64,000 bases of DNA from Chitinophagaceae bacterium (lineage in GTDB: Bacteria; Bacteroidota; Bacteroidia; Chitinophagales; Chitinophagaceae): the NCBI GenBank assembly GCA_004028765.1, contig SAIX01000107.1, forward strand, positions 62,001 to 126,000, given 5' to 3'. Below are positions 1 to 64,000 of this stretch, piece by piece. The stretch's first letter is position 1. Every line of letters starts with the position of its first letter. The notes below the pieces were generated by a model that searched no databases, was not told where the DNA came from, and worked only from the letters and a program-made list of their open reading frames with translations. The position numbers were made by a program, and so were the translations under genes.

Positions 1-177
1 ATTATCGCGTTCCTGTATGATGGAAATTCTTTCCGCCACCTCCGGAATACTTATGACCCTCATTTTAAAGAACAGAGCACGATTAAGGTAGAAAAGAAAG
101 AAGAAGCCAAACACGAAGAATCAAAAGAGGAGAAGAAAGAGGAAGCGAAACCTGAGGAAAGAAAAACGGTGGAATAA
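1..177 (+). CDS. C-terminal end of a probable cytochrome c oxidase subunit IV-like protein (partial)
   Basis: Open in frame from the first base to a TAA at 175-177, giving the last 58 residues of a protein that begins outside the window. It opens with a hydrophobic stretch (IIAFLYDG), as at the end of a membrane helix. A short soluble part containing LRNTYDPHFKEQ follows, then a highly charged Lys/Glu tail. The next genes encode SCO and DUF420 oxidase assembly factors, and in Bacteroidota a small subunit IV-like oxidase protein often sits just upstream of these. The family call rests on context and this short tail, so it is tentative. A strong terminator follows at 209-241. Confidence 0.5.
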   Translation: MIAFLYDGNSFRHLRNTYDPHFKEQSTIKVEKKEEAKHEESKEEKKEEAKPEERKTVE

Positions 178-208
178 GCTGGAAGGTTGCGCTTTTTATC
201 AGATACTG

Positions 209-241
209 AAAACCATCGTTAGGTATAGCGATGGTTTTTTT
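209..241 (+). terminator. Rho-independent terminator between the oxidase subunit and SCO genes
   Basis: A perfect 10-bp inverted repeat (AAAACCATCG / CGATGGTTTT) with a 10-nt loop runs straight into a T-run. It ends only about 13 bases before the SCO start codon, so SCO transcription must either read through it or start in the few bases around it. Confidence 0.75.
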
Positions 242-253
242 ATATAAAATCGT

Positions 254-1066
254 ATGACAAAAAAAGCATTGTTAGGGCTCGCGGTAGCGTTACTGATTCC
301 CTTGGTGAGTTATTTTATACTCCAGTACTTCAGCAACAAAGCCGTGGATATGCCGCGGCATTACCTGCTCGATACCGTTATCACCCGCGTGGAAAAAGGA
401 AAAGAGATCAGCGACAGTATCTGGCATAAAACAGCCAATATCCGTTTGCGCAACCAGCTTGGCGATTCGGTGGGCTTGTACGATATCAAAGGAAAGATTA
501 TCGTAGCCGATCTTTTCTTCACCCGCTGCGGAAGTATCTGCCCTAAACTCACGGCCAATATGTCGCGGTTGCAGCAATCCTTTATCAAAGGAGGTGATAC
601 CCGGAAGAAAATCGATACATCGATTGTTCAGTTTCTTTCTTTTTCCATTGACCCCGACCGTGATAGTGTACCGGTATTAAAGGAATATGCCGACAGGCAT
701 GGGGTGAACCATGATAACTGGTGGATGCTTACCGGTAACCGGGATTCTATTTACAAATTTGTATTTGAAGAACTGCGGATCGACAAGTTCAGCGAAGAAC
801 CCATCAGCCCGGATTTTGTACATACCAGCCGCTATGTATTGCTCGATAAAGAATACCGTGTCCGCGGATGGTACAATGGATTGGATACCGTAGCGCTTTC
901 CAAACTCGCGAAAGACATTGGCCTGCTGATGCTCGAAAAAGACAGGACAAAAAAGAGCGCTGTGTTTACTGAGATCGCGGGATTAAGCTGGTTATGGCTC
1001 ATTGCGGTAGTGGCAATTGTTTTCTTTCTTTTATTTCTCCGTGCAAAAAATAAGCCTGCTGCCTGA
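254..1066 (+). CDS. SCO1/SenC family copper chaperone for cytochrome oxidase
   Basis: A 270-residue thioredoxin-fold protein of the SCO family, which delivers copper to the CuA centre of cytochrome c oxidase. The CxxxCP copper motif is present (Cys92, Cys96, in TRCGSICPK), and the third ligand His190 lies in DFVHTSRYVLL. The N-terminus has one membrane helix (about residues 5-25). A second hydrophobic helix close to the C-terminus (about 245-265) is followed by a short basic tail, so the protein is probably anchored at both ends. It lies between an oxidase subunit tail and a DUF420 gene, which fits an oxidase assembly cluster. The start is the first ATG after the terminator. Confidence 0.93.
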   Translation: MTKKALLGLAVALLIPLVSYFILQYFSNKAVDMPRHYLLDTVITRVEKGKEISDSIWHKTANIRLRNQLGDSVGLYDIKGKIIVADLFFTRCGSICPKLTANMSRLQQSFIKGGDTRKKIDTSIVQFLSFSIDPDRDSVPVLKEYADRHGVNHDNWWMLTGNRDSIYKFVFEELRIDKFSEEPISPDFVHTSRYVLLDKEYRVRGWYNGLDTVALSKLAKDIGLLMLEKDRTKKSAVFTEIAGLSWLWLIAVVAIVFFLLFLRAKNKPAA

Positions 1067-1124
1067 ACTATTCGGGTGAGGCCGGTGTAATTATTTATTA
1101 TTTCAAATAAGTTATCAGAACCGC

Positions 1125-1709
1125 ATGTTAGAGGCAGCTATTCAAAAAAACGACAAAAAAGCCTATTGGCTGATCGGTGTATTTTCAGTGGTGGTATTCA
1201 CAGCCGTAGTGCTGTTAGGCCGATATAAACTTACTATCGATCCTGGTTTTAATGTGCACCTGTTTGCAACGCTAAACGCTTTGATCAATTCTGCCATCGC
1301 GGTCATACTTGTGTGGGCCCTCATTGCTGTGAAAAACAAAAGTTATCGGCTGCATAAAACATTAATGATGACAGCGCTTGTGCTTTCTGTTATTTTCCTG
1401 GTTTCGTATATCGCGCATCACCTGCTGGCAGGCGAAGCAAAGTTTGGCGACAGTAACCACGATGGTATATTAAGTGATGATGAAAAAACAGCTGTCGGGT
1501 CCCTTCGTATGGTTTATTATTTCATACTGGGCACGCACATTTTACTCGCTGCTTTGATACTGCCGTTTATTTTATTTACGGCTTATCGTGCGCTGACCGC
1601 GGAATTTCCACTCCACAAAAAGCTCGCGAAGATCACTTGGCCCCTGTGGTTTTATGTAGCGGTTACCGGCCCTGTTGTGTATTTGCTCATTAGCCCTTAT
1701 TACCGATAG
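1125..1709 (+). CDS. DUF420 membrane protein, CtaM-like oxidase assembly factor, with an EF-hand-like loop
   Basis: A 194-residue protein with about five hydrophobic segments, ending in the family-typical WPLWFYVAVTGPVVYLLISPYY. DUF420 includes Bacillus CtaM (YozB), needed for heme-copper oxidase maturation. Conserved His residues are visible in the membrane segments (HHLL, GTHILL). Unusually, the loop after the third helix contains residues 109-120, DSNHDGILSDDE. This matches the canonical 12-residue EF-hand calcium loop (Asp1, Asn3, Asp5, Gly6, hydrophobic 8, Glu12). It is 58 bases downstream of SCO and probably co-transcribed with it. Function is inferred from family and neighbours. Confidence 0.88.
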   Translation: MLEAAIQKNDKKAYWLIGVFSVVVFTAVVLLGRYKLTIDPGFNVHLFATLNALINSAIAVILVWALIAVKNKSYRLHKTLMMTALVLSVIFLVSYIAHHLLAGEAKFGDSNHDGILSDDEKTAVGSLRMVYYFILGTHILLAALILPFILFTAYRALTAEFPLHKKLAKITWPLWFYVAVTGPVVYLLISPYYR

Positions 1710-1710
1710 A

Positions 1711-1789
1711 GAGGTTAAAAATGTTAAAAGGGTTAAAATGGCTGCTGCATCCGGCTAAACTTCTTACCCCTTTTAACTTTATTTACCTC
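1711..1789. repeat. Gene-less imperfect inverted repeat of GTTAAAAGGG words
   Basis: The left arm (1711-1739) and right arm (1764-1789) are built from the word GTTAAAAGGGTTAAAA and its complement and pair imperfectly around a GC-richer centre. The element lies between the convergent DUF420 and alkyltransferase-like genes and could act as a bidirectional terminator. The same words flank the four-helix-bundle gene at 56.6-57.06 kb. Confidence 0.6.
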
Positions 1790-1799
1790 TTTAACAACA

Positions 1800-2198
1800 T
1801 CACCAGCCCAATTCCTTTCCCGGATCCCAGAATTTTTTTTCAAAATCCACAACAGTATCGTTTTCTACTTTTATTTTTTCTTTTTTAAGGAGTTCTTCCA
1901 TTGCTGTTGGTGTGGCGAAATGCATTTTGCCCGATAACATTCCATTCCTGTTAACAACGCGGTGTGCGGGTACTTTGGGCTTTACCAGCCCGGCACCGTT
2001 CATGGCCCAGCCCACCATTCTTGCACTCATTTTGGTTCCGAGATAGGCTGCAATGGCTCCATAAGTAGTTACCCTTCCTTTTGGGATCAAACGTGCCACT
2101 TCATATACCTGCTCAAAAAAGCCAGCGTCTTTTTTTCCGCTGGGCATAACAGAAGGTATTTTGCCGGCTGGGTTTGTTTTGCTTTTTTGGCTGGGCAT
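1800..2198 (-). CDS. Alkyltransferase-like protein (MGMT family, no active-site cysteine)
   Basis: A 132-residue protein homologous to the C-terminal domain of O6-methylguanine-DNA methyltransferase. It contains GRVTTYGAIAAYLG, the helix-turn-helix arginine in SARMVGWAMNG, and PAHRVV where a true methyltransferase has PCHRV. Replacement of the acceptor Cys by Ala78 puts it with the alkyltransferase-like (ATL) proteins, which bind O6-alkylguanine and hand it to nucleotide excision repair instead of transferring the alkyl group. Translation may start at the first Met or at Met18 (2147), since the first 17 residues are low-complexity. It is convergent with the DUF420 gene. Confidence 0.88.
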   Translation of the reverse strand: MPSQKSKTNPAGKIPSVMPSGKKDAGFFEQVYEVARLIPKGRVTTYGAIAAYLGTKMSARMVGWAMNGAGLVKPKVPAHRVVNRNGMLSGKMHFATPTAMEELLKKEKIKVENDTVVDFEKKFWDPGKELGW

Positions 2199-2219
2199 TT
2201 TTTGCTAAAGATAAACTTT

Positions 2220-2435
2220 CTAAAACTCAGGCTTTGGGGAAGAAGGGTTGTTACTGCTTTTGGTTTTCAGCAGTTCGGTCCGCCTCGGTTCGGGAACCGA
2301 TTCATAATTATAAGGGCAATGCCTGCAGCCATGTCCGCAGCAATATCCTTTATTCCGGTGATAGGTTTCAGTGAACACAATATACCCGTGTTCATCCTGA
2401 TAAAAATCAATGCCTTCAATCAATGCCTCTTTCAC
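2220..2435 (-). CDS. Small Cys-rich DUF5522-type protein
   Basis: A 71-residue protein with the motif GYCCGHGCRHCPYNY, whose four clustered cysteines plus histidine suggest a metal-binding knuckle. An acidic and aromatic N-terminal half (DFYQDEHGYIVFTETYH) precedes it. I recognise it as DUF5522, a family of unknown function found in Bacteroidota. The start codon overlaps the end of trmB by 20 bases, so the two are probably translationally coupled. The last 20 residues are low-complexity. No function can be assigned beyond probable metal binding. Confidence 0.75.
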   Translation of the reverse strand: MKEALIEGIDFYQDEHGYIVFTETYHRNKGYCCGHGCRHCPYNYESVPEPRRTELLKTKSSNNPSSPKPEF

Positions 2436-3120
2436 GGAATAACTGTTTTAGCTGTTCATCTTTATCAACAGGTAAATCTTGGTTTGGTTGAAACCGGAGA
2501 TAATGGATCCTGTTGCTTTGCGCGATATCAAGCCCTTCGTAATGTGTTTTGATCTGAAGTTCGGTACTGACAGATTCCCGGGCATATACATTCTCGGAAC
2601 TATCGAGCAGCGATAACCCGTAAAGATCAATTACAGCCAGGGTAAAATGGTAAAGATCGGGGCTGTCGGTTTTCAGGTGTATCACCCCGCCTGGCTGCAG
2701 CATTTTCTGATACAGACGCAGAAACCTTGGATGCGTCAGTCTTTTTTTGGCCCTTGATCCCCTTAGTTGCGGATCAGGAAAAGTGATCCAGATTTCGGAT
2801 ACCTCAGCCGGTGCAAAATAATCAGTAACCTTATCAATATGCGACCTGATAAAAGCCACATTGCCCAGCCTCTCATCAAGCGCTGTTTTCGCACCGCGCC
2901 AGATCCGGTTCCCTTTGATATCGATACCGATAAAATTTCTTTCAGGGTATAACCTGCCCAAACCCACTGCATATTCCCCTTTACCGCAGGCCAGTTCGAG
3001 TGTAATCGGGTTTTCATTCTTAAAAAAATCCTTCCATTTACCCGGCATATCCTGCGGGTATTCAAGCACGTTCGAAAAATGCCGGATGGCTTCAAAACGG
3101 ATGAGTTTTTTCTGTCCCAT
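2416..3120 (-). CDS. trmB: tRNA (guanine-N7-)-methyltransferase TrmB
   Basis: An S-adenosylmethionine-dependent enzyme that methylates G46 of tRNA at N7. The nucleotide-binding motif LACGKGEYAVGLG is followed by the acidic residue in NFIGIDIKGNRIWRGAKTA. The family signature ITFPDPQLRGSRAKKRLTHPRFL and a late motif LKTDSPDLYHF are also present. The frame is open further upstream, but the ATG at 3120 (MGQKKLIRFEAI) is chosen because the upstream 14 codons do not resemble the family and this gives a normal 234-residue length. It leads a two-gene unit with the DUF5522 gene. Confidence 0.93.
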   Translation of the reverse strand: MGQKKLIRFEAIRHFSNVLEYPQDMPGKWKDFFKNENPITLELACGKGEYAVGLGRLYPERNFIGIDIKGNRIWRGAKTALDERLGNVAFIRSHIDKVTDYFAPAEVSEIWITFPDPQLRGSRAKKRLTHPRFLRLYQKMLQPGGVIHLKTDSPDLYHFTLAVIDLYGLSLLDSSENVYARESVSTELQIKTHYEGLDIAQSNRIHYLRFQPNQDLPVDKDEQLKQLFRERGID

Positions 3121-3254
3121 GGGCTGCAAATGTAAGTCAATCAGCACCCGCAGGCAAGCCATTGCGGTAGTGAAGCTGCGGTTAAAATATACCGGCGGCA
3201 GGGTTTACTGATAAATCTCATATGCCATAACCCGAAAGATGGTAAATTTGTGTT

Positions 3255-3641
3255 GTGAAAAAGATCCTCTTACTTCTTGTGATTCTGGCATATACCAGCG
3301 CCACTTTTGGTGTGGGGATCCGCTCTTTTTATTGCTGTAACAAGCTCCGTTCCACCTCAATTTCATTTTCTGCTACCGCAAAAAAACATTGCGGGATGAA
3401 GATGAAAAAAGATGCTTGCTGCAAAACCAGTTTTAAATATTACAAGGTAAAAGACTCGCATCTTGCCTCCGGAAAACTGGCTTCGCCGGATAAACCGGTT
3501 ACCGACCTTTCTTTTTTCAGCAGTTCATTACCGGTTGTGAAACCCTTTGTTCAGCCGGTTGTGTTTTCTTCCCTCAGCAATGCGCCACCCGATCGGCGGG
3601 GGCTGCCATTGTATATCCTGGACTGCGTTTACCGGATCTGA
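3255..3641 (+). CDS. HYC_CC_PP-type small secreted protein, metal-associated
   Basis: A 128-residue protein starting at a GTG directly in front of MKKILLLLVILAYTSATFG, a signal peptide. The mature part has paired cysteines (FYCCNKL, KKHCGMKMKKDACCKT), an APPDRR segment and a C-terminal ILDCVYRI. These match a Bacteroidota family named for HYC, CC and PP motifs, normally encoded next to TonB receptors and heavy-metal genes, as here. The Cys/His/Met content suggests metal binding, but no biochemical role is established. A TAAATTTG element at 3243-3250 resembles the -7 box and would make a very short or absent leader. Confidence 0.75.
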   Translation: MKKILLLLVILAYTSATFGVGIRSFYCCNKLRSTSISFSATAKKHCGMKMKKDACCKTSFKYYKVKDSHLASGKLASPDKPVTDLSFFSSSLPVVKPFVQPVVFSSLSNAPPDRRGLPLYILDCVYRI

Positions 3642-3756
3642 TACTTCTTCTTCTTTTTAAACCACGCACACCAAAGCGGTGCATACGCTGTATGCCTTTT
3701 CTGCAATCAATGCAGTGATCTTGGTCATCATTTTCATCCTTATAAAATCAATCAAC

Positions 3757-4050
3757 ATGAAAAAGTTTTTTTTTCTGACGATCATTCTGTTATCGGGTTT
3801 GTCGCTTGCCGCACAAACAGAAAAACCTGTAACTGACACAACACAAAAAACACTGTTTATCTGCCCCATGCACCCGGAGATCACAGGCACAGCGAAAGAC
3901 AAATGCAGTAAATGCGGTATGTCGTTGGTGGAAGCTAAAAAATATGTTTGCCCGATGCACCCCGAGGTTACGGCAATGAAAAAAGGGAAATGTTCCAAAT
4001 GCGGCATGGACCTGGTAGAGCAGAAACCTGCGAAAAACAAAAAAGGCTGA
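3757..4050 (+). CDS. Secreted protein with two heavy-metal-binding (HMBD) repeats
   Basis: Start set at the ATG in front of MKKFFFLTIILLSGLSLAAQ, a clear signal peptide, giving 97 residues; the frame is open further upstream without family features. The mature protein has two copies of the HMBD module: CPMHPEITG..CSKCGMSLV (Cys36, His39, Cys50, Cys53) and CPMHPEVTA..CSKCGMDLV (Cys65, His68, Cys79, Cys82). This module is usual in copper and heavy-metal efflux proteins such as CusB-like adaptors and P-type ATPases. Free-standing and exported, it probably acts as a periplasmic metal buffer. It lies just upstream of an HMA-bearing TonB receptor. Confidence 0.85.
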   Translation: MKKFFFLTIILLSGLSLAAQTEKPVTDTTQKTLFICPMHPEITGTAKDKCSKCGMSLVEAKKYVCPMHPEVTAMKKGKCSKCGMDLVEQKPAKNKKG

Positions 4051-4108
4051 TTGTATGGTTCCGGTCGCGGATAAAGCGGCCGGAAACATTTCACAAAAAT
4101 TTTATAAG

Positions 4109-6715
4109 ATGAAAAAGATAATATTTCTATACCTGCTTACAGGCATAACGCTGATTGCTTCGCTGAAAGCACAAAGCAATACAGGTAATACAACAACGGA
4201 ATTCAAGGTATTCGGTGCCTGTGAAATGTGTAAGGCACGTATTGAAGATGCCCTTAAAATAAAGGGGGTAAAAAAAGCCGAATGGGATGTTGATACAAAG
4301 CAACTGAAGATCGAATACAACCCTTTACAGGTTACACTCGAAAAAATCCAGAACAGGATACTGGCTGCAGGCCATGATCTTGAAAATAAAAAAGCAAAAG
4401 ACATTATTTATAAACAACTACCCGAATGCTGCCATTACCGCGAAATGAATGCGATGATGCAGGATATTCAAAAAGAAAGCCCTATAAAAAATATCACAGG
4501 CACTTCATTACCTTCTCTTGGAACTGTTATTCCCAATACAGTGGTGAAAGGCCTTGTTGCCGAGGAAGATACAAGAGGAAAATTCAACCCGCTTCCCAAT
4601 GCAAGTGTTTACTGGCTGGGTACACAGAAAGGTGTTGTTACGGATAGTTCCGGTATTTTTTCCATTCAGCATGATGGCGTGCATAGCCGGCTGGTGATTG
4701 GTTATACAGGGTATGTTTCGGATACGGTCACCGTTACTGATCTTAAAGAGCTTAAGATCGTACTTGCCTCGAATAAACATTTGAAAGAAGTAACGGTAAC
4801 GGGCAGGCAAAGGGCAAGTTATATTTCCACCATCAGCCCGATACGCACGGAAGTAATGACGGGGAAAGAATTATTAAAAGCCGCCTGCTGTAATCTCAGT
4901 GAAAGTTTTGAAACCAACCCATCGGTGGATGTATCGTATAATGATGCAGTAACCGGATCGAAGCAGATACAATTGTTGGGTCTGAATGGAAATTACACAC
5001 AGCTTACCGTTGAAAACCTTCCCGGCCCACGCGGAATTGCCACGCCACTGGGACTGAATTCAATCGCGGGACCCTGGATCGAATCGATCCAGCTTACAAA
5101 AGGAGTTGGATCCGTAGCAAACGGTTTTGAAAGTATTGCAGGGCAGATCAATGTGGAGTTGAAAAAACCGGAGGCTTCTGAAAAACTGCTCGCAAATATT
5201 TACCAGAACGATTTTGGAAAAACTGATCTCAACTTAAATCTCTCACAGAAGATCGGGAAAAAATGGTGGTCAGGTTTGTTACTGCATGATGATTTTCTCT
5301 ACAATAAAAACCTGGATGAAAACAAAGATGGTTTTAGGGACCTTCCTACCGGTAATCTTTTCAGTGCTGAGAACAGGTATAAATATGCCGATGAAAAAGG
5401 GCTGCTTGCGCAGTTTGGTATCAAAATACTGGCAGATGATAAAACGGGGGGTGAAACGGCTTTTGATCCCTCAAAAGATAAACTGGGAAACCAGCACTAC
5501 GGGCTTGGTATCAGAACGGAACGATATGAAGGGTTTGCCAAGATCGGGTATGTATTTCCGCAGAAAAAATATAAAAGTATCGGTCTGCAGCTTTCAGCAG
5601 TGAGCCACAGGCAAAATTCTTTTTTCGGGCAAACTGTTTATGATGCGAAGCAGGGTGGATTTTATGCCAACCTGATCTACCAGTCGATCATCAGCACCAC
5701 CGAACACAAATTCAGGACAGGGATCAGTTTCCAGTACGACTCATACAACGAACAATTCAACATCACAAACTTCCGCCGCAAGGAATCTGTTCCCGGAGCA
5801 TTCTTTGAATATACGTTCACACCTTCTGAAAATTTCAGCGCCGTTACCGGTATACGCGTTGATCATAACAGCCTTTTTGGCGTATTCGTTACACCCCGCC
5901 TGAACCTGCGCTATGAACCTGTTAAAGGAACCGTATTCCGGTTTAGTGCAGGCAGGGGGCAGCGCACGGCCAATATTTTCGCGGAGAATACAAGTGTATT
6001 TGTAAGTGCGCGAAATGTAAATATCCTTTCATCCGGTACGGGCGGGGCTTATGGTTTGCAGCCCGAAGTTGCCTGGAATAAAGGGATAAGCCTCGACCAG
6101 AAATTTTCTGCATTCGGGAGAGATGCGATGTTCAGCCTTGATTTTTTCAGGAATGATTTTACCAGCCAGGTAGTGGTGGACATGGAAACACCGGGTGCTG
6201 TAAAGTTTTATAACCTTGCAGGGCGATCATTTTCAAACAGTTTCCAGGCAGAGATGAGCAGTATGCCTTTTCCAAGATTTGAAATGAAATGGGCATACAG
6301 GTTTTTTGATGTAAAAACCACATACAGCGGGCAACTGGTAAGCCGGCCTTATGTGTCGCCGCACAGGGCCTTTCTCAGCATGGATTATACTACAGTGGAT
6401 AACTGGAAATTTGATTTCACCCTAACCTATAACGGCCCCAAGCGGGTTCCGTCCACTGCAACCAATCCGCCTCCTTACCGGCAGGAAAACAATTCACCCT
6501 CATTTTTTCTTGTTAATGCACAGGTGAGCAAAACGATTGGTAAGCATGTACCGGTGGATCTTTATATCGGGGTAGAAAACCTTGGTAATTTTTTCCAGCC
6601 GGTATCTATCGTGGCGGCTAACCAGCCCTTCAGCCCCTATTTTGATGCATCGATGGTTTGGGGCCCGGTTACAGGCAGGATGCTGTATGCAGGGTGGCGG
6701 ATGAAAATAAAATAA
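4109..6715 (+). CDS. TonB-dependent receptor with N-terminal heavy-metal-associated (HMA) domain
   Basis: An outer-membrane receptor of 868 residues from MKKIIFLYLL (signal peptide to about residue 21). Residues about 30-95 form an HMA domain with the metal motif CEMC (Cys38, Cys41). A CPxx-poor linker contains a CC pair (PECCHYRE). A carboxypeptidase-D-like beta domain follows (about 150-235), then a plug starting near residue 235 (VTVTGRQR) and a long beta-barrel. The barrel ends in a basic and hydrophobic strand (MLYAGWRMKIK). Neighbouring HYC_CC_PP and HMBD genes point to copper or a related metal as substrate or signal; this is inference. A tandem AAAAT run overlaps the stop codon. Confidence 0.9.
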   Translation: MKKIIFLYLLTGITLIASLKAQSNTGNTTTEFKVFGACEMCKARIEDALKIKGVKKAEWDVDTKQLKIEYNPLQVTLEKIQNRILAAGHDLENKKAKDIIYKQLPECCHYREMNAMMQDIQKESPIKNITGTSLPSLGTVIPNTVVKGLVAEEDTRGKFNPLPNASVYWLGTQKGVVTDSSGIFSIQHDGVHSRLVIGYTGYVSDTVTVTDLKELKIVLASNKHLKEVTVTGRQRASYISTISPIRTEVMTGKELLKAACCNLSESFETNPSVDVSYNDAVTGSKQIQLLGLNGNYTQLTVENLPGPRGIATPLGLNSIAGPWIESIQLTKGVGSVANGFESIAGQINVELKKPEASEKLLANIYQNDFGKTDLNLNLSQKIGKKWWSGLLLHDDFLYNKNLDENKDGFRDLPTGNLFSAENRYKYADEKGLLAQFGIKILADDKTGGETAFDPSKDKLGNQHYGLGIRTERYEGFAKIGYVFPQKKYKSIGLQLSAVSHRQNSFFGQTVYDAKQGGFYANLIYQSIISTTEHKFRTGISFQYDSYNEQFNITNFRRKESVPGAFFEYTFTPSENFSAVTGIRVDHNSLFGVFVTPRLNLRYEPVKGTVFRFSAGRGQRTANIFAENTSVFVSARNVNILSSGTGGAYGLQPEVAWNKGISLDQKFSAFGRDAMFSLDFFRNDFTSQVVVDMETPGAVKFYNLAGRSFSNSFQAEMSSMPFPRFEMKWAYRFFDVKTTYSGQLVSRPYVSPHRAFLSMDYTTVDNWKFDFTLTYNGPKRVPSTATNPPPYRQENNSPSFFLVNAQVSKTIGKHVPVDLYIGVENLGNFFQPVSIVAANQPFSPYFDASMVWGPVTGRMLYAGWRMKIK

Positions 6716-6727
6716 AATAAAATAAAT

Positions 6728-6775
6728 AAGATCGTATGTGGCCCGACAGAGATAGTCATGGTTACATACGATCTT
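6728..6775. terminator. Long hairpin between convergent TonB receptor and M28 peptidase genes
   Basis: Perfect 12-bp arms (AAGATCGTATGT at 6728-6739, ACATACGATCTT at 6764-6775) are separated by 24 bases. The stem has A-rich sequence on the left and T/A-rich sequence on the right, so it can stop transcription from either convergent gene. Confidence 0.6.
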
Positions 6776-6797
6776 ATAATTAAGCCTTTCAGAACTG

Positions 6798-8261
6798 CTA
6801 CCGTTCCAGCTTAAATCCCGGATCTGTGGCAGGTCTTTTGGTTGCATTGGCAACCTTCCAGCCGGTACGGTACATCCACTCTGCCATTTTCTTCAATTTG
6901 GCATAATCGATATTGGCTGCATTATCCAGTGGTGTATGATAATCCGGATGCAATAAAGTTGAATACATTAAAGATGGGATCCCAAGCCGTGCATAGGGAA
7001 GATGGTCGCTCCTGAAATACCAGCCTTCGGGATGTGTAGGTTTGTCCCATAAAGTATCGAGCTTGAATTTTGGCCCATCGGTATTCGCATCTAATGCCAT
7101 TTTTACCAGTTCCGATGAATTTCTATGTGGTGATTGTACACCCAGCAAAGCTGCACTGTCCGGGTGATTTCTCCCGATCATATCTCCATTTAAAACGGCA
7201 ACAATGGAATTGGCAGGTACTGTTGGGTGAGCCGAATACCATCTCGATCCTAACAACCCCCGTTCTTCTGCACCATGTATCACCACGAGCATGGAACGTT
7301 TAGCAGGCTTTAATTTGAATGCCCTTGCCGATGCCATGATGGCAACATCCACACTGGCATTGTCATCGGCGCCATAATAAATACTGTCGCCATTGATGGG
7401 GTTCCGTATTCCATGCGCATCCTGGTGACCGCTGTATAAAACGTATTCCTTTGAAAGATCCTGGTCGGTTCCTTCAATTTTTCCAATAATATTCACCGAA
7501 GGATATGCAAAATGCTCGATCACGATATTTGCTTTCAGAACAGCATTACTGCTGATGGTGTTTTTCATATCAGCATGCAGCCATAAAACAGGCACGGTGG
7601 TATTTACCCAAACATTGGGTCCGCCTTCGATATCATAATTTCCTCTTTTAAAATTTTCTGCCGCATCGGCCCATCCTTTTTCTGCAGTGGCATCCGCAAT
7701 AAAGATCACCGCAATTGCGCCACGGTTCACCAATGCATTGCCGTATTTTGTCATGATATTCCGGGTATAGCGCCAGGTAGGTAAGGAAACATTCATATTG
7801 ATCCCATCCGGTGCAGCTTCCAATGCAACAATTTTTCCTTTTACATCAATTGATGTATTCATGCTGAGTGCATTGCCGAGATAAACAACCGGGCCCTCAA
7901 TATTGGTATTGGCCATTTGTGAAATAGCGGCTTCTTTCCATAGCTCAAGCTTTTTGCCATTCACAGCGATCAATGATTGATCGGCAATTCGGTTTCGCCA
8001 CAGATTGAAAAACTGGAAAAAAGTGCCATTGTCGCCGGCGGGTTTTAAACCAATTTCCCGGAACCGGTCGGCCAGCCACATTGAGGCATTGAGTTCATCG
8101 AGGGTGCCGGCAGACCTGCCCCGGAACTTTGCATCGGCAAGTTCATACAGGTCTTTTTTCAGGTCGCCCTGCCGTATGGCATTCAAAGCAGGTGGAGCGG
8201 ATGTTTGCGCTGTTACACTTATCATCCCGATAAGGGATAGCAAAAGAAAAAATGGTTTCAT
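6798..8261 (-). CDS. Secreted M28 family zinc metallopeptidase
   Basis: A 487-residue exported peptidase with signal peptide MKPFFLLLSLIGMISVTAQ. The co-catalytic zinc site is visible in order: His and Asp in YSGHQDAHG, bridging Asp in YGADDNASVD, Glu-Glu in HGAEERGLLGS, Asp in LNGDMIGRN and His in RSDHLPYARLG. A PA-like inserted domain (about residues 110-240) sits before the catalytic part, as in aminopeptidases of this family. The likely role is trimming of peptides outside the cytoplasm. It stands alone, divergent from the serine hydrolase gene and convergent with the TonB receptor gene. Confidence 0.93.
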   Translation of the reverse strand: MKPFFLLLSLIGMISVTAQTSAPPALNAIRQGDLKKDLYELADAKFRGRSAGTLDELNASMWLADRFREIGLKPAGDNGTFFQFFNLWRNRIADQSLIAVNGKKLELWKEAAISQMANTNIEGPVVYLGNALSMNTSIDVKGKIVALEAAPDGINMNVSLPTWRYTRNIMTKYGNALVNRGAIAVIFIADATAEKGWADAAENFKRGNYDIEGGPNVWVNTTVPVLWLHADMKNTISSNAVLKANIVIEHFAYPSVNIIGKIEGTDQDLSKEYVLYSGHQDAHGIRNPINGDSIYYGADDNASVDVAIMASARAFKLKPAKRSMLVVIHGAEERGLLGSRWYSAHPTVPANSIVAVLNGDMIGRNHPDSAALLGVQSPHRNSSELVKMALDANTDGPKFKLDTLWDKPTHPEGWYFRSDHLPYARLGIPSLMYSTLLHPDYHTPLDNAANIDYAKLKKMAEWMYRTGWKVANATKRPATDPGFKLER

Positions 8262-8369
8262 AAACAGTAATTATTATTTCAAGTTACGGCTTAGCTGGAA
8301 AACAACCTGAGCGCTCCGGAGCTTTCATTTTTTCAGAGTATATTTAAGTATCACACCAAACTACTTCTT

Positions 8370-9923
8370 ATGAAAAAGTTCCTGCTTTTCCTGCTGCTGG
8401 TATTTCCTTTTGTAACCATGGCACAGCCTTTAACATCAAAAGCCATCGACAGCCTTGTTGAAAAAACCCTGAAAGCCTTTGATGTCCCGGGTATTTCAGT
8501 AGGAGTGATCAAAGACGGGAAACTTGTTCATGCAAAAGGGTATGGTGTACGTTCGATGAACAGCCAATTACCGATGGATGAAAATACCCTCTTCGGCATT
8601 GCATCAAACAGTAAAGCATTTACGGCTGCCTCACTGGGCTTACTGGTAGATGAAGGAAAGATCCGCTGGGACGATAAAGTACGCGATTATATACCCGAGT
8701 TCAAATTGTACAATCCTTATGTTACGGAAGAATTTACGATACGCGACCTGCTTACGCACCGCAGTGGTCTTGGGCTGGGTGCCGGTGACCTGATGTTTTT
8801 CCCTGATTCGAGTGATTTTACATTAAAAGATGTCATCTATAATCTTCGTTTCCTGAAACAGGTATCCGGCTTCCGCACCAAATACGATTATGATAACAAC
8901 CTCTATATCATCGCGGGCGAAGTGGTGGCAAGGGTTACCAGGAAAAGCTGGGATGATTTTGTAACCGAAAGGATATTGCAACCATTGGGTATGAACAAAA
9001 CCGCTACCTCATTCGACAGGCTGAAAGATAAAAGCGATGTGATCGATGGTCATGCGCCGGTGAATGGGAAAGTGCAGGTGATTGCGAGAAGTACCATTGC
9101 GGTTGGTCATTCAGCCGGCGGGCTCAATTCCAATATAACGGATCTCTCTAAATGGGTAATGCTGCTGTTAAACGGGGGTATGCTCACGGATGGTTCCGGT
9201 AAAAGATTATTTTCCGAAAGGGTGGCCCGAGAACTATGGACACCGCAAACCATTATCCCGGTTGGCAGCCCCGGGCCATACAACACACATTTCTCTGCCT
9301 ATGGATTGGGTTTTTTCCTGAGTGATGTAATGGGTTACAAACAGGCAACACATACAGGTGGGCTGGAAGGAATGGTAACACAGATCACGATGATACCTGA
9401 AATAAACCTCGGTATTATTGTACTTACCAACCAGCAGGAAGGCGGCGCTTTTTCGGCGATCACCAACCAGATAAAAGACGGATACCTTGGTAAAAAAGGG
9501 ATGGACTGGCTTACGCTGTTTTCGAATAACCGTAAACAATCTTTATCGGCTGCTACGAAACTTACCGATTCTATCTGGCATGAGATCGATGTAGTGCAAA
9601 AAAGCGGGAAAGCATTGGCGGATATCAACCTTTTCACGGGCACTTACCGCGATCCGTGGCTGGGTGACGTGATGATCTCTGTTAAAAACGGGAAACCCTG
9701 GTTCGATTCAAAAAGATCTCCAAAACTTACCGGTGAATTGTTCCCGTATAAAGGAAATACGTTTGTGGTAAAATGGCGCGACCGAAGTATGGATGCCGAT
9801 GCGTTTGTAAATTTTTCGCTTGATGAACAAGGCAAGGCATCTGGTATTACAATGCGTGCCATTTCACCATTAACCGATTTCAGTTACGATTTTCATGACC
9901 TCGATTTTAAACGGGTAAAATAA
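8370..9923 (+). CDS. Secreted serine hydrolase, class C beta-lactamase fold
   Basis: A 517-residue protein with signal peptide MKKFLLFLLLVFPFVTMAQ. Catalytic motifs of the class C beta-lactamase/D-peptidase fold are present: SNSK (Ser79 nucleophile, Lys82), Tyr174-Asp-Asn176 in YDYDNN, and HTGG as the third box. After about residue 385 there is a C-terminal beta-rich extension of the DUF3471 type common in Bacteroidota homologues. Such proteins are mostly esterases or peptidases, and beta-lactamase activity should not be assumed. It is a single gene, divergent from the M28 peptidase gene. Confidence 0.9.
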   Translation: MKKFLLFLLLVFPFVTMAQPLTSKAIDSLVEKTLKAFDVPGISVGVIKDGKLVHAKGYGVRSMNSQLPMDENTLFGIASNSKAFTAASLGLLVDEGKIRWDDKVRDYIPEFKLYNPYVTEEFTIRDLLTHRSGLGLGAGDLMFFPDSSDFTLKDVIYNLRFLKQVSGFRTKYDYDNNLYIIAGEVVARVTRKSWDDFVTERILQPLGMNKTATSFDRLKDKSDVIDGHAPVNGKVQVIARSTIAVGHSAGGLNSNITDLSKWVMLLLNGGMLTDGSGKRLFSERVARELWTPQTIIPVGSPGPYNTHFSAYGLGFFLSDVMGYKQATHTGGLEGMVTQITMIPEINLGIIVLTNQQEGGAFSAITNQIKDGYLGKKGMDWLTLFSNNRKQSLSAATKLTDSIWHEIDVVQKSGKALADINLFTGTYRDPWLGDVMISVKNGKPWFDSKRSPKLTGELFPYKGNTFVVKWRDRSMDADAFVNFSLDEQGKASGITMRAISPLTDFSYDFHDLDFKRVK

Positions 9924-10102
9924 AGTATTGAGTCTTCTTTGTTACTGGAATTATTGAAAAATATAATAAATCCATTTTTATCCATCTTATGCGGAAGTAA
10001 GTATAACGCTGACGGTAATGAAATGCATAATTGGAACAAGAATGTTTTAATCAGGATACTAGTATCAGATTACTTAAAAATATAAACCTGAGAAGGATTT
10101 TC

Positions 10103-10110
10103 TATATTTG
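10103..10110 (+). promoter_or_regulatory. Bacteroidota-type -7 element (TATATTTG) upstream of the glycosyltransferase
   Basis: TATATTTG matches TAnnTTTG exactly. It ends five bases before the ATG at 10115, so transcription would begin at or next to the start codon. No convincing -33 TTTG was found at the right distance. The rest of 9924-10102 shows only AT-rich sequence. Confidence 0.35.
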
Positions 10111-10114
10111 AAAG

Positions 10115-10852
10115 ATGCCGAATCCACCGAATTATGCTGTTGTTATTCCAATGGCGAACGAAGAAACAGATTTCTATCCCTTTATAAAAATTTTGACTTC
10201 TGTAATTTCAGCTAACCCATCCGGAACAGTCTATTTTGTGATAGATCAGGTATCAACCGATAAAACTCTTGAATTGTGCCGGGAATTATCTTCGGCCAAT
10301 CCCTCTTTTAAAACAATATGGGCTCCCGAAAATAAAAATGTAGTAGATGCTTATATATGTGGTTACCGGGAAGCACTGCAAAATAATCATGATTTTATTA
10401 TTGAGATGGATGCAGGACTTTCGCATGATCCTGAAGCTATCCCATTATTTCTATATGCGCTTTGCCAAGGAGTTGACTGTGCTTTCGGCAGTCGTTTTAT
10501 TGAAGGGGGATCAATTGCTGATTCTAATTGGAGACGTTATTTTCTGTCCAAATTCGGTACACTGCTTTCAAATCTGTTATTGGGAACAAAATTACACGAT
10601 ATGACATCTGGTTTTCAGGGCTTCTCTGCTGATGTCGTAAGACAGTTTGTAAATTACCCTCTTTTATCAAAGGCTCATTTTTATCAAACTGAACTCAGGT
10701 ATCTGCTCAGGAAGAAAACCTTTTGTGAATTACCAATACACTACAAAGCGCCATCACCAAGGGTTTCAAAAAAAGCTATAGTCAATTCTTTCGATGTACT
10801 TTTTCATTATTTTTTTCTCAGAATGAAATTAAAACCTGCCATTATCTCTTAA
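10115..10852 (+). CDS. Family 2 glycosyltransferase (dolichol-phosphate-mannose synthase-like)
   Basis: A 245-residue GT-A fold enzyme. The N-terminal strand YAVVIPMANEE, the nucleotide-binding region (VIDQVSTDKT) and the metal-binding acidic motif EMDAGLSHDPE are visible, followed by FGSRFIEGG and TSGFQGFS, which resemble polyprenyl-phosphate sugar transferases. There is no C-terminal membrane helix, so it is probably peripheral. It is the first of three tightly spaced genes (17-base gap, then an 8-base overlap), all AT-rich compared with their surroundings. It probably supplies a lipid-linked sugar donor for the GT-C protein two genes on (inference). Confidence 0.85.
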   Translation: MPNPPNYAVVIPMANEETDFYPFIKILTSVISANPSGTVYFVIDQVSTDKTLELCRELSSANPSFKTIWAPENKNVVDAYICGYREALQNNHDFIIEMDAGLSHDPEAIPLFLYALCQGVDCAFGSRFIEGGSIADSNWRRYFLSKFGTLLSNLLLGTKLHDMTSGFQGFSADVVRQFVNYPLLSKAHFYQTELRYLLRKKTFCELPIHYKAPSPRVSKKAIVNSFDVLFHYFFLRMKLKPAIIS

Positions 10853-10869
10853 GTAATCAGTGATATACT

Positions 10870-12150
10870 ATGTTGAATAGCAAACAGAGAGAAAATGTTA
10901 TCATTGTTGGAGCTGGTATTTCAGGATTAAGTGCAGCTCGGCTATTACAGGAGCATTACTCGGTTACTTTACTTGAAAAAGCAAAAGAGCCTGGCGGCTT
11001 GATCAAATGTCGTGAAGTAGATGGCAATCTTTTTCATTTGGTAGGGGGACATGTATTTAACAGTAAAAACCAACAGGTACTTGAATGGTTTTGGCAATTT
11101 TTTGACAAAGAGAGGGAGTTTAGAAAAGCAATCAGAAATGCACAGATTTGGCTGGATAAAGCTTATGTGGGCTACCCGATTGAGAATTACCTTTATCAAC
11201 TACCGGACCATCTTGTAAAACTGATTATAACAGAACTTTTAGAGCTTCAAAAGATAAGTACTCCTGATCAAAAAGCTCGTGATTTTGATGATTTTCTCAG
11301 GAAGAGCTTCGGACAAACTCTTTATAAACTTTACTTTGGCCCTTATAATCGGAAGATATGGAACAGAGATTTATGCGGGATTCCGCTGGAGTGGCTTGCC
11401 GAAAAACTTCCTATGCCGGATATAAAACAGATTCTGCTCAGTAATATATATCGACAACCGGAAAATCAAATGGTACATGCCAACTTCTTCTATCCGGCTA
11501 AAGGAGGGTCGCAGTTTATTATTAACAGGCTTGCCGAAGGATTGAATATTAAAACTGATACGGAAATAAAAACGATAGCAACCGGAACTGATAATATTAT
11601 ACTAAATGACGGTGCTTTTACTGCAAATATATTGGTGTATTGTGGCGATATCAGGAAACTGGGGACAATACTAATACACAAAGACGAGGAACTGTCTGTT
11701 TTATTATCTTCAGTTTCACATCTGCAGACCAATGGAACCACTACTGCTTTGTGTTATACCGATGAAACAGAGATATCGTGGCTTTATCTTCCGGAAGATA
11801 AGTATAAAGCGCACAGGATTATTTATACAGGAAATTTCAGCCCCGAAAATAACAGAACCGGCAAAAGAAAAACCTGTGTTGTAGAATTCTCAGGGCTGCA
11901 TGAAAAGGAGGTTGTATTAAAGGAGTTAAAATATTTACCAGGAAACCTTGAATTTATTTCGCTTAACCAGGAGCCAGATTCATACCTTATTCACGAGCCA
12001 GGCACATTAGATATAATGCAAAAGCTTCAAAAAAAACTGGCAATATATAATATCCATCTGTTAGGAAGGTTTGCGGAATGGCGTTATTACAATATGGATA
12101 AATGCATCGAATCTGCAATGCACCTTACTAATAAAATTGTAAATGGATAA
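10870..12150 (+). CDS. FAD-dependent oxidoreductase (protoporphyrinogen oxidase / UDP-galactopyranose mutase-like)
   Basis: A 426-residue flavoprotein beginning with the dinucleotide-binding motif VIIVGAGISGLSAARLL and the following acidic strand end LLEKAKEPGG. The active-site-like segment HLVGGHVFNS resembles UDP-galactopyranose mutase and related amine-oxidase-fold proteins. The sequence ends AEWRYYNMDKCIESAM, the usual FAD-contacting C-terminal segment. Located between two glycosyltransferase genes, it may interconvert a sugar nucleotide or reduce a polyprenyl carrier; the substrate cannot be read from the sequence. Its stop overlaps the next start by 8 bases. Confidence 0.8.
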   Translation: MLNSKQRENVIIVGAGISGLSAARLLQEHYSVTLLEKAKEPGGLIKCREVDGNLFHLVGGHVFNSKNQQVLEWFWQFFDKEREFRKAIRNAQIWLDKAYVGYPIENYLYQLPDHLVKLIITELLELQKISTPDQKARDFDDFLRKSFGQTLYKLYFGPYNRKIWNRDLCGIPLEWLAEKLPMPDIKQILLSNIYRQPENQMVHANFFYPAKGGSQFIINRLAEGLNIKTDTEIKTIATGTDNIILNDGAFTANILVYCGDIRKLGTILIHKDEELSVLLSSVSHLQTNGTTTALCYTDETEISWLYLPEDKYKAHRIIYTGNFSPENNRTGKRKTCVVEFSGLHEKEVVLKELKYLPGNLEFISLNQEPDSYLIHEPGTLDIMQKLQKKLAIYNIHLLGRFAEWRYYNMDKCIESAMHLTNKIVNG

Positions 12151-13693
12151 TTTAATAAATAAAGAATCTGTTTATTCTTCCAAACGATTGCTTTGGGCAG
12201 AGTACACCTCATGGCTAATTGTTATTTCTATATTCACATATGTGTCATACACCAGTTTTGGATATGATGATGAATATTTTAACATTCGCGTAGTCACAGA
12301 GAATAACCTGCGGGGAGTGATCCATGTTATTCAGACCAGTGATCTGCACCCCCCTTTTTCTTACATTATTAATTACGTTATTTTTAAAATAACTGGTAAC
12401 TGGTCTTTAGTGCGCCTGAGTGCTGTTTTTCTTTTCTTGGGCTCCGTTTTTTACGCAAGCAAAAAAATTGCTAATTCCGCTGAAAGGATTTTCTTCGTTT
12501 TTTTATTGGGGCTAAGCCCAAATCTTTTACTATGGGTTACAGGTTTACGGTGGTATGCTTATATGGTGCCTTTATTGATACTATGGTCCATATTACCAAA
12601 AACAGATAAATGGTATTACTGGCCCAAATTCTTCCTGTTCCTGGTCCTTGTTTGTTTTTTAGGGTACGCAGGCTTTTTTCTGGCTATACCTTATTTTCTT
12701 TATTACTGGATAAATAATACACAACCGTTACGTAAAAAAATTAAACAGATTTTTATTGCAGGAACTGTATTCCTTATTTTATATAGTTACCAATTGTATA
12801 TTTTTCTTACAGTTCACAGTAAAATAAATATAGGTGATGAGAGAAACAGACAGGTTTTTGAGTTTAAGGCAGTGCTCAGCTCAGTACTCGGATCGTTGGC
12901 CAGTAACCAAGGCATATTTCCTTTATCAGCAGCAGGTATTTGTTCGATTATTGGTTCTGCCATTATTTATACTTGGTTTTTAATTGCAAATAGAAAAATC
13001 AGGGAGAAACAATGGATTATTTTTACAGGAGGGCTGGTGCTTTTTTTTATTACCGGCATTGCGGGAAAAGTAAGGAACCTCATACTGCTGGAGCCTTCAC
13101 GTAGTAAATTATTTTCTTATGGGCTTGCGAATGGACGCAAATGGGTAATTGTAGGTTTTTTTTTAATCGCGGCAGGAAACATCATTGGTATCTATCATAT
13201 AATCGTCCACAGGCAAACAACTAAAAATGCGTGGAATATTCCTTTGAAAGAAATTTTATCAGAAATTCAGAGGAATGAGGCAGCTCAGTGTAACGAGGTT
13301 TATTTTACGCATCATCCAACTTTCACTTTTTACCTTACGAATAATAAAAAAAAATTAATCAGTTTGTATAGTACACTTTATTTCGATAGCTCCCGAATCA
13401 GCTTTTCTTACGATTCGCTTCAGAAAAAAACAGACCAAAAAATAAACTTCAGCTTTATTTTTACTTATCCAGGACAAAGTATTCCGGATAATGTTTATCA
13501 ACGAATGCGGCAATCAACAAAAATGATAACTGCAGATTCTGTGAAACATTTTTTATTCGGCAGAGATGCGGATTATAAAATGAAACAAAGATTTTTCCCC
13601 GCCTATCCCGAATATGCCGTTGAAATAATAAAGTATTATGGCGTTCAAAAGTTTGATACGACAGCCTTGCGAATTTGGGACATTGGTCGTTAA
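12143..13693 (+). CDS. Membrane glycosyltransferase, GT39/GT83-like (GT-C fold)
   Basis: A 516-residue polytopic protein with about nine to ten hydrophobic segments in the first 370 residues and a soluble C-terminal part. The first extracytoplasmic loop carries an acidic motif (YDDEYF) and DLHPPFSY, the arrangement used by GT39-type enzymes that take sugars from polyprenyl phosphate. It overlaps the flavoprotein gene by 8 bases and its end overlaps the convergent histidine kinase gene by 4 bases. It probably transfers a sugar to a lipid or protein on the outer face of the inner membrane (inference). Codons are noticeably AT-rich. Confidence 0.75.
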   Translation: MDNLINKESVYSSKRLLWAEYTSWLIVISIFTYVSYTSFGYDDEYFNIRVVTENNLRGVIHVIQTSDLHPPFSYIINYVIFKITGNWSLVRLSAVFLFLGSVFYASKKIANSAERIFFVFLLGLSPNLLLWVTGLRWYAYMVPLLILWSILPKTDKWYYWPKFFLFLVLVCFLGYAGFFLAIPYFLYYWINNTQPLRKKIKQIFIAGTVFLILYSYQLYIFLTVHSKINIGDERNRQVFEFKAVLSSVLGSLASNQGIFPLSAAGICSIIGSAIIYTWFLIANRKIREKQWIIFTGGLVLFFITGIAGKVRNLILLEPSRSKLFSYGLANGRKWVIVGFFLIAAGNIIGIYHIIVHRQTTKNAWNIPLKEILSEIQRNEAAQCNEVYFTHHPTFTFYLTNNKKKLISLYSTLYFDSSRISFSYDSLQKKTDQKINFSFIFTYPGQSIPDNVYQRMRQSTKMITADSVKHFLFGRDADYKMKQRFFPAYPEYAVEIIKYYGVQKFDTTALRIWDIGR

Positions 13694-16600
13694 GGTAAAG
13701 AGGAAGTTTGCATTTTAATGGGCATTTCAACGTGTATATGGCATCCTTTTCCCGGTACTGAAAATATTTTCAGTGTACCTGAAAATATCTGCACCCTTCT
13801 GTTCATATTTGCGAGCCCGATCCCGCCTTTTATTCTATTTACATCAAGGCCAACTCCGTTATCACGTATATCCAGTTGTAATTTATCCTTGTAGTTTGTT
13901 ACTGAAATATGAATCTCACTTGCTTTCGCATGTTTAATGATATTCCGCAGTTGCTCCTGCAGGATCCGGTAGAGATGTATTTTCAGATCATGGCTGATTT
14001 CATCCATTTCTGTTAATCCAGGACAATTAATGGTAACTTTGTGTGTAGAATATAAATTAAAACTTTCTACAAGCTGGTTGAAAGCATCTTCAAGACTATC
14101 GCCTTTAAAAAAGGCAGGGGCAAGCCTGTGTGAAAGATTCCTGATCTCTTCGGTTGCATAAACGATATTCTTCCGGGCTGATTCATAATATTTCTGTGAT
14201 GCTCCGGGGAGCGACTTTCCAAGCAGATCAATATAAATGGTTGCGCCGGCCAGTATCTGGCAGATATTGTCATGCAGTTCGCCCCCCATTTCATAGCGCT
14301 CCTGTTCCTGCGCTTTAATGGCAGCCTGTGTGAGTTTCTGTTCATACAGGTTTTTTTCGGTAACATCTATTGCGATAATGAGTATCCTGTTTTTTCCGTT
14401 TAATACTACGGGGATACTCGATAAAGCGACTTCAATGATGTCCCCGGATTTTTTTGTATGGAAAATTGCAGACGGGTTACGGAATGTTGAAACAGTTGAA
14501 GCGTTGCCATCATCTTTCCATAAAAGATCTGCTTCTGTCATTGACAACAATTCATCTTCTGTATAACCATACACCTTGATGCAGGCCTGGTTTACCTGTA
14601 TGATCTTATGACTCGCTTCATCGATCACCAGCATCGGGGCCGGGCTTAAATCAAAGAGCTGGCGGTAATTCGCTTCCGACTGCCTGATCAACTCCTCTGC
14701 CAGCTTCTGGCTGGTAATATCCCGCAGTACTTTTGATGCACCGATAATAGTGCCGGATGAATCATAAATAGGAGATATGGTTAATGATACATTGATATTG
14801 CTGCCATCTTTTCTTACCCTTACCGTTTCATAGTGATCAATATGTTTACCCTGAGATACATGACTTATGATGGTTTCTTCTTCGGCTAAACGGGAGGGGG
14901 GTAATAACAGTTTGATGTTTTTGCCAATGATCTCAGCAGGGCTGTATCCCAGTATCCGTTCCGCACCGCGGTTCCAGGATGTAATGGTGCCGTCCATTTT
15001 TTTACTGATGATGGCATCGTCAGAGGAATTAACGATAGAGGTTAGCAGTAATTGCTTTTCTTCAAGCAACCTTCTGCCCGTTATATTCCTGTAATTGATC
15101 ACAATCGCCTGTACACTGGGATTGTCTAAAAGATTTACGGCGTTGCCTTCCATCCAGATAATATCCCCTGTTTTATGAATTAACCTGAACTGTATCGGGA
15201 TGTTTGCGCCGGGCGTTGCAAGGCTTACACGAAAATGTTCCAGTATCAACGGAACATCATCCGCAAATAATATTTTCTCCAGGGGAGAACCGATCACTTC
15301 TTCTGCCATATACCCGCTGATCTTTTCTGCCTGTGCACTGTGATAGGCCAGGACCATATTTTTATCAAGCAATGCAACTCCATCGCCGATATTTTCCAGC
15401 AGTACACGTTGTTTTTCTTCGCTTTGCCTGAGAAGCTGTTCGGCACGCGTTCTTTCTGTAATATCGGTACCAAGCGAAAGAACGGCCTTCCTGTTATTAT
15501 ACATGATGCGGTGTGAACTGATCTCCATCTGCAGTTCATTCCCGTTCTTATCAAGGTGCGTCCAAACTTTTTTCTGAACTGCCCGGTCAGTAGTAAGCAT
15601 GTCTTCTGCAAATTGCCTGATCCTGTCATGATCAGCCGCTGGCCGGTAGCGGAATACAGGCATACCCTTCCATTCCTCTCTCGGGTAACCATATTTCCCA
15701 ATCACCGGCTCATTCACTTCTAAAACGGTTAGGGTTTCCAGGTCCCATATAATGATATAAGTAGGATTATTTTGAAACAGGTAACGATACTTTTCTTCCG
15801 ATTCCTTTAATTCATTTTCCGCTTTTTTGCGTTCACCGATTTCCCGGATGATCGATACAAAACCAACACCTTCTATCCTGCTTACATTCACCTCCGTTTC
15901 AATGATCTTCCCGCTTTTGCTTAAAATACTTCTTTCGTGCAGTGACATCGACTGGTATTCAAGCGTTGCCGTTACCTCATGTACATGTTCCAGCTGTGTT
16001 TCAAGGATAATCTCGGGGATTGTAAGCTGCATCAGCTCTTCACGCGAATAACCAGTAAGGATCGAAGCCTGGTTATTGGCATCGGTGATCCTGAGCTCTT
16101 CGTTTACAAAAAGAATGGCATCACCTGCGTTGTAAATAAGTGTTTGGAGCCGCTTTTGGGAATCTGCGAGCATCTGGCCGCTTTCTCTTAACCGCGACGC
16201 GATTACCCGGTTGTCGTTGATAATAAAATAAGAAAGAAGCAAAATAAAAAGCAGGGCCCCGATCACCGTGATCATAAACTGCTGCTGCGTACCTGCATAA
16301 AAAGAATTGCTTTCCCCCTCTACTGATTTTGCAACAGATACCTGTAATTCAATCAGGTCATTCAGTAGCGAAATCACCGCGTTAATATTCTGCTGGCTGA
16401 TTTGGAACGTATTCGGCGAAGGATGTTGTATAAAAAGAAGGGCCTGTTTATCAGCAAGCTGCATGGCAGCTTCGGTACGTTTTACTTTTTCTGATTCTTC
16501 AGGGGTGAGGTACGTGTTTTTATAATGCCCCCAATGTATTGTAATTTTCCGATCAGCATCGCCTATGATTTGTAACGCCTCATTTTTCAGGACCAGGTTT

Positions 16601-16821
16601 TCACTGGCTTTTGTGAGTGTGTTTAAAATGCTGACAGCATAAAGCGATTTGATTTCTGTGAGGTCTTTGATCGGGACAAGCCTGTCGGCCAGAACCGTAT
16701 GCGTTGCTGAATTTGCCTGTCGTATACGGCTTAAACCCGCCCAGCCAAGAAGAACAATCGTGACCGCAGCAACCATAGCCAGCAGGAACAGTTTGGCGGA
16801 TGCAACAGTTTTAACGATCAT
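13690..16821 (-). CDS. Multi-PAS membrane histidine kinase, NarX/LiaS-type transmitter
   Basis: About 1043 residues from the ATG at 16821; an in-frame ATG at 16854 would add 11. The order is: membrane helix (about 5-28), an extracytoplasmic four-helix sensor, a second helix (about 190-212), five PAS domains (about 225-345, 345-465, 470-595, 600-720, 725-840) and a HisKA_3-type dimerisation helix with ERYEMGGELHDNICQILAG. A GHKL ATPase domain follows, with N-box RNIIKHAKAS, DNGVGLD and GGIGLANM. Such kinases pair with LuxR-type regulators. None is adjacent; the nearest is at 36994-37716. Five PAS domains suggest several redox or ligand inputs. The cognate regulator is unknown. Confidence 0.92.
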   Translation of the reverse strand: MIVKTVASAKLFLLAMVAAVTIVLLGWAGLSRIRQANSATHTVLADRLVPIKDLTEIKSLYAVSILNTLTKASENLVLKNEALQIIGDADRKITIHWGHYKNTYLTPEESEKVKRTEAAMQLADKQALLFIQHPSPNTFQISQQNINAVISLLNDLIELQVSVAKSVEGESNSFYAGTQQQFMITVIGALLFILLLSYFIINDNRVIASRLRESGQMLADSQKRLQTLIYNAGDAILFVNEELRITDANNQASILTGYSREELMQLTIPEIILETQLEHVHEVTATLEYQSMSLHERSILSKSGKIIETEVNVSRIEGVGFVSIIREIGERKKAENELKESEEKYRYLFQNNPTYIIIWDLETLTVLEVNEPVIGKYGYPREEWKGMPVFRYRPAADHDRIRQFAEDMLTTDRAVQKKVWTHLDKNGNELQMEISSHRIMYNNRKAVLSLGTDITERTRAEQLLRQSEEKQRVLLENIGDGVALLDKNMVLAYHSAQAEKISGYMAEEVIGSPLEKILFADDVPLILEHFRVSLATPGANIPIQFRLIHKTGDIIWMEGNAVNLLDNPSVQAIVINYRNITGRRLLEEKQLLLTSIVNSSDDAIISKKMDGTITSWNRGAERILGYSPAEIIGKNIKLLLPPSRLAEEETIISHVSQGKHIDHYETVRVRKDGSNINVSLTISPIYDSSGTIIGASKVLRDITSQKLAEELIRQSEANYRQLFDLSPAPMLVIDEASHKIIQVNQACIKVYGYTEDELLSMTEADLLWKDDGNASTVSTFRNPSAIFHTKKSGDIIEVALSSIPVVLNGKNRILIIAIDVTEKNLYEQKLTQAAIKAQEQERYEMGGELHDNICQILAGATIYIDLLGKSLPGASQKYYESARKNIVYATEEIRNLSHRLAPAFFKGDSLEDAFNQLVESFNLYSTHKVTINCPGLTEMDEISHDLKIHLYRILQEQLRNIIKHAKASEIHISVTNYKDKLQLDIRDNGVGLDVNRIKGGIGLANMNRRVQIFSGTLKIFSVPGKGCHIHVEMPIKMQTSSLP

Positions 16822-16969
16822 AAGCTGGTTTTCTGTTCCGGGAACACCGAACACACAAATCCTTTACCGCAAAGGATAAAGTTACTCTTCACAACGGATA
16901 ATAAAAGCGAAAAGGGTAAACCGGCTAAAACAACCGGCAATTGCAGTTTGACTTATCGCCGTGTGGGTG

Positions 16970-17391
16970 AAAACAGGTAAATGATAAACCTGCCGGTGAC
17001 GTGATGATTAGCTGTAGCACCTGGGTAGAGATTGAATAATGCAGAAAAGTAAGTTCGGCATTCCTTGTTCGGTTTTGGCTTTGCTGCTGTGAGGGGGAGG
17101 GATCGAATCACGCCGCTGGCGTGACAATTAGCTGTGGTGCATGATGGAAATAAAAAAGCCACTCTTTAATCGAGTGGCTCTTTTTTATGCTGTAGGGGGA
17201 GGGATCGAATCACGCCGCTGGCGTGACAATTAGCTGTGGTGCATGGTGGAAATAAAAAAGCCACTCTTTAATCGAGTGGCTCTTTTTTATGCTGTAGGGG
17301 GAGGGATCGAATCACGCCGCTGGCGTGACAATTAGCTGTGGCGCATGGTGGAAATAAAAAAGCCACTCTTCAATCGAGCGGCTCTTTTGAT
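16970..17391 (-). repeat. Tandem array of 3'-tail-plus-terminator copies of the tRNA-like RNA
   Basis: Three nearly identical units of 101-103 bp (17086-17188, 17189-17290, 17291-17391) lie directly downstream of the tRNA-like gene on the minus strand. A degenerate partial copy lies near 16975-17030. Read on the minus strand, each unit holds an AGCTAATTG segment, a TCACGCC-AGC-GGCGTGA hairpin, a T-loop-like TTCGATCCCTCC, CCCTACAGCA (except a CCCTCACAGCA variant in the outermost unit), and then a terminator stem (GCCACTC/GAGTGGC type) with A/T runs on both sides. The end of the tRNA-like gene has the same tail but a different pre-T-loop segment. The units therefore look like amplified, diverged 3' ends. 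Confidence 0.8.
17356..17386 (-). terminator. Terminator of the tRNA-like RNA gene
   Basis: A stem of 7 bp (GCCGCTC / GAGTGGC on the minus strand, one G-T pair) with a 7-nt loop spans 17362-17382. A run of six T on the minus strand follows. It begins about ten bases after the predicted 3' end of the tRNA-like RNA, and similar stems recur at 17158-17178 and 17260-17280 in the array. Confidence 0.65.
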
Positions 17392-17392
17392 G

Positions 17393-17564
17393 CTGTAGGG
17401 GGAGGGATCGAACCTCCACGAGGCAGTTAGCTATAGCGCAAAGTTCAGTGGTCGACCCTGGTCGCTTCCGTATTGCTACAGTCGCGGCTCTACACTACGT
17501 TTATCCTGTTATCCTCACCCCCGAGACAAGAGGGCATGTCTGCCAAAAATTTCATCACCCCACA
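17393..17564 (-). ncRNA. tRNA-like RNA: class II tRNA scaffold with a ~100-nt variable region
   Basis: On the minus strand the ends pair as a 7-bp acceptor stem (TGTGGGG at 17564-17558 with CCCTACA at 17400-17394, one G-T pair). T8 and G9 follow, then a 3-bp D stem (ATG/CAT), a D loop with GG, and an anticodon-like arm (stem CCCTC/GGGGG, loop TTGTCTC). The T arm is perfect (GGAGG-TTCGATC-CCTCC). The D arm is tRNA-Leu-like. The variable region (17517-17418) is about 100 nt instead of about 15, closed by GAGG/CCTC and containing a hairpin CGAC-CAGG-GTCG. The loop would read GTC, lacks the usual purine at position 37, and position 73 is G. It may be a degenerate or interrupted tRNA or a tRNA-like regulatory RNA. 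No fold program was run. Confidence 0.6.
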
Positions 17565-17712
17565 GTATAAAGGACAATTGTTTTTTGTTGACAACACAAT
17601 AGTAGGATATATTCCCGATTCGTTGCAAATATTTCAATAATTATTTTTAAAATATAGATAAATTACAATAAATTTGATTTTTTATTGAATTTTTTCAAAA
17701 AAAGACAGACTT

Positions 17713-18186
17713 ATGGGGGTAAAATTAAACCTTGACAAACTCGATCTTCAGATCATCCAGGAAATGATGGAAGATGCGGAAATATCTTATGCAGACCTGG
17801 GCAAAAAACTATTTGTTTCAGGTGGCACCATTCATGTACGCATTAAGAAACTGGAAGAACTAAATGTAGTGAAAGGTAAAAAATTATCGGTAGATCTCAA
17901 ATCCCTCGGATATGATGTGATCGCTTTTATCGGGGTTTACCTTGAAAAAAGTTCTTTGTATGACACCGTTGCCCGGGAACTCAGGAAAATCCCGCAGATC
18001 GTGCGATTGAATTATACCACCGGTAATTACAGCATGTTTGCAGAGATCGTTTGCAAAGATATACAGGAACTGCGTTTTGTACTGCACGATGAACTGCAGA
18101 AAATAAAAGGCATCGAAAGAACCGAAACATTTATTTCACTCGATGAAAGCTTCAACAGGAATGTGGTGGTTTCATCTGCATCCTGA
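17713..18186 (+). CDS. Lrp/AsnC family transcriptional regulator
   Basis: A 157-residue regulator. Residues about 5-60 form the winged helix-turn-helix (LDLQIIQEMMEDAEISYADLG..GGTIHVRIKKLEEL). Residues about 70-150 form the RAM/AsnC ligand-binding domain (VIAFIGVYLEK, then VRLNYTTGNYSMFAEIVCKD). It starts about 150 bases from the 5' end of the divergent tRNA-like gene, across a very AT-rich stretch (17581-17712) that must hold both promoters. A Wzz-like and an O-antigen ligase gene follow after 26 bases, but the regulon cannot be inferred. Amino acids are the usual effectors in this family. Confidence 0.9.
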   Translation: MGVKLNLDKLDLQIIQEMMEDAEISYADLGKKLFVSGGTIHVRIKKLEELNVVKGKKLSVDLKSLGYDVIAFIGVYLEKSSLYDTVARELRKIPQIVRLNYTTGNYSMFAEIVCKDIQELRFVLHDELQKIKGIERTETFISLDESFNRNVVVSSAS

Positions 18187-18212
18187 TAAATTAAATAGTA
18201 TTTTCACCAAAC

Positions 18213-19073
18213 ATGTATCCCTCTTCATTTAGCCTTACAGAAATCGTAACCGTTCTTCGCCGCAGGTGGACCACTGTTTTGTTTTTTGTACTCGCAAGCA
18301 TTGCAGTTGCATCGGTTACCTTGTATGTGGTGCCGAAACAATACCAGGCAAAAGCGGTACTGGTGCCCGCAAACTCCGAACTGGCAGATAAAGGAAGGTT
18401 CTTTAACCCCAACCTCCAGCGCCTTTATTCCTATTTCGGGTCGGGAGATGATATTGACCGGATCGTAGGTATCGGCGAAACGGAGCAATTGATGCTGGAA
18501 CTGGTGCAACAATTTTCACTCGTAAAATATTATGAACTCAGCGGCGACAGTTTACCGGTGCTGGAACAAAAAGCCGTAAAAAAATTACGCAGGGAAATCC
18601 GCCTTATAAAAAATGAGAACGCTCAGATCGAAATAACCGCCTGGTCAAAAAATAAACAGCTGTCAGCGGATATTGTAAACAGCCTTATTGCACAGGTTGA
18701 AAAAACAGAAAAGGAAATCTGGCTGACCAACTACCGGCAGGCAAAAACAAAACTCGACACTGGATCGATCACTCTTGAAAAACAGTACCAAACACTTATC
18801 GACAGTATCGCAAAAAAAAGGGGTTCCAATACGATCCTGTCCGCACGCGCTCAGCAGCTGTTAGCGGAAATTCAGAACTATCGAAAAATGGCAGATGAAT
18901 TTTCGTTGGCTATGCAAACTGTTCCGCCCGCATTATATGTATTACAGCACGCATCGCCTTCCATTTATTTTGTAAAACCTGATATAGCACTTGTGCTTAT
19001 CCTTACTGGTATCGCATCAATATGCTTTGTTTCAATATTCGTGCTGATCGCCGACAGAAAACAAAACAGCTGA
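18213..19073 (+). CDS. Wzz-like polysaccharide chain-length determinant
   Basis: A 286-residue protein with two membrane helices (about 22-45 and 252-275) flanking a large, helix-rich periplasmic part, the topology of Wzz/polysaccharide co-polymerases. The N-terminal segment LTEIVTVLRRRWTTVLFFVLASIAVASVTLYVVPKQYQAKAVL-type motif (first part at residues 6-18) is characteristic. There is no C-terminal tyrosine kinase domain. It ends one base before the O-antigen ligase gene, so the two form a unit for polymer length control and polymerisation or ligation of a surface polysaccharide. Confidence 0.8.
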   Translation: MYPSSFSLTEIVTVLRRRWTTVLFFVLASIAVASVTLYVVPKQYQAKAVLVPANSELADKGRFFNPNLQRLYSYFGSGDDIDRIVGIGETEQLMLELVQQFSLVKYYELSGDSLPVLEQKAVKKLRREIRLIKNENAQIEITAWSKNKQLSADIVNSLIAQVEKTEKEIWLTNYRQAKTKLDTGSITLEKQYQTLIDSIAKKRGSNTILSARAQQLLAEIQNYRKMADEFSLAMQTVPPALYVLQHASPSIYFVKPDIALVLILTGIASICFVSIFVLIADRKQNS

Positions 19074-19074
19074 C

Positions 19075-20526
19075 ATGAAAATGGCAGGCCTGATCTACCC
19101 GGGCAGAAATGCTGTTATTGCATGGATTATCTTTTCCTGTTCACTCGTGGCAGCGATAGCATGCGATCAGCCATTGATCGGTCTGGCTCCGTTTGTTTGG
19201 ATAAGCCTCCCGGTACTGGAACGTTGCATCATACAGAAACCATCCCTGTTATTCTGGGCATTGATCGCATTGCTTCCTTTGTCGACCGAATGGCAGGTAA
19301 CTGCATCGCTCGGCCTCGATTTTCCGGACGAGCCATTGCTGATCCTTTTAACAGGTATTGTTTTTTTGAAATTACTGCACCAGCCCCGCTGGTTCCCGGA
19401 ACAGTTAGCAGGGGAGCGTTTGTTTGTGATACTCACAATATATGTACTGTGGATATCACTAACCTGTATCAGTTCTGAAGAGCCCCTGTTTTCCATAAAA
19501 TACCTGCTTGCAAAAACCTGGTACCTTATCCCCTTTGTTTTACTTCCGCAGGTATTGATCAGGAACAGGAACGATATCGGTAAAATTGCGAAAATGTTAT
19601 TGGTGCCGATGTTGCTGGTTGTTCTGCAAACACTGATCCGGCACGGGCAATATGGCTTTGCTTTTGATAAGGTGCAGAAAACCCTTTCTCCTTTTTTCAG
19701 GAACCATGTGAATTACTCTTCCATGCTGGTATGCCTGCTGCCGGTTGGTGCCGCTATGTATATGCTCTGCGATAAAAAGAATATGCGCAGGTGGATTGGT
19801 GTGGGTTTACTGATCGGGCTGATCGGTATTGTTTTTGCTTATTCGCGCGGTGCCTGGCTGGCTTTACTTGCCGGTATTGCGGCGGTATGGGTTATCAGAA
19901 AAAAATGGATGAAAGGGTTGATCATCACAGCTTCTTTTCTTGTATTTATTTCAACTGCCTGGCTGATAACCGATAACCGCTATATGCGGTTTGCGCCCGA
20001 TCATGATCATACCATTTTTCATACTGATTTTAATGAGCACCTGCAGGCCACGCTGGCATTAAAAGATGTTTCGAATGCAGAACGTTTTTATCGATGGATC
20101 GCCGGTGTGCGTATGCTGGCCCAAAAACCCATAACCGGTTTTGGGCCGAATAGTTTTTACGGGCATTACCGGCCATACACCATCCGTCGTTTTGAAACAT
20201 GGGTCAGCAATAACCCCGAGCATTCAACGGTGCACAATTATTTTATTCTTCTCGCACTTGAACAGGGCTTTCCGGGACTGGCGCTGTTTTGTATTCTTTA
20301 TTTCGCGATGTTAGTGCGGTTGCAGCATTTGTATCATCGCTTTCAAAGCAGGTTTTACAGGATCACATCAATCACCGTTGCTGTTATACTGGTGATGATT
20401 GGTGTGATCAACAGCCTGAGTGATATGATTGAAACAGATAAAATCGGTTCGTTGTTCTGGCTTTGTCTCGGGATGGTGATCGTTCTGCAGCAAAAAGAAA
20501 AAGAAGAAAGAGAGCTACTTGCCTGA
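19075..20526 (+). CDS. O-antigen ligase/polymerase family membrane protein
   Basis: A 483-residue protein with about ten to twelve hydrophobic segments and one large periplasmic loop (about residues 310-385), which contains the family-typical FGPNSFYGHYRPY and NNPEHSTVHNYFI. The GAWLALLAG segment precedes the loop, as in Wzy_C proteins. It is translated immediately after the Wzz-like gene (start codon at base two after the stop). It probably polymerises or ligates a surface polysaccharide at the inner membrane. Ligase (WaaL) and polymerase (Wzy) cannot be told apart here. Confidence 0.85.
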   Translation: MKMAGLIYPGRNAVIAWIIFSCSLVAAIACDQPLIGLAPFVWISLPVLERCIIQKPSLLFWALIALLPLSTEWQVTASLGLDFPDEPLLILLTGIVFLKLLHQPRWFPEQLAGERLFVILTIYVLWISLTCISSEEPLFSIKYLLAKTWYLIPFVLLPQVLIRNRNDIGKIAKMLLVPMLLVVLQTLIRHGQYGFAFDKVQKTLSPFFRNHVNYSSMLVCLLPVGAAMYMLCDKKNMRRWIGVGLLIGLIGIVFAYSRGAWLALLAGIAAVWVIRKKWMKGLIITASFLVFISTAWLITDNRYMRFAPDHDHTIFHTDFNEHLQATLALKDVSNAERFYRWIAGVRMLAQKPITGFGPNSFYGHYRPYTIRRFETWVSNNPEHSTVHNYFILLALEQGFPGLALFCILYFAMLVRLQHLYHRFQSRFYRITSITVAVILVMIGVINSLSDMIETDKIGSLFWLCLGMVIVLQQKEKEERELLA

Positions 20527-20531
20527 CCCGG

Positions 20532-21608
20532 TTATTTTCCACGCACACTCAATGCATCCCTCAATCCATTTCCCAGTAAATTGAATGCAAGTACCAGCAG
20601 CATGATGGCGATACCGGGTGCAAGCGCAAGCATCGGGTTATGCGTGATGATAAAATTATAATTTTCTTTGATCATCAAACCCCAGCTTGGCTGCGGCGGC
20701 TGGACGCCGACACCGAGGAAGCTGAGTCCTGCTTCAATTACAATCGCGGAAGCAAAATTGCTGGCGGCAATCACCATGACCGGCCCGAGGATATTGGGAA
20801 GGATATGTTTTATAATCGTTCTTGTATGCGAATAGCCCAATGCCCTTGTTGCTTCGATGTATTCCATTTCACGGATCGATAATACCTGGCCCCTTACCAG
20901 CCTTGCCACATTTACCCACATGGTTAAGCCAACCGCAATAAACACCTGCCAGAAACCTTTCCCCAGTACAAGTGTGATGGCGAATACGAGCAGGAGCGTG
21001 GGGATACTCCATATCACATTGATAAACCACATAATGATATCATCCACCCATCCGCGAAAATACCCTGCCAGCGCGCCGAGCAAAATGCCGATGGTAACCG
21101 AGATCAGTACTGCGATCATTCCCACACCCAAACTTACCCTTATGCCAATGAGCAGCCTGCTTACAATATCCCGGCCGAATTTATCGGTGCCGAGAAAAAA
21201 TTTTGTATCAATCACAGGCGGGTTGCCCGTTTTTTCAACAGCAATGCTCCCTGCTTCAGTAATGTTTTCATCCACCAGTTTCCGGTAAAAGATATGATCG
21301 CCTTTGCGGTGGTACGACTGGATAGGGATATACTGGTAAACATCTTCTTTCCCCCAAAAAAGCCTTTCAAAAAATGAAGGCCCGGTTATCGTTCTATCCC
21401 TCTTTACCCGTAGTAATAAAACGGCATAGCCCGGTTGTTTACTTGCAATCTCGGGGATCATCCGGTTGGCATTGGGTGAACTATCCGGTGCGAGAAAATA
21501 ACAGCCAAATGCAAGCAGCAAACTGGCTGCAATCAGTATCATTCCAAAAAAAGCCCCGCGGTTCCGGAGAAGGCGTTTGAAGAAAGAGGGTGGGTTGTTG
21601 ACTGGCAC
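20532..21608 (-). CDS. ABC transporter permease, OppC/DppC family
   Basis: A 358-residue inner-membrane permease of the peptide/nickel importer type. An N-terminal helix (about 18-38) is followed by an unusually long periplasmic segment (about 40-145). Five helices of the BPD_transp_1 domain come next, with the EAA-like cytoplasmic loop EYIEATRALGYSHTRTIIKHILPN. The end LLVLAFNLLGNGLRDAL is typical of OppC. No partner permease, ATPase or binding protein gene is adjacent, so this is a lone subunit whose partners must lie elsewhere. The long periplasmic insertion is usual for Bacteroidota members. Confidence 0.9.
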   Translation of the reverse strand: MPVNNPPSFFKRLLRNRGAFFGMILIAASLLLAFGCYFLAPDSSPNANRMIPEIASKQPGYAVLLLRVKRDRTITGPSFFERLFWGKEDVYQYIPIQSYHRKGDHIFYRKLVDENITEAGSIAVEKTGNPPVIDTKFFLGTDKFGRDIVSRLLIGIRVSLGVGMIAVLISVTIGILLGALAGYFRGWVDDIIMWFINVIWSIPTLLLVFAITLVLGKGFWQVFIAVGLTMWVNVARLVRGQVLSIREMEYIEATRALGYSHTRTIIKHILPNILGPVMVIAASNFASAIVIEAGLSFLGVGVQPPQPSWGLMIKENYNFIITHNPMLALAPGIAIMLLVLAFNLLGNGLRDALSVRGK

Positions 21609-21721
21609 GCGGCAAATTAAGAAATAAAGACTTTACCGGAGTTCTCATCCGGTTTACCGATAAATTTTTAAACCCAGTAAACAGATCCGCAAAAACCGGG
21701 TCTAACAATAAAGCAAGAACC

Positions 21722-21814
21722 ATGAAAAAACTCGTCACATTCATTTTTGCCCTGATTGCACTGGTTCCATTGATCGTTTATGCCTGGTGGCCCGAAACAG
21801 GTGAGCCTAAATAA
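21722..21814 (+). CDS. Possible 30-residue single-helix membrane protein
   Basis: A short frame encodes one hydrophobic helix (FIFALIALVPLIVYAWW) after a basic start (MKK) and ends PETGEPK. It lies alone on the plus strand between two minus-strand genes, where nothing else occupies the 207 bases. The composition fits a membrane microprotein, but a frame this short can occur by chance and no family is recognised. Confidence 0.35.
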   Translation: MKKLVTFIFALIALVPLIVYAWWPETGEPK

Positions 21815-21815
21815 G

Positions 21816-22961
21816 TCAACGTACTTTGCGCCCCTTCCATTGATAGGTTCCGAATTTCCCGAGCCAGCCTGCAATTACCGTATACGCGATATGAAAAGGC
21901 TGCATAACAGGAAACCACCACAATGCCTGCGACTGGCCAAAAAAACCGGCGGCTGGTATCATAAAAGGCAATTCAATGATTGTTTTCACGATCAGTAAGA
22001 TCAATACCTCCCGATTCCCCCCATTTCCGGAGAGTGAGAGCAGCAGTAACAGGAAAAACCCTGCATTAACGAGATATACCAGCAGCAGTACCCAGAATAT
22101 TTTTTGATCCTGGTATTGATCGGCTTTGCTGGCCCAGCGGATGCGTTGGTTCAGAAAATCTTTCCATCGCAGCATTGGTGCCGTAGTTACAATGGCATTC
22201 CCCGAAAACAGGTAGCCAATGGCTTCGGGGTGCTTCTTTTTTATTTTGTACATCAGCAACATATCGTCGCCGCTGGCAATATGATCGATCCCTGCAAAAC
22301 GCCCCACTTCTTCAAACACATCTTTCCGGTAAGCGATATTGGCGCCATTGCACATACTGTGGTAGCCGGCCGAAACAGACGCGGCGGTAATGGCCTGCAG
22401 ACTGATAAAATCCAGCAATTGAAAAACGGATAAAAAAGAGCCGTTATTACTGAACATTACAGGTGCCGCAATAAATACCGGTTTGTTTTTTTGAATAAAT
22501 GCATCGTATAGCGATAGCCATTTTTCTTTTACGATACAATCCGCATCAGTGGTTACGATCCATTCGCCGCTGCTTTGAGATGCGGCAGTTTCGATGGATT
22601 TTTTCTTGTAAGAATTTGCTGAACCTGCATCGAGGTGTTCTGCGAGATTGATCAGCCGGAGGTTATTGTAACATGCCTTCCATTCATTCACAATACCAGC
22701 TGTATTGTCGGTGGAATGGTCATCCACCACAATCACTTCAAACAGTTCGGCGGGGTAATCCTGTGTAAGTACCGACCGAAGACATTCACCGATATTGTCT
22801 TCTTCGTTCCGGGCAGGTATGATCACAGAAAAACGTGTTACCGGTGCAGAAACATCGGGAACAAATTCGGGGAGGCGCAGCAGCCATTTGCGGTATTGCA
22901 GGATGAGTGCCCCATACAATGCCAGTAATACGGTGGTTATCGTAAGCAACAGCCAGTACAT
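21816..22961 (-). CDS. Membrane-associated family 2 glycosyltransferase
   Basis: Start set at the ATG at 22961 (MYWLLLTITTVLL), which opens with a membrane helix and leaves a 19-base gap to the upstream hydrolase gene; an earlier in-frame ATG at 23012 would overlap it. The 381-residue protein has a GT-A domain: FSVIIPARNEEDNI, VVDDHSTDNT, the metal motif TTDADC, and a later Q-x-x-R-W-type motif LNQRIRWASKADQ. Three C-terminal membrane helices follow. This is the layout of processive or carotenoid/glycolipid transferases. The acceptor is unknown. Confidence 0.88.
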   Translation of the reverse strand: MYWLLLTITTVLLALYGALILQYRKWLLRLPEFVPDVSAPVTRFSVIIPARNEEDNIGECLRSVLTQDYPAELFEVIVVDDHSTDNTAGIVNEWKACYNNLRLINLAEHLDAGSANSYKKKSIETAASQSSGEWIVTTDADCIVKEKWLSLYDAFIQKNKPVFIAAPVMFSNNGSFLSVFQLLDFISLQAITAASVSAGYHSMCNGANIAYRKDVFEEVGRFAGIDHIASGDDMLLMYKIKKKHPEAIGYLFSGNAIVTTAPMLRWKDFLNQRIRWASKADQYQDQKIFWVLLLVYLVNAGFFLLLLLSLSGNGGNREVLILLIVKTIIELPFMIPAAGFFGQSQALWWFPVMQPFHIAYTVIAGWLGKFGTYQWKGRKVR

Positions 22962-22980
22962 GCAACAAAGAAAACCATAA

Positions 22981-23790
22981 TTACTGAACCAGCAGTTCAC
23001 AGATGCGGGCATGGTGTTTTTGTTTGAGCAACTGGTGCCCCGCTTCCCATACGGTTACCCGTACCATATCCCCTGCTTCCTGGCGGAAGGGAATTCCATG
23101 TTTCGCCGGGATCACATTGTCGTATCTGCCAAAAACCAATTCAACGCGAACGGGATTCGTTTGTAATGCCTTGATCAATGCCTGTTCTGTTGCTTTAAAA
23201 TACCGCAATGTGGTCCATCGTTTGTATAAAATTGAACGCTCATCGGCTTTGCCGAGATAGTGATCGATAAAACGGAGAAGGTTCCGGTTGTATAAACCAA
23301 TACGGCCCGCAAACCGCAAGGGGTAGAGGATCCACCCGGGATATTGCATGAGGAATTTAAAGAGATGGTTACCCGCTTTGGTATTGGTAGCTATGCGTTG
23401 CCAGGGATTGCGGTGTAAACCATCCGGGGCAAAAAGAAAGAGACCGGATATTTCATGGGGGACCAGGGTATAAAGCTGCAGCGCCACACGGCCGCCCATA
23501 CTGTATCCCATCAACTGCATCGGGATATGCGCCGGTTTCAGTTCGTGTATCAATGAAACCAGTGCCAAAGGATCAAAGAAAAGACCCTCCTTCCATTCAG
23601 TTTTCCCATGATATGGGAGGTCGATCGCGATAAGCGTAAATTGGCTGCCAAGCTGTTTTACAAGAAAATCAAAACTTTCCGCATCTTCTCCATAGCCATG
23701 AAAGCAGAAAAGCCAGCGCTGCCCTTCTCCGCCGCGCCTATAGTGGATACGCGAATGCTGGTATGAAATATAATAACTGCCGGTATCCAT
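22981..23790 (-). CDS. Alpha/beta hydrolase
   Basis: A 269-residue cytoplasmic hydrolase without signal peptide. Visible elements are the oxyanion-side HGYGEDAESFD, the nucleophile elbow GYSMGG (Ser), an acid residue in FGRYDNVIP, and the catalytic His in WEAGHQLL. The middle part forms a helical cap. Substrate is unknown. The gene is directly upstream of the glycosyltransferase gene on the same strand and divergent from the MarR-type regulator gene, whose palindrome lies in the shared promoter region. It may therefore be under that regulator (inference). Confidence 0.85.
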   Translation of the reverse strand: MDTGSYYISYQHSRIHYRRGGEGQRWLFCFHGYGEDAESFDFLVKQLGSQFTLIAIDLPYHGKTEWKEGLFFDPLALVSLIHELKPAHIPMQLMGYSMGGRVALQLYTLVPHEISGLFLFAPDGLHRNPWQRIATNTKAGNHLFKFLMQYPGWILYPLRFAGRIGLYNRNLLRFIDHYLGKADERSILYKRWTTLRYFKATEQALIKALQTNPVRVELVFGRYDNVIPAKHGIPFRQEAGDMVRVTVWEAGHQLLKQKHHARICELLVQ

Positions 23791-23847
23791 AGGGAAAATT
23801 TAAGCCCGGATTCTTGGCCATGTCAAAGAAACGAACTTATTTTGAAA

Positions 23848-23863
23848 TTAGTTGCATAACTAA
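23848..23863. promoter_or_regulatory. Palindrome TTAGTTGCATAACTAA, probable MarR operator
   Basis: Six-base arms TTAGTT/AACTAA around a 4-base centre. A promoter-like TTG (23814-23816), 21-base spacer and TATTTTG (23838-23844) lie just upstream, so the palindrome covers the predicted transcription start and sits four bases before the chosen MarR start codon. This is the classic place for autorepression. Confidence 0.55.
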
Positions 23864-23867
23864 CTAT

Positions 23868-24308
23868 ATGCCAAACAACCAATTCAGGAGGGGAGAATTA
23901 TACAGCGTGATCAATGGCATGGCATCTACGGCTGTGGCGAGGCGTTTGCAGAAGAACTTCCGCAATGCGGGACTTGAAATCACCATTGAGCAATGGAGCG
24001 TATTGTACCATTTATGGAAAGAGGACTGCCTGAGCCAGCAGGAATTGTGTAACCGCACATTTCGCGACAAACCCAGTATTACACGACTGATCGATAACCT
24101 GGAAAAACAAAAACTGGTAAAACGGATGCCCTCCAAATCAGACAGGCGCATCAACCTGGTTTGCTTAACAGATGCGGCAAAGGAACTGCAGGATCTCACC
24201 ATTGATCTTGCCAACCAAACAATGAATGAGGCATTGATCGGTGTAAACAAAGACGATATCGAAACTGTGAAACAGGTGTTTCAGAAAGTGTATGATAACC
24301 TGACTTGA
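23868..24308 (+). CDS. MarR family transcriptional regulator
   Basis: About 146 residues starting at MPNNQFRRGEL. An upstream in-frame ATG (23814) is rejected because it precedes the predicted promoter -7 box and operator. The winged helix includes LSQQELCNRTFRDKPSITRLIDNLEKQKLVKRMPSKSDRRINLVCLT (first part about residues 45-65), with the DRR wing motif. Helices at both ends form the dimer interface. MarR proteins usually repress their own gene and a neighbour in response to small aromatic or oxidant ligands. Candidate targets are itself and the divergent hydrolase. The acyl-CoA dehydrogenase gene follows after 139 bases. Confidence 0.88.
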   Translation: MPNNQFRRGELYSVINGMASTAVARRLQKNFRNAGLEITIEQWSVLYHLWKEDCLSQQELCNRTFRDKPSITRLIDNLEKQKLVKRMPSKSDRRINLVCLTDAAKELQDLTIDLANQTMNEALIGVNKDDIETVKQVFQKVYDNLT

Positions 24309-24316
24309 TAATTAAT

Positions 24317-24432
24317 AATTAAAAATTAAGAATTAAGAATGGTGGATCCTGATTGGTAAGAGATCATTTGAAGAAGTCGCAGGAGTTATAATCCTTATCC
24401 GCAAATCCGTCACCCGGTAATTCGTAACAATA
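24317..24432. repeat. Intergenic AATTAAG words and ATCCGCAAATCCG words
   Basis: 24317-24334 is an 18-base AT-rich word that recurs exactly, in inverted orientation, at 35911-35928. A second word type at about 24388-24425 (TTATCCGCAAATCCGTCACC and following) resembles the arms of the elements at 41.36 and 61.78 kb. No gene is present in this spacer. Confidence 0.55.
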
Positions 24433-24447
24433 CAAAAACCATCTGTC

Positions 24448-26238
24448 ATGGAATCCACAAAAAAAACCAATGCACTGAAAGGCGGTGAATGGCTGATCAG
24501 GGAAAGCAATCCCTTCGATACTTTCATCCCCGAAGATTTTAACGAGGAACAGAAAATGGTAATGGATATGTGCCAGCAGTTCCTCGATACTGAGATTCTG
24601 CCGGTGATCGACAGGATCGATAAAATGGAACCAGGCCTGATGCCCTCCCTGCTTGAAAAAGCCGGCGAACAGGGTTTATTGTCCACTTCATCGCCTGAGC
24701 AGTATGGCGGGTTAGGAAAAGATTTCATCACATCCACACTTGTAAATGAAGGACTGGGTGGCGGCTATTCTTTCTCCGTTGCCGTTGCTGCGCACACAGG
24801 GATCGGCTCTTTGCCCATCCTCTATTTCGGTACGGAGGCGCAGAAGCAGAAATACATTCCCAAACTTGCTACGGGCGAATGGAAAGGTGCGTATGGATTA
24901 ACCGAACCCAACAGCGGCAGCGATGCACTCGGTGCAAAAACCACAGCAAAACTGAGCGAAGATGGAAAATATTATATCCTCAACGGACAGAAATGCTGGA
25001 TCACCAATGGCGGTTTTGCAGATGTGTACACAGTATTTGCAAAAATAGACGGGGATAAATTCACGGGTTTTATTGTAGAAAGAGGATTCGAAGGTTTTAC
25101 ACAGGGACCCGAAGAGCACAAAATGGGTATCAAAGGGTCTTCAACCGTTCAGTTGTATTTCCAGGATTGCAAAGTGCCTGTTGAAAATTTATTGGGAGAG
25201 ATCGGGAAGGGGCACCTCATCGCTTTTAATATCCTGAATATCGGTCGCCTCAAGCTTTGCGCGGCTGCTTTGGGCGGATCCAAACGCGCTGCTACAACAT
25301 CCATTCAATACGCCAAAACACGCGAACAGTTTAAATTGCCCATCGCCAAATTTGGCGCCATCCGTCATAAAATGGCTGAAATGGCGATCCGTATGTGGGT
25401 TTGCGAAAGCGCATTGTACCGTTCGGCAAGCTGGATCGATGTGCAGGAACATGCATTGCTGGAAAGCGGGAAACCATTTGCAGAAGCATTGCTTGGCGCC
25501 GCCGAAGAATATGCTATTGAATGTTCGATGCTGAAAGTATTCGGAAGCGAAGTGCTGGATTTTGTAGTGGATGAAGGTGTGCAGATACACGGCGGAAATG
25601 GTTTCAGCGATGAATACCTGATCTCAAAAGGTTACCGCGACAGCCGGATTAACCGCATCTATGAAGGTACCAACGAGATCAACCGCCTGTTAACGGTGGA
25701 TATGGTATTGAAACGTGCGATGAAGGGTAAGCTAGACCTGATGACCCCTGCGATGCAGGTACAGAAAGAACTGATGAGTATCCCCGATTTTGGTTCAGAA
25801 GAAGAGGGTGCATTTGCGAAAGAGAAAAAATACATTACCAACTTCAAAAAAGCGATCCTCATGGTGGCAGGCGCTGCCGTGCAGAAACTGATGATGCAGT
25901 TAGAGAAAGAACAGGAAGTGTTGATGAATATCGCAGATATGGCTATCGAAGCCTTTCATGCCGAAAGCGCTTTGTTACGTGTAATAAAACTGGCCGACAG
26001 CAGGGGCGAAGCTGCCACGGCGATACAGGCTGATATCATGCGGACCTACCTGTATGATGCTGCCGACAGGATCAATAAAGCGGGTAAGGATGCACTGAAC
26101 AGTTTTGCGGAAGGCGATGAGTTGCGCATGATGCATATCGGCCTGAAACGGTTTACGAAAGTAGAACCCTTTAATACCAAGGACGCACGCAGGCGTATCG
26201 CTGATAAACTCGTGGCCGACAATGGGTATCATTTATAA
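24448..26238 (+). CDS. Acyl-CoA dehydrogenase family protein
   Basis: A 596-residue flavoenzyme, longer than the classic 380 residues because of a C-terminal extension (about 420-596), as in VLCAD/ACAD9-like proteins. Features are a helical N-domain, FAD/substrate signature AYGLTEPNSGSDALG, WITNGGFADVYTVFAK, and the later signature with QIHGGNGFSDEYLISKGYRDSRINRIYEGTNEINR (in part). This last includes the Glu position used as catalytic base in many members. The role is likely the first step of fatty-acid beta-oxidation. It stands alone; the electron-transfer flavoprotein genes are not in the window. Confidence 0.93.
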   Translation: MESTKKTNALKGGEWLIRESNPFDTFIPEDFNEEQKMVMDMCQQFLDTEILPVIDRIDKMEPGLMPSLLEKAGEQGLLSTSSPEQYGGLGKDFITSTLVNEGLGGGYSFSVAVAAHTGIGSLPILYFGTEAQKQKYIPKLATGEWKGAYGLTEPNSGSDALGAKTTAKLSEDGKYYILNGQKCWITNGGFADVYTVFAKIDGDKFTGFIVERGFEGFTQGPEEHKMGIKGSSTVQLYFQDCKVPVENLLGEIGKGHLIAFNILNIGRLKLCAAALGGSKRAATTSIQYAKTREQFKLPIAKFGAIRHKMAEMAIRMWVCESALYRSASWIDVQEHALLESGKPFAEALLGAAEEYAIECSMLKVFGSEVLDFVVDEGVQIHGGNGFSDEYLISKGYRDSRINRIYEGTNEINRLLTVDMVLKRAMKGKLDLMTPAMQVQKELMSIPDFGSEEEGAFAKEKKYITNFKKAILMVAGAAVQKLMMQLEKEQEVLMNIADMAIEAFHAESALLRVIKLADSRGEAATAIQADIMRTYLYDAADRINKAGKDALNSFAEGDELRMMHIGLKRFTKVEPFNTKDARRRIADKLVADNGYHL

Positions 26239-26315
26239 AAAAACGTTGAAAAAATTATAAAGTTTCCGGAACTTTTGTAATATTTGATTCATTGTTTTAC
26301 GGTTGCTTGCTAAAC

Positions 26316-26350
26316 AAACCTCATTGCCCCCGTGGTCGTGAGGTTTTTTT
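26316..26350 (+). terminator. Terminator-like hairpin after the acyl-CoA dehydrogenase gene
   Basis: AAACCTCA (26316-26323) pairs with TGAGGTTT (26339-26346), followed by seven T. The remaining part of the 308-base spacer to 26546 shows no gene; a TATTTCTG near 26527 is a one-mismatch match to the -7 box. Confidence 0.5.
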
Positions 26351-26546
26351 CTGCGTTTTATTGCCGCAGGGTTGCAAAAAAACAAAGGTCTGTTTGATAG
26401 ACGGAGCCTTTACTCGAACCGGCTCATATTTTACCGATAGAAATCGCGTATTCAGGTGTTTTAACATTCAGTTAGTCCGCTTTTTTACCAATTTGCTGTC
26501 TGTTGAATTATCCACGCTGCGTTTATGAATTTTTATTTCTGCACAA

Positions 26547-27236
26547 ATGAGAAAAGTAATTATCGTAAACGATGACCGTGAAACCAGTTCCTCGCTGGAA
26601 GCTTTTTTGAAAACGCTTTCGGGAGTGATCATTACAGGGATTTACCTGAGTCTTACAGATGCAGAACCTTTTCTCGACAGTTCTGCCTGTGATATCCTGT
26701 TTGCACCAGTGTCCGCAGCGATGATGCTGATAGCAAGTGGAAAACGATTGCCGTTACTGGTCTGCACTTCAGAAGAGAAACAGCATTTACCGGAAAAAGC
26801 CAATAAAAACATTTTTGCCTGGCTACAGGCTCCTTTTACCAAAGAAAGGGTTTCGTCCCTGATACAGAACAGTGAATATTATATGCAGCACCAGGCCAAC
26901 TCAGCTAATGAAAAAAAAGGGTATGTATTTATCAAGTCAGATTACAAACTGATCAAAGTGAACCTTGCGGATATCCTTTACCTGTCAGGACTGCGAGACT
27001 ATACCCAGGTTTTTCTTCGCGGGAAAAATTCACCTCTTACCACGCTGCAGAATCTGAAAGATTTTGAAGAGAAATTACCTTCGGACGAATTTATCAGGGT
27101 GCACAGGTCTTATATCGTATCCGTTAGCCAGATAGACAGTATCAGCCGCAATGAGATTTCAATCGGTGCACATATCATCCCCATTGGCAATGCCTATCGC
27201 CCGGTACTCGATGCATTTATAGAAAAAAACTCCTGA
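26547..27236 (+). CDS. LytTR-type DNA-binding regulator with degenerate receiver domain
   Basis: A 229-residue protein. The N-terminal part (about 1-115) has the shape of a response-regulator receiver (KVIIVNDDRETSSSLEAFL), but where the phospho-acceptor Asp should lie the sequence is CDILFAPVS, without an Asp at that place. It is therefore probably phosphorylation-independent or controlled otherwise. Residues about 130-225 form the LytTR domain (FIKSDYKLIKVNLADILYLSG, then EFIRVHRSYIVSVSQID). No LytS-type kinase gene is adjacent. The stop codon lies within a terminator hairpin. Confidence 0.85.
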   Translation: MRKVIIVNDDRETSSSLEAFLKTLSGVIITGIYLSLTDAEPFLDSSACDILFAPVSAAMMLIASGKRLPLLVCTSEEKQHLPEKANKNIFAWLQAPFTKERVSSLIQNSEYYMQHQANSANEKKGYVFIKSDYKLIKVNLADILYLSGLRDYTQVFLRGKNSPLTTLQNLKDFEEKLPSDEFIRVHRSYIVSVSQIDSISRNEISIGAHIIPIGNAYRPVLDAFIEKNS

Positions 27237-27258
27237 GAAATTTCTGAGGAGTTTTTTT
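27229..27258 (+). terminator. Terminator overlapping the LytTR stop codon
   Basis: ACTCCT (27229-27234) pairs with AGGAGT (27247-27252), with a further GAAATTTC core, and is followed by a T-run. The stop codon TGA is part of the stem. Confidence 0.7.
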
Positions 27259-27283
27259 CTGTACCGATCTTCCGGTTAATTTA

Positions 27284-27634
27284 TCAGTGCCGGATACCCT
27301 GTTCGTCGAGTTCGGCCAGTGTTACTACAGGCAGATGGCTTTTCTTCATTTTTGAGATCACCAATGCACTTATTTTTTCTGCATCTTCCCGGTTCTCAAA
27401 GCCTTTATGGCCGGGTGCTGCAGGCATATATTCCTGGTGAATAAAGAGCGAATCGTTTGTGTAAATATCATATCCCCATCCTGCATCTGTATGATAGGTT
27501 TTGGCATACACATGAACAGCATCGCCATCTTTTTTTGTATGGCCTGTATAACGGATAATCATAAAAACAACAAGGGCTATCCCGAAAAAGAGAAAGCCCC
27601 CGTATTTTTTAATCAGCTGAATTGTAAGTGACAT
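27284..27634 (-). CDS. DUF4907 membrane-anchored protein
   Basis: About 116 residues from the ATG at 27634 (MSLTIQLIKK); an earlier start at 27694 would extend deep into the upstream kelch gene. One membrane helix (about 12-32) is followed by a small outer domain with WGYDIYTNDSLFIHQEYMPA and GHKGFENREDAEKISALVI, the DUF4907 pattern. Function is unknown. The start overlaps the end of the kelch lipoprotein gene by about 26 bases, implying coupled translation. In other Bacteroidota I recall DUF4907, kelch and DUF4270 genes side by side, as here. Confidence 0.82.
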   Translation of the reverse strand: MSLTIQLIKKYGGFLFFGIALVVFMIIRYTGHTKKDGDAVHVYAKTYHTDAGWGYDIYTNDSLFIHQEYMPAAPGHKGFENREDAEKISALVISKMKKSHLPVVTLAELDEQGIRH

Positions 27635-28640
27635 CGGGCTGGAATTCATCAATATCATCAAAATAATAAGTGCTGTTACGCCCACATGCAACAAAGCCCC
27701 TTCCTTTCACAGAAAAAGCAACCGCACCGCTGCGCTCAGATCTTTCATAAGTGGTTTTGCGTGCCCATGTATCGCTGGCGAAATCATATTCCCATGTTTT
27801 CTTTGTATAAGAACCGCTTTCGCCTACAGCGAGATAGCCTTTTGCACCGATCACAAAACCTACGGCATTGGTTCGGGCAATATCAGTGTAATCATCATCA
27901 TACGAATCGGTGCTGGAGTTGGTGATGTCACGCAGTTGTGTCCAGTTGCCGCTGGAAGGATCATACGACCAGAAATCGGTTACATTGGTTCCGTTATTGA
28001 TACCGGTAACTACATAAGCTTTGTTGTTATACACAAAAGCAACAGCACCCGAACGTTTGGTGCCGCCCAGGCTGATCTTCTGCACCCATGTACCTTTGTT
28101 ATTGGTGCCGCCGATGGGTGTGAATTCCCAGAGGTCTTTGGTGTATCCGCCATCGAAACCGGTGGTGATGTACCCTTTTCCGTTTATCCCGAATGCAACT
28201 GCATCATACCTTGCCGTACCGGCAAAATCGGCTTTCTGCGCCCAGGTATTGGTAGAAGGATCATATTCCCAGTTGTCGGTAAGGCGGTTCAGTCCGTCAT
28301 AACCTGTAGCGATATAGCCTTTGCTGCCGATAGTAAAACCCACCGCTGAATTTCTTGCCACACCGGGAAACTGCGCACGTTGAATCCAGTAATTTTTTAC
28401 GGGATCATAAGCCCAGAAATCGGTATAACGGTTGGTACCATCAAAACCGGTACCGATATAAGATGTGTCGTTAATGGTAAATGCAGCAGCTTCTGTGCGT
28501 GCGTTGCCTTCAAATTCAGAACGTTTAACCCAGTTCCCACTGGTGTCAGCAGCGCTGGTGGTTGTGCTGCTTTTGCTGCACGATAAGAAGAGAAGAACGA
28601 ATCCTGCCGGTAAGAAAAGTAAGTACTGTATTTTCTTCAT
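27609..28640 (-). CDS. Kelch-repeat beta-propeller lipoprotein
   Basis: A 343-residue protein with a lipoprotein signal ending LLFLSC (lipobox). At least six kelch repeats follow, each with the pattern R-x-x-A-V/A-x-F-x-I-x-x-K-G-Y-x-x-x-G-x-D/x-G and a W-x-Y-D-P-type strand (for example AVGFTIGSKGYIATGYDG, AVAFGINGKGYITTGFDG). The repeats would close into a single propeller at the cell surface or periplasm. It probably binds protein or glycan; no catalytic residues are evident. It is co-transcribed with the DUF4907 gene and divergent from the DUF4270 gene. Confidence 0.88.
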   Translation of the reverse strand: MKKIQYLLFLPAGFVLLFLSCSKSSTTTSAADTSGNWVKRSEFEGNARTEAAAFTINDTSYIGTGFDGTNRYTDFWAYDPVKNYWIQRAQFPGVARNSAVGFTIGSKGYIATGYDGLNRLTDNWEYDPSTNTWAQKADFAGTARYDAVAFGINGKGYITTGFDGGYTKDLWEFTPIGGTNNKGTWVQKISLGGTKRSGAVAFVYNNKAYVVTGINNGTNVTDFWSYDPSSGNWTQLRDITNSSTDSYDDDYTDIARTNAVGFVIGAKGYLAVGESGSYTKKTWEYDFASDTWARKTTYERSERSGAVAFSVKGRGFVACGRNSTYYFDDIDEFQPDVTYNSAD

Positions 28641-29020
28641 GTATCAAATTTTGCCTGAAATTATCCGTGGCTGCTTTCCATAAATCGTTAAAATGGATTT
28701 TCGGGTATTTTTTGCAGACGAATACAGGAATTTTATCGGCAGGGAGTGCCTGGAAATAACAACCGGCTTTCAGCAATCCTGAATTACAGATTGATAAGTT
28801 CTGAAAGAGAAATTATTTCATGCGCTGATTTTTACAGCAAGGTGTCTTGTAGCATATCCTGCTTTGAGTACCCCCGAAGATTTCATCCTGCCGATAAAAA
28901 AACTTGACTCATCGGCCAGGAATGCCTGTTTATCCATACTAACAATTTTGTAACAGCAGGGCTTTCTATTATTGCGCGGCCTGGCCGGATTTTATTCAAC
29001 GCATACTTTAAATTCCCCTG
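28641..29020. promoter_or_regulatory. 380-base divergent spacer between kelch and DUF4270 genes
   Basis: No convincing gene is seen. The stretch must contain the promoters of both the kelch/DUF4907 unit and the DUF4270 unit. A TACTTTAA near the DUF4270 start is only a partial match to the -7 box, and no clear operator palindrome was noticed. Confidence 0.3.
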
Positions 29021-30358
29021 ATGGGTTCGAAACGCTACTTATTACTGCTGATACTTGTTTTCTCCGGCTTTGCGGCCTGTAAAAAAGTGGATATCGGTTT
29101 TGGCGACCAGTTCCTGGATAATGGTTACACGCAGATCGTAAAAGTGGATTCATTTGATGTAGACCTCACCACCATTTACGTGGATTCATTTGTTACTTCC
29201 GGGAAAGGTGCGGCACTGGTCGGGAATTTGAAAGACCCTGTATTTGGTGCGATCAATGCGCAAACCTATCTCGAAATGGTTCCGCCGATTTATGGAGATA
29301 CATATGTCGACTCGTTTCGTTTTGCAAGTTATGATTCACTGGCAGTGGTGCTTCGCCCGAATAAATCCTGGTTTGGGGATACAACCAAACCTTTGCAGGT
29401 GGATGTGCATCGCCTCGCAGAACCCATCATCCCCTATGATAATGTTCTGCTGAATATTTATAATACCCGTTCGCTTGCCGTGCAACCCGCGCCACTGGGT
29501 TCAAAGAATATTTACCTCCGCCCCAATTCCGGGGATTCGATTGTTATCAGGATCAGTGATGTACTGGGAAAACAGTTGTTCAATAAATTTCTCGATCCGA
29601 ACGATGCAGATGTCAGGAGCAATGATGCCTTCCTGCAGTTTTTCTATGGCCTGCGAATCAGCTCGCCCAATGGTAACCAGTTAATCTTCGGTTCGAAAGA
29701 CAGTGTAACCATGCGTTTGTATTACCAGAAAGCCGGATTATACCGGGAGAAGCGTACCATTGATTTTAACCTCATCAATAAATCGCATCAGTTTAACGGC
29801 ATACAGGTCGACAGGTCTGGAACCGTTTTAAAAGACCTGGCAACAGTTAAGCAGATCAGGAGCAGCACTACGGGCAACACTGCGTATACATTGTATGCAG
29901 CAGGCGCTATGGCCAAAGTACGTTTCCCTACGATTCGTGATATCTTAAAGCTTCCCAGCTTCGCGAAAATATTAAAAGCGACTTTGGTGGTGCGGCCCCT
30001 GCGTGGCAGTTATGGAACCGGTTCATTTGTATTGCCACCTGAAATAAGATTGTCAACCACTACCCAGCTCAACCAGATCGGTTCTGATATAACGTTTCTC
30101 AACCAGAACGGGAATGCAGTAACCCAAACAGGTGGCCTCCGGATCGATAACCTTTATGGAGAAAACACAGATTATGCATATGACCTTACGCAATACATAC
30201 GTGCTGTGATGAATGATGCAACCATCAACCAGAACGGATTGCTGATTATTCCACCCAGCCCGGCATTAGAGAACCAGTTTGGCAGGCTTGTTTTGGGAAA
30301 TCATTCGAATGCAGACGGGAAAATGGAATTGCTGATCGTATACGCACAGGTACAATAA
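29021..30358 (+). CDS. DUF4270 lipoprotein
   Basis: A 445-residue protein with lipoprotein signal LLLILVFSGFAAC followed by the family start KKVDIGFGDQFLD. The body is beta-rich (FDVDLTTIYVDSFVTSGKGAALVGNLKDPVFG, in part), as in DUF4270, a Bacteroidota surface protein family of unknown function. Seven bases separate it from the following outer-membrane protein gene, so the two are one unit. It is divergent from the kelch/DUF4907 pair, and the four probably belong to one cell-surface system (inference). Confidence 0.88.
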   Translation: MGSKRYLLLLILVFSGFAACKKVDIGFGDQFLDNGYTQIVKVDSFDVDLTTIYVDSFVTSGKGAALVGNLKDPVFGAINAQTYLEMVPPIYGDTYVDSFRFASYDSLAVVLRPNKSWFGDTTKPLQVDVHRLAEPIIPYDNVLLNIYNTRSLAVQPAPLGSKNIYLRPNSGDSIVIRISDVLGKQLFNKFLDPNDADVRSNDAFLQFFYGLRISSPNGNQLIFGSKDSVTMRLYYQKAGLYREKRTIDFNLINKSHQFNGIQVDRSGTVLKDLATVKQIRSSTTGNTAYTLYAAGAMAKVRFPTIRDILKLPSFAKILKATLVVRPLRGSYGTGSFVLPPEIRLSTTTQLNQIGSDITFLNQNGNAVTQTGGLRIDNLYGENTDYAYDLTQYIRAVMNDATINQNGLLIIPPSPALENQFGRLVLGNHSNADGKMELLIVYAQVQ

Positions 30359-30365
30359 AAGAATT

Positions 30366-31631
30366 ATGCAATTGCAGAAAAAAATACTGAGTGGATTTTT
30401 GGCGCTGATCACAGGAACTGTAACGGTATCTGCGCAGAACAATACTTCGCCTTATTCGATCATCGGTATCGGTGATATCGAGAAAAGCAGCTTTGACCGT
30501 ACTTCCGGCATGGGGCACGCGGGGCTTGCGCTTTCATCAAACCGTTTTTTATACCAGGCCAACCCGGCATCTTTTGCAAAAATGGACGAACACTTTTTTT
30601 ATGCAGAAGTAAGTTCGCGTTATAAGTCGGTGAATTATTCCGGCAAACCAATCACTGACCCCGCAAACGGGCAATCATCCGATATCCAGTTCAAAAAAAT
30701 GGTGATTGCCATTAAACCTCTCCCTAAATGGGCGATCAGTGTAGGACTTCTTCCATTCAGTACGGCGAACTATTCGTTTGCTGCACAAAAAAGCATACAG
30801 GGCAGTAACCTTACTGCAGATGCTTATTATGAAGGATCCGGAAGCACCAACCTGTTTTATGTAACCAATGCATTTAATGTTACAAAGAATTTATACATCG
30901 GTTTACAGGCCTCTTACCTGTTTGGCCAGTTGCAGGAAAAAGAAACGCTTGGGGGTGATATCACAGACAGCTCACTGGTTACCACAAGAAATATTTTTCT
31001 CGGGAACCCTTACCTGAAACTGGGTGTGCAATACCGTTTCGCATTTAACAGGCAGCTCGATATTGCATTGGGTGCGACCATTTCAAATAAAACAAAACTG
31101 CAGGCCGATTATGGTTTGCTTGTAAAGAACGGATACAGCACCATCATCAACAATGAATATTACAAAACCAATTATTTCTCAATCCCGCTTACATACAGCG
31201 GTGGCATCGCAGCAATTTATAAGAATGCGTATACGGTAGCGGTGGATTATCAATACCAGGGATGGAGCACACTGAATTATACAGGTATCAACTATGCTTT
31301 GGTGAACAGTCAGCGTTTATCGGTTGGCGGGGAATACGCGAAAAAAATACCATACCTCAACCAGTTTATTGAGAAATATTTTTTGCAGACAGGTTTTTTT
31401 TATAGCAATTCTTACCTGCGTATTGCAGGGCAGCAACTGGCTGATTATGGCGCCACTTTCGGTGGTGGACTGCAATTGGCGAGAAGCGGCATGGGTTTAC
31501 AGGGCGCGATTGAGATCGGCAAGCGCGGAACAACAGATAATGGATTGATCAAGGAGAACTATACACAATTCAGCGTAACGCTGAGCTATCGCGATTTCTG
31601 GATATCACGTAAAATGAAGAAATACGATTGA
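30366..31631 (+). CDS. Outer-membrane beta-barrel protein (FadL/OmpP1-like)
   Basis: A 421-residue protein with signal peptide (ILSGFLALITGTVTVSAQ). The mature start NNTSPYSIIGIGDIEKSSFDRTSGMGHAGLALSS resembles the hatch of FadL-like transporters in Bacteroidota (first 20 residues at 25-44). The rest alternates aromatic and polar residues typical of barrel strands and ends FSVTLSYRDFWISRKMKKYD. Substrate is unknown. It directly follows the DUF4270 gene. A strong terminator lies downstream at 31697-31727. Confidence 0.8.
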   Translation: MQLQKKILSGFLALITGTVTVSAQNNTSPYSIIGIGDIEKSSFDRTSGMGHAGLALSSNRFLYQANPASFAKMDEHFFYAEVSSRYKSVNYSGKPITDPANGQSSDIQFKKMVIAIKPLPKWAISVGLLPFSTANYSFAAQKSIQGSNLTADAYYEGSGSTNLFYVTNAFNVTKNLYIGLQASYLFGQLQEKETLGGDITDSSLVTTRNIFLGNPYLKLGVQYRFAFNRQLDIALGATISNKTKLQADYGLLVKNGYSTIINNEYYKTNYFSIPLTYSGGIAAIYKNAYTVAVDYQYQGWSTLNYTGINYALVNSQRLSVGGEYAKKIPYLNQFIEKYFLQTGFFYSNSYLRIAGQQLADYGATFGGGLQLARSGMGLQGAIEIGKRGTTDNGLIKENYTQFSVTLSYRDFWISRKMKKYD

Positions 31632-31696
31632 TAAACGTTTACGATGCAGGGTATGCATTCCTGTGCGTACCGGCATTGTAGATTAACTAAGGGTGC

Positions 31697-31727
31697 GGGG
31701 AAGTAGTCTTACTTCCCCAATTTTTTT
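31697..31727 (+). terminator. Terminator after the DUF4270/outer-membrane protein unit
   Basis: Perfect 9-bp stem GGGGAAGTA / TACTTCCCC with a 4-nt loop, followed by AA and seven T. Confidence 0.85.
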
Positions 31728-31763
31728 CTATGGCTTTGCGGTTTATCTTTTTACCTTCGGAAG

Positions 31764-32933
31764 ATGAAGCTTTTTCTTCTTACCCCCGCAATCCTGTTGG
31801 CTTTCTTAGTAACGGCCCAGGAACAGAAACCCCATCACTTACTCATGCGTACAACCGGTAAACTGCCCGCTATTTCTTATGGTTTGGGAGAGGACAGGCT
31901 TGGTGGCGCCAAACTGGGATATATTGATACGAATGTATTGATGCGTGTCGTGGACTCCACTAAGGATATGTACAGTGTGCAATTGTCAAAATTCCATACA
32001 GCCTTTATCGACCGGGCTTATGTAAAACCGGATAGTGCGCAAAAGGAAAAACCTTTTTATTTAACGGGTTCTTTTAATGTGAAGGGAGATTCGGCATTTG
32101 ATTATGTAGGCATCAGCATGGAAGAAAGGCTGCCGTATAAAAGCTATATGGAGATCAACCCATCCCGTATTGTGCTTGAAATATACGGTGTGCAGAGCAA
32201 TACGAACTGGATCACACAATTGCAGTCGCTGAAAGAAGTGAAGAATGTGTATTATAACCAGGTGGAAGATGACGTGATGCGAGTTACGATAGAACTTCAG
32301 CACCGGCAGCATTGGGGTTACAGTATTTTTTATCGTGGTAAATACCTCGTGGTGAAGGTTAAACGGCAACCCGAAAAACTGGATCTGCGTTTTATGACCA
32401 TCGGCATAGATGCCGGACACGGGGGAACCAATGCCGGAACAGGAGGCATCAGCGCTAAATACGAGGAAAAATATTATACACTGCTGTTTGCAAAGCAACT
32501 GGAAAAACTGTTGAAGAAAAAGGGTGTGAAGAAAGTGATGATGACGCGCCATTCAGATACAACTTTTGATAACAAAGACCGGATCCTTTTTTTCCAGCAG
32601 GAAAACCCTGATTTTGTGATAAGCCTGCACCTGAACTCAAGCAATAACAAAGATGTGAACGGGGTAAGTACGTATTACAAACATATCGGCTTCCGGCCTT
32701 TAACGCAGGCGGTATTAAAGCGTATGCTTGAACTGAAGCTGAATGAATTCGGGAATGTTGGCAGTTTCAATTTTGTATTGAATGCCCCTACAGATTTTGT
32801 GAACTGCCTGTTAGAGATCGCTTTCCTGAGCAATACAGATGATGAGAAAAAAATTCTCCGCTCAAGCTTCCAGGAAGATGTTGCAAAGAAAGTGGTGATG
32901 GGGATGACGGATTGGGTAAAGTCGCTGAAGTGA
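31764..32933 (+). CDS. Exported N-acetylmuramoyl-L-alanine amidase (Amidase_3)
   Basis: A 389-residue protein with signal peptide (LFLLTPAILLAFLVTAQ). An N-terminal SH3-like/AMIN-like region (about 25-205) is followed by the zinc amidase domain (about 210-385). The zinc ligands are His in GIDAGHGG and Glu in KYEEKYY, then HLNSS. The final catalytic Glu is in NCLLEIAFLSN. The enzyme cleaves the bond between MurNAc and L-Ala in peptidoglycan during cell separation or turnover. It is a single gene preceded by the DUF4270-unit terminator. Confidence 0.92.
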   Translation: MKLFLLTPAILLAFLVTAQEQKPHHLLMRTTGKLPAISYGLGEDRLGGAKLGYIDTNVLMRVVDSTKDMYSVQLSKFHTAFIDRAYVKPDSAQKEKPFYLTGSFNVKGDSAFDYVGISMEERLPYKSYMEINPSRIVLEIYGVQSNTNWITQLQSLKEVKNVYYNQVEDDVMRVTIELQHRQHWGYSIFYRGKYLVVKVKRQPEKLDLRFMTIGIDAGHGGTNAGTGGISAKYEEKYYTLLFAKQLEKLLKKKGVKKVMMTRHSDTTFDNKDRILFFQQENPDFVISLHLNSSNNKDVNGVSTYYKHIGFRPLTQAVLKRMLELKLNEFGNVGSFNFVLNAPTDFVNCLLEIAFLSNTDDEKKILRSSFQEDVAKKVVMGMTDWVKSLK

Positions 32934-33161
32934 ATAATTCCGCATTCACGGATGGACGGATTCGGATTGTATTTAGAATTGAGAATTTTTACCACAAAGA
33001 AAGAAGGGTACAAGGTTCGCGGAGTGTGGGATATGCCTGTACCTGATTTCGGTATAAGGTGAGTGGTTGGCTCTTTTTCTCATGTCTTTACTCCTGCTAA
33101 AAAATTTGGAATCGTAAGGAGTAGCCTTCATTCACAGCAAAACTAATTTGTTATATCATGC

Positions 33162-33207
33162 AAAAGGGAGAGACAGATCAGGCAAACCCGATCTGTCTCT
33201 CCCTTTT
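33162..33207. terminator. Strong hairpin with perfect 18-bp arms
   Basis: Arms 33162-33179 and 33190-33207 are perfectly complementary, with a 10-nt loop. They begin with AAAA and end with TTTT, so the structure can work in both directions. It lies seven bases beyond the stop of the S9 peptidase gene and most likely terminates that transcript. The remainder of 32934-33161 shows no gene. Confidence 0.85.
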
Positions 33208-33213
33208 ATTGTA

Positions 33214-35367
33214 TCAGTGTTTAATAAACCGGTCGAAAAACTCAATCGTCCGCAGCATCTGGTCGATCCGCTGGCGGTTATTGCCGCTCCGGGTGATCTC
33301 ATGTGTGGCACCGGGATGCCGTACATATTCCACGGTTCTTCCCAGTACCTTTAAACTGCGGTATAACATTTCACCCTGTATCACCCCGGTACGCAGGTCG
33401 TTCTCTCCATGAAAAATGAGATAGGGTGTATGGATATTTTCTACATAAGTGATCGGCGATTCTCTTTCAAGATTGATTTTGGTTGCAGGTTCCCAGGGGT
33501 AGCCGCCAAAATAATTGGGGACAAGCCGCCATGCATTTCCTTCTCCAAAAAAAGTACGCAGATCATATACGCCCCTTTGTGAACAGGCCGCTTTAAAACG
33601 CTGGTCGTGGCCAATGATCCATGCAACAAGATAACCTGCATACGAACCTCCGGTAACAGCAAGACGGGACGTATCAATAAAACCACCTTCACGGGCTTTA
33701 TCCAGGTAAGTGAGTACATCCGTTGTAGGGCCCTTGCCCCAGTCGTTTATATTGGCGCGTAAAAAATCTGCCCCATAACCTCCTGAACCGCGCGGGTTGC
33801 CATATACCACCACATAACCTCTCGAACAGTAATACTGGAACTCATGCCACATCGAACTTTCGCCCGGGCCCCACATTGCAGTGGGTCCGCCATGGATATC
33901 GAGGATTGCTGGATATTTTTTCCCGGCTTCATAATTCGCAGGTTTCATGATCCAGTATTCAACGGTCAATCCTTTTTCATTTACAAAACTCTTCTTCTCG
34001 GGGAAGCTGATTTTCTTATTCTTTATCCAGTCGTAATTAAAGCTGCTCAGGCGAACAGTATTTTTCATCGAAGCATCTGCAGCATATAGTTCAGAAGGAT
34101 TGGCCACTTCTGTTTTAGCGAATACGAGTTTATTACCACGCAGGTCGAAACTGCTGATGCCGCTGTTAAAATCGGAGAGGGCTTCCACCTGTTTTGTTTT
34201 TACATCAACCCGGTATACAGGCGAACCTCCATTGCTCTGCGCACCGAAATAAATATATTTTTCATCGTTGCTCCATACCAGGTTGCCTTTGTTACGATCG
34301 AATGGAATATTGATGATATCATTCACAGAACCGTTGATTGGTATTATAGCGAGTGTGGGGATATCAACAAAAGAAGTATTGCCATACTGGAAAGCGATCC
34401 ATTTTCCGCTGGGAGAAAGTTTGGCGCTGTTATAGTTTTTTCCTTCTGCACCCAGCAGCATGTGGAGGTTTTTCCCATTTGCATCTGCGAGGAATATTTC
34501 GCTTTCGAGTGAACGGTCGGGATGTTGTTTATCATCCATATCTCCCACGATGAGTAATTGTTTGCCATCTGGTGTGAATTCTGCAGAATTGAAGCGATAA
34601 AACCCATGCGTAACTGCAACAGGTTGCGCACCAGGAATGGCATCTATCACAAAAAAATGGCTGAAACTCAGTTCGGCACTGGTGGTGGATTCTTCCTGGA
34701 AATTGAGTTTGTTGATGACCTTCGCCTTTTTATCGGCTACATTGTTATCAAGGTAAGCACGGATCTCTTCCATACTGCCATCAGGATCAGCTTTTGCAGT
34801 ATTCGGAAGAAGCTGCGCATTGTTATCAAATCCCGGTTTTTCATAAGGCCATTTCGGGATTTCTTTATTGGGGTTGAGTTCAGCATCTTTCAGCAATTCT
34901 TTCAGCGTAACACTGGAGGCAAAAAGGATCTTCTTTCCATCCGGGCTCCATTTTGGTGAAGTGGCGCCGTATTTGAATTTTGTGTACTGAACCGGTTCTC
35001 CACCATCAAAAGAAAGTACGAAAATCTGTGGCTTGCCATCGGCCGTTCTTACGAAAGCCAGTTGCTTGCCATCCGGGCTCCAGGCGGGTTGCGAAGCCGC
35101 TTCTTTGGCAGTTAAAGCCCTTGGTGGAGAAGAGCCATCTGTAGGGACCAGCCATAACTGGTTCTGGTAGCGGTATTCCCATTTGGTATCGCCATCGGGT
35201 TCGATCTGTGTAACAACAAAAGCAATTTTACTGCCATCGGGGCTGAGGCTAACGCTGCCTACCTGTTTGATGCGCAGCATATCAGTTACTTTGATCAGCT
35301 CCGTACCGTTTTGTGCAAAAACGTTTGCGGCTATCAGCAGTACCAGCAACAGGAAGAATTTTCTCAT
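33214..35367 (-). CDS. Secreted S9 family prolyl-oligopeptidase-type serine peptidase
   Basis: A 717-residue exported enzyme with signal peptide MRKFFLLLVLLIAANVFAQ. Residues about 30-420 form WD40/PD40-like beta-propeller repeats (SLSPDGSKIAFV, PAWSPDGKQLAF, PKWSPDGKKILF). Residues about 460-715 form the alpha/beta hydrolase domain with nucleophile Ser575 in GGSYAGY, acid Asp in HGENDLRTG, and His689 in GATHEI. It is probably a dipeptidyl- or acylaminoacyl-peptidase acting in the periplasm. The single gene is divergent from a CMD-type gene. Confidence 0.93.
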   Translation of the reverse strand: MRKFFLLLVLLIAANVFAQNGTELIKVTDMLRIKQVGSVSLSPDGSKIAFVVTQIEPDGDTKWEYRYQNQLWLVPTDGSSPPRALTAKEAASQPAWSPDGKQLAFVRTADGKPQIFVLSFDGGEPVQYTKFKYGATSPKWSPDGKKILFASSVTLKELLKDAELNPNKEIPKWPYEKPGFDNNAQLLPNTAKADPDGSMEEIRAYLDNNVADKKAKVINKLNFQEESTTSAELSFSHFFVIDAIPGAQPVAVTHGFYRFNSAEFTPDGKQLLIVGDMDDKQHPDRSLESEIFLADANGKNLHMLLGAEGKNYNSAKLSPSGKWIAFQYGNTSFVDIPTLAIIPINGSVNDIINIPFDRNKGNLVWSNDEKYIYFGAQSNGGSPVYRVDVKTKQVEALSDFNSGISSFDLRGNKLVFAKTEVANPSELYAADASMKNTVRLSSFNYDWIKNKKISFPEKKSFVNEKGLTVEYWIMKPANYEAGKKYPAILDIHGGPTAMWGPGESSMWHEFQYYCSRGYVVVYGNPRGSGGYGADFLRANINDWGKGPTTDVLTYLDKAREGGFIDTSRLAVTGGSYAGYLVAWIIGHDQRFKAACSQRGVYDLRTFFGEGNAWRLVPNYFGGYPWEPATKINLERESPITYVENIHTPYLIFHGENDLRTGVIQGEMLYRSLKVLGRTVEYVRHPGATHEITRSGNNRQRIDQMLRTIEFFDRFIKH

Positions 35368-35417
35368 AGTATTTGATTGAAGAGGGAAAATACAAAGAAA
35401 TCACCGGCAGGCTTTGC

Positions 35418-35425
35418 TATTTTTG
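35418..35425 (+). promoter_or_regulatory. -7 box (TATTTTTG) of the CMD-type gene
   Basis: An exact TAnnTTTG match. It places the transcription start near 35432, just before the ATG at 35444, which supports that start over the in-frame ATG at 35414. Confidence 0.5.
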
Positions 35426-35443
35426 GGGCAAAAAACGACCGAT

Positions 35444-35794
35444 ATGAGCCAGCTTGTACAGGAATTCAACAGCTACCGCGAAAAAATGAATGAGGTGATC
35501 CTCAGTAAAAACAACCTTGTGATGAAACGCCTCTGGAACCTCGATACCAATACCTATGAGGACGGTGCGCTTGATAAAAGAACCAAGGAAATGCTGGGCC
35601 TGGTGGCGAGTATGGTATTGCGCTGCGATGACTGTATCAAATACCATCTGGGTAAAAGCCATGAACTGGGGGTTAGTACGGAGCAGATGTATGAAATATT
35701 CGCCGTTGCCAATATTGTTGGCGGAACCATTGTGATACCCCATACCCGTAGGGCGGCAGAATACTGGGAAGAGCTGATGGCAGTTAAAAGTTAG
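35444..35794 (+). CDS. Carboxymuconolactone decarboxylase (CMD/AhpD-like) family protein
   Basis: About 116 residues from MSQLVQEFNSYREKM. The CMD core has the redox-type motif RCDDCIKYHLGKSHELG, with the CxxC pair and nearby His used by AhpD-like proteins, and the helix VANIVGGTIVIPHTRRA. Proteins of this size often act as peroxidase partners or thiol oxidoreductases instead of decarboxylases, and the CxxC pair favours that here (inference). It is a single gene with a clear -7 box; the spacer after it (35795-35940) holds a dispersed AT-rich word. Confidence 0.85.
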   Translation: MSQLVQEFNSYREKMNEVILSKNNLVMKRLWNLDTNTYEDGALDKRTKEMLGLVASMVLRCDDCIKYHLGKSHELGVSTEQMYEIFAVANIVGGTIVIPHTRRAAEYWEELMAVKS

Positions 35795-35910
35795 GAGTTA
35801 GGAGTCTGGAGTTTGGTTGCAGGAGTCGATGGTTACTTGACAGGAATGCCGTAAATTGTGCAGATTCAGGAAGTGCCATAACCCATTTGTACTTTCGAAC
35901 CGTAATTTCA

Positions 35911-35928
35911 AATTCTTAATTTTTAATT
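35911..35928. repeat. 18-base AT-rich word, inverted copy of 24317-24334
   Basis: Exact reverse complement of the word at 24317-24334 (core AATTCTTAATTTTTAATT). It lies 12 bases before the 2-oxoacid oxidoreductase start codon. Confidence 0.6.
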
Positions 35929-35940
35929 TCTCTTCGTGCT

Positions 35941-36978
35941 ATGTCAGAAACAGCAACACAGGCAGCACCGGTTTTAACAGCGAAAGATTTTGCAACCGAC
36001 CAGGAAGTGCGCTGGTGCCCGGGCTGCGGGGATTATTCTATTCTCGCTCAGGTACAGAAAGTAATGCCTACCATCGGTATACCGAAAGAAAATATTGTAC
36101 TCATCAGTGGTATTGGTTGCAGCAGCCGTTTCCCATATTATATGAATACGTATGGCATGCACAGCATCCATGGGCGTGCCACTGCCATCGCGAGCGGATT
36201 AAAAGCCTCGCGCCCCGAATTGAGTGTGTGGATTGTTACGGGAGATGGCGATGGACTAAGCATTGGTGGTAACCATACCATTCACCTGCTGCGGAGAAAC
36301 CTTGATGTGAATGTTTTATTGTTCAATAACCAGATATACGGGTTAACCAAGGGGCAATATTCGCCCACATCCGAACAGAACAAGATCACGAAGAGCACAC
36401 CTTACGGCAGCATCGACCACCCGTTCAACCCATTGGCATTGGCAATGGGGGCAGATGCCACTTTTGTTGCGCGCAGTATGGACCGCGATCCCAAGCACCT
36501 CCAGAGTATGCTTACAAGGGCTTACCAGCATAAAGGTTCTTCTTTCCTGGAGATCTACCAGAACTGTAACATCTTTAATGATGGTGCTTTTGAAATCTTT
36601 ACCGAAAAAGCCACGAAGCAGGATGAAGCTTTATTTCTTGAGCAGGGTAAACCATTGGTATTTGGTGCCAATCAGGACAAAGGCATTAAGATGGATGGCA
36701 TGAAACCTGTTGTGGTACAGCTGGGTAATGGCGTTAGCGCCGATGATCTGTGGATACACGACGACAAGGATTTTTACAAAGCGCAAACACTGGTACGGAT
36801 GTTTGATGATCCTGCCCGTTCGGGTGATCATTTCCCAAGGCCATTTGGTGTTTTTTATGAAACAGACAGACCCTGTTATGAAGATATGATGACACAGCAA
36901 CTGGAAGATGCACTGGCAAAAGGCAAAGGCAATCTCGATAAGCTGCTTCGGGGTAAAGAAGTTTGGGAGATCATGTAA
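35941..36978 (+). CDS. 2-oxoacid:acceptor (ferredoxin) oxidoreductase beta subunit
   Basis: A 345-residue thiamine-diphosphate-binding subunit. The N-terminal WCPGCGDYSIL and GIGCSSRFP supply the cysteines typical of these beta chains. The TPP/Mg motif is GDGDGLSIGGNH followed by LLFNNQIYGLTKGQYSPTS (about residues 98-140). The enzyme oxidatively decarboxylates a 2-oxoacid, probably 2-oxoglutarate, to the acyl-CoA with ferredoxin as acceptor. The alpha subunit gene normally sits immediately upstream, but here a CMD-type gene is there, so the partner is elsewhere. Confidence 0.92.
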   Translation: MSETATQAAPVLTAKDFATDQEVRWCPGCGDYSILAQVQKVMPTIGIPKENIVLISGIGCSSRFPYYMNTYGMHSIHGRATAIASGLKASRPELSVWIVTGDGDGLSIGGNHTIHLLRRNLDVNVLLFNNQIYGLTKGQYSPTSEQNKITKSTPYGSIDHPFNPLALAMGADATFVARSMDRDPKHLQSMLTRAYQHKGSSFLEIYQNCNIFNDGAFEIFTEKATKQDEALFLEQGKPLVFGANQDKGIKMDGMKPVVVQLGNGVSADDLWIHDDKDFYKAQTLVRMFDDPARSGDHFPRPFGVFYETDRPCYEDMMTQQLEDALAKGKGNLDKLLRGKEVWEIM

Positions 36979-36993
36979 TCATTTCCATAAAAG

Positions 36994-37716
36994 TTATGAA
37001 ATTTTGAAACCCTCTGCCGGCAGAGGGTTTTCTTTTTGCCGCTCCGTGAAAATAGGGATCGTTGCGATATCATTCCGGAAGGCGAAAAGAACAAGCCCCA
37101 CGCGCGAATGCACCTGTAATTTTTCAAAAAGGTTATCGCGGTAGCCATCCACCGTTCTCGGGCTGAGGCACATGGCATCTGCGATTTCACGGTAAGTCAG
37201 TTCGGCAGAGCAGAGCAACTGCAGAAATTCGCGCTCCCTTTCAGCGAGTTCAGAAGCCACTTTTCTTTCCAGTTCTTTGTGCTCCTCCAGTTTGGCAGGT
37301 TGCAGGGTGTCAACGATATTCCTGTAAAGGATATCGTTGATAAAAATACCCTTGTTCATCACTTCCTGTAAACCCATCTGGATTTCTTCGAGTTCGCCGT
37401 CTTTCAGTAAATAACCCCTTGCCCCCGAACGAAGCATACGGATCACTACGCGTTCGTCTTTTAACATACTTAACGCCACTACTTTGATTTCAGGCCGGTT
37501 CAGGGTAAGCCACTGGGTGGTTTCATAGCCGTTCATGATGGGCATGGTAACATCCATGATCACGATATCGGGGATATTCCCCTGCTGTATAAGATCGATC
37601 AGGTGTTTGCCGTTATCGGCAAGGAATGATACTTCATATCCTTCAAATGATTGAATGATGCTGGCCAGCGCATTGCGGAGCAACGCATGGTCGTCTACCA
37701 GTGCAACTTTAGGCAT
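36994..37716 (-). CDS. NarL/FixJ-type response regulator
   Basis: A 240-residue regulator. The receiver domain (about 1-120) has the acidic pair DD (residues 8-9), phospho-acceptor Asp55 in IVIMDVTMP, and the downstream Lys in LLKDGE. The LuxR-type helix-turn-helix (about 155-215) includes LTYREIADAMCLSPRTVDGYRDNLFEKL. No kinase gene is adjacent. The multi-PAS kinase at 13.7-16.8 kb has the matching transmitter type, but pairing is only a guess. Its last codons overlap a perfect 24-base palindrome that also serves as a terminator for the convergent gene. Confidence 0.92.
   Translation of the reverse strand: MPKVALVDDHALLRNALASIIQSFEGYEVSFLADNGKHLIDLIQQGNIPDIVIMDVTMPIMNGYETTQWLTLNRPEIKVVALSMLKDERVVIRMLRSGARGYLLKDGELEEIQMGLQEVMNKGIFINDILYRNIVDTLQPAKLEEHKELERKVASELAEREREFLQLLCSAELTYREIADAMCLSPRTVDGYRDNLFEKLQVHSRVGLVLFAFRNDIATIPIFTERQKENPLPAEGFKIS
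37007..37035 (+). terminator. Terminator of the oxidoreductase gene, inside the end of the convergent regulator gene
   Basis: A perfect palindrome (AAACCCTCTGCC / GGCAGAGGGTTT) followed by a T-rich run on the plus strand. It begins 29 bases after the oxidoreductase stop codon and lies in coding sequence of the regulator on the other strand. Confidence 0.75.
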
Positions 37717-37945
37717 GGTCGTTTTGTTTTCGTGATCAAATCATCAGTAATTGGGTTGCTCTGGTATACAGGCAGTTGGTTTTGCAAGTTGCCAGTTTGT
37801 TTTGGTTAAAACAACCGTTAAAACACCCAATTTTTTAGCGTAGAAGCTACCTTGTTCAGAGAAAATGAGAAGAATAGTTTTGGGCTGAGAGAAAAGTGAC
37901 GACGACTTTTCTTTTATTCAGTTTTCACCGGGGTTACAAACAACA

Positions 37946-37968
37946 GAAGGCGGCACAAGGCCGCCTTC
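37946..37968 (-). terminator. Hairpin after the cupin-like gene
   Basis: A perfect 9-bp stem (GAAGGCGGC / GCCGCCTTC) with a 5-nt loop lies 26 bases beyond the cupin-like gene stop. The T-run on the minus strand is weak. The rest of 37717-37945 shows no gene and must contain the regulator promoter. Confidence 0.5.
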
Positions 37969-37993
37969 CTGTTTAATAGTACATTGTTTACTG

Positions 37994-38866
37994 CTAAGCT
38001 TTCTCTGCATTCTCAAAAATTCGTTTCTTTTTCCAGTTGTACCAAGGATGCGGGATGGTTTTTTTCATCACGGTATCGATACTGCGCATGCCGAATAAAT
38101 TCCATACTCCGTTTAACTTTCCGCTGAGTGAAGGCTGTAATGCCCGCAGGCTCATCGCAAATCCACTGTCAAGGTATTCCATATGGTGCCAGTAACCAGC
38201 AGGCATAAACAGCGTTTCGCCATGGTTCAATATAAGATCGTATCCTTTTGCTTTCTGCAAAGCGGGGAACTGCCGGTAATCCAGTTTGCTTTTTTCAGGA
38301 TCATAATAATTGCTGAAATCGGCGAGACTGAGTACTTCAAAAGGTTTGCGGTATAATTTGTATTCCTCTTCTTTCGGGAAGAGCAGGACGCGTTTACGAC
38401 CGGCAAATTGCGTATGCAGGATATGGCTCAGGTCGATGTCAAAATGCATATGCGTGATCGATGATTGCCCGCCTGTGAAAAGCATGGGATATTTTTTTAC
38501 GAAACCTTTCATCAAATGCTCCGGCCAGGTAAAATCATGGATCAGTTCAGGCGCATGGTCAAAAATATTGAACAGGAAAATCCGCCAGCCGGCCGGCCCC
38601 TGTTTAATCATATCGATATATTCCCCGAAAGTTTTATAATCATCGGCTGTATTAATCGGCGTATAAGCATCGCTCTTTACATTATTGTATAAAGCAACCT
38701 GCTGATCACCCACAAGTTGTTTGAAATAATCCCAGTTCCATTTTTCATAGGCGGGCCAGCTTTTTGCGAGGTTGCGTATCACCAGGGGCCGCATGGGCAG
38801 GTAATAATTTTTACGGAAATCCTCGTTACTGATATCGTCTACAATGTCAACGGGAGATAACTGCAT
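37994..38866 (-). CDS. Cupin-like (JmjC-related, Cupin_8) oxygenase
   Basis: A 290-residue protein with the JmjC/FIH-like fold. The iron-binding motif His-x-Asp is in THMHFDIDLSHIL, and a later His is in YWHHMEY (MPAGYWHH). An N-terminal MRPLVIRNLAKSWPAYEKWNWDYF is typical of Cupin_8 proteins. It is probably a 2-oxoglutarate/Fe(II)-dependent hydroxylase of a protein or small molecule; the substrate is unknown. It is divergent from the YciO gene, with about 100 bases between the start codons. Confidence 0.88.
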   Translation of the reverse strand: MQLSPVDIVDDISNEDFRKNYYLPMRPLVIRNLAKSWPAYEKWNWDYFKQLVGDQQVALYNNVKSDAYTPINTADDYKTFGEYIDMIKQGPAGWRIFLFNIFDHAPELIHDFTWPEHLMKGFVKKYPMLFTGGQSSITHMHFDIDLSHILHTQFAGRKRVLLFPKEEEYKLYRKPFEVLSLADFSNYYDPEKSKLDYRQFPALQKAKGYDLILNHGETLFMPAGYWHHMEYLDSGFAMSLRALQPSLSGKLNGVWNLFGMRSIDTVMKKTIPHPWYNWKKKRIFENAEKA

Positions 38867-38968
38867 GGTTGAAGTTTGTGCAAAGGTAAACCGAAGCCGC
38901 TTCCTTGCAAAACAGCATGCGTTAAAGAGTTGATAAGGAAATACTTTTATAAACCTGTAATTTGCAGT

Positions 38969-39577
38969 ATGTTATTACAGGTTCACCCGGATAACCCCAA
39001 CCCGCGGTATATTAAAACCATTACCGAATGCCTGCTGGATGGCGGGGTGATCGTTTACCCGACAGATACGATTTATGGTTTGGGCTGTGATATTTTTCAA
39101 CCCAAAGCCATTGAACGCATAGCACGGATCAAACAGGTGGATCCTGCAAAAGCGAGACTGAGTTTTGTTTGTTACGACCTCAGCGACCTGAGCAAATACA
39201 CCAAAAGTATTTCTACGCCATTGTACCGCACATTGAAAAACTATTTACCGGGTCCTTATACATTCATCCTGCCCGCCAGCAAGGAAGTACCCAAAATACT
39301 ATCCAGCAAAAAAAACACCATCGGTCTGCGTGTACCGGATAACCTTATCGCCAGAACGATCGTGAAAGAGTTGGGCCACCCGGTACTTTCCGCTTCATTG
39401 CCCGGAGACATGGTGGAAGAATATACCGACCCTGAGATCATCTATGAAAAATTTGAAAAGCTTGTGGACATTGTGGTGGATGGTGGTATCGGCGGGATGA
39501 TCCCTTCCACGATCATTGATTGCACAACGGATGAATACGAAGTGATCCGGGAAGGCGCCGGTGTTTGGGAAGGATAG
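38969..39577 (+). CDS. L-threonylcarbamoyladenylate synthase family protein, YciO subfamily
   Basis: Start set at MLLQVHPDNPNPRYI (38969), giving 202 residues; an upstream in-frame ATG would add an unrelated tail. It is a single YrdC domain with YPTDTIYGLGCDI, then ARLSFVCYDLSDLSKYT, PGPYTFILPASKEVP and KNTIGLRVPDN. These last segments resemble YciO more than TsaC/Sua5, and no C-terminal Sua5 domain is present. Family members make threonylcarbamoyl-AMP for the t6A37 tRNA modification, but activity of the YciO branch is less certain. Confidence 0.88.
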   Translation: MLLQVHPDNPNPRYIKTITECLLDGGVIVYPTDTIYGLGCDIFQPKAIERIARIKQVDPAKARLSFVCYDLSDLSKYTKSISTPLYRTLKNYLPGPYTFILPASKEVPKILSSKKNTIGLRVPDNLIARTIVKELGHPVLSASLPGDMVEEYTDPEIIYEKFEKLVDIVVDGGIGGMIPSTIIDCTTDEYEVIREGAGVWEG

Positions 39578-39585
39578 GATATAAA

Positions 39586-40185
39586 TTATAATCCAAGTTC
39601 CATCTGCTTCGGAACGATCTGGAAACTTTTGCGGTGGTATTTGCACAAACCATTTTCATCAATGGCTTTCCGGTGTTCAGCAGTTCCGTACCCTTTGTTG
39701 CGATCCCAGCCATACAGCGGAAATTCATTGTGTAATTGCATCATATACGAATCGCGGTAAGTTTTTGCGAGGATACTGGCTGCGGCGATCGAGGCTATTT
39801 TACCATCCCCTTTAATGATACAGGTATGTTGTATGGAGGGATAAGGCTTAAAGCGGTTGCCATCAATTAATAATAATCCCGGTTTTTTTTGTAAACCATC
39901 AATGGCAAGGTGCATGGCTTTGTAAGATGCCTGCAGGATATTGATCCGGTCGATATCTTCATTATCCACCTGCGCAACAGCCCATGCGAGTGCCGATTTT
40001 TCGATCACTTCCCGGAGGATTTCCCTTTTCGATGCAGGCACCTGTTTACTATCGTTCAGCAAAGGGTGATAAAAACCCTTGGGCAAAATCACAGCCGCTG
40101 CAAAAACAGGCCCGGCATAACAACCGCGGCCCGCTTCATCCACACCGGCTTCTGTACATTCTGTCTGAAAAAATAAGGAAAGCAT
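39586..40185 (-). CDS. rnhB: Ribonuclease HII
   Basis: About 199 residues from MLSLFFQTECTEAGVDEAGRGCYAGPV; the frame is open 61 codons further upstream without family similarity. Catalytic acids are Asp and Glu in GVDEAGRG, Asp in LLIDGNRF and a later Asp within AKTYRDSYM. The PSIQHTCIIKGDGKIASIAAASILAKTYRD stretch (in part) is typical. The enzyme removes ribonucleotides embedded in DNA and RNA primers. It is convergent with the YciO gene (9 bases apart) and divergent from the heme A synthase gene. Confidence 0.94.
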   Translation of the reverse strand: MLSLFFQTECTEAGVDEAGRGCYAGPVFAAAVILPKGFYHPLLNDSKQVPASKREILREVIEKSALAWAVAQVDNEDIDRINILQASYKAMHLAIDGLQKKPGLLLIDGNRFKPYPSIQHTCIIKGDGKIASIAAASILAKTYRDSYMMQLHNEFPLYGWDRNKGYGTAEHRKAIDENGLCKYHRKSFQIVPKQMELGL

Positions 40186-40254
40186 CCCTGTAAAATTCCT
40201 GCTAATGGGCCGATTCTCAAAACCTTTCTGAAAAACAATTGTTCGTTGATACTG

Positions 40255-40262
40255 TACCTTTG
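40255..40262 (+). promoter_or_regulatory. -7 box (TACCTTTG) of the heme A synthase gene
   Basis: An exact TAnnTTTG match 24 bases before the ATG at 40287. It argues against the in-frame ATG at 40239, which would lie upstream of the transcription start. No good -33 TTTG was found. Confidence 0.45.
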
Positions 40263-40286
40263 TATCATAGATGTAAAAGCAAGAAA

Positions 40287-41345
40287 ATGGATGCAGCAGA
40301 ACGTTCACGGAAATGGGTGGCCGCCTGGTTATTGACAGGAGTAGGTATGACAGTGATACAGATCGCACTCGGCGGGATCACAAGGTTAACAGGGAGTGGT
40401 TTATCCATTACAGAATGGGATGTGATCACCGGTGCTTTACCGCCGCTTAACCAACAACAGTGGATGCAGGAATTTGACAAATACCGGCAAACACCGCAAT
40501 ACCACCTGCTGAATTTTGATTTTACGCTCTCCGATTTCAAATATATTTTCTTCTGGGAATGGTTTCACCGCCTCTGGGCGAGAAGCATCGGGCTGGTATT
40601 TGCAGTGGGTTTTGTTTTTTTTCTTGTAAAAAAATATTTTCAGAAAGAAATGATCAGGCCCCTGCTGGCCCTGTTTTTTCTCGGCGCATTACAGGGAGCC
40701 ATTGGCTGGATCATGGTGGCCAGCGGATTAACCGGCGATGCAGTATATGTAAAACCGACCAGGCTAGCGCTGCATTTTGTTTTTGCACTGGGGCTTTTGT
40801 GTTATACATACTGGTTTGCCTTGCAGTTGCTGGTGCCTCGATCGTCCACGATCCAGAACGGGAAGCTTCGAAAATGGAATATCACAATCCTTCTTATACT
40901 TCTGCTGCAATTGTTATATGGTGCTTTGATGGCCGGACATAAAGCCGCGACCGCTGCACCTACCTGGCCAACCATTAACGGGCAATGGATACCGGATCAT
41001 TTATTGAAAGAAGAATCTTTTTTGCTGAACCTGGTTGATAATACTGTCTGGATCCATTTTGTACATAGGGGAATCGCCTACTTGTTGCTGCTGCTGGTGA
41101 TCATATGGTCTTTGCGGTTGAAGCATATTACAGCATCCCCGCTTTTACAAAAAGTAAAGTGGGCGCCACTGGCGATTGTATCGGTACAGGTTTTACTGGG
41201 AATTATCACGGTGATCAGCAGTACCGGCATTGTCCCGGGCCATTGGGGAATGTTTGAATGGATGGCACAGTTACACCAGTTAACCGGTATGCTGCTGCTG
41301 CTCTCGCTGGTAACTACTTTGTATATGATTAAAGCGGAGGGGTAG
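40287..41345 (+). CDS. ctaA: Heme A synthase (COX15/CtaA family)
   Basis: About 352 residues from MDAAERSRKWVAAWL. Eight hydrophobic helices are arranged as two four-helix bundles. Characteristic motifs are GGITRLTGSGLSITEWDVITG (in part), EFDKYRQTPQY, FIFFWEWFHRLWAR with a heme-ligand His, and in the second half ALMAGHKAATAAPTWPTINGQW (in part) and WIHFVHRGIAYLL. The final His is in WMAQLHQLTGM. It converts heme O to heme A for cytochrome oxidase. Together with the SCO/DUF420 genes at the window start it supports an aa3-type oxidase. Confidence 0.94.
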   Translation: MDAAERSRKWVAAWLLTGVGMTVIQIALGGITRLTGSGLSITEWDVITGALPPLNQQQWMQEFDKYRQTPQYHLLNFDFTLSDFKYIFFWEWFHRLWARSIGLVFAVGFVFFLVKKYFQKEMIRPLLALFFLGALQGAIGWIMVASGLTGDAVYVKPTRLALHFVFALGLLCYTYWFALQLLVPRSSTIQNGKLRKWNITILLILLLQLLYGALMAGHKAATAAPTWPTINGQWIPDHLLKEESFLLNLVDNTVWIHFVHRGIAYLLLLLVIIWSLRLKHITASPLLQKVKWAPLAIVSVQVLLGIITVISSTGIVPGHWGMFEWMAQLHQLTGMLLLLSLVTTLYMIKAEG

Positions 41346-41351
41346 GTTCCG

Positions 41352-41470
41352 TATTTGCGAATTGGCGGATTATCGGATTCATAAATGGCTGAGTAAAGTG
41401 AAAAATGGTTGCGTGTTATAAAATAAATCTATTCAATCCATTAATCCGCTAACCCGAAATTCATTTATCT
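41352..41470. repeat. Gene-less imperfect inverted repeat of GCGGATTATCGGAT words
   Basis: The left arm contains a 22-base word (41357-41378) found exactly again at 61780-61801. The right arm (about 41433-41470) carries the partly complementary ATTAATCCGCTAACCCGAAAT. No gene lies in this 180-base spacer. Confidence 0.6.
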
Positions 41471-41525
41471 CCAAATCGTAACCCCGGGCAAGCAGCAAAG
41501 CGTTTCGGAAAACAGTCTTACCAAT

Positions 41526-43748
41526 ATGAAAAAATACCTCGGTGGTATATGGAGAAGTTTGCCGGTGCAGTTATTCCTGCTGCATTTCCGCCGTTACCAG
41601 GTATTTCTTATTTTCTGGTATATTTTATTTGCCACAGTTGCAGGCAGGTTCATGTTCCACTTCGGGGCCAATGCACTTTTTCTAGCACCTGAATATTTTG
41701 GATCGGTTTCGGCATTAAGTACGGGTATTGTTGGCTTGACAGTAGGCATTTTTATCATGAGCTGGAATATCACCACTTTTATCCTGCACAGCCGCAACGT
41801 CCGTTTTCTGGCCACTACGGCACAACCTTTTCTCAAATACTGTATCAACAATGCATTGATACCGCTTGTGTTCCTGTTTTTTTATCTCGCAAAAGCGGTG
41901 CAATATGCGCATGTGCAGGAGTTGTTGCCTGTTACAGATATCCTTTGGCTGGTGGGAGGTTTTACCGGTGGCATCATCTTATCCATTCTTATCGCTTTTG
42001 TATATTTCTTTGGTGCTGATAAAACGATCTATTACAGTTTGGGCGATGTGATCCGGAAAGCGAACCATGCATATCATGAAGCTTCATCCAGAAACCCATT
42101 GCCTGAAAACCGGAATGAAATGCAGGTGGATTGGTTTCTCAGCGCCCGTCTGCACTTACGGAAACCAAGAGATGTGCGGCATTATTCCGAAGAATTTCTG
42201 GATGCTGTTTTTAAACGCCACCATGTAGCTGCGGTGATTGCCATCATTATTGCATTCGTATTTCTGATACTGGTTGGATACAGCGCTGATACAAGGCTGT
42301 TCCAGTTGCCTGCTGCGGCAAGCATCACTATTTTCTTTGCACTGCTGATTGCACTGGCAGGCGCAGTTTCCTTACTCTTGAGAACCTGGAGCATCCCGGT
42401 ACTGGTATTATTGTATATCATCCTGAACATCCTTTACCAGGAAGAGATTATCGATCCGCGTAACAAAGCCTACGGGATCAATTACCAGAACCGAACTGAA
42501 AGGCCGGCTTACACAAAGGAGCATATCAATGCAATGGCTTCTGCCGAGAATATCGAAAAAGACAAAACTTATTTCCTCTCACTGTTGAATAAATGGAAGG
42601 CAAAACAGCATGCTGAAAAACCAGTATTGTATATCATCAACACCAGTGGTGGCGGAACACGCAGTGCAGTGTTTACGATGAATACCCTGCAAAGGCTCGA
42701 CAGCCTGCTGAACGGGGAACTGATGCGAAGCACTTTTATGGTGAATGGCGCTTCTGGTGGCATGCTCGGTGCGGCTTATTTCAGGGAATTATACTACCGG
42801 AAAGAAAAAGGAGAATTGAAAAATATCCGCAGTACTGCGTATGTTGATAATATTTCGAAAGACCTTCTCAACCCCTTGTTCTCCTCTTTTGTTTCGCGCG
42901 ATTTGATCGGGCCGGTACAGAAATTTGATTACCAGGGACAGCAATACGCGAAAGACAGGGGATATGCGTTCGAAAAAAAACTGGATGAAAACACACAGGG
43001 TGTTTTGAATAAAACCCTCGGTGCGTATGCTGCAGCTGAAGCAAATGCTGATATCCCCGTCATGTTTTTCAATTCAGTGATCAACCGTGATGGAAGGAAA
43101 ATGATTATCGGCACGCATCCTGCAAGGTTTCTGATGCGGCCACAGATCGATACCGCGCGGCTTACCTATATGGATCCCGATGCCATCGATTTCGTATCCC
43201 TTTTCGAAAAACAAAATGCAACAAACATCAGTGTACTTTCCGCTTTGCGGATGAACGCCACATTTCCTTATGTTCTGCCAAGTGTATGGCTGCCCACCAC
43301 ACCCATTATCGATGTGATGGATGCAGGGCTGCGCGATAATTTTGGCCAGGAAACCTGCCTGCGTTTTTTGGACGTGTTCAAAGACTGGCTGAAACAGAAT
43401 ACAAGTAAAGTGGTACTGATACAGATCCGCGACAGGAGTCTCGGCGATTGGGAAAAACCGCTCGAAGGAAACAGTCTCGTGAGCATGCTTACCCAACCAT
43501 TTCTTGTTTTACAGAATAACTGGTTTAAACTGCAGGACTATTACCAGCACGATCAGCTGCAATATTTGTCGGGCTCGTATGGAATGGATTTTTACAGGGT
43601 TACTTTTCAATATGTTCCGGTAAATAAAGATGCGGCTGCGAGCCTCAGTTTTCGTTTAACAGCTGCTGAAAAAAGAGATGTTTCTGCAGCACTCAATGAT
43701 AGTATCAATCAAAAAGAATTCCGCCGCCTTGGTGAATTAAGGCGGTAA
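41526..43748 (+). CDS. Membrane protein with patatin-like phospholipase domain
   Basis: A 740-residue protein. The first about 320 residues hold about eight hydrophobic segments. The rest is a patatin-like domain: glycine-rich oxyanion loop NTSGGGTRSA (about 369-378), nucleophile Ser in GASGGMLG, and catalytic Asp in DAGLRDNFG. Patatin proteins are serine-Asp dyad lipid acyl hydrolases. The fusion to a polytopic N-terminal domain would place the active site at the inner membrane, facing the cytoplasm if no export signal intervenes. Substrate is unknown. The MG2/plug gene follows 28 bases downstream on the same strand. Confidence 0.82.
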   Translation: MKKYLGGIWRSLPVQLFLLHFRRYQVFLIFWYILFATVAGRFMFHFGANALFLAPEYFGSVSALSTGIVGLTVGIFIMSWNITTFILHSRNVRFLATTAQPFLKYCINNALIPLVFLFFYLAKAVQYAHVQELLPVTDILWLVGGFTGGIILSILIAFVYFFGADKTIYYSLGDVIRKANHAYHEASSRNPLPENRNEMQVDWFLSARLHLRKPRDVRHYSEEFLDAVFKRHHVAAVIAIIIAFVFLILVGYSADTRLFQLPAAASITIFFALLIALAGAVSLLLRTWSIPVLVLLYIILNILYQEEIIDPRNKAYGINYQNRTERPAYTKEHINAMASAENIEKDKTYFLSLLNKWKAKQHAEKPVLYIINTSGGGTRSAVFTMNTLQRLDSLLNGELMRSTFMVNGASGGMLGAAYFRELYYRKEKGELKNIRSTAYVDNISKDLLNPLFSSFVSRDLIGPVQKFDYQGQQYAKDRGYAFEKKLDENTQGVLNKTLGAYAAAEANADIPVMFFNSVINRDGRKMIIGTHPARFLMRPQIDTARLTYMDPDAIDFVSLFEKQNATNISVLSALRMNATFPYVLPSVWLPTTPIIDVMDAGLRDNFGQETCLRFLDVFKDWLKQNTSKVVLIQIRDRSLGDWEKPLEGNSLVSMLTQPFLVLQNNWFKLQDYYQHDQLQYLSGSYGMDFYRVTFQYVPVNKDAAASLSFRLTAAEKRDVSAALNDSINQKEFRRLGELRR

Positions 43749-43776
43749 TTCTCAGATCAAGGGTGTATATTTCTTT

Positions 43777-46167
43777 ATGAATTTTTCCAGTGCGAAAAAA
43801 TATCTCCTTTTGGTATCCCTCCTTTTTAAGGTTATTGTATCGTCTCAGTTATCTGCTCAAACAAACAACCCAGAAAAAATATATATCCACACAGACAGGA
43901 ATACTTACCGATCCGGTGAAACCATTTTTTTCAAAGCTTATATCTATTCCAGGTTCAGTCCCGATGATATAGCAACCGTGATGGAAATGGATCTCGTGGC
44001 AAAGGAAAAAACGGTGCTCCCGGTACATAAATACATTGTAGGGAAGGGTATTGCTTACGGCGCTGTTACCATACCCGACAGTTTACCAGGTGGTGCTTAT
44101 TACCTGCGGGCATGGCTTGTACGAAACAATAAGCAAGAACCTTCAGGGGCTGTTTATAGGCCTTTGTATTTGTATAGCCCATCAGCAGGATCAGCGGAAC
44201 ATGGGAAAAGCAATGAAACAAGAGATACTGCAACCGCGATTGAATTTTATCCTGGCTCAGTGGGTTTGATTCGCGGGGTTCCCAATACGGTGTTTTATAA
44301 AATAGACCCAGGCACAACAAAACCGTTGAAACATTACCGGGTTGTATCTGGAAATAATGAACCTATAGCAGTGATTGAACCTGTTTGGAAAGGTATTGGA
44401 AATTTTGTATTCCAGCCGAACGATACAGGTATATACAAAATAACTGATGGGGGGACTGCTGTTGGCAATGCAGACATTCCGTTACCTGCATTTTCAGATC
44501 AAGCTGTTTCGATTGATTGTGCAGACAATGGCAAATCGATAATGTTTACAGTTTATAAACCCAGATCCCTGCAAACCGCCGACAGCTTACGCGTGATTGG
44601 GATCATGGATGGCATTTTGATATTCGAGAAAAAAATACCTGACAATAAAACTGTTTTCTCCGCCAATATTCCCACTGACGAATTACCAGCTGCTGTGATG
44701 GATATAGCTGTTTTGAAGGGTAAAAACGAGTTACTGGGTTATCGCTCAGTTTTTGTAAATGCCAACGGTTCTTTTCCCTCTGTAGAACTTACTATGGATA
44801 GCCTGCATACCGGAGATACATTGCAAAATGTATTTACACTGCAGTTCAAAGATACCACAGCGGCAAATTGTTCGGTTTCGGTGATCGATGCGGAAAAAGA
44901 TATTATTGTTGATGATGGAGGAATTATCCCGGCATTGCTTCTGCCCGGCGTACAAATGGAAAGGGAGCCTGATTTTTCTTTGATCCCAACTGTAAATATC
45001 ACAACCAGGATGAACCTGCTTGCAGGAACTGATCCATTTACCCGAAAACGGATACAGTCATTTCTGCAAAACCAGTCTCCTGAAACCAATGAACCCGATA
45101 GCGGGTATCTGCATGTTTCAGGGAAGATACTGGATAAGAAAACAGGAAAACCAATCCAAAAGGGCACGATAAAATTTATCCTGTATAATCAACCAGTTGG
45201 TACCGATATCGCCGAAACAACTATCAAACCGGGCGGGATATTTCAACTGGACCACATTGTTTATGAAGGGGAAACAAAATTGTCTTATGAGGTTGATGGA
45301 CAGGAAAAAAATGACTTGTTGATCATCTTCGATTCGACACAACAAAAGGTAGTAACTGATAAAACTTTTGCATCACCCTTGTTGTTCAGGCTGGCAGAAC
45401 GTGCTACAGCTTTGCAAAAAAATTTTCCTGTAAAAAAAATAGCAACAGATACAGTTAAAAATTTTGGGACAAGCACACTTAAAGAAGTGGTTGTGACAAA
45501 AAAAATCGGGAGGCCAGTTGACCTGGTGAATGAAAAATACGCTACTGGTATATTCAGTAATAACATTGCTTCCAAAATTGTGGATCTTGTTAACGATCCA
45601 CCCACACACAATGCAGGTAATATCTTCGATTACCTGATGGGTAGGATCAATGGATTGATGATAGGAAGAAAAGGTGCGAACAATTATGAATTATCCACTA
45701 CACGCGGGTACACCATGACGGGCGGATTGGCAAAAATCAGGGTGTACCTGAATGAACATGAAACCACCATCGATGATATTGCGGGTGTGCCCCTGGTGGA
45801 TGTGGCGCTTGTAAAATATTTTCCACCGGGTAATGGCCAGCTGCCAGGTATCGGTCTTGCCGGCATCCTTGCTATCTATACAAGGAAACTTGATGATGCG
45901 CTGGTTAATAAAACGGTAGCTCAGCCAGGGTTTACTTCTGCATTTAGGTTTCGGGGATTCGAACCCTTTACCGCATTTGACCCAGCTGGAAAAAACGATC
46001 AAACAAAACCCGTTTTGTACTGGAATCCCGATGTCTTTTTTGATCGTGCAACCCCTTCTTTTACATTTCGGTTTGCAGGTAATGGGTCAGCCCGGAAATA
46101 TTATCTTAAAGTGGAAGGGTTTACAGTCGACGGTAAACTTATTCATTTCGAAAAACTGATACAGTAG
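43777..46167 (+). CDS. Secreted MG2-domain protein with TonB-plug-like region
   Basis: A 796-residue protein with signal peptide (YLLLVSLLFKVIVSSQLSAQ). It opens with a macroglobulin MG2-like beta domain (EKIYIHTDRNTYRSGETIFFKAYIY, in part), as found in Bacteroidota surface proteins. A middle beta region and a carboxypeptidase-like repeat (about 445-520) follow. Residues about 565-710 resemble a TonB receptor plug (TLKEVVVTKKIG, then FDYLMGRINGLMI), but no barrel follows. Such proteins may act in outer-membrane export or peptidase-inhibitor-like functions; the true role is unknown. Confidence 0.7.
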   Translation: MNFSSAKKYLLLVSLLFKVIVSSQLSAQTNNPEKIYIHTDRNTYRSGETIFFKAYIYSRFSPDDIATVMEMDLVAKEKTVLPVHKYIVGKGIAYGAVTIPDSLPGGAYYLRAWLVRNNKQEPSGAVYRPLYLYSPSAGSAEHGKSNETRDTATAIEFYPGSVGLIRGVPNTVFYKIDPGTTKPLKHYRVVSGNNEPIAVIEPVWKGIGNFVFQPNDTGIYKITDGGTAVGNADIPLPAFSDQAVSIDCADNGKSIMFTVYKPRSLQTADSLRVIGIMDGILIFEKKIPDNKTVFSANIPTDELPAAVMDIAVLKGKNELLGYRSVFVNANGSFPSVELTMDSLHTGDTLQNVFTLQFKDTTAANCSVSVIDAEKDIIVDDGGIIPALLLPGVQMEREPDFSLIPTVNITTRMNLLAGTDPFTRKRIQSFLQNQSPETNEPDSGYLHVSGKILDKKTGKPIQKGTIKFILYNQPVGTDIAETTIKPGGIFQLDHIVYEGETKLSYEVDGQEKNDLLIIFDSTQQKVVTDKTFASPLLFRLAERATALQKNFPVKKIATDTVKNFGTSTLKEVVVTKKIGRPVDLVNEKYATGIFSNNIASKIVDLVNDPPTHNAGNIFDYLMGRINGLMIGRKGANNYELSTTRGYTMTGGLAKIRVYLNEHETTIDDIAGVPLVDVALVKYFPPGNGQLPGIGLAGILAIYTRKLDDALVNKTVAQPGFTSAFRFRGFEPFTAFDPAGKNDQTKPVLYWNPDVFFDRATPSFTFRFAGNGSARKYYLKVEGFTVDGKLIHFEKLIQ

Positions 46168-46172
46168 TTTTT

Positions 46173-47078
46173 TCAGGGCTGTATCAGCGTGAAACAGTCT
46201 TTCAGGATCTTCACCTCAAATTCTTCCGCGGTTTCCCTGGGTTCGCCATCCACATGCAAGGGGGCATGCTTCAGGTTTCGTATGGTGAGCGAGGGCGTTT
46301 GAAAATAGAGAATATTTTTCTGCGTCATATCCTCCACCAGCTGCTGCAGTTTGTTATTACCGCGTACCTGCTGCAGAACGGCAAAGGGTAAACGGGCTTT
46401 GTGCATTTTCTGCACGACCACGATATCGAGCAAACCATCATTCAAACTGGCTTCCGGTGCAATCGTGAAATTATTACCGAACTGGTTGCTGTTGGCGATA
46501 CTGATAAAAAAAGCATCGCTGAAAAAAGAAAAATTATCGAGGATGATCTCGAACTGGTAAGGATGCGCTTTAAAATAATTGACGATGCTTTGCTGTGTAT
46601 ACGTGATCAAACCTCTTGAAGCTTTCGTGGCAAACTGATGTGCCACCTGTGCATCAAACCCCACCCCACTTAACATACAGGAATACTGGTTGTTGATCGT
46701 AAACGCATCTGTTTTTTTTGCATTGCCGGTAAAGATCAACGCCAGCGATTGCTGTGGCTTCATGGGGATACCGGCCGCTCTTGCCAAACCATTGCCCGAA
46801 CCAACCGGAATGATGCCGAAGTTTACAGGTTCTTCATACAGCGATCCGGTTACCTGGTTCACCGTACCATCACCTCCTACCATAACAATATCTGTGATTT
46901 TTTCACGCTGTATCCTGTCGCGTAGCCAGTCGTAATCGCCTTTAACATTGGTATGTTCAATACTGAAAGCGATACCCTGTGCCGCCGTTTCTCTTTCGAT
47001 CAGTTTCCTGACGCCCTCTTTTTTAGATGTACCGGATATAGGGTTGATCAGGTAAATAATTTTTCTTTCGCTCATCAC
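46173..47078 (-). CDS. Diacylglycerol kinase family lipid kinase (DagK/YegS-like)
   Basis: A 301-residue soluble kinase. The nucleotide-binding motif VGGDGTVNQV and the following GIIPVGSGNGLARAAGIP are the signature of the DAGK catalytic domain. The C-terminal beta domain includes SLNDGLLDIVVV and LHVDGEP. It phosphorylates diacylglycerol or a related lipid, feeding phospholipid recycling. It ends five bases from the convergent MG2/plug gene and lies downstream of fabH on the same strand, 47 bases apart, suggesting a shared lipid-metabolism unit (inference). Confidence 0.92.
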   Translation of the reverse strand: MMSERKIIYLINPISGTSKKEGVRKLIERETAAQGIAFSIEHTNVKGDYDWLRDRIQREKITDIVMVGGDGTVNQVTGSLYEEPVNFGIIPVGSGNGLARAAGIPMKPQQSLALIFTGNAKKTDAFTINNQYSCMLSGVGFDAQVAHQFATKASRGLITYTQQSIVNYFKAHPYQFEIILDNFSFFSDAFFISIANSNQFGNNFTIAPEASLNDGLLDIVVVQKMHKARLPFAVLQQVRGNNKLQQLVEDMTQKNILYFQTPSLTIRNLKHAPLHVDGEPRETAEEFEVKILKDCFTLIQP

Positions 47079-47125
47079 GTTTGTCTTTGTATCCCGGTTG
47101 AAAAATCAATAGCAATCTTTGTGCT

Positions 47126-48181
47126 CTACCATTTCAGCAATGCACTGGCCCAGGTAAAGCCACTCCCGAATGCTGCAAGGCAAACCAGGCCGCCTTCTTT
47201 TACTTTGCCTTTTTCCCAGGCTTCGCACAAAGCTATGGGAACAGAAGCTGCGGTGGTGTTACCGTAATGTTGAATATTGTTGTACACCTGCTCATCCCTT
47301 AGTTTTAATTTTTGCTGCACAAACTGGCTGATGCGTAAATTGGCCTGGTGCGGTATCAGCAGGTTGATATCGGTAGCCTGGTATCCATTGGCCTGCAACG
47401 CTTCCATGATCACTTCCGGGAATTTTACCACCGCTTTTTTAAAGACCGATTGCCCATCCATAAAAGGAAAGTTCTGTGCGTTATCGATCATGGTATGGCT
47501 CATAAACATTTCACCGATCTCGGCTTCATCAAAATCCGCATAGTTCTGTGCACCCCAGTGGTTGGCATGGGTGCCGGGATTGTACATCGCGAGTATTTCA
47601 GCAGATGCCCCATCACTGTGTAAATGCGTACTCAGGATGCCCTGGTTTTCCTTTTCAGTGGGTTGCAAAACCACCGCACCGGCCCCGTCTCCGAATATCA
47701 CTGAAATATTTCTGCCCCTTGTGCTGAAGTCGAGTCCAAAGGAATGTTTTTCGCTACCCACCACCAATATGTTTTTATACATTCCGCTGCGTATAAACTG
47801 ATCGGCAACACTAATCGCGTACAAAAAACCACTGCACTGGTTACGTACATCCAATGCACCCACTTCTTTCATCTGCATGGCGCGTTGCAGCAAAACCCCG
47901 CATCCCGGAAAATAATAATCGGGCGATAAAGTAGCGAATACAATAAAGTCAATATCCTGCGGGGTAATGCCGGCCCTTTCTATCGCGATCTTTGCCGCTT
48001 CCACGCCCATAGTGGTGGTGGTTTCTTCCGTTCGATGTGCATAATGCCTTTCGAGGATACCGGTTCTTTCCTGTATCCATTCATCAGAAGTATCCATGTA
48101 TTTGGTAAGGTCTTGGTTGGTTACCCGGTTGGCAGGAATGAATTTACCGATACCGGCTATCTTGCTGCGGGGCATAGGCAA
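47126..48181 (-). CDS. 3-oxoacyl-ACP synthase III (FabH-type)
   Basis: A 351-residue thiolase-fold enzyme. The catalytic triad is visible as Cys in VRNQCSGFLYAI, His in LIPHQANLRI and Asn in QHYGNTTAASVP. The N-terminal motifs AGIGKFIPANRVTN and DEWIQERTGILERHY are typical. FabH starts fatty acid chains by condensing acyl-CoA with malonyl-ACP. This version is slightly longer than the E. coli enzyme and not in a fab operon, so a second paralogue or an arylpolyene/other chain-starting role cannot be excluded. Confidence 0.9.
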   Translation of the reverse strand: MPMPRSKIAGIGKFIPANRVTNQDLTKYMDTSDEWIQERTGILERHYAHRTEETTTTMGVEAAKIAIERAGITPQDIDFIVFATLSPDYYFPGCGVLLQRAMQMKEVGALDVRNQCSGFLYAISVADQFIRSGMYKNILVVGSEKHSFGLDFSTRGRNISVIFGDGAGAVVLQPTEKENQGILSTHLHSDGASAEILAMYNPGTHANHWGAQNYADFDEAEIGEMFMSHTMIDNAQNFPFMDGQSVFKKAVVKFPEVIMEALQANGYQATDINLLIPHQANLRISQFVQQKLKLRDEQVYNNIQHYGNTTAASVPIALCEAWEKGKVKEGGLVCLAAFGSGFTWASALLKW

Positions 48182-48209
48182 TCGTTTTGTTTGAGTGGGG
48201 GTGAAGATA

Positions 48210-48422
48210 GGAAAGTTACAAGTTCCTGGTTTATTGGGTTATTGGTTTCTTGGTTGAATAGTCGCTTAGTTTATTGTGTTGCTTGTTTCTTGGTTTATTT
48301 GTTTTTGGTTTAATAGTTATTTAGTCTCTTACAAATAAGACTCTGGCAATAATTTTTAAAAACAATCATACAATACCAACAAACGAGTAAACCAATAAAC
48401 CTATAAACCAACCAATAAACCT
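48210..48422. repeat. Gene-less region of GGTTTATTGG / CCAATAAACC words forming an inverted repeat
   Basis: The left part repeats GGTTTATTGG-like words, the right part (48370-48422) the complement CCAATAAACC, with a non-repetitive centre. The same words form the element at 58741-58868. No gene is present in this spacer between fabH and the S33 hydrolase gene. Confidence 0.6.
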
Positions 48423-48423
48423 T

Positions 48424-49437
48424 CTATTCCTCCTGCCGCTGCTCCAGTACCGGTTTTATATGCATCACTTCTTTCAGGAACAAAGCGGTTTCTTTTTCCA
48501 CACTCAGGATATCTTTCGATTGTATCGGCGAAGCCAGTACATGGTTGCCTGCATTGGGAATGGCCACCATCCGCTCCTGTTCAACCGGTGTACCCAGTGA
48601 TGCCATCATATCTTTGATGGCTGAAACTTTTACCACGGGGTCCTGGTTTTGTTCATCTTTATAATAATACAGCGTAAGCACCGGTTGTTTTATTTTTTCG
48701 AAAGTACTGCTGCGCATGGTGGTTTCAACCAGTTCTTCTAACTGCACAACTGCTTCGAGGCGGTATTGCTGGTTCCAGTATTTGCCATATTCCGGGGGTT
48801 TATTCTGTATGATATTGTATTTTGATTTTTTTACAATTCTCGCGATCTGTAAACCCCAGGGATCATTCAATAACCATGCATTCGGGTCTTTAATGGCAAC
48901 ATTGGGTGAATAAAGAACCAGTCCCGCAATATCCGGATAAGCTGCTGCCAATTGTAAGGCCAGTGTACCACCGGTGGATGTTCCCATCAGGATGACTTTT
49001 TTCCCGATTTTTTTGCCGATCGCATATGCCTGTTTCGCGGTTTCCCATAAACCGGTTGCCGTTAAGCTGTATAAAGCGTCGGTTGTGTCAACACCATGTG
49101 CATCAAGTCTTGCGAGGTATAAATTAGCCCCGAACTGCCTCGCGATATTGCGGTGCACAGGGTTGCCTTCTTCCTGGCTGGCGCTGAAACCATGCAGGTA
49201 AACGATGGCATATTCGGTAGGGGTATGTGCCGTATCAGCCCATACGATACGGGCTTCATTATCCGGTTTCAGTTTGTGTTTCGATTCCTGTTCTTTTACA
49301 AAACTGTCTAACGCAGAACCCGACGAAGGCAGTACCGGTAGCGACAACGAATATTCGGGCGAAGCCGGATGCGGCCCCAATAAATAAACAATGAACAGTG
49401 TAAGCAATACCGCAAAAAGAATTTTCAGGAAACGCAT
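48424..49437 (-). CDS. Membrane-anchored alpha/beta hydrolase (serine aminopeptidase S33 type)
   Basis: A 337-residue protein with one N-terminal hydrophobic helix (about 4-22, LKILFAVLLTLFIVYLLG), so it is either exported or anchored. The hydrolase domain has VYLHGFSASQEEG near the oxyanion strand, nucleophile Ser in GTSTGGTLAL, an Asp in the NQDPVVKVS region, and His in NAGNHVLASP. It is similar to carboxylesterases and monoglyceride lipases. The substrate cannot be inferred. It is a single gene, divergent from the acyltransferase gene. Confidence 0.85.
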   Translation of the reverse strand: MRFLKILFAVLLTLFIVYLLGPHPASPEYSLSLPVLPSSGSALDSFVKEQESKHKLKPDNEARIVWADTAHTPTEYAIVYLHGFSASQEEGNPVHRNIARQFGANLYLARLDAHGVDTTDALYSLTATGLWETAKQAYAIGKKIGKKVILMGTSTGGTLALQLAAAYPDIAGLVLYSPNVAIKDPNAWLLNDPWGLQIARIVKKSKYNIIQNKPPEYGKYWNQQYRLEAVVQLEELVETTMRSSTFEKIKQPVLTLYYYKDEQNQDPVVKVSAIKDMMASLGTPVEQERMVAIPNAGNHVLASPIQSKDILSVEKETALFLKEVMHIKPVLEQRQEE

Positions 49438-49540
49438 ACCCTTTTTTCTTTTAAATCTACAGAATTAATTCCGGTATCTGTCTGCCGCTGATGTAAACAG
49501 CAGGATAAAAAACGTATATTGTTTCCTTCAAAAAGCTGCC

Positions 49541-50662
49541 ATGCAACAATCATCCCAACGTTTTCCTGCACTGGATGTTTTCCGCGGACTCACGATCTGC
49601 CTCATGATCATCGTAAACACACCGGGAGATGGTTCGGTTACATTTGCACCCCTGCATCATGCCCAGTGGCATGGGTTTACACCCACTGATCTCGTGTTCC
49701 CGTCATTTCTTTTCGCTGTAGGTAATGCCATGAGTTTTGTGATGCGCAAATGGGCGGATCAATCAACAGCAAATGTGCTGGGTAAAATATTCAAAAGAAC
49801 CCTGCTCATTTTTTTATTGGGCTACCTGATGTATTGGTTCCCTTTTTTCACGCAGGAAAATGGTCATTGGGTACTTTCCCCGATCTCGCATACCAGGATA
49901 TTGGGTGTATTGCAGCGTATCGCGCTTTGTTACTGTTTTGCTTCGATGATGGTATATTTCCTGAAAACAAGGACGGTGGTGTTTCTCAGTATCGTATTTC
50001 TTTTGTTGTATTGGATCTTGTGTTTCTGGTTTGGCGATCCTGCGGAACCCTTAAGCCTTTTAGGCAATGCTGGTCTCAAACTGGATCTGTGGTTGATGGG
50101 TGAAAACCATTTGTACCATGGTGAAGGCGTTGCTTTTGACCCCGAAGGTTTATTGAGTACGCTTCCTGCCATCGTAAATGTTGTGGCTGGTTACCTGGTT
50201 GGAAAATTTGTACAGGAAAAAGGGAAAACATACGAAGGCCTTACCAAACTCGTATTAGCAGGCTTTCTGCTTGTAGTGATCGCTTATTTCTGGAATTTTA
50301 TTTTCCCGATCAATAAAAAATTATGGACAAGTTCCTTCGTGTTGCATACAGTAGGGCTGGATTGCATGATACTCGGCGCTGTGATCTACCTGGTGGATAT
50401 GCAGCAGAAAACAAAATATGCCTGGTTTTTTGAAACAGTGGGCAAAAACCCGCTGGCGGTTTACCTGCTGTCAGAATTACTGGTAACTGTTTTTTACATG
50501 ATCAATATCGGTGACACGAACCTGTTTAACTGGATATACCGTACTATTTTCAGCCATGCCGGCGATTACTGGGGTTCCCTGTTTTTTGCGGTTGCGTATA
50601 TGCTGCTTTGCTGGTCGGTGGGGTACTGGATGGATAAGAAAAAGATCTACCTGCGGGTGTAA
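49541..50662 (+). CDS. Heparan-alpha-glucosaminide N-acetyltransferase-like membrane protein (DUF5009/NagX type)
   Basis: A 373-residue polytopic protein with about ten helices. The start RFPALDVFRGLTICLMIIVN (residues 7-26) followed by HHAQWHGFTPTDLVFPSFLF is the hallmark of this family. HGSNAT-like proteins transfer an acetyl group across the membrane to an amino sugar. In Bacteroidota they are often part of GlcNAc or glycan use loci, but no such genes are adjacent here. The ending with a WMDKKKIYLRV motif is typical. Confidence 0.9.
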   Translation: MQQSSQRFPALDVFRGLTICLMIIVNTPGDGSVTFAPLHHAQWHGFTPTDLVFPSFLFAVGNAMSFVMRKWADQSTANVLGKIFKRTLLIFLLGYLMYWFPFFTQENGHWVLSPISHTRILGVLQRIALCYCFASMMVYFLKTRTVVFLSIVFLLLYWILCFWFGDPAEPLSLLGNAGLKLDLWLMGENHLYHGEGVAFDPEGLLSTLPAIVNVVAGYLVGKFVQEKGKTYEGLTKLVLAGFLLVVIAYFWNFIFPINKKLWTSSFVLHTVGLDCMILGAVIYLVDMQQKTKYAWFFETVGKNPLAVYLLSELLVTVFYMINIGDTNLFNWIYRTIFSHAGDYWGSLFFAVAYMLLCWSVGYWMDKKKIYLRV

Positions 50663-50755
50663 ACTGATCGTACTGATCCCCGTCATTGTTTTCATTCGCT
50701 GGCTATCAATCCATTAGCTTTCATTTTGTGCTTTCTGTTAAGTTTCCGGCAAGGC

Positions 50756-50786
50756 TTTGCCCTCCGGGCGTAAACCCGTACCTTTG
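50756..50786 (+). promoter_or_regulatory. typA promoter, TTTG-N19-TACCTTTG
   Basis: TTTG at 50756-50759, a 19-base spacer, and TACCTTTG at 50779-50786 match the Bacteroidota housekeeping consensus exactly. The predicted start of transcription is near 50793, about 11 bases before the ATG at 50804. Confidence 0.7.
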
Positions 50787-50803
50787 CAGCCTTAAAATTG
50801 AAC

Positions 50804-52618
50804 ATGGAAATCAGAAATATAGCCATTATTGCACACGTTGACCATGGTAAGACCACGCTGGTTGACAGGATCCTGCAAACCACCAAAGTGTTTCGGGAAA
50901 ACCAGGATACCGGAGAACTCATCATGGACAGTAACGATCTCGAAAGAGAACGTGGCATCACCATCTTCAGTAAGAACGCTGCGGTAACCTACAATGATGT
51001 TAAGATTAATGTGATTGATACACCCGGCCACAGTGATTTCGGGGGTGAAGTGGAACGTGTACTGAAAATGGCCGATGGGGTGATTTTGCTGGTGGATGCT
51101 TTTGAAGGCCCGATGCCGCAAACCCGTTTTGTATTACAGAAAGCTTTACAACTGAACCTGCACCCGATTGTGGTGATCAACAAAGTGGATAAACCCAACT
51201 GCCGCCCGGATGAAGTGCATGATGCGGTATTCGAACTTTTCTTTAACCTTGATGCTACGGAAGAGCAACTGAATTTCCCCACTTATTATGGCAGCGGAAA
51301 GAATGGCTGGTTTAACGACAGTCTTACCCCCACCGATAATATCCTTCCTTTGATGGATGGTATTCTCAAACATGTACCACCACCACAGGCAAACGAAGGA
51401 ACGCTGCAGATGCAGATCACTTCACTGGATTATTCTTCTTTCCTTGGCCGTATTGCCGTGGGAAAAGTTACACGCGGCACCATCAAAGAAAACCAGTCGA
51501 TCGCATTGGTGCAGGCTGATGGCAGTATTAAACGCAACCGGGTAAAAGAACTGTATGTATTTGAAGGCATGGGCAAACGCCGCGTTACCGAAGTGGTGGC
51601 AGGCGATCTTTGTGCGGTTGTTGGGTTGGAAGATTTTAATATCGGCGATACCATTGCCGATGCAGAAAACCCGGAAGCATTACCCGTGATCAGCGTGGAT
51701 GAGCCAACGATGAGCATGACCTTCAGCATTAACAACTCACCGTTTTTTGGTAAGGATGGGAAATTTGTTACATCCCGCCACCTGCGTGACCGTTTGATGA
51801 AGGAAACCGAAAAGAACCTGGCACTGCGTGTGGAAGATACCGACAGTGCGGATAGCTTCCTGGTGTATGGAAGAGGGATCCTGCATTTGGGTATCCTTGT
51901 TGAAACCATGCGCCGCGAAGGATATGAGCTTACTGTGGGTAACCCGCAGGTGCTGGTGAAAACGATCAACGGAAAAAAATGTGAACCATACGAAAACCTG
52001 GTAGTGGATGTGCCGGCTGAATACAGCGGTAAAGTGATCGATCTTGTTACACAGAAAAAAGGAGAGATGCAGGTGATGGAAAGCAAGGGAGAAATGCAGC
52101 ACCTCGAATTTGAGATCCCTTCACGCGGACTGATCGGTTTGCGTTCGCAGATGTTGACGAATACGGCAGGTGAAGCTGTGATGGCGCACCGCTTTATTGA
52201 TTATAAACCCTGGAAAGGCCCGATCCCGGGAAGAAATAACGGGGTATTAATTTCTAAATTCCAGGGAACCACTACGGCTTATTCGATTGATAAGTTGCAG
52301 GACCGCGGAAGTTTCTTTGTGGACCCGGGAGAAGAAGTGTATGTTGGGCAGATCATCGCAGAACATATCAAACCCGGCGACCTGAATGTAAACGCTGTGG
52401 AGATGAAGAAACTCACCAACCACCGCGCCAGCGGAAGTGATGATGCAGTCCGCATTACACCCAAACTTTTGTTTACACTTGAGGAATGTATGGAGTATAT
52501 CCAGCACGATGAATGTATCGAAGTAACACCGAAGAATATCCGTATGCGCAAAGTGATCCTGAACGAAGAGGAGAGGAAAAAAGCATCCAAGAGCCTTCAA
52601 AGTGAAGCGGTAGGATAA
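50804..52618 (+). CDS. typA: Translational GTPase TypA/BipA
   Basis: A 604-residue GTPase starting MEIRNIAIIAHVDHG; a TTG two codons upstream is less likely. Nucleotide motifs are HVDHGKTT (G1), the switch region with RGITIFSKN, DTPGHSDFGGEV (G3) and NKVDK (G4). Domain II, the EF-G-like domains III and V, and the TypA-specific C-terminal domain (about 480-600) follow, ending with a basic KVILNEEERKKASK segment. TypA binds the ribosome near the EF-G site and acts in ribosome assembly and stress adaptation. It is a single gene with a strong promoter. Confidence 0.96.
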   Translation: MEIRNIAIIAHVDHGKTTLVDRILQTTKVFRENQDTGELIMDSNDLERERGITIFSKNAAVTYNDVKINVIDTPGHSDFGGEVERVLKMADGVILLVDAFEGPMPQTRFVLQKALQLNLHPIVVINKVDKPNCRPDEVHDAVFELFFNLDATEEQLNFPTYYGSGKNGWFNDSLTPTDNILPLMDGILKHVPPPQANEGTLQMQITSLDYSSFLGRIAVGKVTRGTIKENQSIALVQADGSIKRNRVKELYVFEGMGKRRVTEVVAGDLCAVVGLEDFNIGDTIADAENPEALPVISVDEPTMSMTFSINNSPFFGKDGKFVTSRHLRDRLMKETEKNLALRVEDTDSADSFLVYGRGILHLGILVETMRREGYELTVGNPQVLVKTINGKKCEPYENLVVDVPAEYSGKVIDLVTQKKGEMQVMESKGEMQHLEFEIPSRGLIGLRSQMLTNTAGEAVMAHRFIDYKPWKGPIPGRNNGVLISKFQGTTTAYSIDKLQDRGSFFVDPGEEVYVGQIIAEHIKPGDLNVNAVEMKKLTNHRASGSDDAVRITPKLLFTLEECMEYIQHDECIEVTPKNIRMRKVILNEEERKKASKSLQSEAVG

Positions 52619-52823
52619 TAAAAACCGTTTGAAATAACAGAGCCATCCTGTGAATAGCAGGGTGGCTTTTTGTTTTGTGCGAGAGGAACAATGGAATATT
52701 GAATGTTGAAGCGACCAGAGCAGCGGAATGGGTGAGTGTGAGTGGTGAGTTGTCAGTGGTGAGCCTTTTTCTCCTCGAATCATCAATCATGAATCGTCAA
52801 TACTGCTTTTTCTTCTGCAAAAA

Positions 52824-52857
52824 AAGGGGCCACTCTTTAAAGAATGGCCCTTTTAAA
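52824..52857 (-). terminator. Hairpin after the secreted 138-residue protein gene
   Basis: A stem of GGGCCA/TGGCCC type with imperfect inner pairs around TTTAAAGA and A/T runs on both sides. It is similar in layout to the terminators in the 17-kb array. Confidence 0.6.
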
Positions 52858-52873
52858 ATGTGCGGGATGGTAA

Positions 52874-53290
52874 TTAGCTTTTGCTAACCACTACATCTTC
52901 CACCACTTCGGTTTTGATGCTTACATCAAATTTTTGTTTGAAAGCTTCTTTACCACCGTCGATCACGAAAGTGAGTTTGCTTACTTCAGATTTAGGCAGT
53001 TTGAAGGTTTTGTCAAATTGCTTGTCTGAATAAACGCCTTTGTACAAAGCTTCTCCGTTTTCATCGAGAACGGTGAGGTAAAAAGCATTACCGTTGGGGT
53101 TGCTGTATTTTACGTTGAAAGATAACTGGTTGAATTTATCAACACCGGTATATTTCACTTCTACTTTGTTATCAGCAGATACAGCGGTACCAGCAGCGGC
53201 ATTTGCATGTACGGAAAGAAACAGCGCAGCAGCGAGTAAACTTCCGGCAAAAAACCTTTTTGCAATGGTTGTAATGGATGTTGTTTTCAT
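52874..53290 (-). CDS. Secreted 138-residue beta-rich protein of unknown function
   Basis: Signal peptide (RFFAGSLLAAALFLSVHANA) followed by a single small beta-sandwich-like domain with alternating Val/Lys strands (VEVKYTGVDKFNQLSFNVKY, FYLTVLDENGEALYKGVY). No cysteines and no catalytic motif. Short exported proteins of this type are common in Chitinophagaceae. I do not recognise a named family with certainty. It has its own terminator and, from the predicted promoter near 53485, an unusually long leader of about 185 bases. Confidence 0.7.
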   Translation of the reverse strand: MKTTSITTIAKRFFAGSLLAAALFLSVHANAAAGTAVSADNKVEVKYTGVDKFNQLSFNVKYSNPNGNAFYLTVLDENGEALYKGVYSDKQFDKTFKLPKSEVSKLTFVIDGGKEAFKQKFDVSIKTEVVEDVVVSKS

Positions 53291-53480
53291 AATTGTACTT
53301 TTTCTGTTTTAGTTAATGAATAGCGATACACATGGGCATACAATTGCCCCTTGGCTCACAAAAGAATTTTACATGGTTAAAAGCAATCAGAAGGTTTACA
53401 CGGGCTGCCTGAATGGCGTGGCGCCTGGATACAGGCTGCCGGGATGTACATCAAACCCTTTGGTATACCAATTAATACTG

Positions 53481-53488
53481 CAAAGATA
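53481..53488 (-). promoter_or_regulatory. -7 box (TATCTTTG) on the minus strand for the secreted protein gene
   Basis: An exact TAnnTTTG match read on the minus strand. Transcription would start near 53474, leaving about 185 bases before the ATG. The leader contains small hairpins such as GGGCA/TGCCC. No gene was seen in 53291-53705. Confidence 0.4.
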
Positions 53489-53705
53489 AAAAGGTAACCC
53501 TTTGCGTACTGTTAACACGATGTTACCGGTTTGATGAACAAACGTTTGTTTTTAAAATGAGGTGTAGGATGTGTTTTATCCGGATTGATTTATCCTGTTA
53601 CGATCACCATTCGAAAAGCTGCCATGAAAAGATATTGTACAAGTGTGCGACGCAACAATTGTTGCCATGAAAATAAACAGCCGGGAAAAAAATAACCAGG
53701 ATGTT

Positions 53706-54710
53706 TTATGCAACCGGTTTATTCAATGCATTCCAGAGCAGGTCTTTTAATTCCATCAACCCTTTGTTGATCACTGAAGAAATAAATATATGCGGAATGC
53801 TTTCGGGCAATTCTTTCCGGATGGCTTCTTTTAATTCATCATCGAGCATATCGCTTTTGCTGATGGCGATGATAAAATCTTTCTGCAGCAATTCCGGATT
53901 GTACTGCTCCAGTTCGTTGCGGAGTATTTCAAATTCTTTTTTGTGATCGGTACTGTCGGCGGGAATGAGAAAAAGCAATACGGAATTCCGTTCGATATGT
54001 CGTAAGAAACGATGGCCCAAACCTTTTCCGTCGGCGGCGCCTTCGATGATGCCGGGAAGATCTGCGATGCAGAAAGATTTATTGTCGCGATACGCCACCA
54101 TCCCTAATTGCGGCACCAGTGTGGTGAATGCATAATTCGCGATCTTGGGTTTGGCGGCGGTGATCACGGAGAGCAGTGTTGATTTGCCTGCATTGGGAAA
54201 ACCTACCAGCCCAACATCGGCCAATACTTTCAGTTCAATATTTTTCCATCCTTCCACACCGGGCTCACCGGGTTGCGAATGTTCGGGTGCCTGGTTAGTA
54301 GGTGTTGCAAAATGACTGTTGCCCAAACCACCTCTTCCGCCCTGGAGCCAGATAATTTCCTGGCCGTCTTCGAGTATCTCTGCTTCTATTTCTTCTGTTT
54401 CTTCATCTCTTGCGATAGTGCCCAGGGGAACTTCAATGATGATATCTTTCCCGTCGCGGCCTTTGCAATTGTTTTTACTGCCGTTCTCACCATTTTCTGC
54501 AAGCACATTTTTAAAATAACGGAGGTGCAGTAAGGTCCAGAGATTGCTGTTGCCCCGCAGGATGATATGACCGCCGCGGCCGCCGTCGCCGCCATCGGGT
54601 CCGCCCATTGCGGTAAGTTTGTTACGCATGAAATGTGTGGAACCGGCGCCCCCGTGCCCGCTGCGGGCGAAGATGCGGATATAATCGATGAAGTTATTTT
54701 TATCTGACAC
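53706..54710 (-). CDS. obg: GTPase Obg/CgtA
   Basis: A 334-residue GTPase. The N-terminal glycine-rich Obg fold (about 1-158) contains [32 protein letters not shown] (in part). The G domain follows, with [12 protein letters not shown] (G1), the switch with the TTLVPQLG segment, DLPGIIEGA (G3), and a late SKSDM motif (G4). There is no C-terminal OCT domain. The protein takes part in late 50S ribosome assembly and stress control. It is the last gene on this strand before the secreted protein gene and is not part of the paa operon. Confidence 0.95.
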
Positions 54711-54748
54711 CGTGTAATCGAATTAAGGACAAAGGTACAACAATGTTA

Positions 54749-55354
54749 TCAGCTGTTTTTTGACCCTGCGTTGTGCCAGGTGTGATAGTTTTTTGTTTGA
54801 GATGGCAGGCCTGTTTGTATTTCTCTTAACGGTTCTGTTTCTTTCCAGTATGTACGCATTTCTTCGGGTAGTTGCTGGTAAAGTTTGGTGCCTTCTGTTT
54901 TCCAGCGGATCATTTCATCACTTACTTCTTTTATTTTTTTTGCGGGGTTGCCAACGATCAGGCCCCTGTTCTCAAATACTTCACCTGCTTTGATAAAGCT
55001 GAGCGCGCCCACAATACATTCATCGCCGAGTACCACATTGTCCATGATCACGCTGTTCATTCCTACCAGGCAATTTTTTCCGATCTGCGCGCCGTGTATC
55101 ACTGCACCGTGACCGATATGTGCTCCTTCTTTTAATAAAACCGTTATACCGGGAAACATGTGGATGGTGCAGTTCTCCTGCACATTACAGCCATCTTCGA
55201 TAACGATACCGCCCCAATCGCCGCGGATGGCAGCGCCCGGGCCGATATAAACATTTTTCCCGATAACCACATTACCTGTTACAGCAGCCTGCGGATGCAC
55301 GAACGCTGTTTCGTGGATAACAGGAATATATTCTTTGAATGCGTAGATCATCAA
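54749..55354 (-). CDS. paaY: PaaY-type hexapeptide-repeat thioesterase (gamma-carbonic anhydrase fold)
   Basis: A 201-residue left-handed beta-helix protein with hexapeptide repeats (AAVTGNVVIGKNVYIGPGAAIRGDW, in part). Metal-type histidines lie in TIHMFPG and HIGHGAVIHG. A C-terminal helix with an aromatic tail completes the family shape. It matches the gamma-carbonic anhydrase/PaaY family. Its place next to paaI and paaG on the same strand supports PaaY, a thioesterase that clears dead-end CoA esters in phenylacetate breakdown. A generic gamma-carbonic anhydrase is the alternative. Confidence 0.82.
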   Translation of the reverse strand: MMIYAFKEYIPVIHETAFVHPQAAVTGNVVIGKNVYIGPGAAIRGDWGGIVIEDGCNVQENCTIHMFPGITVLLKEGAHIGHGAVIHGAQIGKNCLVGMNSVIMDNVVLGDECIVGALSFIKAGEVFENRGLIVGNPAKKIKEVSDEMIRWKTEGTKLYQQLPEEMRTYWKETEPLREIQTGLPSQTKNYHTWHNAGSKNS

Positions 55355-55362
55355 TACTTATT

Positions 55363-55785
55363 TTATACAAGGGTTTTGCCTGTACGGAAACAGGTGCCTT
55401 TAAAATGCGCAACAGTTTCATTCCGCTGGTTGGTGATCGTGATGAGGTACAAACCGGTGCTCCTGCCATTGTGCTGTTCTTTTGCTTCAGCGGTTAGTAT
55501 ATCGCCGGTATTTACCGCTTTGGTAAAATTGATCGAAGTGTCGAGTGCAACGGAAAGATTGTTCCGGTTATTACAGGCAAATGCGAAGGCACTGTCGGCC
55601 AGAGAAAAAGCAATGCCACCATGTGCTATGCCAAAACCGTTCACCATTTCGTCGCGTACCTGCATCTGTATCTTTGCATAACCTTCTGCTATCTCCAGTA
55701 TGTTAATACCGAGCCATTGTGAAAAGCGGTCGCTCTCCATCATGTGTTCAACCACTTTTTTGGCAAACAGATCTTCTTCTTTCAT
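55363..55785 (-). CDS. paaI: PaaI-type hotdog-fold thioesterase
   Basis: About 140 residues from MKEEDLFAKKVVEHM. The hotdog core carries the catalytic-helix motif VNGFGIAHGGIAFSLADSAFAFACN (in part), with the Asp of the PaaI active site in LADSAF. The strand VALDTSINFTKAV follows. Its start is one base from the stop of paaG, so it is translationally coupled. PaaI hydrolyses ring-hydroxylated phenylacetyl-CoA intermediates that would otherwise trap CoA. The frame is open further upstream, but only within paaG. Confidence 0.88.
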   Translation of the reverse strand: MKEEDLFAKKVVEHMMESDRFSQWLGINILEIAEGYAKIQMQVRDEMVNGFGIAHGGIAFSLADSAFAFACNNRNNLSVALDTSINFTKAVNTGDILTAEAKEQHNGRSTGLYLITITNQRNETVAHFKGTCFRTGKTLV

Positions 55786-55786
55786 A

Positions 55787-56563
55787 TCATTCTCCTTTAA
55801 AATGCGGCGAACGTTTTTCAAGAAATGCCTCGACGCCTTCTTTAAAATCCCTTGTGGCAGCGGCTTTCTGCTGGTATTCGTCTTCCAGTAATAATTGTTC
55901 TTCCAGTGAATGGTTGATAGACCGGTTAAGCGCATGTTTGATATAGGCCAATGCCTTTGTAGGCATAGCAGCCAGTGTTGCAGCGATCTTTTTGCTTTCC
56001 GCAGCAAAATGTGCATCTTCAAATATTTTATAGAGCATACCCATTTGCAAAGCTTCTGTAGCGGATACTTTATCGCCCATCATCATCAAAGCACTTGCAC
56101 GCTGGAAACCGATCAGCCGGGGTAAATGAAAAGTTCCGCCGCTATCCGGTATCAAACCGATCTTTGAGAATGCCTGGATAAAAGAGGCAGAGGCAGTTGC
56201 CACCACGATATCACAGGCCAAGGCGATGTTTGCACCTGCACCGGCCGCTACCCCATTAACGGCAGCAATAACGGGTTTTGGCATATTACGCAAACGGGTG
56301 ATGATGGGGTTATAGTGTTCACTCAGTATGCGCTGCATGCCAGGTCCATTGGGGTCCACCACTTCGGCGAGATCCTGTCCTGCACAAAAACCTTTTCCTG
56401 ATCCGGTAATGTAGACACACCGAACTTCTGCGAGAGAAGCGCACTCGTCCAGCTTTTGCTGCAGCAATAAAGCCATTTCACGGTTGAATGAATTGAGTTT
56501 ATCGGGGCGGTTGAGGGTGATTGTGGCGATATTGTTTTCGATATGGAAGAGAATGGAGGGCAT
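55787..56563 (-). CDS. paaG: Enoyl-CoA hydratase/isomerase family protein, probable PaaG
   Basis: A 258-residue crotonase-fold enzyme. The N-terminal strand IATITLNRPDKLNSFN, the oxyanion segment GKGFCAGQDLAEV, and GVAAGAGANIALACDIVVA are characteristic. GLIPDSGGTFHLPRLIG contains the Asp used in isomerase-type members (PaaG has Asp and no second Glu here). In the paa operon the expected role is isomerisation of epoxyphenylacetyl-CoA to the oxepin. A hydratase (PaaF) role is less likely but possible. It is separated from paaD by the four-helix-bundle element. Confidence 0.85.
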   Translation of the reverse strand: MPSILFHIENNIATITLNRPDKLNSFNREMALLLQQKLDECASLAEVRCVYITGSGKGFCAGQDLAEVVDPNGPGMQRILSEHYNPIITRLRNMPKPVIAAVNGVAAGAGANIALACDIVVATASASFIQAFSKIGLIPDSGGTFHLPRLIGFQRASALMMMGDKVSATEALQMGMLYKIFEDAHFAAESKKIAATLAAMPTKALAYIKHALNRSINHSLEEQLLLEDEYQQKAAATRDFKEGVEAFLEKRSPHFKGE

Positions 56564-56588
56564 GGGTGGAATAAAAAAGGTTAAAAGG

Positions 56589-57056
56589 GTTAAAATAGTT
56601 AAAGAGGTTAAATTAGTAAAGGCGGTTGGTTATTGGGAGTTTGTTTTTTGTGTTTTCAGATAAGCAATATAACCATTCAGAAGTCTGAGAACTTTCTCGA
56701 ATTGAAAGCGCATTGCCTGCAGCGATTCTGGTGTAATATAATTTTCATCCAAAGCTACCGTTAAGTGGTCAAGGGTTTCGTTTAAAGAGCCACGGGCATC
56801 TCTGCAGAATCGTATATTATCGAGGTAATGAAATCTTCCATACCCCTCGGCGATATTTGCAGTTACAGATCTCGATGCACGTTTTACCTGGTCGATTAAT
56901 CTGTATTTCTCCTCTTGTGGAAGCTGCCTGCAAAGAACGATAACCATGTTTCGAAATACCCTTGCCTGTCTCCATACTTCCAATGTTTCAAAACCGGATA
57001 CCGCTTCTTTCATGGCTGAATCTTTCAACCAATTTACCCTTTTTAACAATTTTAAC
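56589..57056 (-). mobile_element. Candidate mobile unit: four-helix-bundle gene bounded by 29-bp inverted repeats
   Basis: A 29-base arm at 56589-56617 (plus strand) and one at 57028-57056 (minus strand) agree at 25 of 29 positions, by eye (core GTTAAAATNGTTAAANAGG). They enclose only the 128-codon S23/IVP-like gene. The unit sits between paaD and paaG, breaking an otherwise tightly packed operon. The same word occurs without a gene at 1711-1789. Mobility is inferred; no target-site duplication was identified. Confidence 0.45.
56630..57013 (-). CDS. Four-helix-bundle protein (S23/23S rRNA intervening-sequence protein family)
   Basis: 127 residues from MKEAVSGFETLEVWRQAR; the frame is open 28 codons upstream through the repeat arm. 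It is all-helical with the family motifs FETLEVWRQARVF, LIDQVKRASRSVTANIAEGYGR and GSLNETLDHL. This family includes proteins encoded inside 23S rRNA intervening sequences and the Avd accessory proteins of diversity-generating retroelements. Most Bacteroidota copies stand alone and have no known function; the proteins form basic oligomers that may bind nucleic acid. It is inserted within the paa operon on the same strand. Confidence 0.9.
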   Translation of the reverse strand: MKEAVSGFETLEVWRQARVFRNMVIVLCRQLPQEEKYRLIDQVKRASRSVTANIAEGYGRFHYLDNIRFCRDARGSLNETLDHLTVALDENYITPESLQAMRFQFEKVLRLLNGYIAYLKTQKTNSQ

Positions 57057-57074
57057 TTAGCGTATTTATACGCA

Positions 57075-57680
57075 TTAATGACACTTAAAATAATCAAACG
57101 GTTCCCTGCAATCTACGCACTGGTACAAAGCTTTACAGGCTGTACTTCCGAATTGAGAAACCAGTTTTGTGTGATAGGAATTACAGCGCGGGCATTGAAT
57201 GGCTTCTTCCTGCTGAAAGGCATCGGGTGTGCATACAGCCTGTTTGTATTGCGGTGGTGCAATGCCATAGGCTTTTAGTTTTTGTTTACCTGCTTCTGTC
57301 ATCCAATCGGTTGTCCAGGCAGGTGAGAGCACCTGTTCAAACTGCACATTCGTATAACCTTTTTCAAGCAATGCGATCCGCATCTGTGTTTTCATTACAT
57401 CCATTGCGGGGCAGCCTGTGTAAGTCGGGGTATAGGTGATCCGTATTTCATCAGTTGCCGGTTCGCCGTCTTTTGTTATGGTTTTTTCACTGCCTGTTTC
57501 CAGAACAGAGATATTGCGGACCACACCGAGATCAAGTACAGATAAAACAGGCACTTCCGGATCGGGCACTGTTGCCAGGATCTCAAGGACCTTTTTCTCA
57601 GCATCTGATGCTGCAATAATTTGTCCACTTTTTTTTCCCTGTACCATCCAATGGTGATTATGATGTATCTGCATTACCAT
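57075..57680 (-). CDS. paaD: PaaD: phenylacetyl-CoA epoxidase accessory protein
   Basis: A 201-residue protein with a MIP18/DUF59 domain (about 25-125; VLEILATVPDPEVPVLSVLDLG, in part; TYTPTYTGCPAMDVM with the conserved Cys). A C-terminal zinc ribbon follows (IQCPRCNSYHTKLVSQFGSTACKALYQCVDC, in part), with CxxC pairs. PaaD is needed for maturation of the PaaABCE oxygenase, probably in metal or Fe-S handling. Its start overlaps the end of paaC by 7 bases. The operon is interrupted just downstream by the four-helix-bundle unit. Confidence 0.9.
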   Translation of the reverse strand: MVMQIHHNHHWMVQGKKSGQIIAASDAEKKVLEILATVPDPEVPVLSVLDLGVVRNISVLETGSEKTITKDGEPATDEIRITYTPTYTGCPAMDVMKTQMRIALLEKGYTNVQFEQVLSPAWTTDWMTEAGKQKLKAYGIAPPQYKQAVCTPDAFQQEEAIQCPRCNSYHTKLVSQFGSTACKALYQCVDCREPFDYFKCH

Positions 57681-58432
57681 TCTGCGCTAGGGTATGCCCT
57701 TTGCATAAACTGCATTTCTGCAAGGATATACCCCAGGTATTCGGTATGTATGCCGTTTTTGCCCCCCGTATGCATCCAAATATTTTGGGGTGGCAGTGTG
57801 AGGGTAGCTTCCGAAAATACGGTTGATACTTTTTGTTTCCAGTTTTCTTCGATCATTTTTGGATCCACTCCTATGCCTGCGGTAACAGCATCGGTTTCAT
57901 GTTGCACGGGGATAAATAATTCGCCGGTATAAGGCCATATTTCTTCGAGCGCCTTTTCGATACGCTGTTTGCTTTCGCTGGTTCCATCGCCCAGCCGTAT
58001 CACCCACTCACTGCTCCAGCGTACATGGTAGGTAACTTCTTTTAATGCTTTCTCAGCGATAGCAGCCAATTGCTGATCAGGTGATTTTTGTAATGCATCG
58101 TACAGGTAAAACTGGTAAGTGCTTACGAGGAATTGCCTTAATACGGTTTGCGCCCAGTCGCCATTGAGGATTTCGGAGATGAGGTTGTTTTTAAAATCGA
58201 TCGCATCGCGGAGATAAGCGAGCGAGTCTTCCGTTGCATTTCCACCGATCAGTGTTGCTGCATACTGGTAAAAATTCCGAGCCTGCCCGATCAGGTCCAG
58301 CGAAATATTTGAGATGGCGATATCCTGTTCCAGTACAGGTCCATGGCCGCACCATTCACTGTTGCGCTGCGCCAGTATCAGCGCATTATCGGCAAGCTGC
58401 AGGGTATAATCGATCAGGTATTGTTTTGTCAT
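57674..58432 (-). CDS. paaC: PaaC: structural subunit of phenylacetyl-CoA epoxidase
   Basis: A 252-residue ferritin-like helical protein. It resembles PaaA but lacks full diiron ligands, as is normal for PaaC, and acts as scaffold for the catalytic subunit. Recognisable parts are LADNALILAQRNSEWCGHGPVLEQDIA (in part), NISLDLIGQARNFYQYAA and EVTYHVRWSSEWVIRLGDGT. It is 18 bases downstream of paaB and overlaps paaD. Confidence 0.92.
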   Translation of the reverse strand: MTKQYLIDYTLQLADNALILAQRNSEWCGHGPVLEQDIAISNISLDLIGQARNFYQYAATLIGGNATEDSLAYLRDAIDFKNNLISEILNGDWAQTVLRQFLVSTYQFYLYDALQKSPDQQLAAIAEKALKEVTYHVRWSSEWVIRLGDGTSESKQRIEKALEEIWPYTGELFIPVQHETDAVTAGIGVDPKMIEENWKQKVSTVFSEATLTLPPQNIWMHTGGKNGIHTEYLGYILAEMQFMQRAYPSAEW

Positions 58433-58450
58433 GGTTAACCCGGTTTGCCG

Positions 58451-58738
58451 TTACATGTGTTTTACTTCATCAGGCAGGTTGTAAAAAGTAGGATGGCGGT
58501 AGGCTTTGTCGTTGGCAGGATCGTACAACTCGCCCGCTTCTGTGGGATTGCTTGCATGGATGTATTTACTTTCCACCACCCAGATACTTACACCCTCCAT
58601 CCGCCGGGTATATACATCCCTTGCATTCTCGATGGCCATCTGCGCATCGGCTGCATGCAGGCTCCCGGCATGTTTATGATCGAGCCCCTGTTTGCTGCGG
58701 ATAAAAACTTCCCAGAGGGGCCATTCGGTATTTGACAT
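58451..58738 (-). CDS. paaB: PaaB: small subunit of phenylacetyl-CoA epoxidase
   Basis: A 95-residue protein with WPLWEVFIRSKQGLDHKHAGSLHAADAQMA (in part) and NARDVYTRRMEGVSIWVVESKYI (in part), the compact PaaB sequence pattern. PaaB bridges PaaA/PaaC dimers in the oxygenase complex. It is separated from paaA by 137 bases, which contain a word-repeat element, an unusual gap for this operon. Confidence 0.92.
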   Translation of the reverse strand: MSNTEWPLWEVFIRSKQGLDHKHAGSLHAADAQMAIENARDVYTRRMEGVSIWVVESKYIHASNPTEAGELYDPANDKAYRHPTFYNLPDEVKHM

Positions 58739-58740
58739 GC

Positions 58741-58868
58741 GTTGGTTTATTTGTTTAGTAGTTTATTTGTTTACTGGTTGATTGGTTTATTCGTTAACTG
58801 GTTTATTTGCGTACTTTGACGGTTGTCATTTTACTAATAAACTATTCAACCAATAAACCAGTCAACCA
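58741..58868. repeat. GGTTTATTGG-word inverted repeat inside the paa operon
   Basis: The left arm (about 58778-58815) and right arm (about 58832-58868) match at about 31 of 38 positions as an inverted repeat built on GGTTTATT/AATAAACC. It fills the gap between paaA and paaB, and no gene lies within. It shares its words with 48210-48422. Confidence 0.65.
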
Positions 58869-58875
58869 GTTCTCA

Positions 58876-59820
58876 TCACGCTGCGTGCAAGGATTCTTTC
58901 TGTTTTCTTTTTTCCGCATAGGCAACAGCCGCTTCGCGTACCCAGGCGCCTTCTTCCCATGCTTTTTTTCTTGCTTCCAGTCTTTGTTTATTGCATGGAC
59001 CATTGCCCTGAACCACCTGCCAGAATTCTTCCCAGTTGATCTTCCCAAAATCGTAGTGCTTTCTTTCTTCGTTCCATTTCAGGTCGGGATCGGGTAATGC
59101 AAGTCCCAGCACTTTTACCTGTTCGGCACATACATCAATAAATTTCTGCCGCAGTTCATCATTGGTAAAACGTTTGATCTTCCATTGCATGCTTTGAATG
59201 GTATTGGGGCTTTCATCGTCTTTCGGGCCAAACATCATTACGCTGGGCCACCACCAGCGGTTGATGGCATCCTGGGCCATCCGCTTTTGTGCTTCCGTGC
59301 CTTTACTCAGTGTCAGTAATATTTCAAATCCCTGGCGTTGATGAAAACTTTCTTCTTTACAGATGCGTACCATGGCCCTTGCGTATGGCCCATAGCTCGA
59401 CCTGCAAAGGGGTACCTGGTTCATGATTGCTGCTCCATCTACCAGCCAGCCAATGGCACCGATATCGGCCCAGCTAAGGGTTGGATAATTGAATATAGAA
59501 GAATATTTAGCCTTGCCGCTGTGCAACTGTTCATACATCTCGTCTCTGGTGATGCCAAGGGTTTCGGCGGCAGAGTAGAGGTATAAACCATGCCCGGCTT
59601 CATCCTGTACTTTGGCGAGCAGGATAGCTTTCCGCCGCAGGCTCGGTGCGCGCGAGATCCAGTTGCCTTCGGGCAGCATGCCAACGATTTCGCTGTGGGC
59701 GTGCTGACTGATCTGGCGGATCAATGTTTGCCGGTATTTCTCCGGCATCCAGTCTTTTGGCTCAATTTTTAATTCCTCGTCGATCTTCGACTGGAATATT
59801 TCTGAAAAATCTTTCTCCAT
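58876..59820 (-). CDS. paaA: PaaA: catalytic diiron subunit of phenylacetyl-CoA epoxidase
   Basis: About 314 residues from [17 protein letters not shown]; an in-frame ATG at 59928 lies upstream of the predicted promoter and is rejected. The diiron ligands appear in [14 protein letters not shown] (Glu, His) and [11 protein letters not shown] (Glu, His). The start VQSK-like segment and [22 protein letters not shown] (in part) are typical. The PaaABC(E) enzyme epoxidises the ring of phenylacetyl-CoA using O2 and electrons from PaaE. The promoter has a TATTTTTG -7 box and a PaaR-like palindrome over the -33 region. Confidence 0.94.
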
Positions 59821-59838
59821 CCGGTAAAATTTAGGAAG

Positions 59839-59846
59839 CAAAAATA
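59839..59846 (-). promoter_or_regulatory. -7 box (TATTTTTG) of the paaA promoter
   Basis: An exact TAnnTTTG on the minus strand, placing the transcription start near 59832, about 12 bases before the paaA ATG. Confidence 0.55.
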
Positions 59847-59863
59847 GGAAAAGAATCGTTGTG

Positions 59864-59877
59864 CTAACACATGTTAG
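59864..59877. promoter_or_regulatory. Probable PaaR operator CTAACACATGTTAG upstream of paaA
   Basis: An inverted repeat with CTAACA/TGTTAG arms. It matches the palindrome in front of the tetR gene at 12 of 14 positions and lies about 18 bases upstream of the -7 box, overlapping where the -33 contact would be. Confidence 0.65.
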
Positions 59878-59951
59878 TATAAATAATCTATAAAATTCAT
59901 GGAGCCTGTTAGTGTTCGGCCAGCTCAAAAAAGGATATCCTGTTAGGGGAT

Positions 59952-61031
59952 TTATTTCACATCAAAATCCACCACCACTTTTTCAGTCCTCGGGTGCGAC
60001 TGGCAGGTGAGGATAAAACCCTGTTCTATTTCGTCGGGTTCCAGGCCGTAATTCACATCCATGCTTACTTCGCCCTCGAGTAATTTGGCGCGGCAGGTAC
60101 AGCATACACCGCCTTTACAGGCATAGGGCAGGTCAGCGCCATTCTGTAATGCCGCATCCAGGATGGATTGGCCGGCATAAGCAAGGTCAAAGTCAACCGC
60201 TACGCCGTCCAGTTTTAAACTGATTTTACTGACGGCTCCTTTTTCGGTTGATGATCCGGTATCTGTGGTAGCATTTTGTTTTGCGCCGGGAGAAGTAAAT
60301 AATTCAAAATGGATTTTTTTGTCTTCCACACCCAATGAAAGCAGGGTTTCTTTTACAGAGAAGATCATGCTTTCCGGCCCGCAAATAAAAAAAGCATCTG
60401 TGTTCTGTGCATCAATTGCTTTTTCACAGAGCAGCCCGCATTTTTCAGCATCGATCCTGCCGTGGTGAATAGCGGCATCTGTTCTTTCCCGCGAAAGGAT
60501 ATGGATCAAACGGAAGCGGTTCATATAGGTATTCTTCAGCGCTTCCAGTTCTTCCCTGAAAATAATGGCATGCCGGTGGCGGTTACCATATACCAGTGTA
60601 AAACTGCTTTGCGGTTCGGTGCGTAAGGTTGTTTTGATGATCGACAGCAAAGGGGTGATACCACTCCCTGCTGCAAAACCCACATATTGTTTCCGGTTGG
60701 CTGGATCCAGTTCGGTAAAAAATTTTCCCAGCGGCGGAAGCAATTCCAGCCGGTCTCCTTTTTTCAATGTATCATTGGCAAAACTGGAGAATACACCATT
60801 GGCCACTTTTTTTACGGCTACACGCAGTTCATTGTCGAGCGGGCTGCTGCAAACAGAATAGGAACGTCTTACCTCTTCTCCGTTGATATGGGTACGGATG
60901 GTGATATACTGCCCCTGTTTGTAACGGAACACCGTATCCAGTTCTTCAGGAATATGAAATGCGATGGAAACGCAATCGCCGGTTTCTTTTCTTATATCGG
61001 CTACTTCGAGTGAATGAAAATGAAGTGACAT
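59952..61031 (-). CDS. paaE: PaaE: phenylacetyl-CoA epoxidase reductase (FAD, NADPH, 2Fe-2S)
   Basis: A 359-residue reductase. The FAD-binding region has [10 protein letters not shown] (about 55-64), followed by [12 protein letters not shown] and FICGPESMI of the NAD(P) domain. The C-terminal plant-type ferredoxin domain has [19 protein letters not shown] and a final Cys in LTCQSHP. It passes electrons from NADPH to the diiron subunit. Its gene lies between tetR (69 bases upstream) and paaA (131 bases downstream), an order different from the usual ABCDE. Confidence 0.94.
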
Positions 61032-61100
61032 TCGGGGAGAATCGTTAATTCGTCAATCGTCAATAAATAGGACTGTTTAGCAGTTCGCGGTAGATGCCGG

Positions 61101-61694
61101 TCAGTGGTTCACCAAACCACCTACTAAAATGGTGATCATATTTTCTTCCAGTTCGGCGGCACTGATTTTTTGTGTTGAACGGTGCCAGCTTTCAATACCA
61201 CTGATTGCGTGCAGCATGATCAGCACAGCAGTAGGGGCATCAATTTTTTTGATCTCTTTGTTCTGGATCCCTTTTTCGATGATCGCTGCAAAACGCTTGC
61301 GGTAAATGCGGCGCTGGTTCTGGAAATTGGAAAGATAAGGGTCGGCAAGGTGTTTCCATTCACGGTCGCTTACATACACTTCTTCATAGTGCATGATCAT
61401 TTCATTGATATGGAAACGCAGCAGTTTTTCCACTTTTGCGATTGAACTGATGGGCTCGGCTTCTATTTCATCGATCTTATGCAAAAAACGATTGGCCACG
61501 CTGAAACAAAGCTCATGCAGCAGTTCGGTTTTTGATTTGATATGGTTATACAGGCTGGCAGCTTCCACACCAACGGCTTCGGCCAGGTCGCGCATGCTGG
61601 CGGCTTTAAACCCTTTTTCACGAAACAGGGCCGCAGCTTTGGTTACGATCACATCTTTGCGGGAGATATTTTTTTCTGTTTTGATTCTTGCCAT
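61101..61694 (-). CDS. TetR family regulator, probable repressor of the paa operon (PaaR)
   Basis: A 197-residue regulator. The helix-turn-helix (about 12-58) includes VIVTKAAALFREKGFKAASMRDLAEAVGVEAASLYNHIKSK (in part). The C-terminal helical domain is the ligand-binding part. It is upstream of paaE on the same strand. Its own promoter has a TATCTTTG -7 box (61727-61734 on the minus strand) directly followed by a 16-base palindrome, and a near-copy of that palindrome precedes paaA. It is therefore probably an autoregulated, phenylacetyl-CoA-responsive repressor; the ligand is inferred from other PaaR proteins. Confidence 0.88.
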   Translation of the reverse strand: MARIKTEKNISRKDVIVTKAAALFREKGFKAASMRDLAEAVGVEAASLYNHIKSKTELLHELCFSVANRFLHKIDEIEAEPISSIAKVEKLLRFHINEMIMHYEEVYVSDREWKHLADPYLSNFQNQRRIYRKRFAAIIEKGIQNKEIKKIDAPTAVLIMLHAISGIESWHRSTQKISAAELEENMITILVGGLVNH

Positions 61695-61711
61695 AACGCG
61701 AAGGTAATATC

Positions 61712-61727
61712 GCTAACGGATGTTAGC
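61712..61727. promoter_or_regulatory. Probable PaaR operator GCTAACGGATGTTAGC at the tetR start of transcription
   Basis: GCTAAC/GTTAGC arms around GGAT. The site abuts the TATCTTTG -7 box of the tetR gene, so a bound repressor would cover the transcription start. Confidence 0.65.
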
Positions 61728-61767
61728 AAAGATATTTAGCGAAAATTTGATTTTTGTTAGTTTTAAG

Positions 61768-61866
61768 GATCACGGATTAGCGAATTGGCGGATTATCGGA
61801 TATATCATCTTCTGTCGCAATCCGTTTATTCATAATCCGCAAATCCGTTATCCGTAAATCCGCAAT
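61768..61866. repeat. Gene-less inverted repeat of GCGGATTATCGGAT words
   Basis: The left arm contains a 22-base word at 61780-61801, identical to 41357-41378. The right arm (about 61819-61866) is a run of partly complementary AATCCGCAAATCCGTTATCC words. It lies between the divergent tetR and pfkB-type genes. Confidence 0.65.
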
Positions 61867-61944
61867 CCCCAAAATAAGCCCCTGCAATCCCGGCACTTAG
61901 CCCGGTATGCTGTAACTTCGCCCCCCGAAAACAAATTGTAACGT

Positions 61945-62865
61945 ATGTCTTTAGTTGTTGTCGGTTCAATGGCCTTTGATGCGATTGAAACCCCTTTCGG
62001 GAAAAGTGATAAAATCGTAGGTGGAGCCGGAACGTATATCGCCTGGTGTGCTTCCAACTTTACGCCTGTAAAACAGATTTCGGTAGTTGGTGGCGATTTT
62101 CCCCAATCTGAACTGGATGCCCTCGCCAATCGAAGAGTAAGCCTGGAAGGCGTCCAGATCAAAAAAGACGAAAAGACATTTTTCTGGAGCGGCCGTTACC
62201 ACATGGATATGAATACGCGGGACACGCTCGATACCCAACTGAATGTACTTGCCAATTTTGAACCCGTGGTTCCGGAAAGTTACCAGGACTGCGAATTCCT
62301 GATGCTGGGAAATTTACTGCCATCGGTACAATCAAGCGTGATCAGCCAACTGAATAAACGCCCGAAACTCATTGTAATGGATACAATGAATTTCTGGATG
62401 GAGACGATGATGGATGATCTCCGTAAAACCATTTCAATGGTGGATGTTTTGATGGTGAATGACAGCGAGGCAAGACAACTCAGCGGCGATTATTCGCTCG
62501 TTCGTGCGGCTTCCACCATTATGAAAATGGGCCCCAGATACCTGATCATTAAAAAAGGGGAACACGGGGCACTGCTGTTCCACGAAGACAAAGTTTTCTT
62601 CGCACCTGCGCTGCCATTGGAAGAAGTGTTTGACCCCACCGGCGCCGGTGATACTTTCGCGGGCGGCTTTATCGGCCATATTGCCAAAACGGGTGATATC
62701 TCTTTTGAGAATATGAAAACCGCGATTATCGTGGGAAGCGCCATGGCTTCTTTCTGTGTGGAGCGTTTCGGAACAGAGCGTTTGCGTGCCATCAGCAAAG
62801 CAGATATCGATGGCAGGCTGTCTGACTTTGTGCAACTGGTAAACTTTGATATCTCACTGGTATGA
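61945..62865 (+). CDS. PfkB family carbohydrate/nucleoside kinase
   Basis: A 306-residue ribokinase-fold enzyme. The N-terminal VVGSMAFDAIETPFG and GGAGTYIAWCASNF are typical, and the C-terminal signature DPTGAGDTFAGGFIGHI includes the catalytic Asp and anion hole. VLMVNDSEARQLSG forms the middle motif. The sugar or nucleoside specificity cannot be read; adenosine-kinase-like and sugar-kinase-like members look similar. The start at MSLVVVGSMAFD follows a TAACTTCG at 61913-61920, a one-mismatch -7 box. Confidence 0.92.
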   Translation: MSLVVVGSMAFDAIETPFGKSDKIVGGAGTYIAWCASNFTPVKQISVVGGDFPQSELDALANRRVSLEGVQIKKDEKTFFWSGRYHMDMNTRDTLDTQLNVLANFEPVVPESYQDCEFLMLGNLLPSVQSSVISQLNKRPKLIVMDTMNFWMETMMDDLRKTISMVDVLMVNDSEARQLSGDYSLVRAASTIMKMGPRYLIIKKGEHGALLFHEDKVFFAPALPLEEVFDPTGAGDTFAGGFIGHIAKTGDISFENMKTAIIVGSAMASFCVERFGTERLRAISKADIDGRLSDFVQLVNFDISLV

Positions 62866-62917
62866 TCGCTGAAAACCGCGTAAACACTAACTCCCGTTAG
62901 CGCGGATGAAAAATAGT

Positions 62918-62949
62918 TTTGGTGAAACTGCACACAGGTAATATTTTCG
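62918..62949 (+). promoter_or_regulatory. Promoter of the asd leader, TTTG-N20-TATTTTCG
   Basis: TTTG at 62918-62921, a 20-base spacer, and TATTTTCG at 62942-62949, one mismatch from TAnnTTTG. The predicted transcription start is near 62955, essentially at the leader peptide start codon. Confidence 0.6.
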
Positions 62950-62956
62950 CACCGCA

Positions 62957-63001
62957 ATGATGACAATGAAACATACAAAACGTAGCAAGAAACCTCTCTG
63001 A
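62957..63001 (+). CDS. asd leader peptide, 14 residues, rich in Lys, Thr and Met
   Basis: ATG at 62957 to TGA at 62999-63001 encodes MMTMKHTKRSKKPL. Nine of the 14 residues are Met, Thr or Lys, the three amino acids made through aspartate semialdehyde. It lies a few bases after a good promoter match and directly before mutually exclusive hairpins that end in an intrinsic terminator. This is the layout of an amino-acid-sensing leader peptide, in which ribosome stalling at scarce Lys/Thr/Met codons would decide read-through into asd. The reading is from sequence only. Confidence 0.7.
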   Translation: MMTMKHTKRSKKPL

Positions 63002-63074
63002 CGGGAAGTGCTTTACGTTTGTGTGTATACCATAATACTGAAAGCCTTCCCGAAACGGAGGGCTTTTTCTTTTT
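62978..63074 (+). promoter_or_regulatory. Transcription attenuator of asd (strands 1 to 4)
   Basis: Strand 1, AAACGTAGCA (62978-62987, inside the leader peptide), can pair with strand 2, TGCTTTACGTTT (63009-63020). Strand 2', GGGAAGTGCTTT (63003-63014), overlaps it and pairs with strand 3, AAAGCCTTCCC (63041-63051), with one bulged T. Strand 3 otherwise pairs with strand 4, GGAGGGCTTT (63057-63066), as a terminator. A ribosome stalled on the Lys/Thr codons would cover strand 1, free strand 2 for strand 3, and prevent termination. Confidence 0.65.
63041..63074 (+). terminator. Intrinsic terminator in front of asd
   Basis: A 10-bp stem AAAGCCTTCC / GGAGGGCTTT (one G-T pair) with a 6-nt loop, followed by TTTTTCTTTTT. 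It ends 50 bases before the asd start codon. Confidence 0.8.
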
Positions 63075-63123
63075 AGAATTCATCAGACAAAACCATAAAA
63101 AAACAAACCATAAACCCAAAAAA

Positions 63124-64000
63124 ATGAAAGTAGCCGTAGTAGGTGCCACTGGCCTGGTAGGCACCAAAATGTTGCAGGTATTAGCCGAACGTAATTTTCC
63201 TGTTACCGAAATTGTTCCGGTAGCTTCCGAAAAATCGGTTGGTAAAGAAGTTGAATTCAAAGGCAAAAAATACAAAGTGGTAAGCATGACCGATGGGATT
63301 GCTGCCAAACCTGCCGTGGCTATTTTTTCTGCGGGTGGAAGTACTTCGCTTGAGTGGGCGCCCAAATTTGCAGAAGCGGGTATCACGGTTATCGATAACT
63401 CTTCCGCATGGCGTATGGACCCCGCCAAAAAACTCGTGGTGCCTGAAGTAAATGCGGAAGTGCTTACAAAAGAAGACCGCATCATTGCCAACCCGAACTG
63501 CTCAACCATACAGATGGTGGTGGCATTGCAGCCGCTGCATAAAAAATACCAGATCAAACGCGTAGTGGTAAGCACTTACCAAAGCGTTACCGGAACCGGT
63601 AAAAAAGCCGTTGACCAGCTCTTTAATGAAAGAAAAGGGGCAGAAGGAGAGATGGCCTATAAATACCAGATCGATCTGAACGTAATTCCGCAGATCGATG
63701 TGTTCCTCGACAATGGCTATACCAAGGAGGAAATGAAAATGGTGAAAGAAACCTGTAAGATCATGCAGGATGATTCGATCCGTGTTACGGCTACCACCGT
63801 TCGTATCCCGGTAGTGGGCGGACACAGCGAAAGCGTGAACGTGGAATTTGCCAATGATTTTGACCTGGCAGAAGTAAAAGAAATCTTGCGCAACGCACCC
63901 GGTGTGATCGTGCAGGATGAACCTTCAGAAGCTTTATACCCGATGCCATTGTGGGCACATGAAAAAGATGAAGTATTTGTTGGCCGTTTGCGCCGCGATG
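63124..64000 (+). CDS. asd: Aspartate-semialdehyde dehydrogenase (partial, runs off the window)
   Basis: 292 codons are present from MKVAVVGATGLVGTKML, with no stop before the window edge; a full enzyme is about 330 residues. The Rossmann motif GATGLVG, AIFSAGGS, the VIDNSSAWRMD segment, the catalytic Cys in NPNCSTIQM, and the acid/base His in GGHSESVNVEF are all visible. It reduces aspartyl phosphate to aspartate semialdehyde, the branch point to lysine, threonine and methionine. It is preceded by a leader peptide and attenuator. Confidence 0.95.
   Translation, partial: MKVAVVGATGLVGTKMLQVLAERNFPVTEIVPVASEKSVGKEVEFKGKKYKVVSMTDGIAAKPAVAIFSAGGSTSLEWAPKFAEAGITVIDNSSAWRMDPAKKLVVPEVNAEVLTKEDRIIANPNCSTIQMVVALQPLHKKYQIKRVVVSTYQSVTGTGKKAVDQLFNERKGAEGEMAYKYQIDLNVIPQIDVFLDNGYTKEEMKMVKETCKIMQDDSIRVTATTVRIPVVGGHSESVNVEFANDFDLAEVKEILRNAPGVIVQDEPSEALYPMPLWAHEKDEVFVGRLRRD

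Follow-up and report, generated by a model that had tools for sequence, protein, structure and literature searches.

A conserved candidate lysine attenuator before asd in Chitinophagaceae

Described attenuators and the asd leader

In the attenuators of the threonine (thrL), histidine and tryptophan operons of enterobacteria, a short peptide carries codons for the end product of the pathway, an antiterminator strand is located at its stop codon, and a terminator precedes the structural gene. The leader before asd that is described here resembles these attenuators in its peptide codons, in the position of the antiterminator at the stop codon and in the placement of the terminator. It differs from them in that it carries lysine codons, precedes the single gene asd and has its promoter almost at the start codon, and in that the codon strand pairs beyond the antiterminator strand, which sits in its loop. 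The general mechanism of attenuation has been described (PMC1183508), and leader peptides were, according to a paper from 2010, then known from Proteobacteria and Actinobacteria only, to which the Firmicutes were added (PMC2965389). RNA-based control by lysine is known in the form of the L-box riboswitch (PMC1262725).

Among the open-licence papers in PubMed Central, no leader-peptide attenuator for lysine, asd or dapA was found. The nearest idea in print to a lysine leader-peptide attenuator is SEP5 of S. meliloti, a small ORF proposed to be a possible leader peptide, which contains six Thr and three Lys codons and lies in the 5'-UTR of a gene for an 'aspartate dehydrogenase' (PMC10117765). 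In contrast to the asd leader, SEP5 belongs to another phylum, is conserved in Sinorhizobium only and is presented in the relevant part of that paper with no attenuator structure; the same source describes S. meliloti trpL as also leaderless (PMC10117765). The LEU element of Actinobacteria likewise combines a leader peptide with a candidate pseudoknot, but it concerns leucine, and its base stem is formed between the run of codons and a Shine-Dalgarno box (PMC1262725).

The first-pass annotation of this DNA, made with no literature search, knew of no asd attenuator described in Bacteroidota. None was found in the open-licence PubMed Central papers, although leader-peptide attenuation is already suspected in the phylum, since 'strong clues' for it were reported before amino-acid biosynthesis operons of Flavobacterium psychrophilum (PMC9723704). 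The statement in that paper names no gene, peptide or amino acid, and the words 'lysine' and 'asd' are absent from its main text. In B. thetaiotaomicron, sORFs resembling leader peptides have been noted (PMC7366714). Two RNA motifs also need to be mentioned. The Bacteroid-trp motif RF01692 is a Bacteroidetes RNA motif named for trp (PMC2864571), which gave no Rfam match at the asd leader, and the asd RNA motif RF01732 of Lactobacillales is, like the present leader, located before asd, but it belongs to another phylum and its model had no match here. Lastly, 'attenuator-like sequences' of S. mutans asd are named by title in the reference list of PMC2864571.

Layout and conservation of the leader

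The window, by which we mean the whole stretch of 64,000 nucleotides that was analysed, ends within asd for aspartate-semialdehyde dehydrogenase (63124-64000, running past the window end), which was identified with the NCBIfam model TIGR01296 asd_B (383 bits, cut-off 324.2). This enzyme is common to the synthesis of lysine, threonine and methionine. The nearest named relatives of this asd are Chitinophagaceae records and Sediminibacterium roseum (91-92% identity). Since the next long ORF 3' of asd is encoded by the opposite strand, asd is probably transcribed as a single gene.

Direct reading of the sequence confirmed the promoter, the 14-codon peptide and the terminator 50 bases before asd that had been reported in the first-pass annotation; all features are on the + strand. 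The promoter (62918-62949) consists of TTTG at 62918-62921, 20 nt, and TATTTTCG as the -7 element at 62942-62949, and it matches the Bacteroidota promoter type (TTTG / TAnnTTTG). Promoters of the E. coli sigma-70 type were searched for in 62866-63140, where none was found and 0.6 were expected. The leader peptide MMTMKHTKRSKKPL (62957-63001) starts with the ATG at 62957, 7 nt 3' of the -7 element, occupies codons 62957-62998 and ends with the TGA at 62999-63001; alternative starts are possible at 62960 or 62966. It contains the Lys-Lys codon pair AAG AAA (62987-62992). Strand A (62971-62984), which lies within the peptide codons, pairs with strand C (63014-63026) in a duplex of -13.0 kcal/mol. 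Strand B (CGGGAAGTGCTTT, 63002-63014), the predicted 5' strand of the antiterminator, adjoins the stop codon and pairs with strand D (63040-63052) in a duplex of -18.8 kcal/mol. Strand D is common to this antiterminator and to the intrinsic terminator, which it forms with strand E and its T-run (63056-63075). The terminator stem (63040-63050 with 63057-63067) has 11 pairs, a loop of 6 and a T-rich tail to 63075, and lies 50 nt 5' of the asd start. Two overlapping terminator-like sites were found in 62866-63140 versus 0.2 expected from shuffles, and the leader (62957-63070) folds with a z-score of -4.05, none of 200 shuffles being as stable.

To place these features in context, asd was found in 143 of the 147 genomes of the family Chitinophagaceae, and 130 of the 143 upstream regions were read, 11 full-length low-identity matches, one partial and one weak match being left out. 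A filter for a terminator and a B-like strand in the asd upstream region kept a leader in 93 of these 130 regions. Together with 22 named loci this gave 115 leaders, of which five identical ones were dropped to leave 110, and removal of the near copies L139, L159, L009 and L011 left 106 (90 from the family and 16 named). These 106 aligned leaders (alignment A1) were used to build the covariance model R1. R1 found matches in 98 of the 147 family genomes at E up to 1e-4, 94 of them at asd; the other four (G094, G099, G101 and G136) matched elsewhere than asd only. One leader, that of G049, was thereby added to the 93 kept by the filter, and neither the filter nor R1 found a leader in 36 of the 130 regions. 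It should be noted that the R1 matches before asd are not independent, because the model was built from those same leaders.

Among 80 named loci fetched by asd similarity, 23 had an R1 match before asd at E up to 0.01. Named loci with an asd leader include Sediminibacterium roseum (L002), Limnovirga soli and Niastella yeongjuensis (L013). No R1 match was obtained for a Sediminibacterium MAG (L045) or for the loci named Mucilaginibacter, Pedobacter, Flavobacterium, Dyadobacter and Hymenobacter, a few of which had little upstream DNA. When 298 genomes of the order were searched with R1, all 60 genomes matched at E up to 1e-6 belonged to the Chitinophagaceae, and two genomes of the same genus (G717 and G754) gave no match at this threshold.

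The peptide frame is strongly preserved among the 106 leaders. A start codon is present in this frame in all of them (1 and 7 in the other frames), and all have an in-frame stop codon within -6 to +13 nt of the start of strand B, as opposed to 6 and 6 of 106 in the other frames, this range having been taken from the same data. The entropy at codon positions 1, 2 and 3 was 0.52, 0.91 and 1.21 (permutation p-value of 0.014), and differences between near-pair leaders, which are not independent pairs, numbered 753, 1553 and 2950 at these positions. Judged by this comparison, the leader peptide is selected as a peptide and is predicted to be translated. A lack of conservation of the peptide or of the pairings in relatives had been named in the first-pass annotation as evidence that would speak against the attenuator reading. 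Both turned out to be conserved, and the leader before asd is a real and conserved element.

The promoter has kept its position as well. A full -7 element precedes the leader start in 94 of the 106 relatives (1.7% of shuffles), and of 102 leaders, 93 have a TTG at the -33 place, as opposed to 14% of shuffles. None of 92 leader-bearing family regions has a -7 element between the terminator and asd, and 24 of the 38 regions counted without a leader have one at most 70 nt from asd; in this split, the 38 include L131, although it has the same leader as L128. This placement of the -7 element with and without a leader makes it very likely that asd is transcribed from the promoter of the leader. The peptide would thus start at the 5' end of the transcript or a few bases after it. 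The near-absence of an untranslated leader had been called unusual in the first-pass annotation. The promoter lies almost at the start codon, and mRNAs that are leaderless or have a very short leader are uncommon in Bacteroidota, with reported shares of 5.5% (PMC9723704) and about 3.7% (PMC7366714).

Alternative pairings and ribosome geometry

As RNAalifold on alignment A1 recovered only the terminator and not A:C, the pairings were assessed by pair counts and by partner swapping. For A:C and B:D together, 82.6% of the cells in A1 were paired versus 77.8% in shuffles, with 94 versus 38.9 double changes and a covariation of 0.204 versus 0.142; none of 500 shuffles reached these values. B:D was the firmest, with 90.7% of cells paired. 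Within A:C, the 5' half of strand A was paired with its partner in 83.2% of cells and the B-side half in 68.2%, one pair of the latter being unpaired in 60 of the 106 leaders. D:E was paired in 89.1% of cells with a covariation of 0.321 versus 0.215. When the partners were slid by 1-3 columns, the paired cells fell to 39.8-58.6% in the A:C and B:D count and to 35.6-71.5% in the D:E count. All these pair counts are inflated by the relatedness among the leaders.

In the segment-based swap test, each strand was compared with its own partner and with the mean of the other leaders' partners (2000 permutations). The own partner was better in 96 of 106 leaders for A:C (-11.47 versus -8.13 kcal/mol), in 90 of 106 for B:D (-14.70 versus -12.67 kcal/mol) and in 99 of 106 for D:E (-17.98 versus -14.89 kcal/mol), and no permutation reached any of these differences. 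Control pairs had p-values of 0.29 and 0.091. By eye, strands B, D and E change together in L008. B:D and D:E share strand D and are mutually exclusive, and each is supported by the counts as well as by partner swapping. The alternative pairings proposed in the first-pass annotation are therefore conserved, but not as the plain chain 1:2, 2:3 and 3:4 in which they had been drawn, since the relatives support A:C, B:D and D:E.

In a classical attenuator, strand 2 pairs with both strand 1 and strand 3. Here, A:C and B:D cross, because B lies in the A:C loop; in the window, B borders on C, and D follows C after 13 nt. Directly after C is made, P(A:C) exceeds 0.5 in 70 of 104 leaders. Once D is complete, nested folding with no ribosome clearly favours neither pairing, with a mean P(B:D) of 0.44 and a mean P(A:C) of 0.30. 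A:C may act as a hairpin that holds B when no ribosome is present, as a pause hairpin, or as a pseudoknot stem together with B:D. The peptide tail (CCTCTC) also pairs with B in the fold of the window sequence, which would sequester B when no ribosome is present, but this pairing is not significant in the swap test (p-values of 0.073 and 0.43; 103 to 106 leaders).

The linker between C and D (63027-63039) is A-rich in the window and in the 106 leaders, with CATA in 52 of 106 (15.7 expected) and ATAA in 80 of 106 (42.5 expected). Linkers of this type were also seen by eye in some of the His and Thr leaders described below. The motif could be a pause signal or a pseudoknot loop.

The position of the lysine codons relative to strand B was then considered. 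Two adjacent positions outside strand A hold Lys in 93 and 89 of the 106 leaders, with both Lys codons in use, and the distance from the end of the second of these codons to B is 8-15 nt in 104 of 106. For modelling, the ribosome was assumed to cover the RNA from 12 nt 5' to 15 nt 3' of the first base of its P-site codon, and the RNA was folded up to the end of D for 104 leaders (93 at the first of the tested positions). With the A site anywhere from eight codons before the second Lys up to the second Lys, the mean P(B:D) was 0.79-0.82 (0.80 at the second Lys), and with the A site one, two or three codons past it, the mean fell to 0.59, 0.14 and 0.01. The codons of the Lys pair are thus the last ones at which a modelled stall leaves B free. 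In the window, the antiterminator fold has -18.3 kcal/mol at the second Lys (62990) and -8.0 kcal/mol one codon further on (62993). With the modelled footprint, B is covered by a ribosome that has reached the stop codon. On this model, the codon-to-B geometry is what a lysine stall sensor requires.

Altogether, we consider it probable (about 0.8) that transcription of asd is attenuated here by a ribosome-mediated mechanism which responds to lysine supply. The original proposal of such an attenuator before asd is supported by the conserved peptide frame and pairings; the comparison of relatives supports the frame, the placement of the stop and of the codons, the B:D, D:E and A:C pairings, and the promoter position. 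From this and the modelled geometry we infer that the ribosome stalls, in which direction the switch responds, that lysine is what it senses and what A:C does, as follows. Transcription would start a few bases before the peptide, and a ribosome would load at once and trail RNA polymerase. When charged lysyl-tRNA is scarce, the ribosome would stall on a Lys codon with its front edge just short of B. Strand B would then be free to pair with D as D emerges, the D:E terminator would be blocked, and asd would be transcribed. When lysine is ample, the ribosome would reach the stop codon and cover B, D:E would form, and transcription would end near 63074. With no ribosome, A:C would form and may hold B back, which would favour termination.

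Amino acid signal and competing explanations

The first-pass annotation had proposed sensing of Lys, Thr and Met. Lys makes up 26.1% of the residues in the 106 leader peptides versus 13.3% in base shuffles (1.97-fold) and Thr 13.0% versus 9.4% (1.38-fold), while Met, with the start codon excluded, makes up 2.2% versus 1.3%. Composition by itself is a weaker argument, since any A-rich stretch will yield the residues whose codons start with A (Lys, Thr, Met, Ile and Asn). R1, although trained on asd leaders only, also matches leaders before other genes. In the family genomes, eight matches away from asd had E < 1e-6, seven before dapA and one before an aminotransferase of uncertain kind. Between 1e-6 and 1e-4 there were one asd, one lysA (MSLITSIKTIKTKKPYLYG), one aspartokinase (MQIKKHNKMMKCITRR), three hisG and three non-leaders. 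One dapA, the lysA and the aspartokinase were named by NCBIfam models above cut-off and six dapA by N-terminal fragments. All seven dapA leader peptides have at least three Lys, and two (L255 and L256) have no Thr. Models of two dapA leaders and of the lysA and aspartokinase leaders, made without a control, have the attenuator layout. The leader before the aminotransferase (L257 in G094) is the Lys-rich MTRKLHKSKKHLPNR; none of the NCBIfam models listed for this gene reached its cut-off, and the product is possibly a lysine-pathway enzyme.

Outside the family, the 23 matches read in the class, mostly the strongest ones (strong matches in G454, G363 and G530 being left out), comprised 12 asd, four thrA, two Cys-type, one hisG, one pheA and three non-leaders. 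As L231 repeats L230, these include 11 distinct asd leaders, 10 of which are new to R1, since L226 is identical to L028 of the training set. They have 4 to 7 Lys each, and 9 of the 11 have no Thr.

In the present genome, no such leader was found before dapA, lysA or the two monofunctional aspartokinases, either by eye in 330 nt or as an R1 match, so that asd has the only lysine-type leader found there. Its hisG is preceded by a His leader of similar layout, MKSFTHKHHHHFLPRG (L213, contig C49:22027-22156), with no Rfam match at gathering score, and its thrA by a Thr/Ile-rich ORF (L268). Since hisG leaders carry His codons and thrA leaders Thr/Ile codons, the leader codons appear to follow the product of the gene. 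Further His leaders precede hisG in L234, L258, L261 and L264; the A:C, B:D and D:E layout is similar in the three of these five His leaders that were modelled, with a weak A:C in L261. In another family of the class, L236, L242, L246 and L248 have Thr/Ile-rich leaders of the MTINNTTIITIITTGKYFGGK kind before thrA. In L243, a prephenate dehydratase-like gene is preceded by a Phe/Tyr-rich ORF, MNTTTKYFFFNYFYFKQ, and a terminator. L247 and L240, judged by eye, show two tandem Cys-rich leaders, each with its own terminator-like hairpin behind it, before a peroxiredoxin gene and a nitrite/sulfite reductase-like gene. The R1 matches L212 and L214-L220 of this genome, as well as L237, L244, L245, L249, L262, L263 and L265, were set aside by eye as gene-end terminators or unrelated sequences.

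Lysine is the best-supported signal, and the sequence comparison points to it as the main one, because the Lys pair is conserved at the switch edge, lysine-branch genes carry such leaders and the asd leaders of other families keep Lys. The Lys part of the earlier proposal thus stands, with Thr as a plausible second input, and Met was dropped, given its share of 2.2% versus 1.3% in shuffles. A competing reading is that the same attenuator has two inputs, a stall on either Lys or Thr codons causing read-through for the step that both branches share. Thr occupies one aligned position in 84 of the 106 leaders and another in 54, and at least one Thr is present in 100 of the 106 peptides. This would fit such a sensor, as would the location of the window's Thr codons 5' of the last Lys, in the range where B stays accessible in the stall model, and the service of asd to both branches. 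However, the remainder at these positions is mostly Ile, Asn or Ser, and also Lys; the first of these Thr codons is part of the paired strand A as well; the asd leaders of other families mostly lack Thr; and the enrichment of Thr over shuffles is smaller than that of Lys. We rate the dual sensor at somewhat below even odds, and threonine may be a second input in this family.

The remaining explanations would dispense with lysine or with attenuation altogether. As B remains free in any modelled stall up to the second Lys, the leader might report any slow-down of translation on a basic peptide, with read-through that is not specific for an amino acid. This is improbable, as the strong matches outside asd in the family are those before dapA and the aminotransferase, the weaker ones include lysA, aspartokinase and hisG, and leaders of similar layout have His codons before hisG and Thr/Ile codons before thrA. 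Structural conservation upstream of a biosynthesis gene would also fit a ligand-binding riboswitch with an incidental ORF. Yet Rfam 15, which includes the lysine riboswitch, amino-acid leaders, the asd RNA and Bacteroid-trp, had no match in the window at gathering score; the only match in 14 leader-bearing loci was a tRNA; and a relaxed search of 62000-64000 gave five matches, all below gathering, among which were two Phe_leader matches (23.1 and 20.5 bits; cut-off 55). Moreover, conservation tracks the codons and the reading frame, and we regard a riboswitch as very improbable. The least credible alternative, to be given hardly any weight, is that an ordinary terminator of the upstream kinase-like gene happens to follow a chance ORF. 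Terminators between genes on the same strand are common, and several weak R1 matches in this genome are gene-end terminators, but the frame, stop codon, strand B and promoter are conserved together in 106 leaders, by eye even where the upstream DNA differs.

The lysine attenuator, as read from these comparisons, would work like a classical one, and what is new about it would be that its peptide carries lysine codons, that it starts almost without a leader and that its antiterminator strand is enclosed by another pairing. A broader view can be offered only tentatively, at somewhat less than an even chance: Bacteroidia may have a common near-leaderless attenuator layout, in which the codon strand finds its partner on the far side of the antiterminator strand, possibly forming a pseudoknot, and in which the codons are exchanged to sense Lys (asd, dapA, lysA and aspartokinase), Thr/Ile (thrA), His (hisG), and perhaps Phe/Tyr (pheA) and Cys. 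If this were true, the lysine version would be the first lysine sensor read by a ribosome, and before asd perhaps a Lys-plus-Thr one. About a hundred leaders with the last Lys codon at the modelled switching edge would provide a natural test of ribosome geometry. A conserved lysine attenuator at asd, dapA and lysA would extend leader-peptide attenuation by one amino acid, and would suggest that attenuation is widely used in a phylum with little described RNA control.
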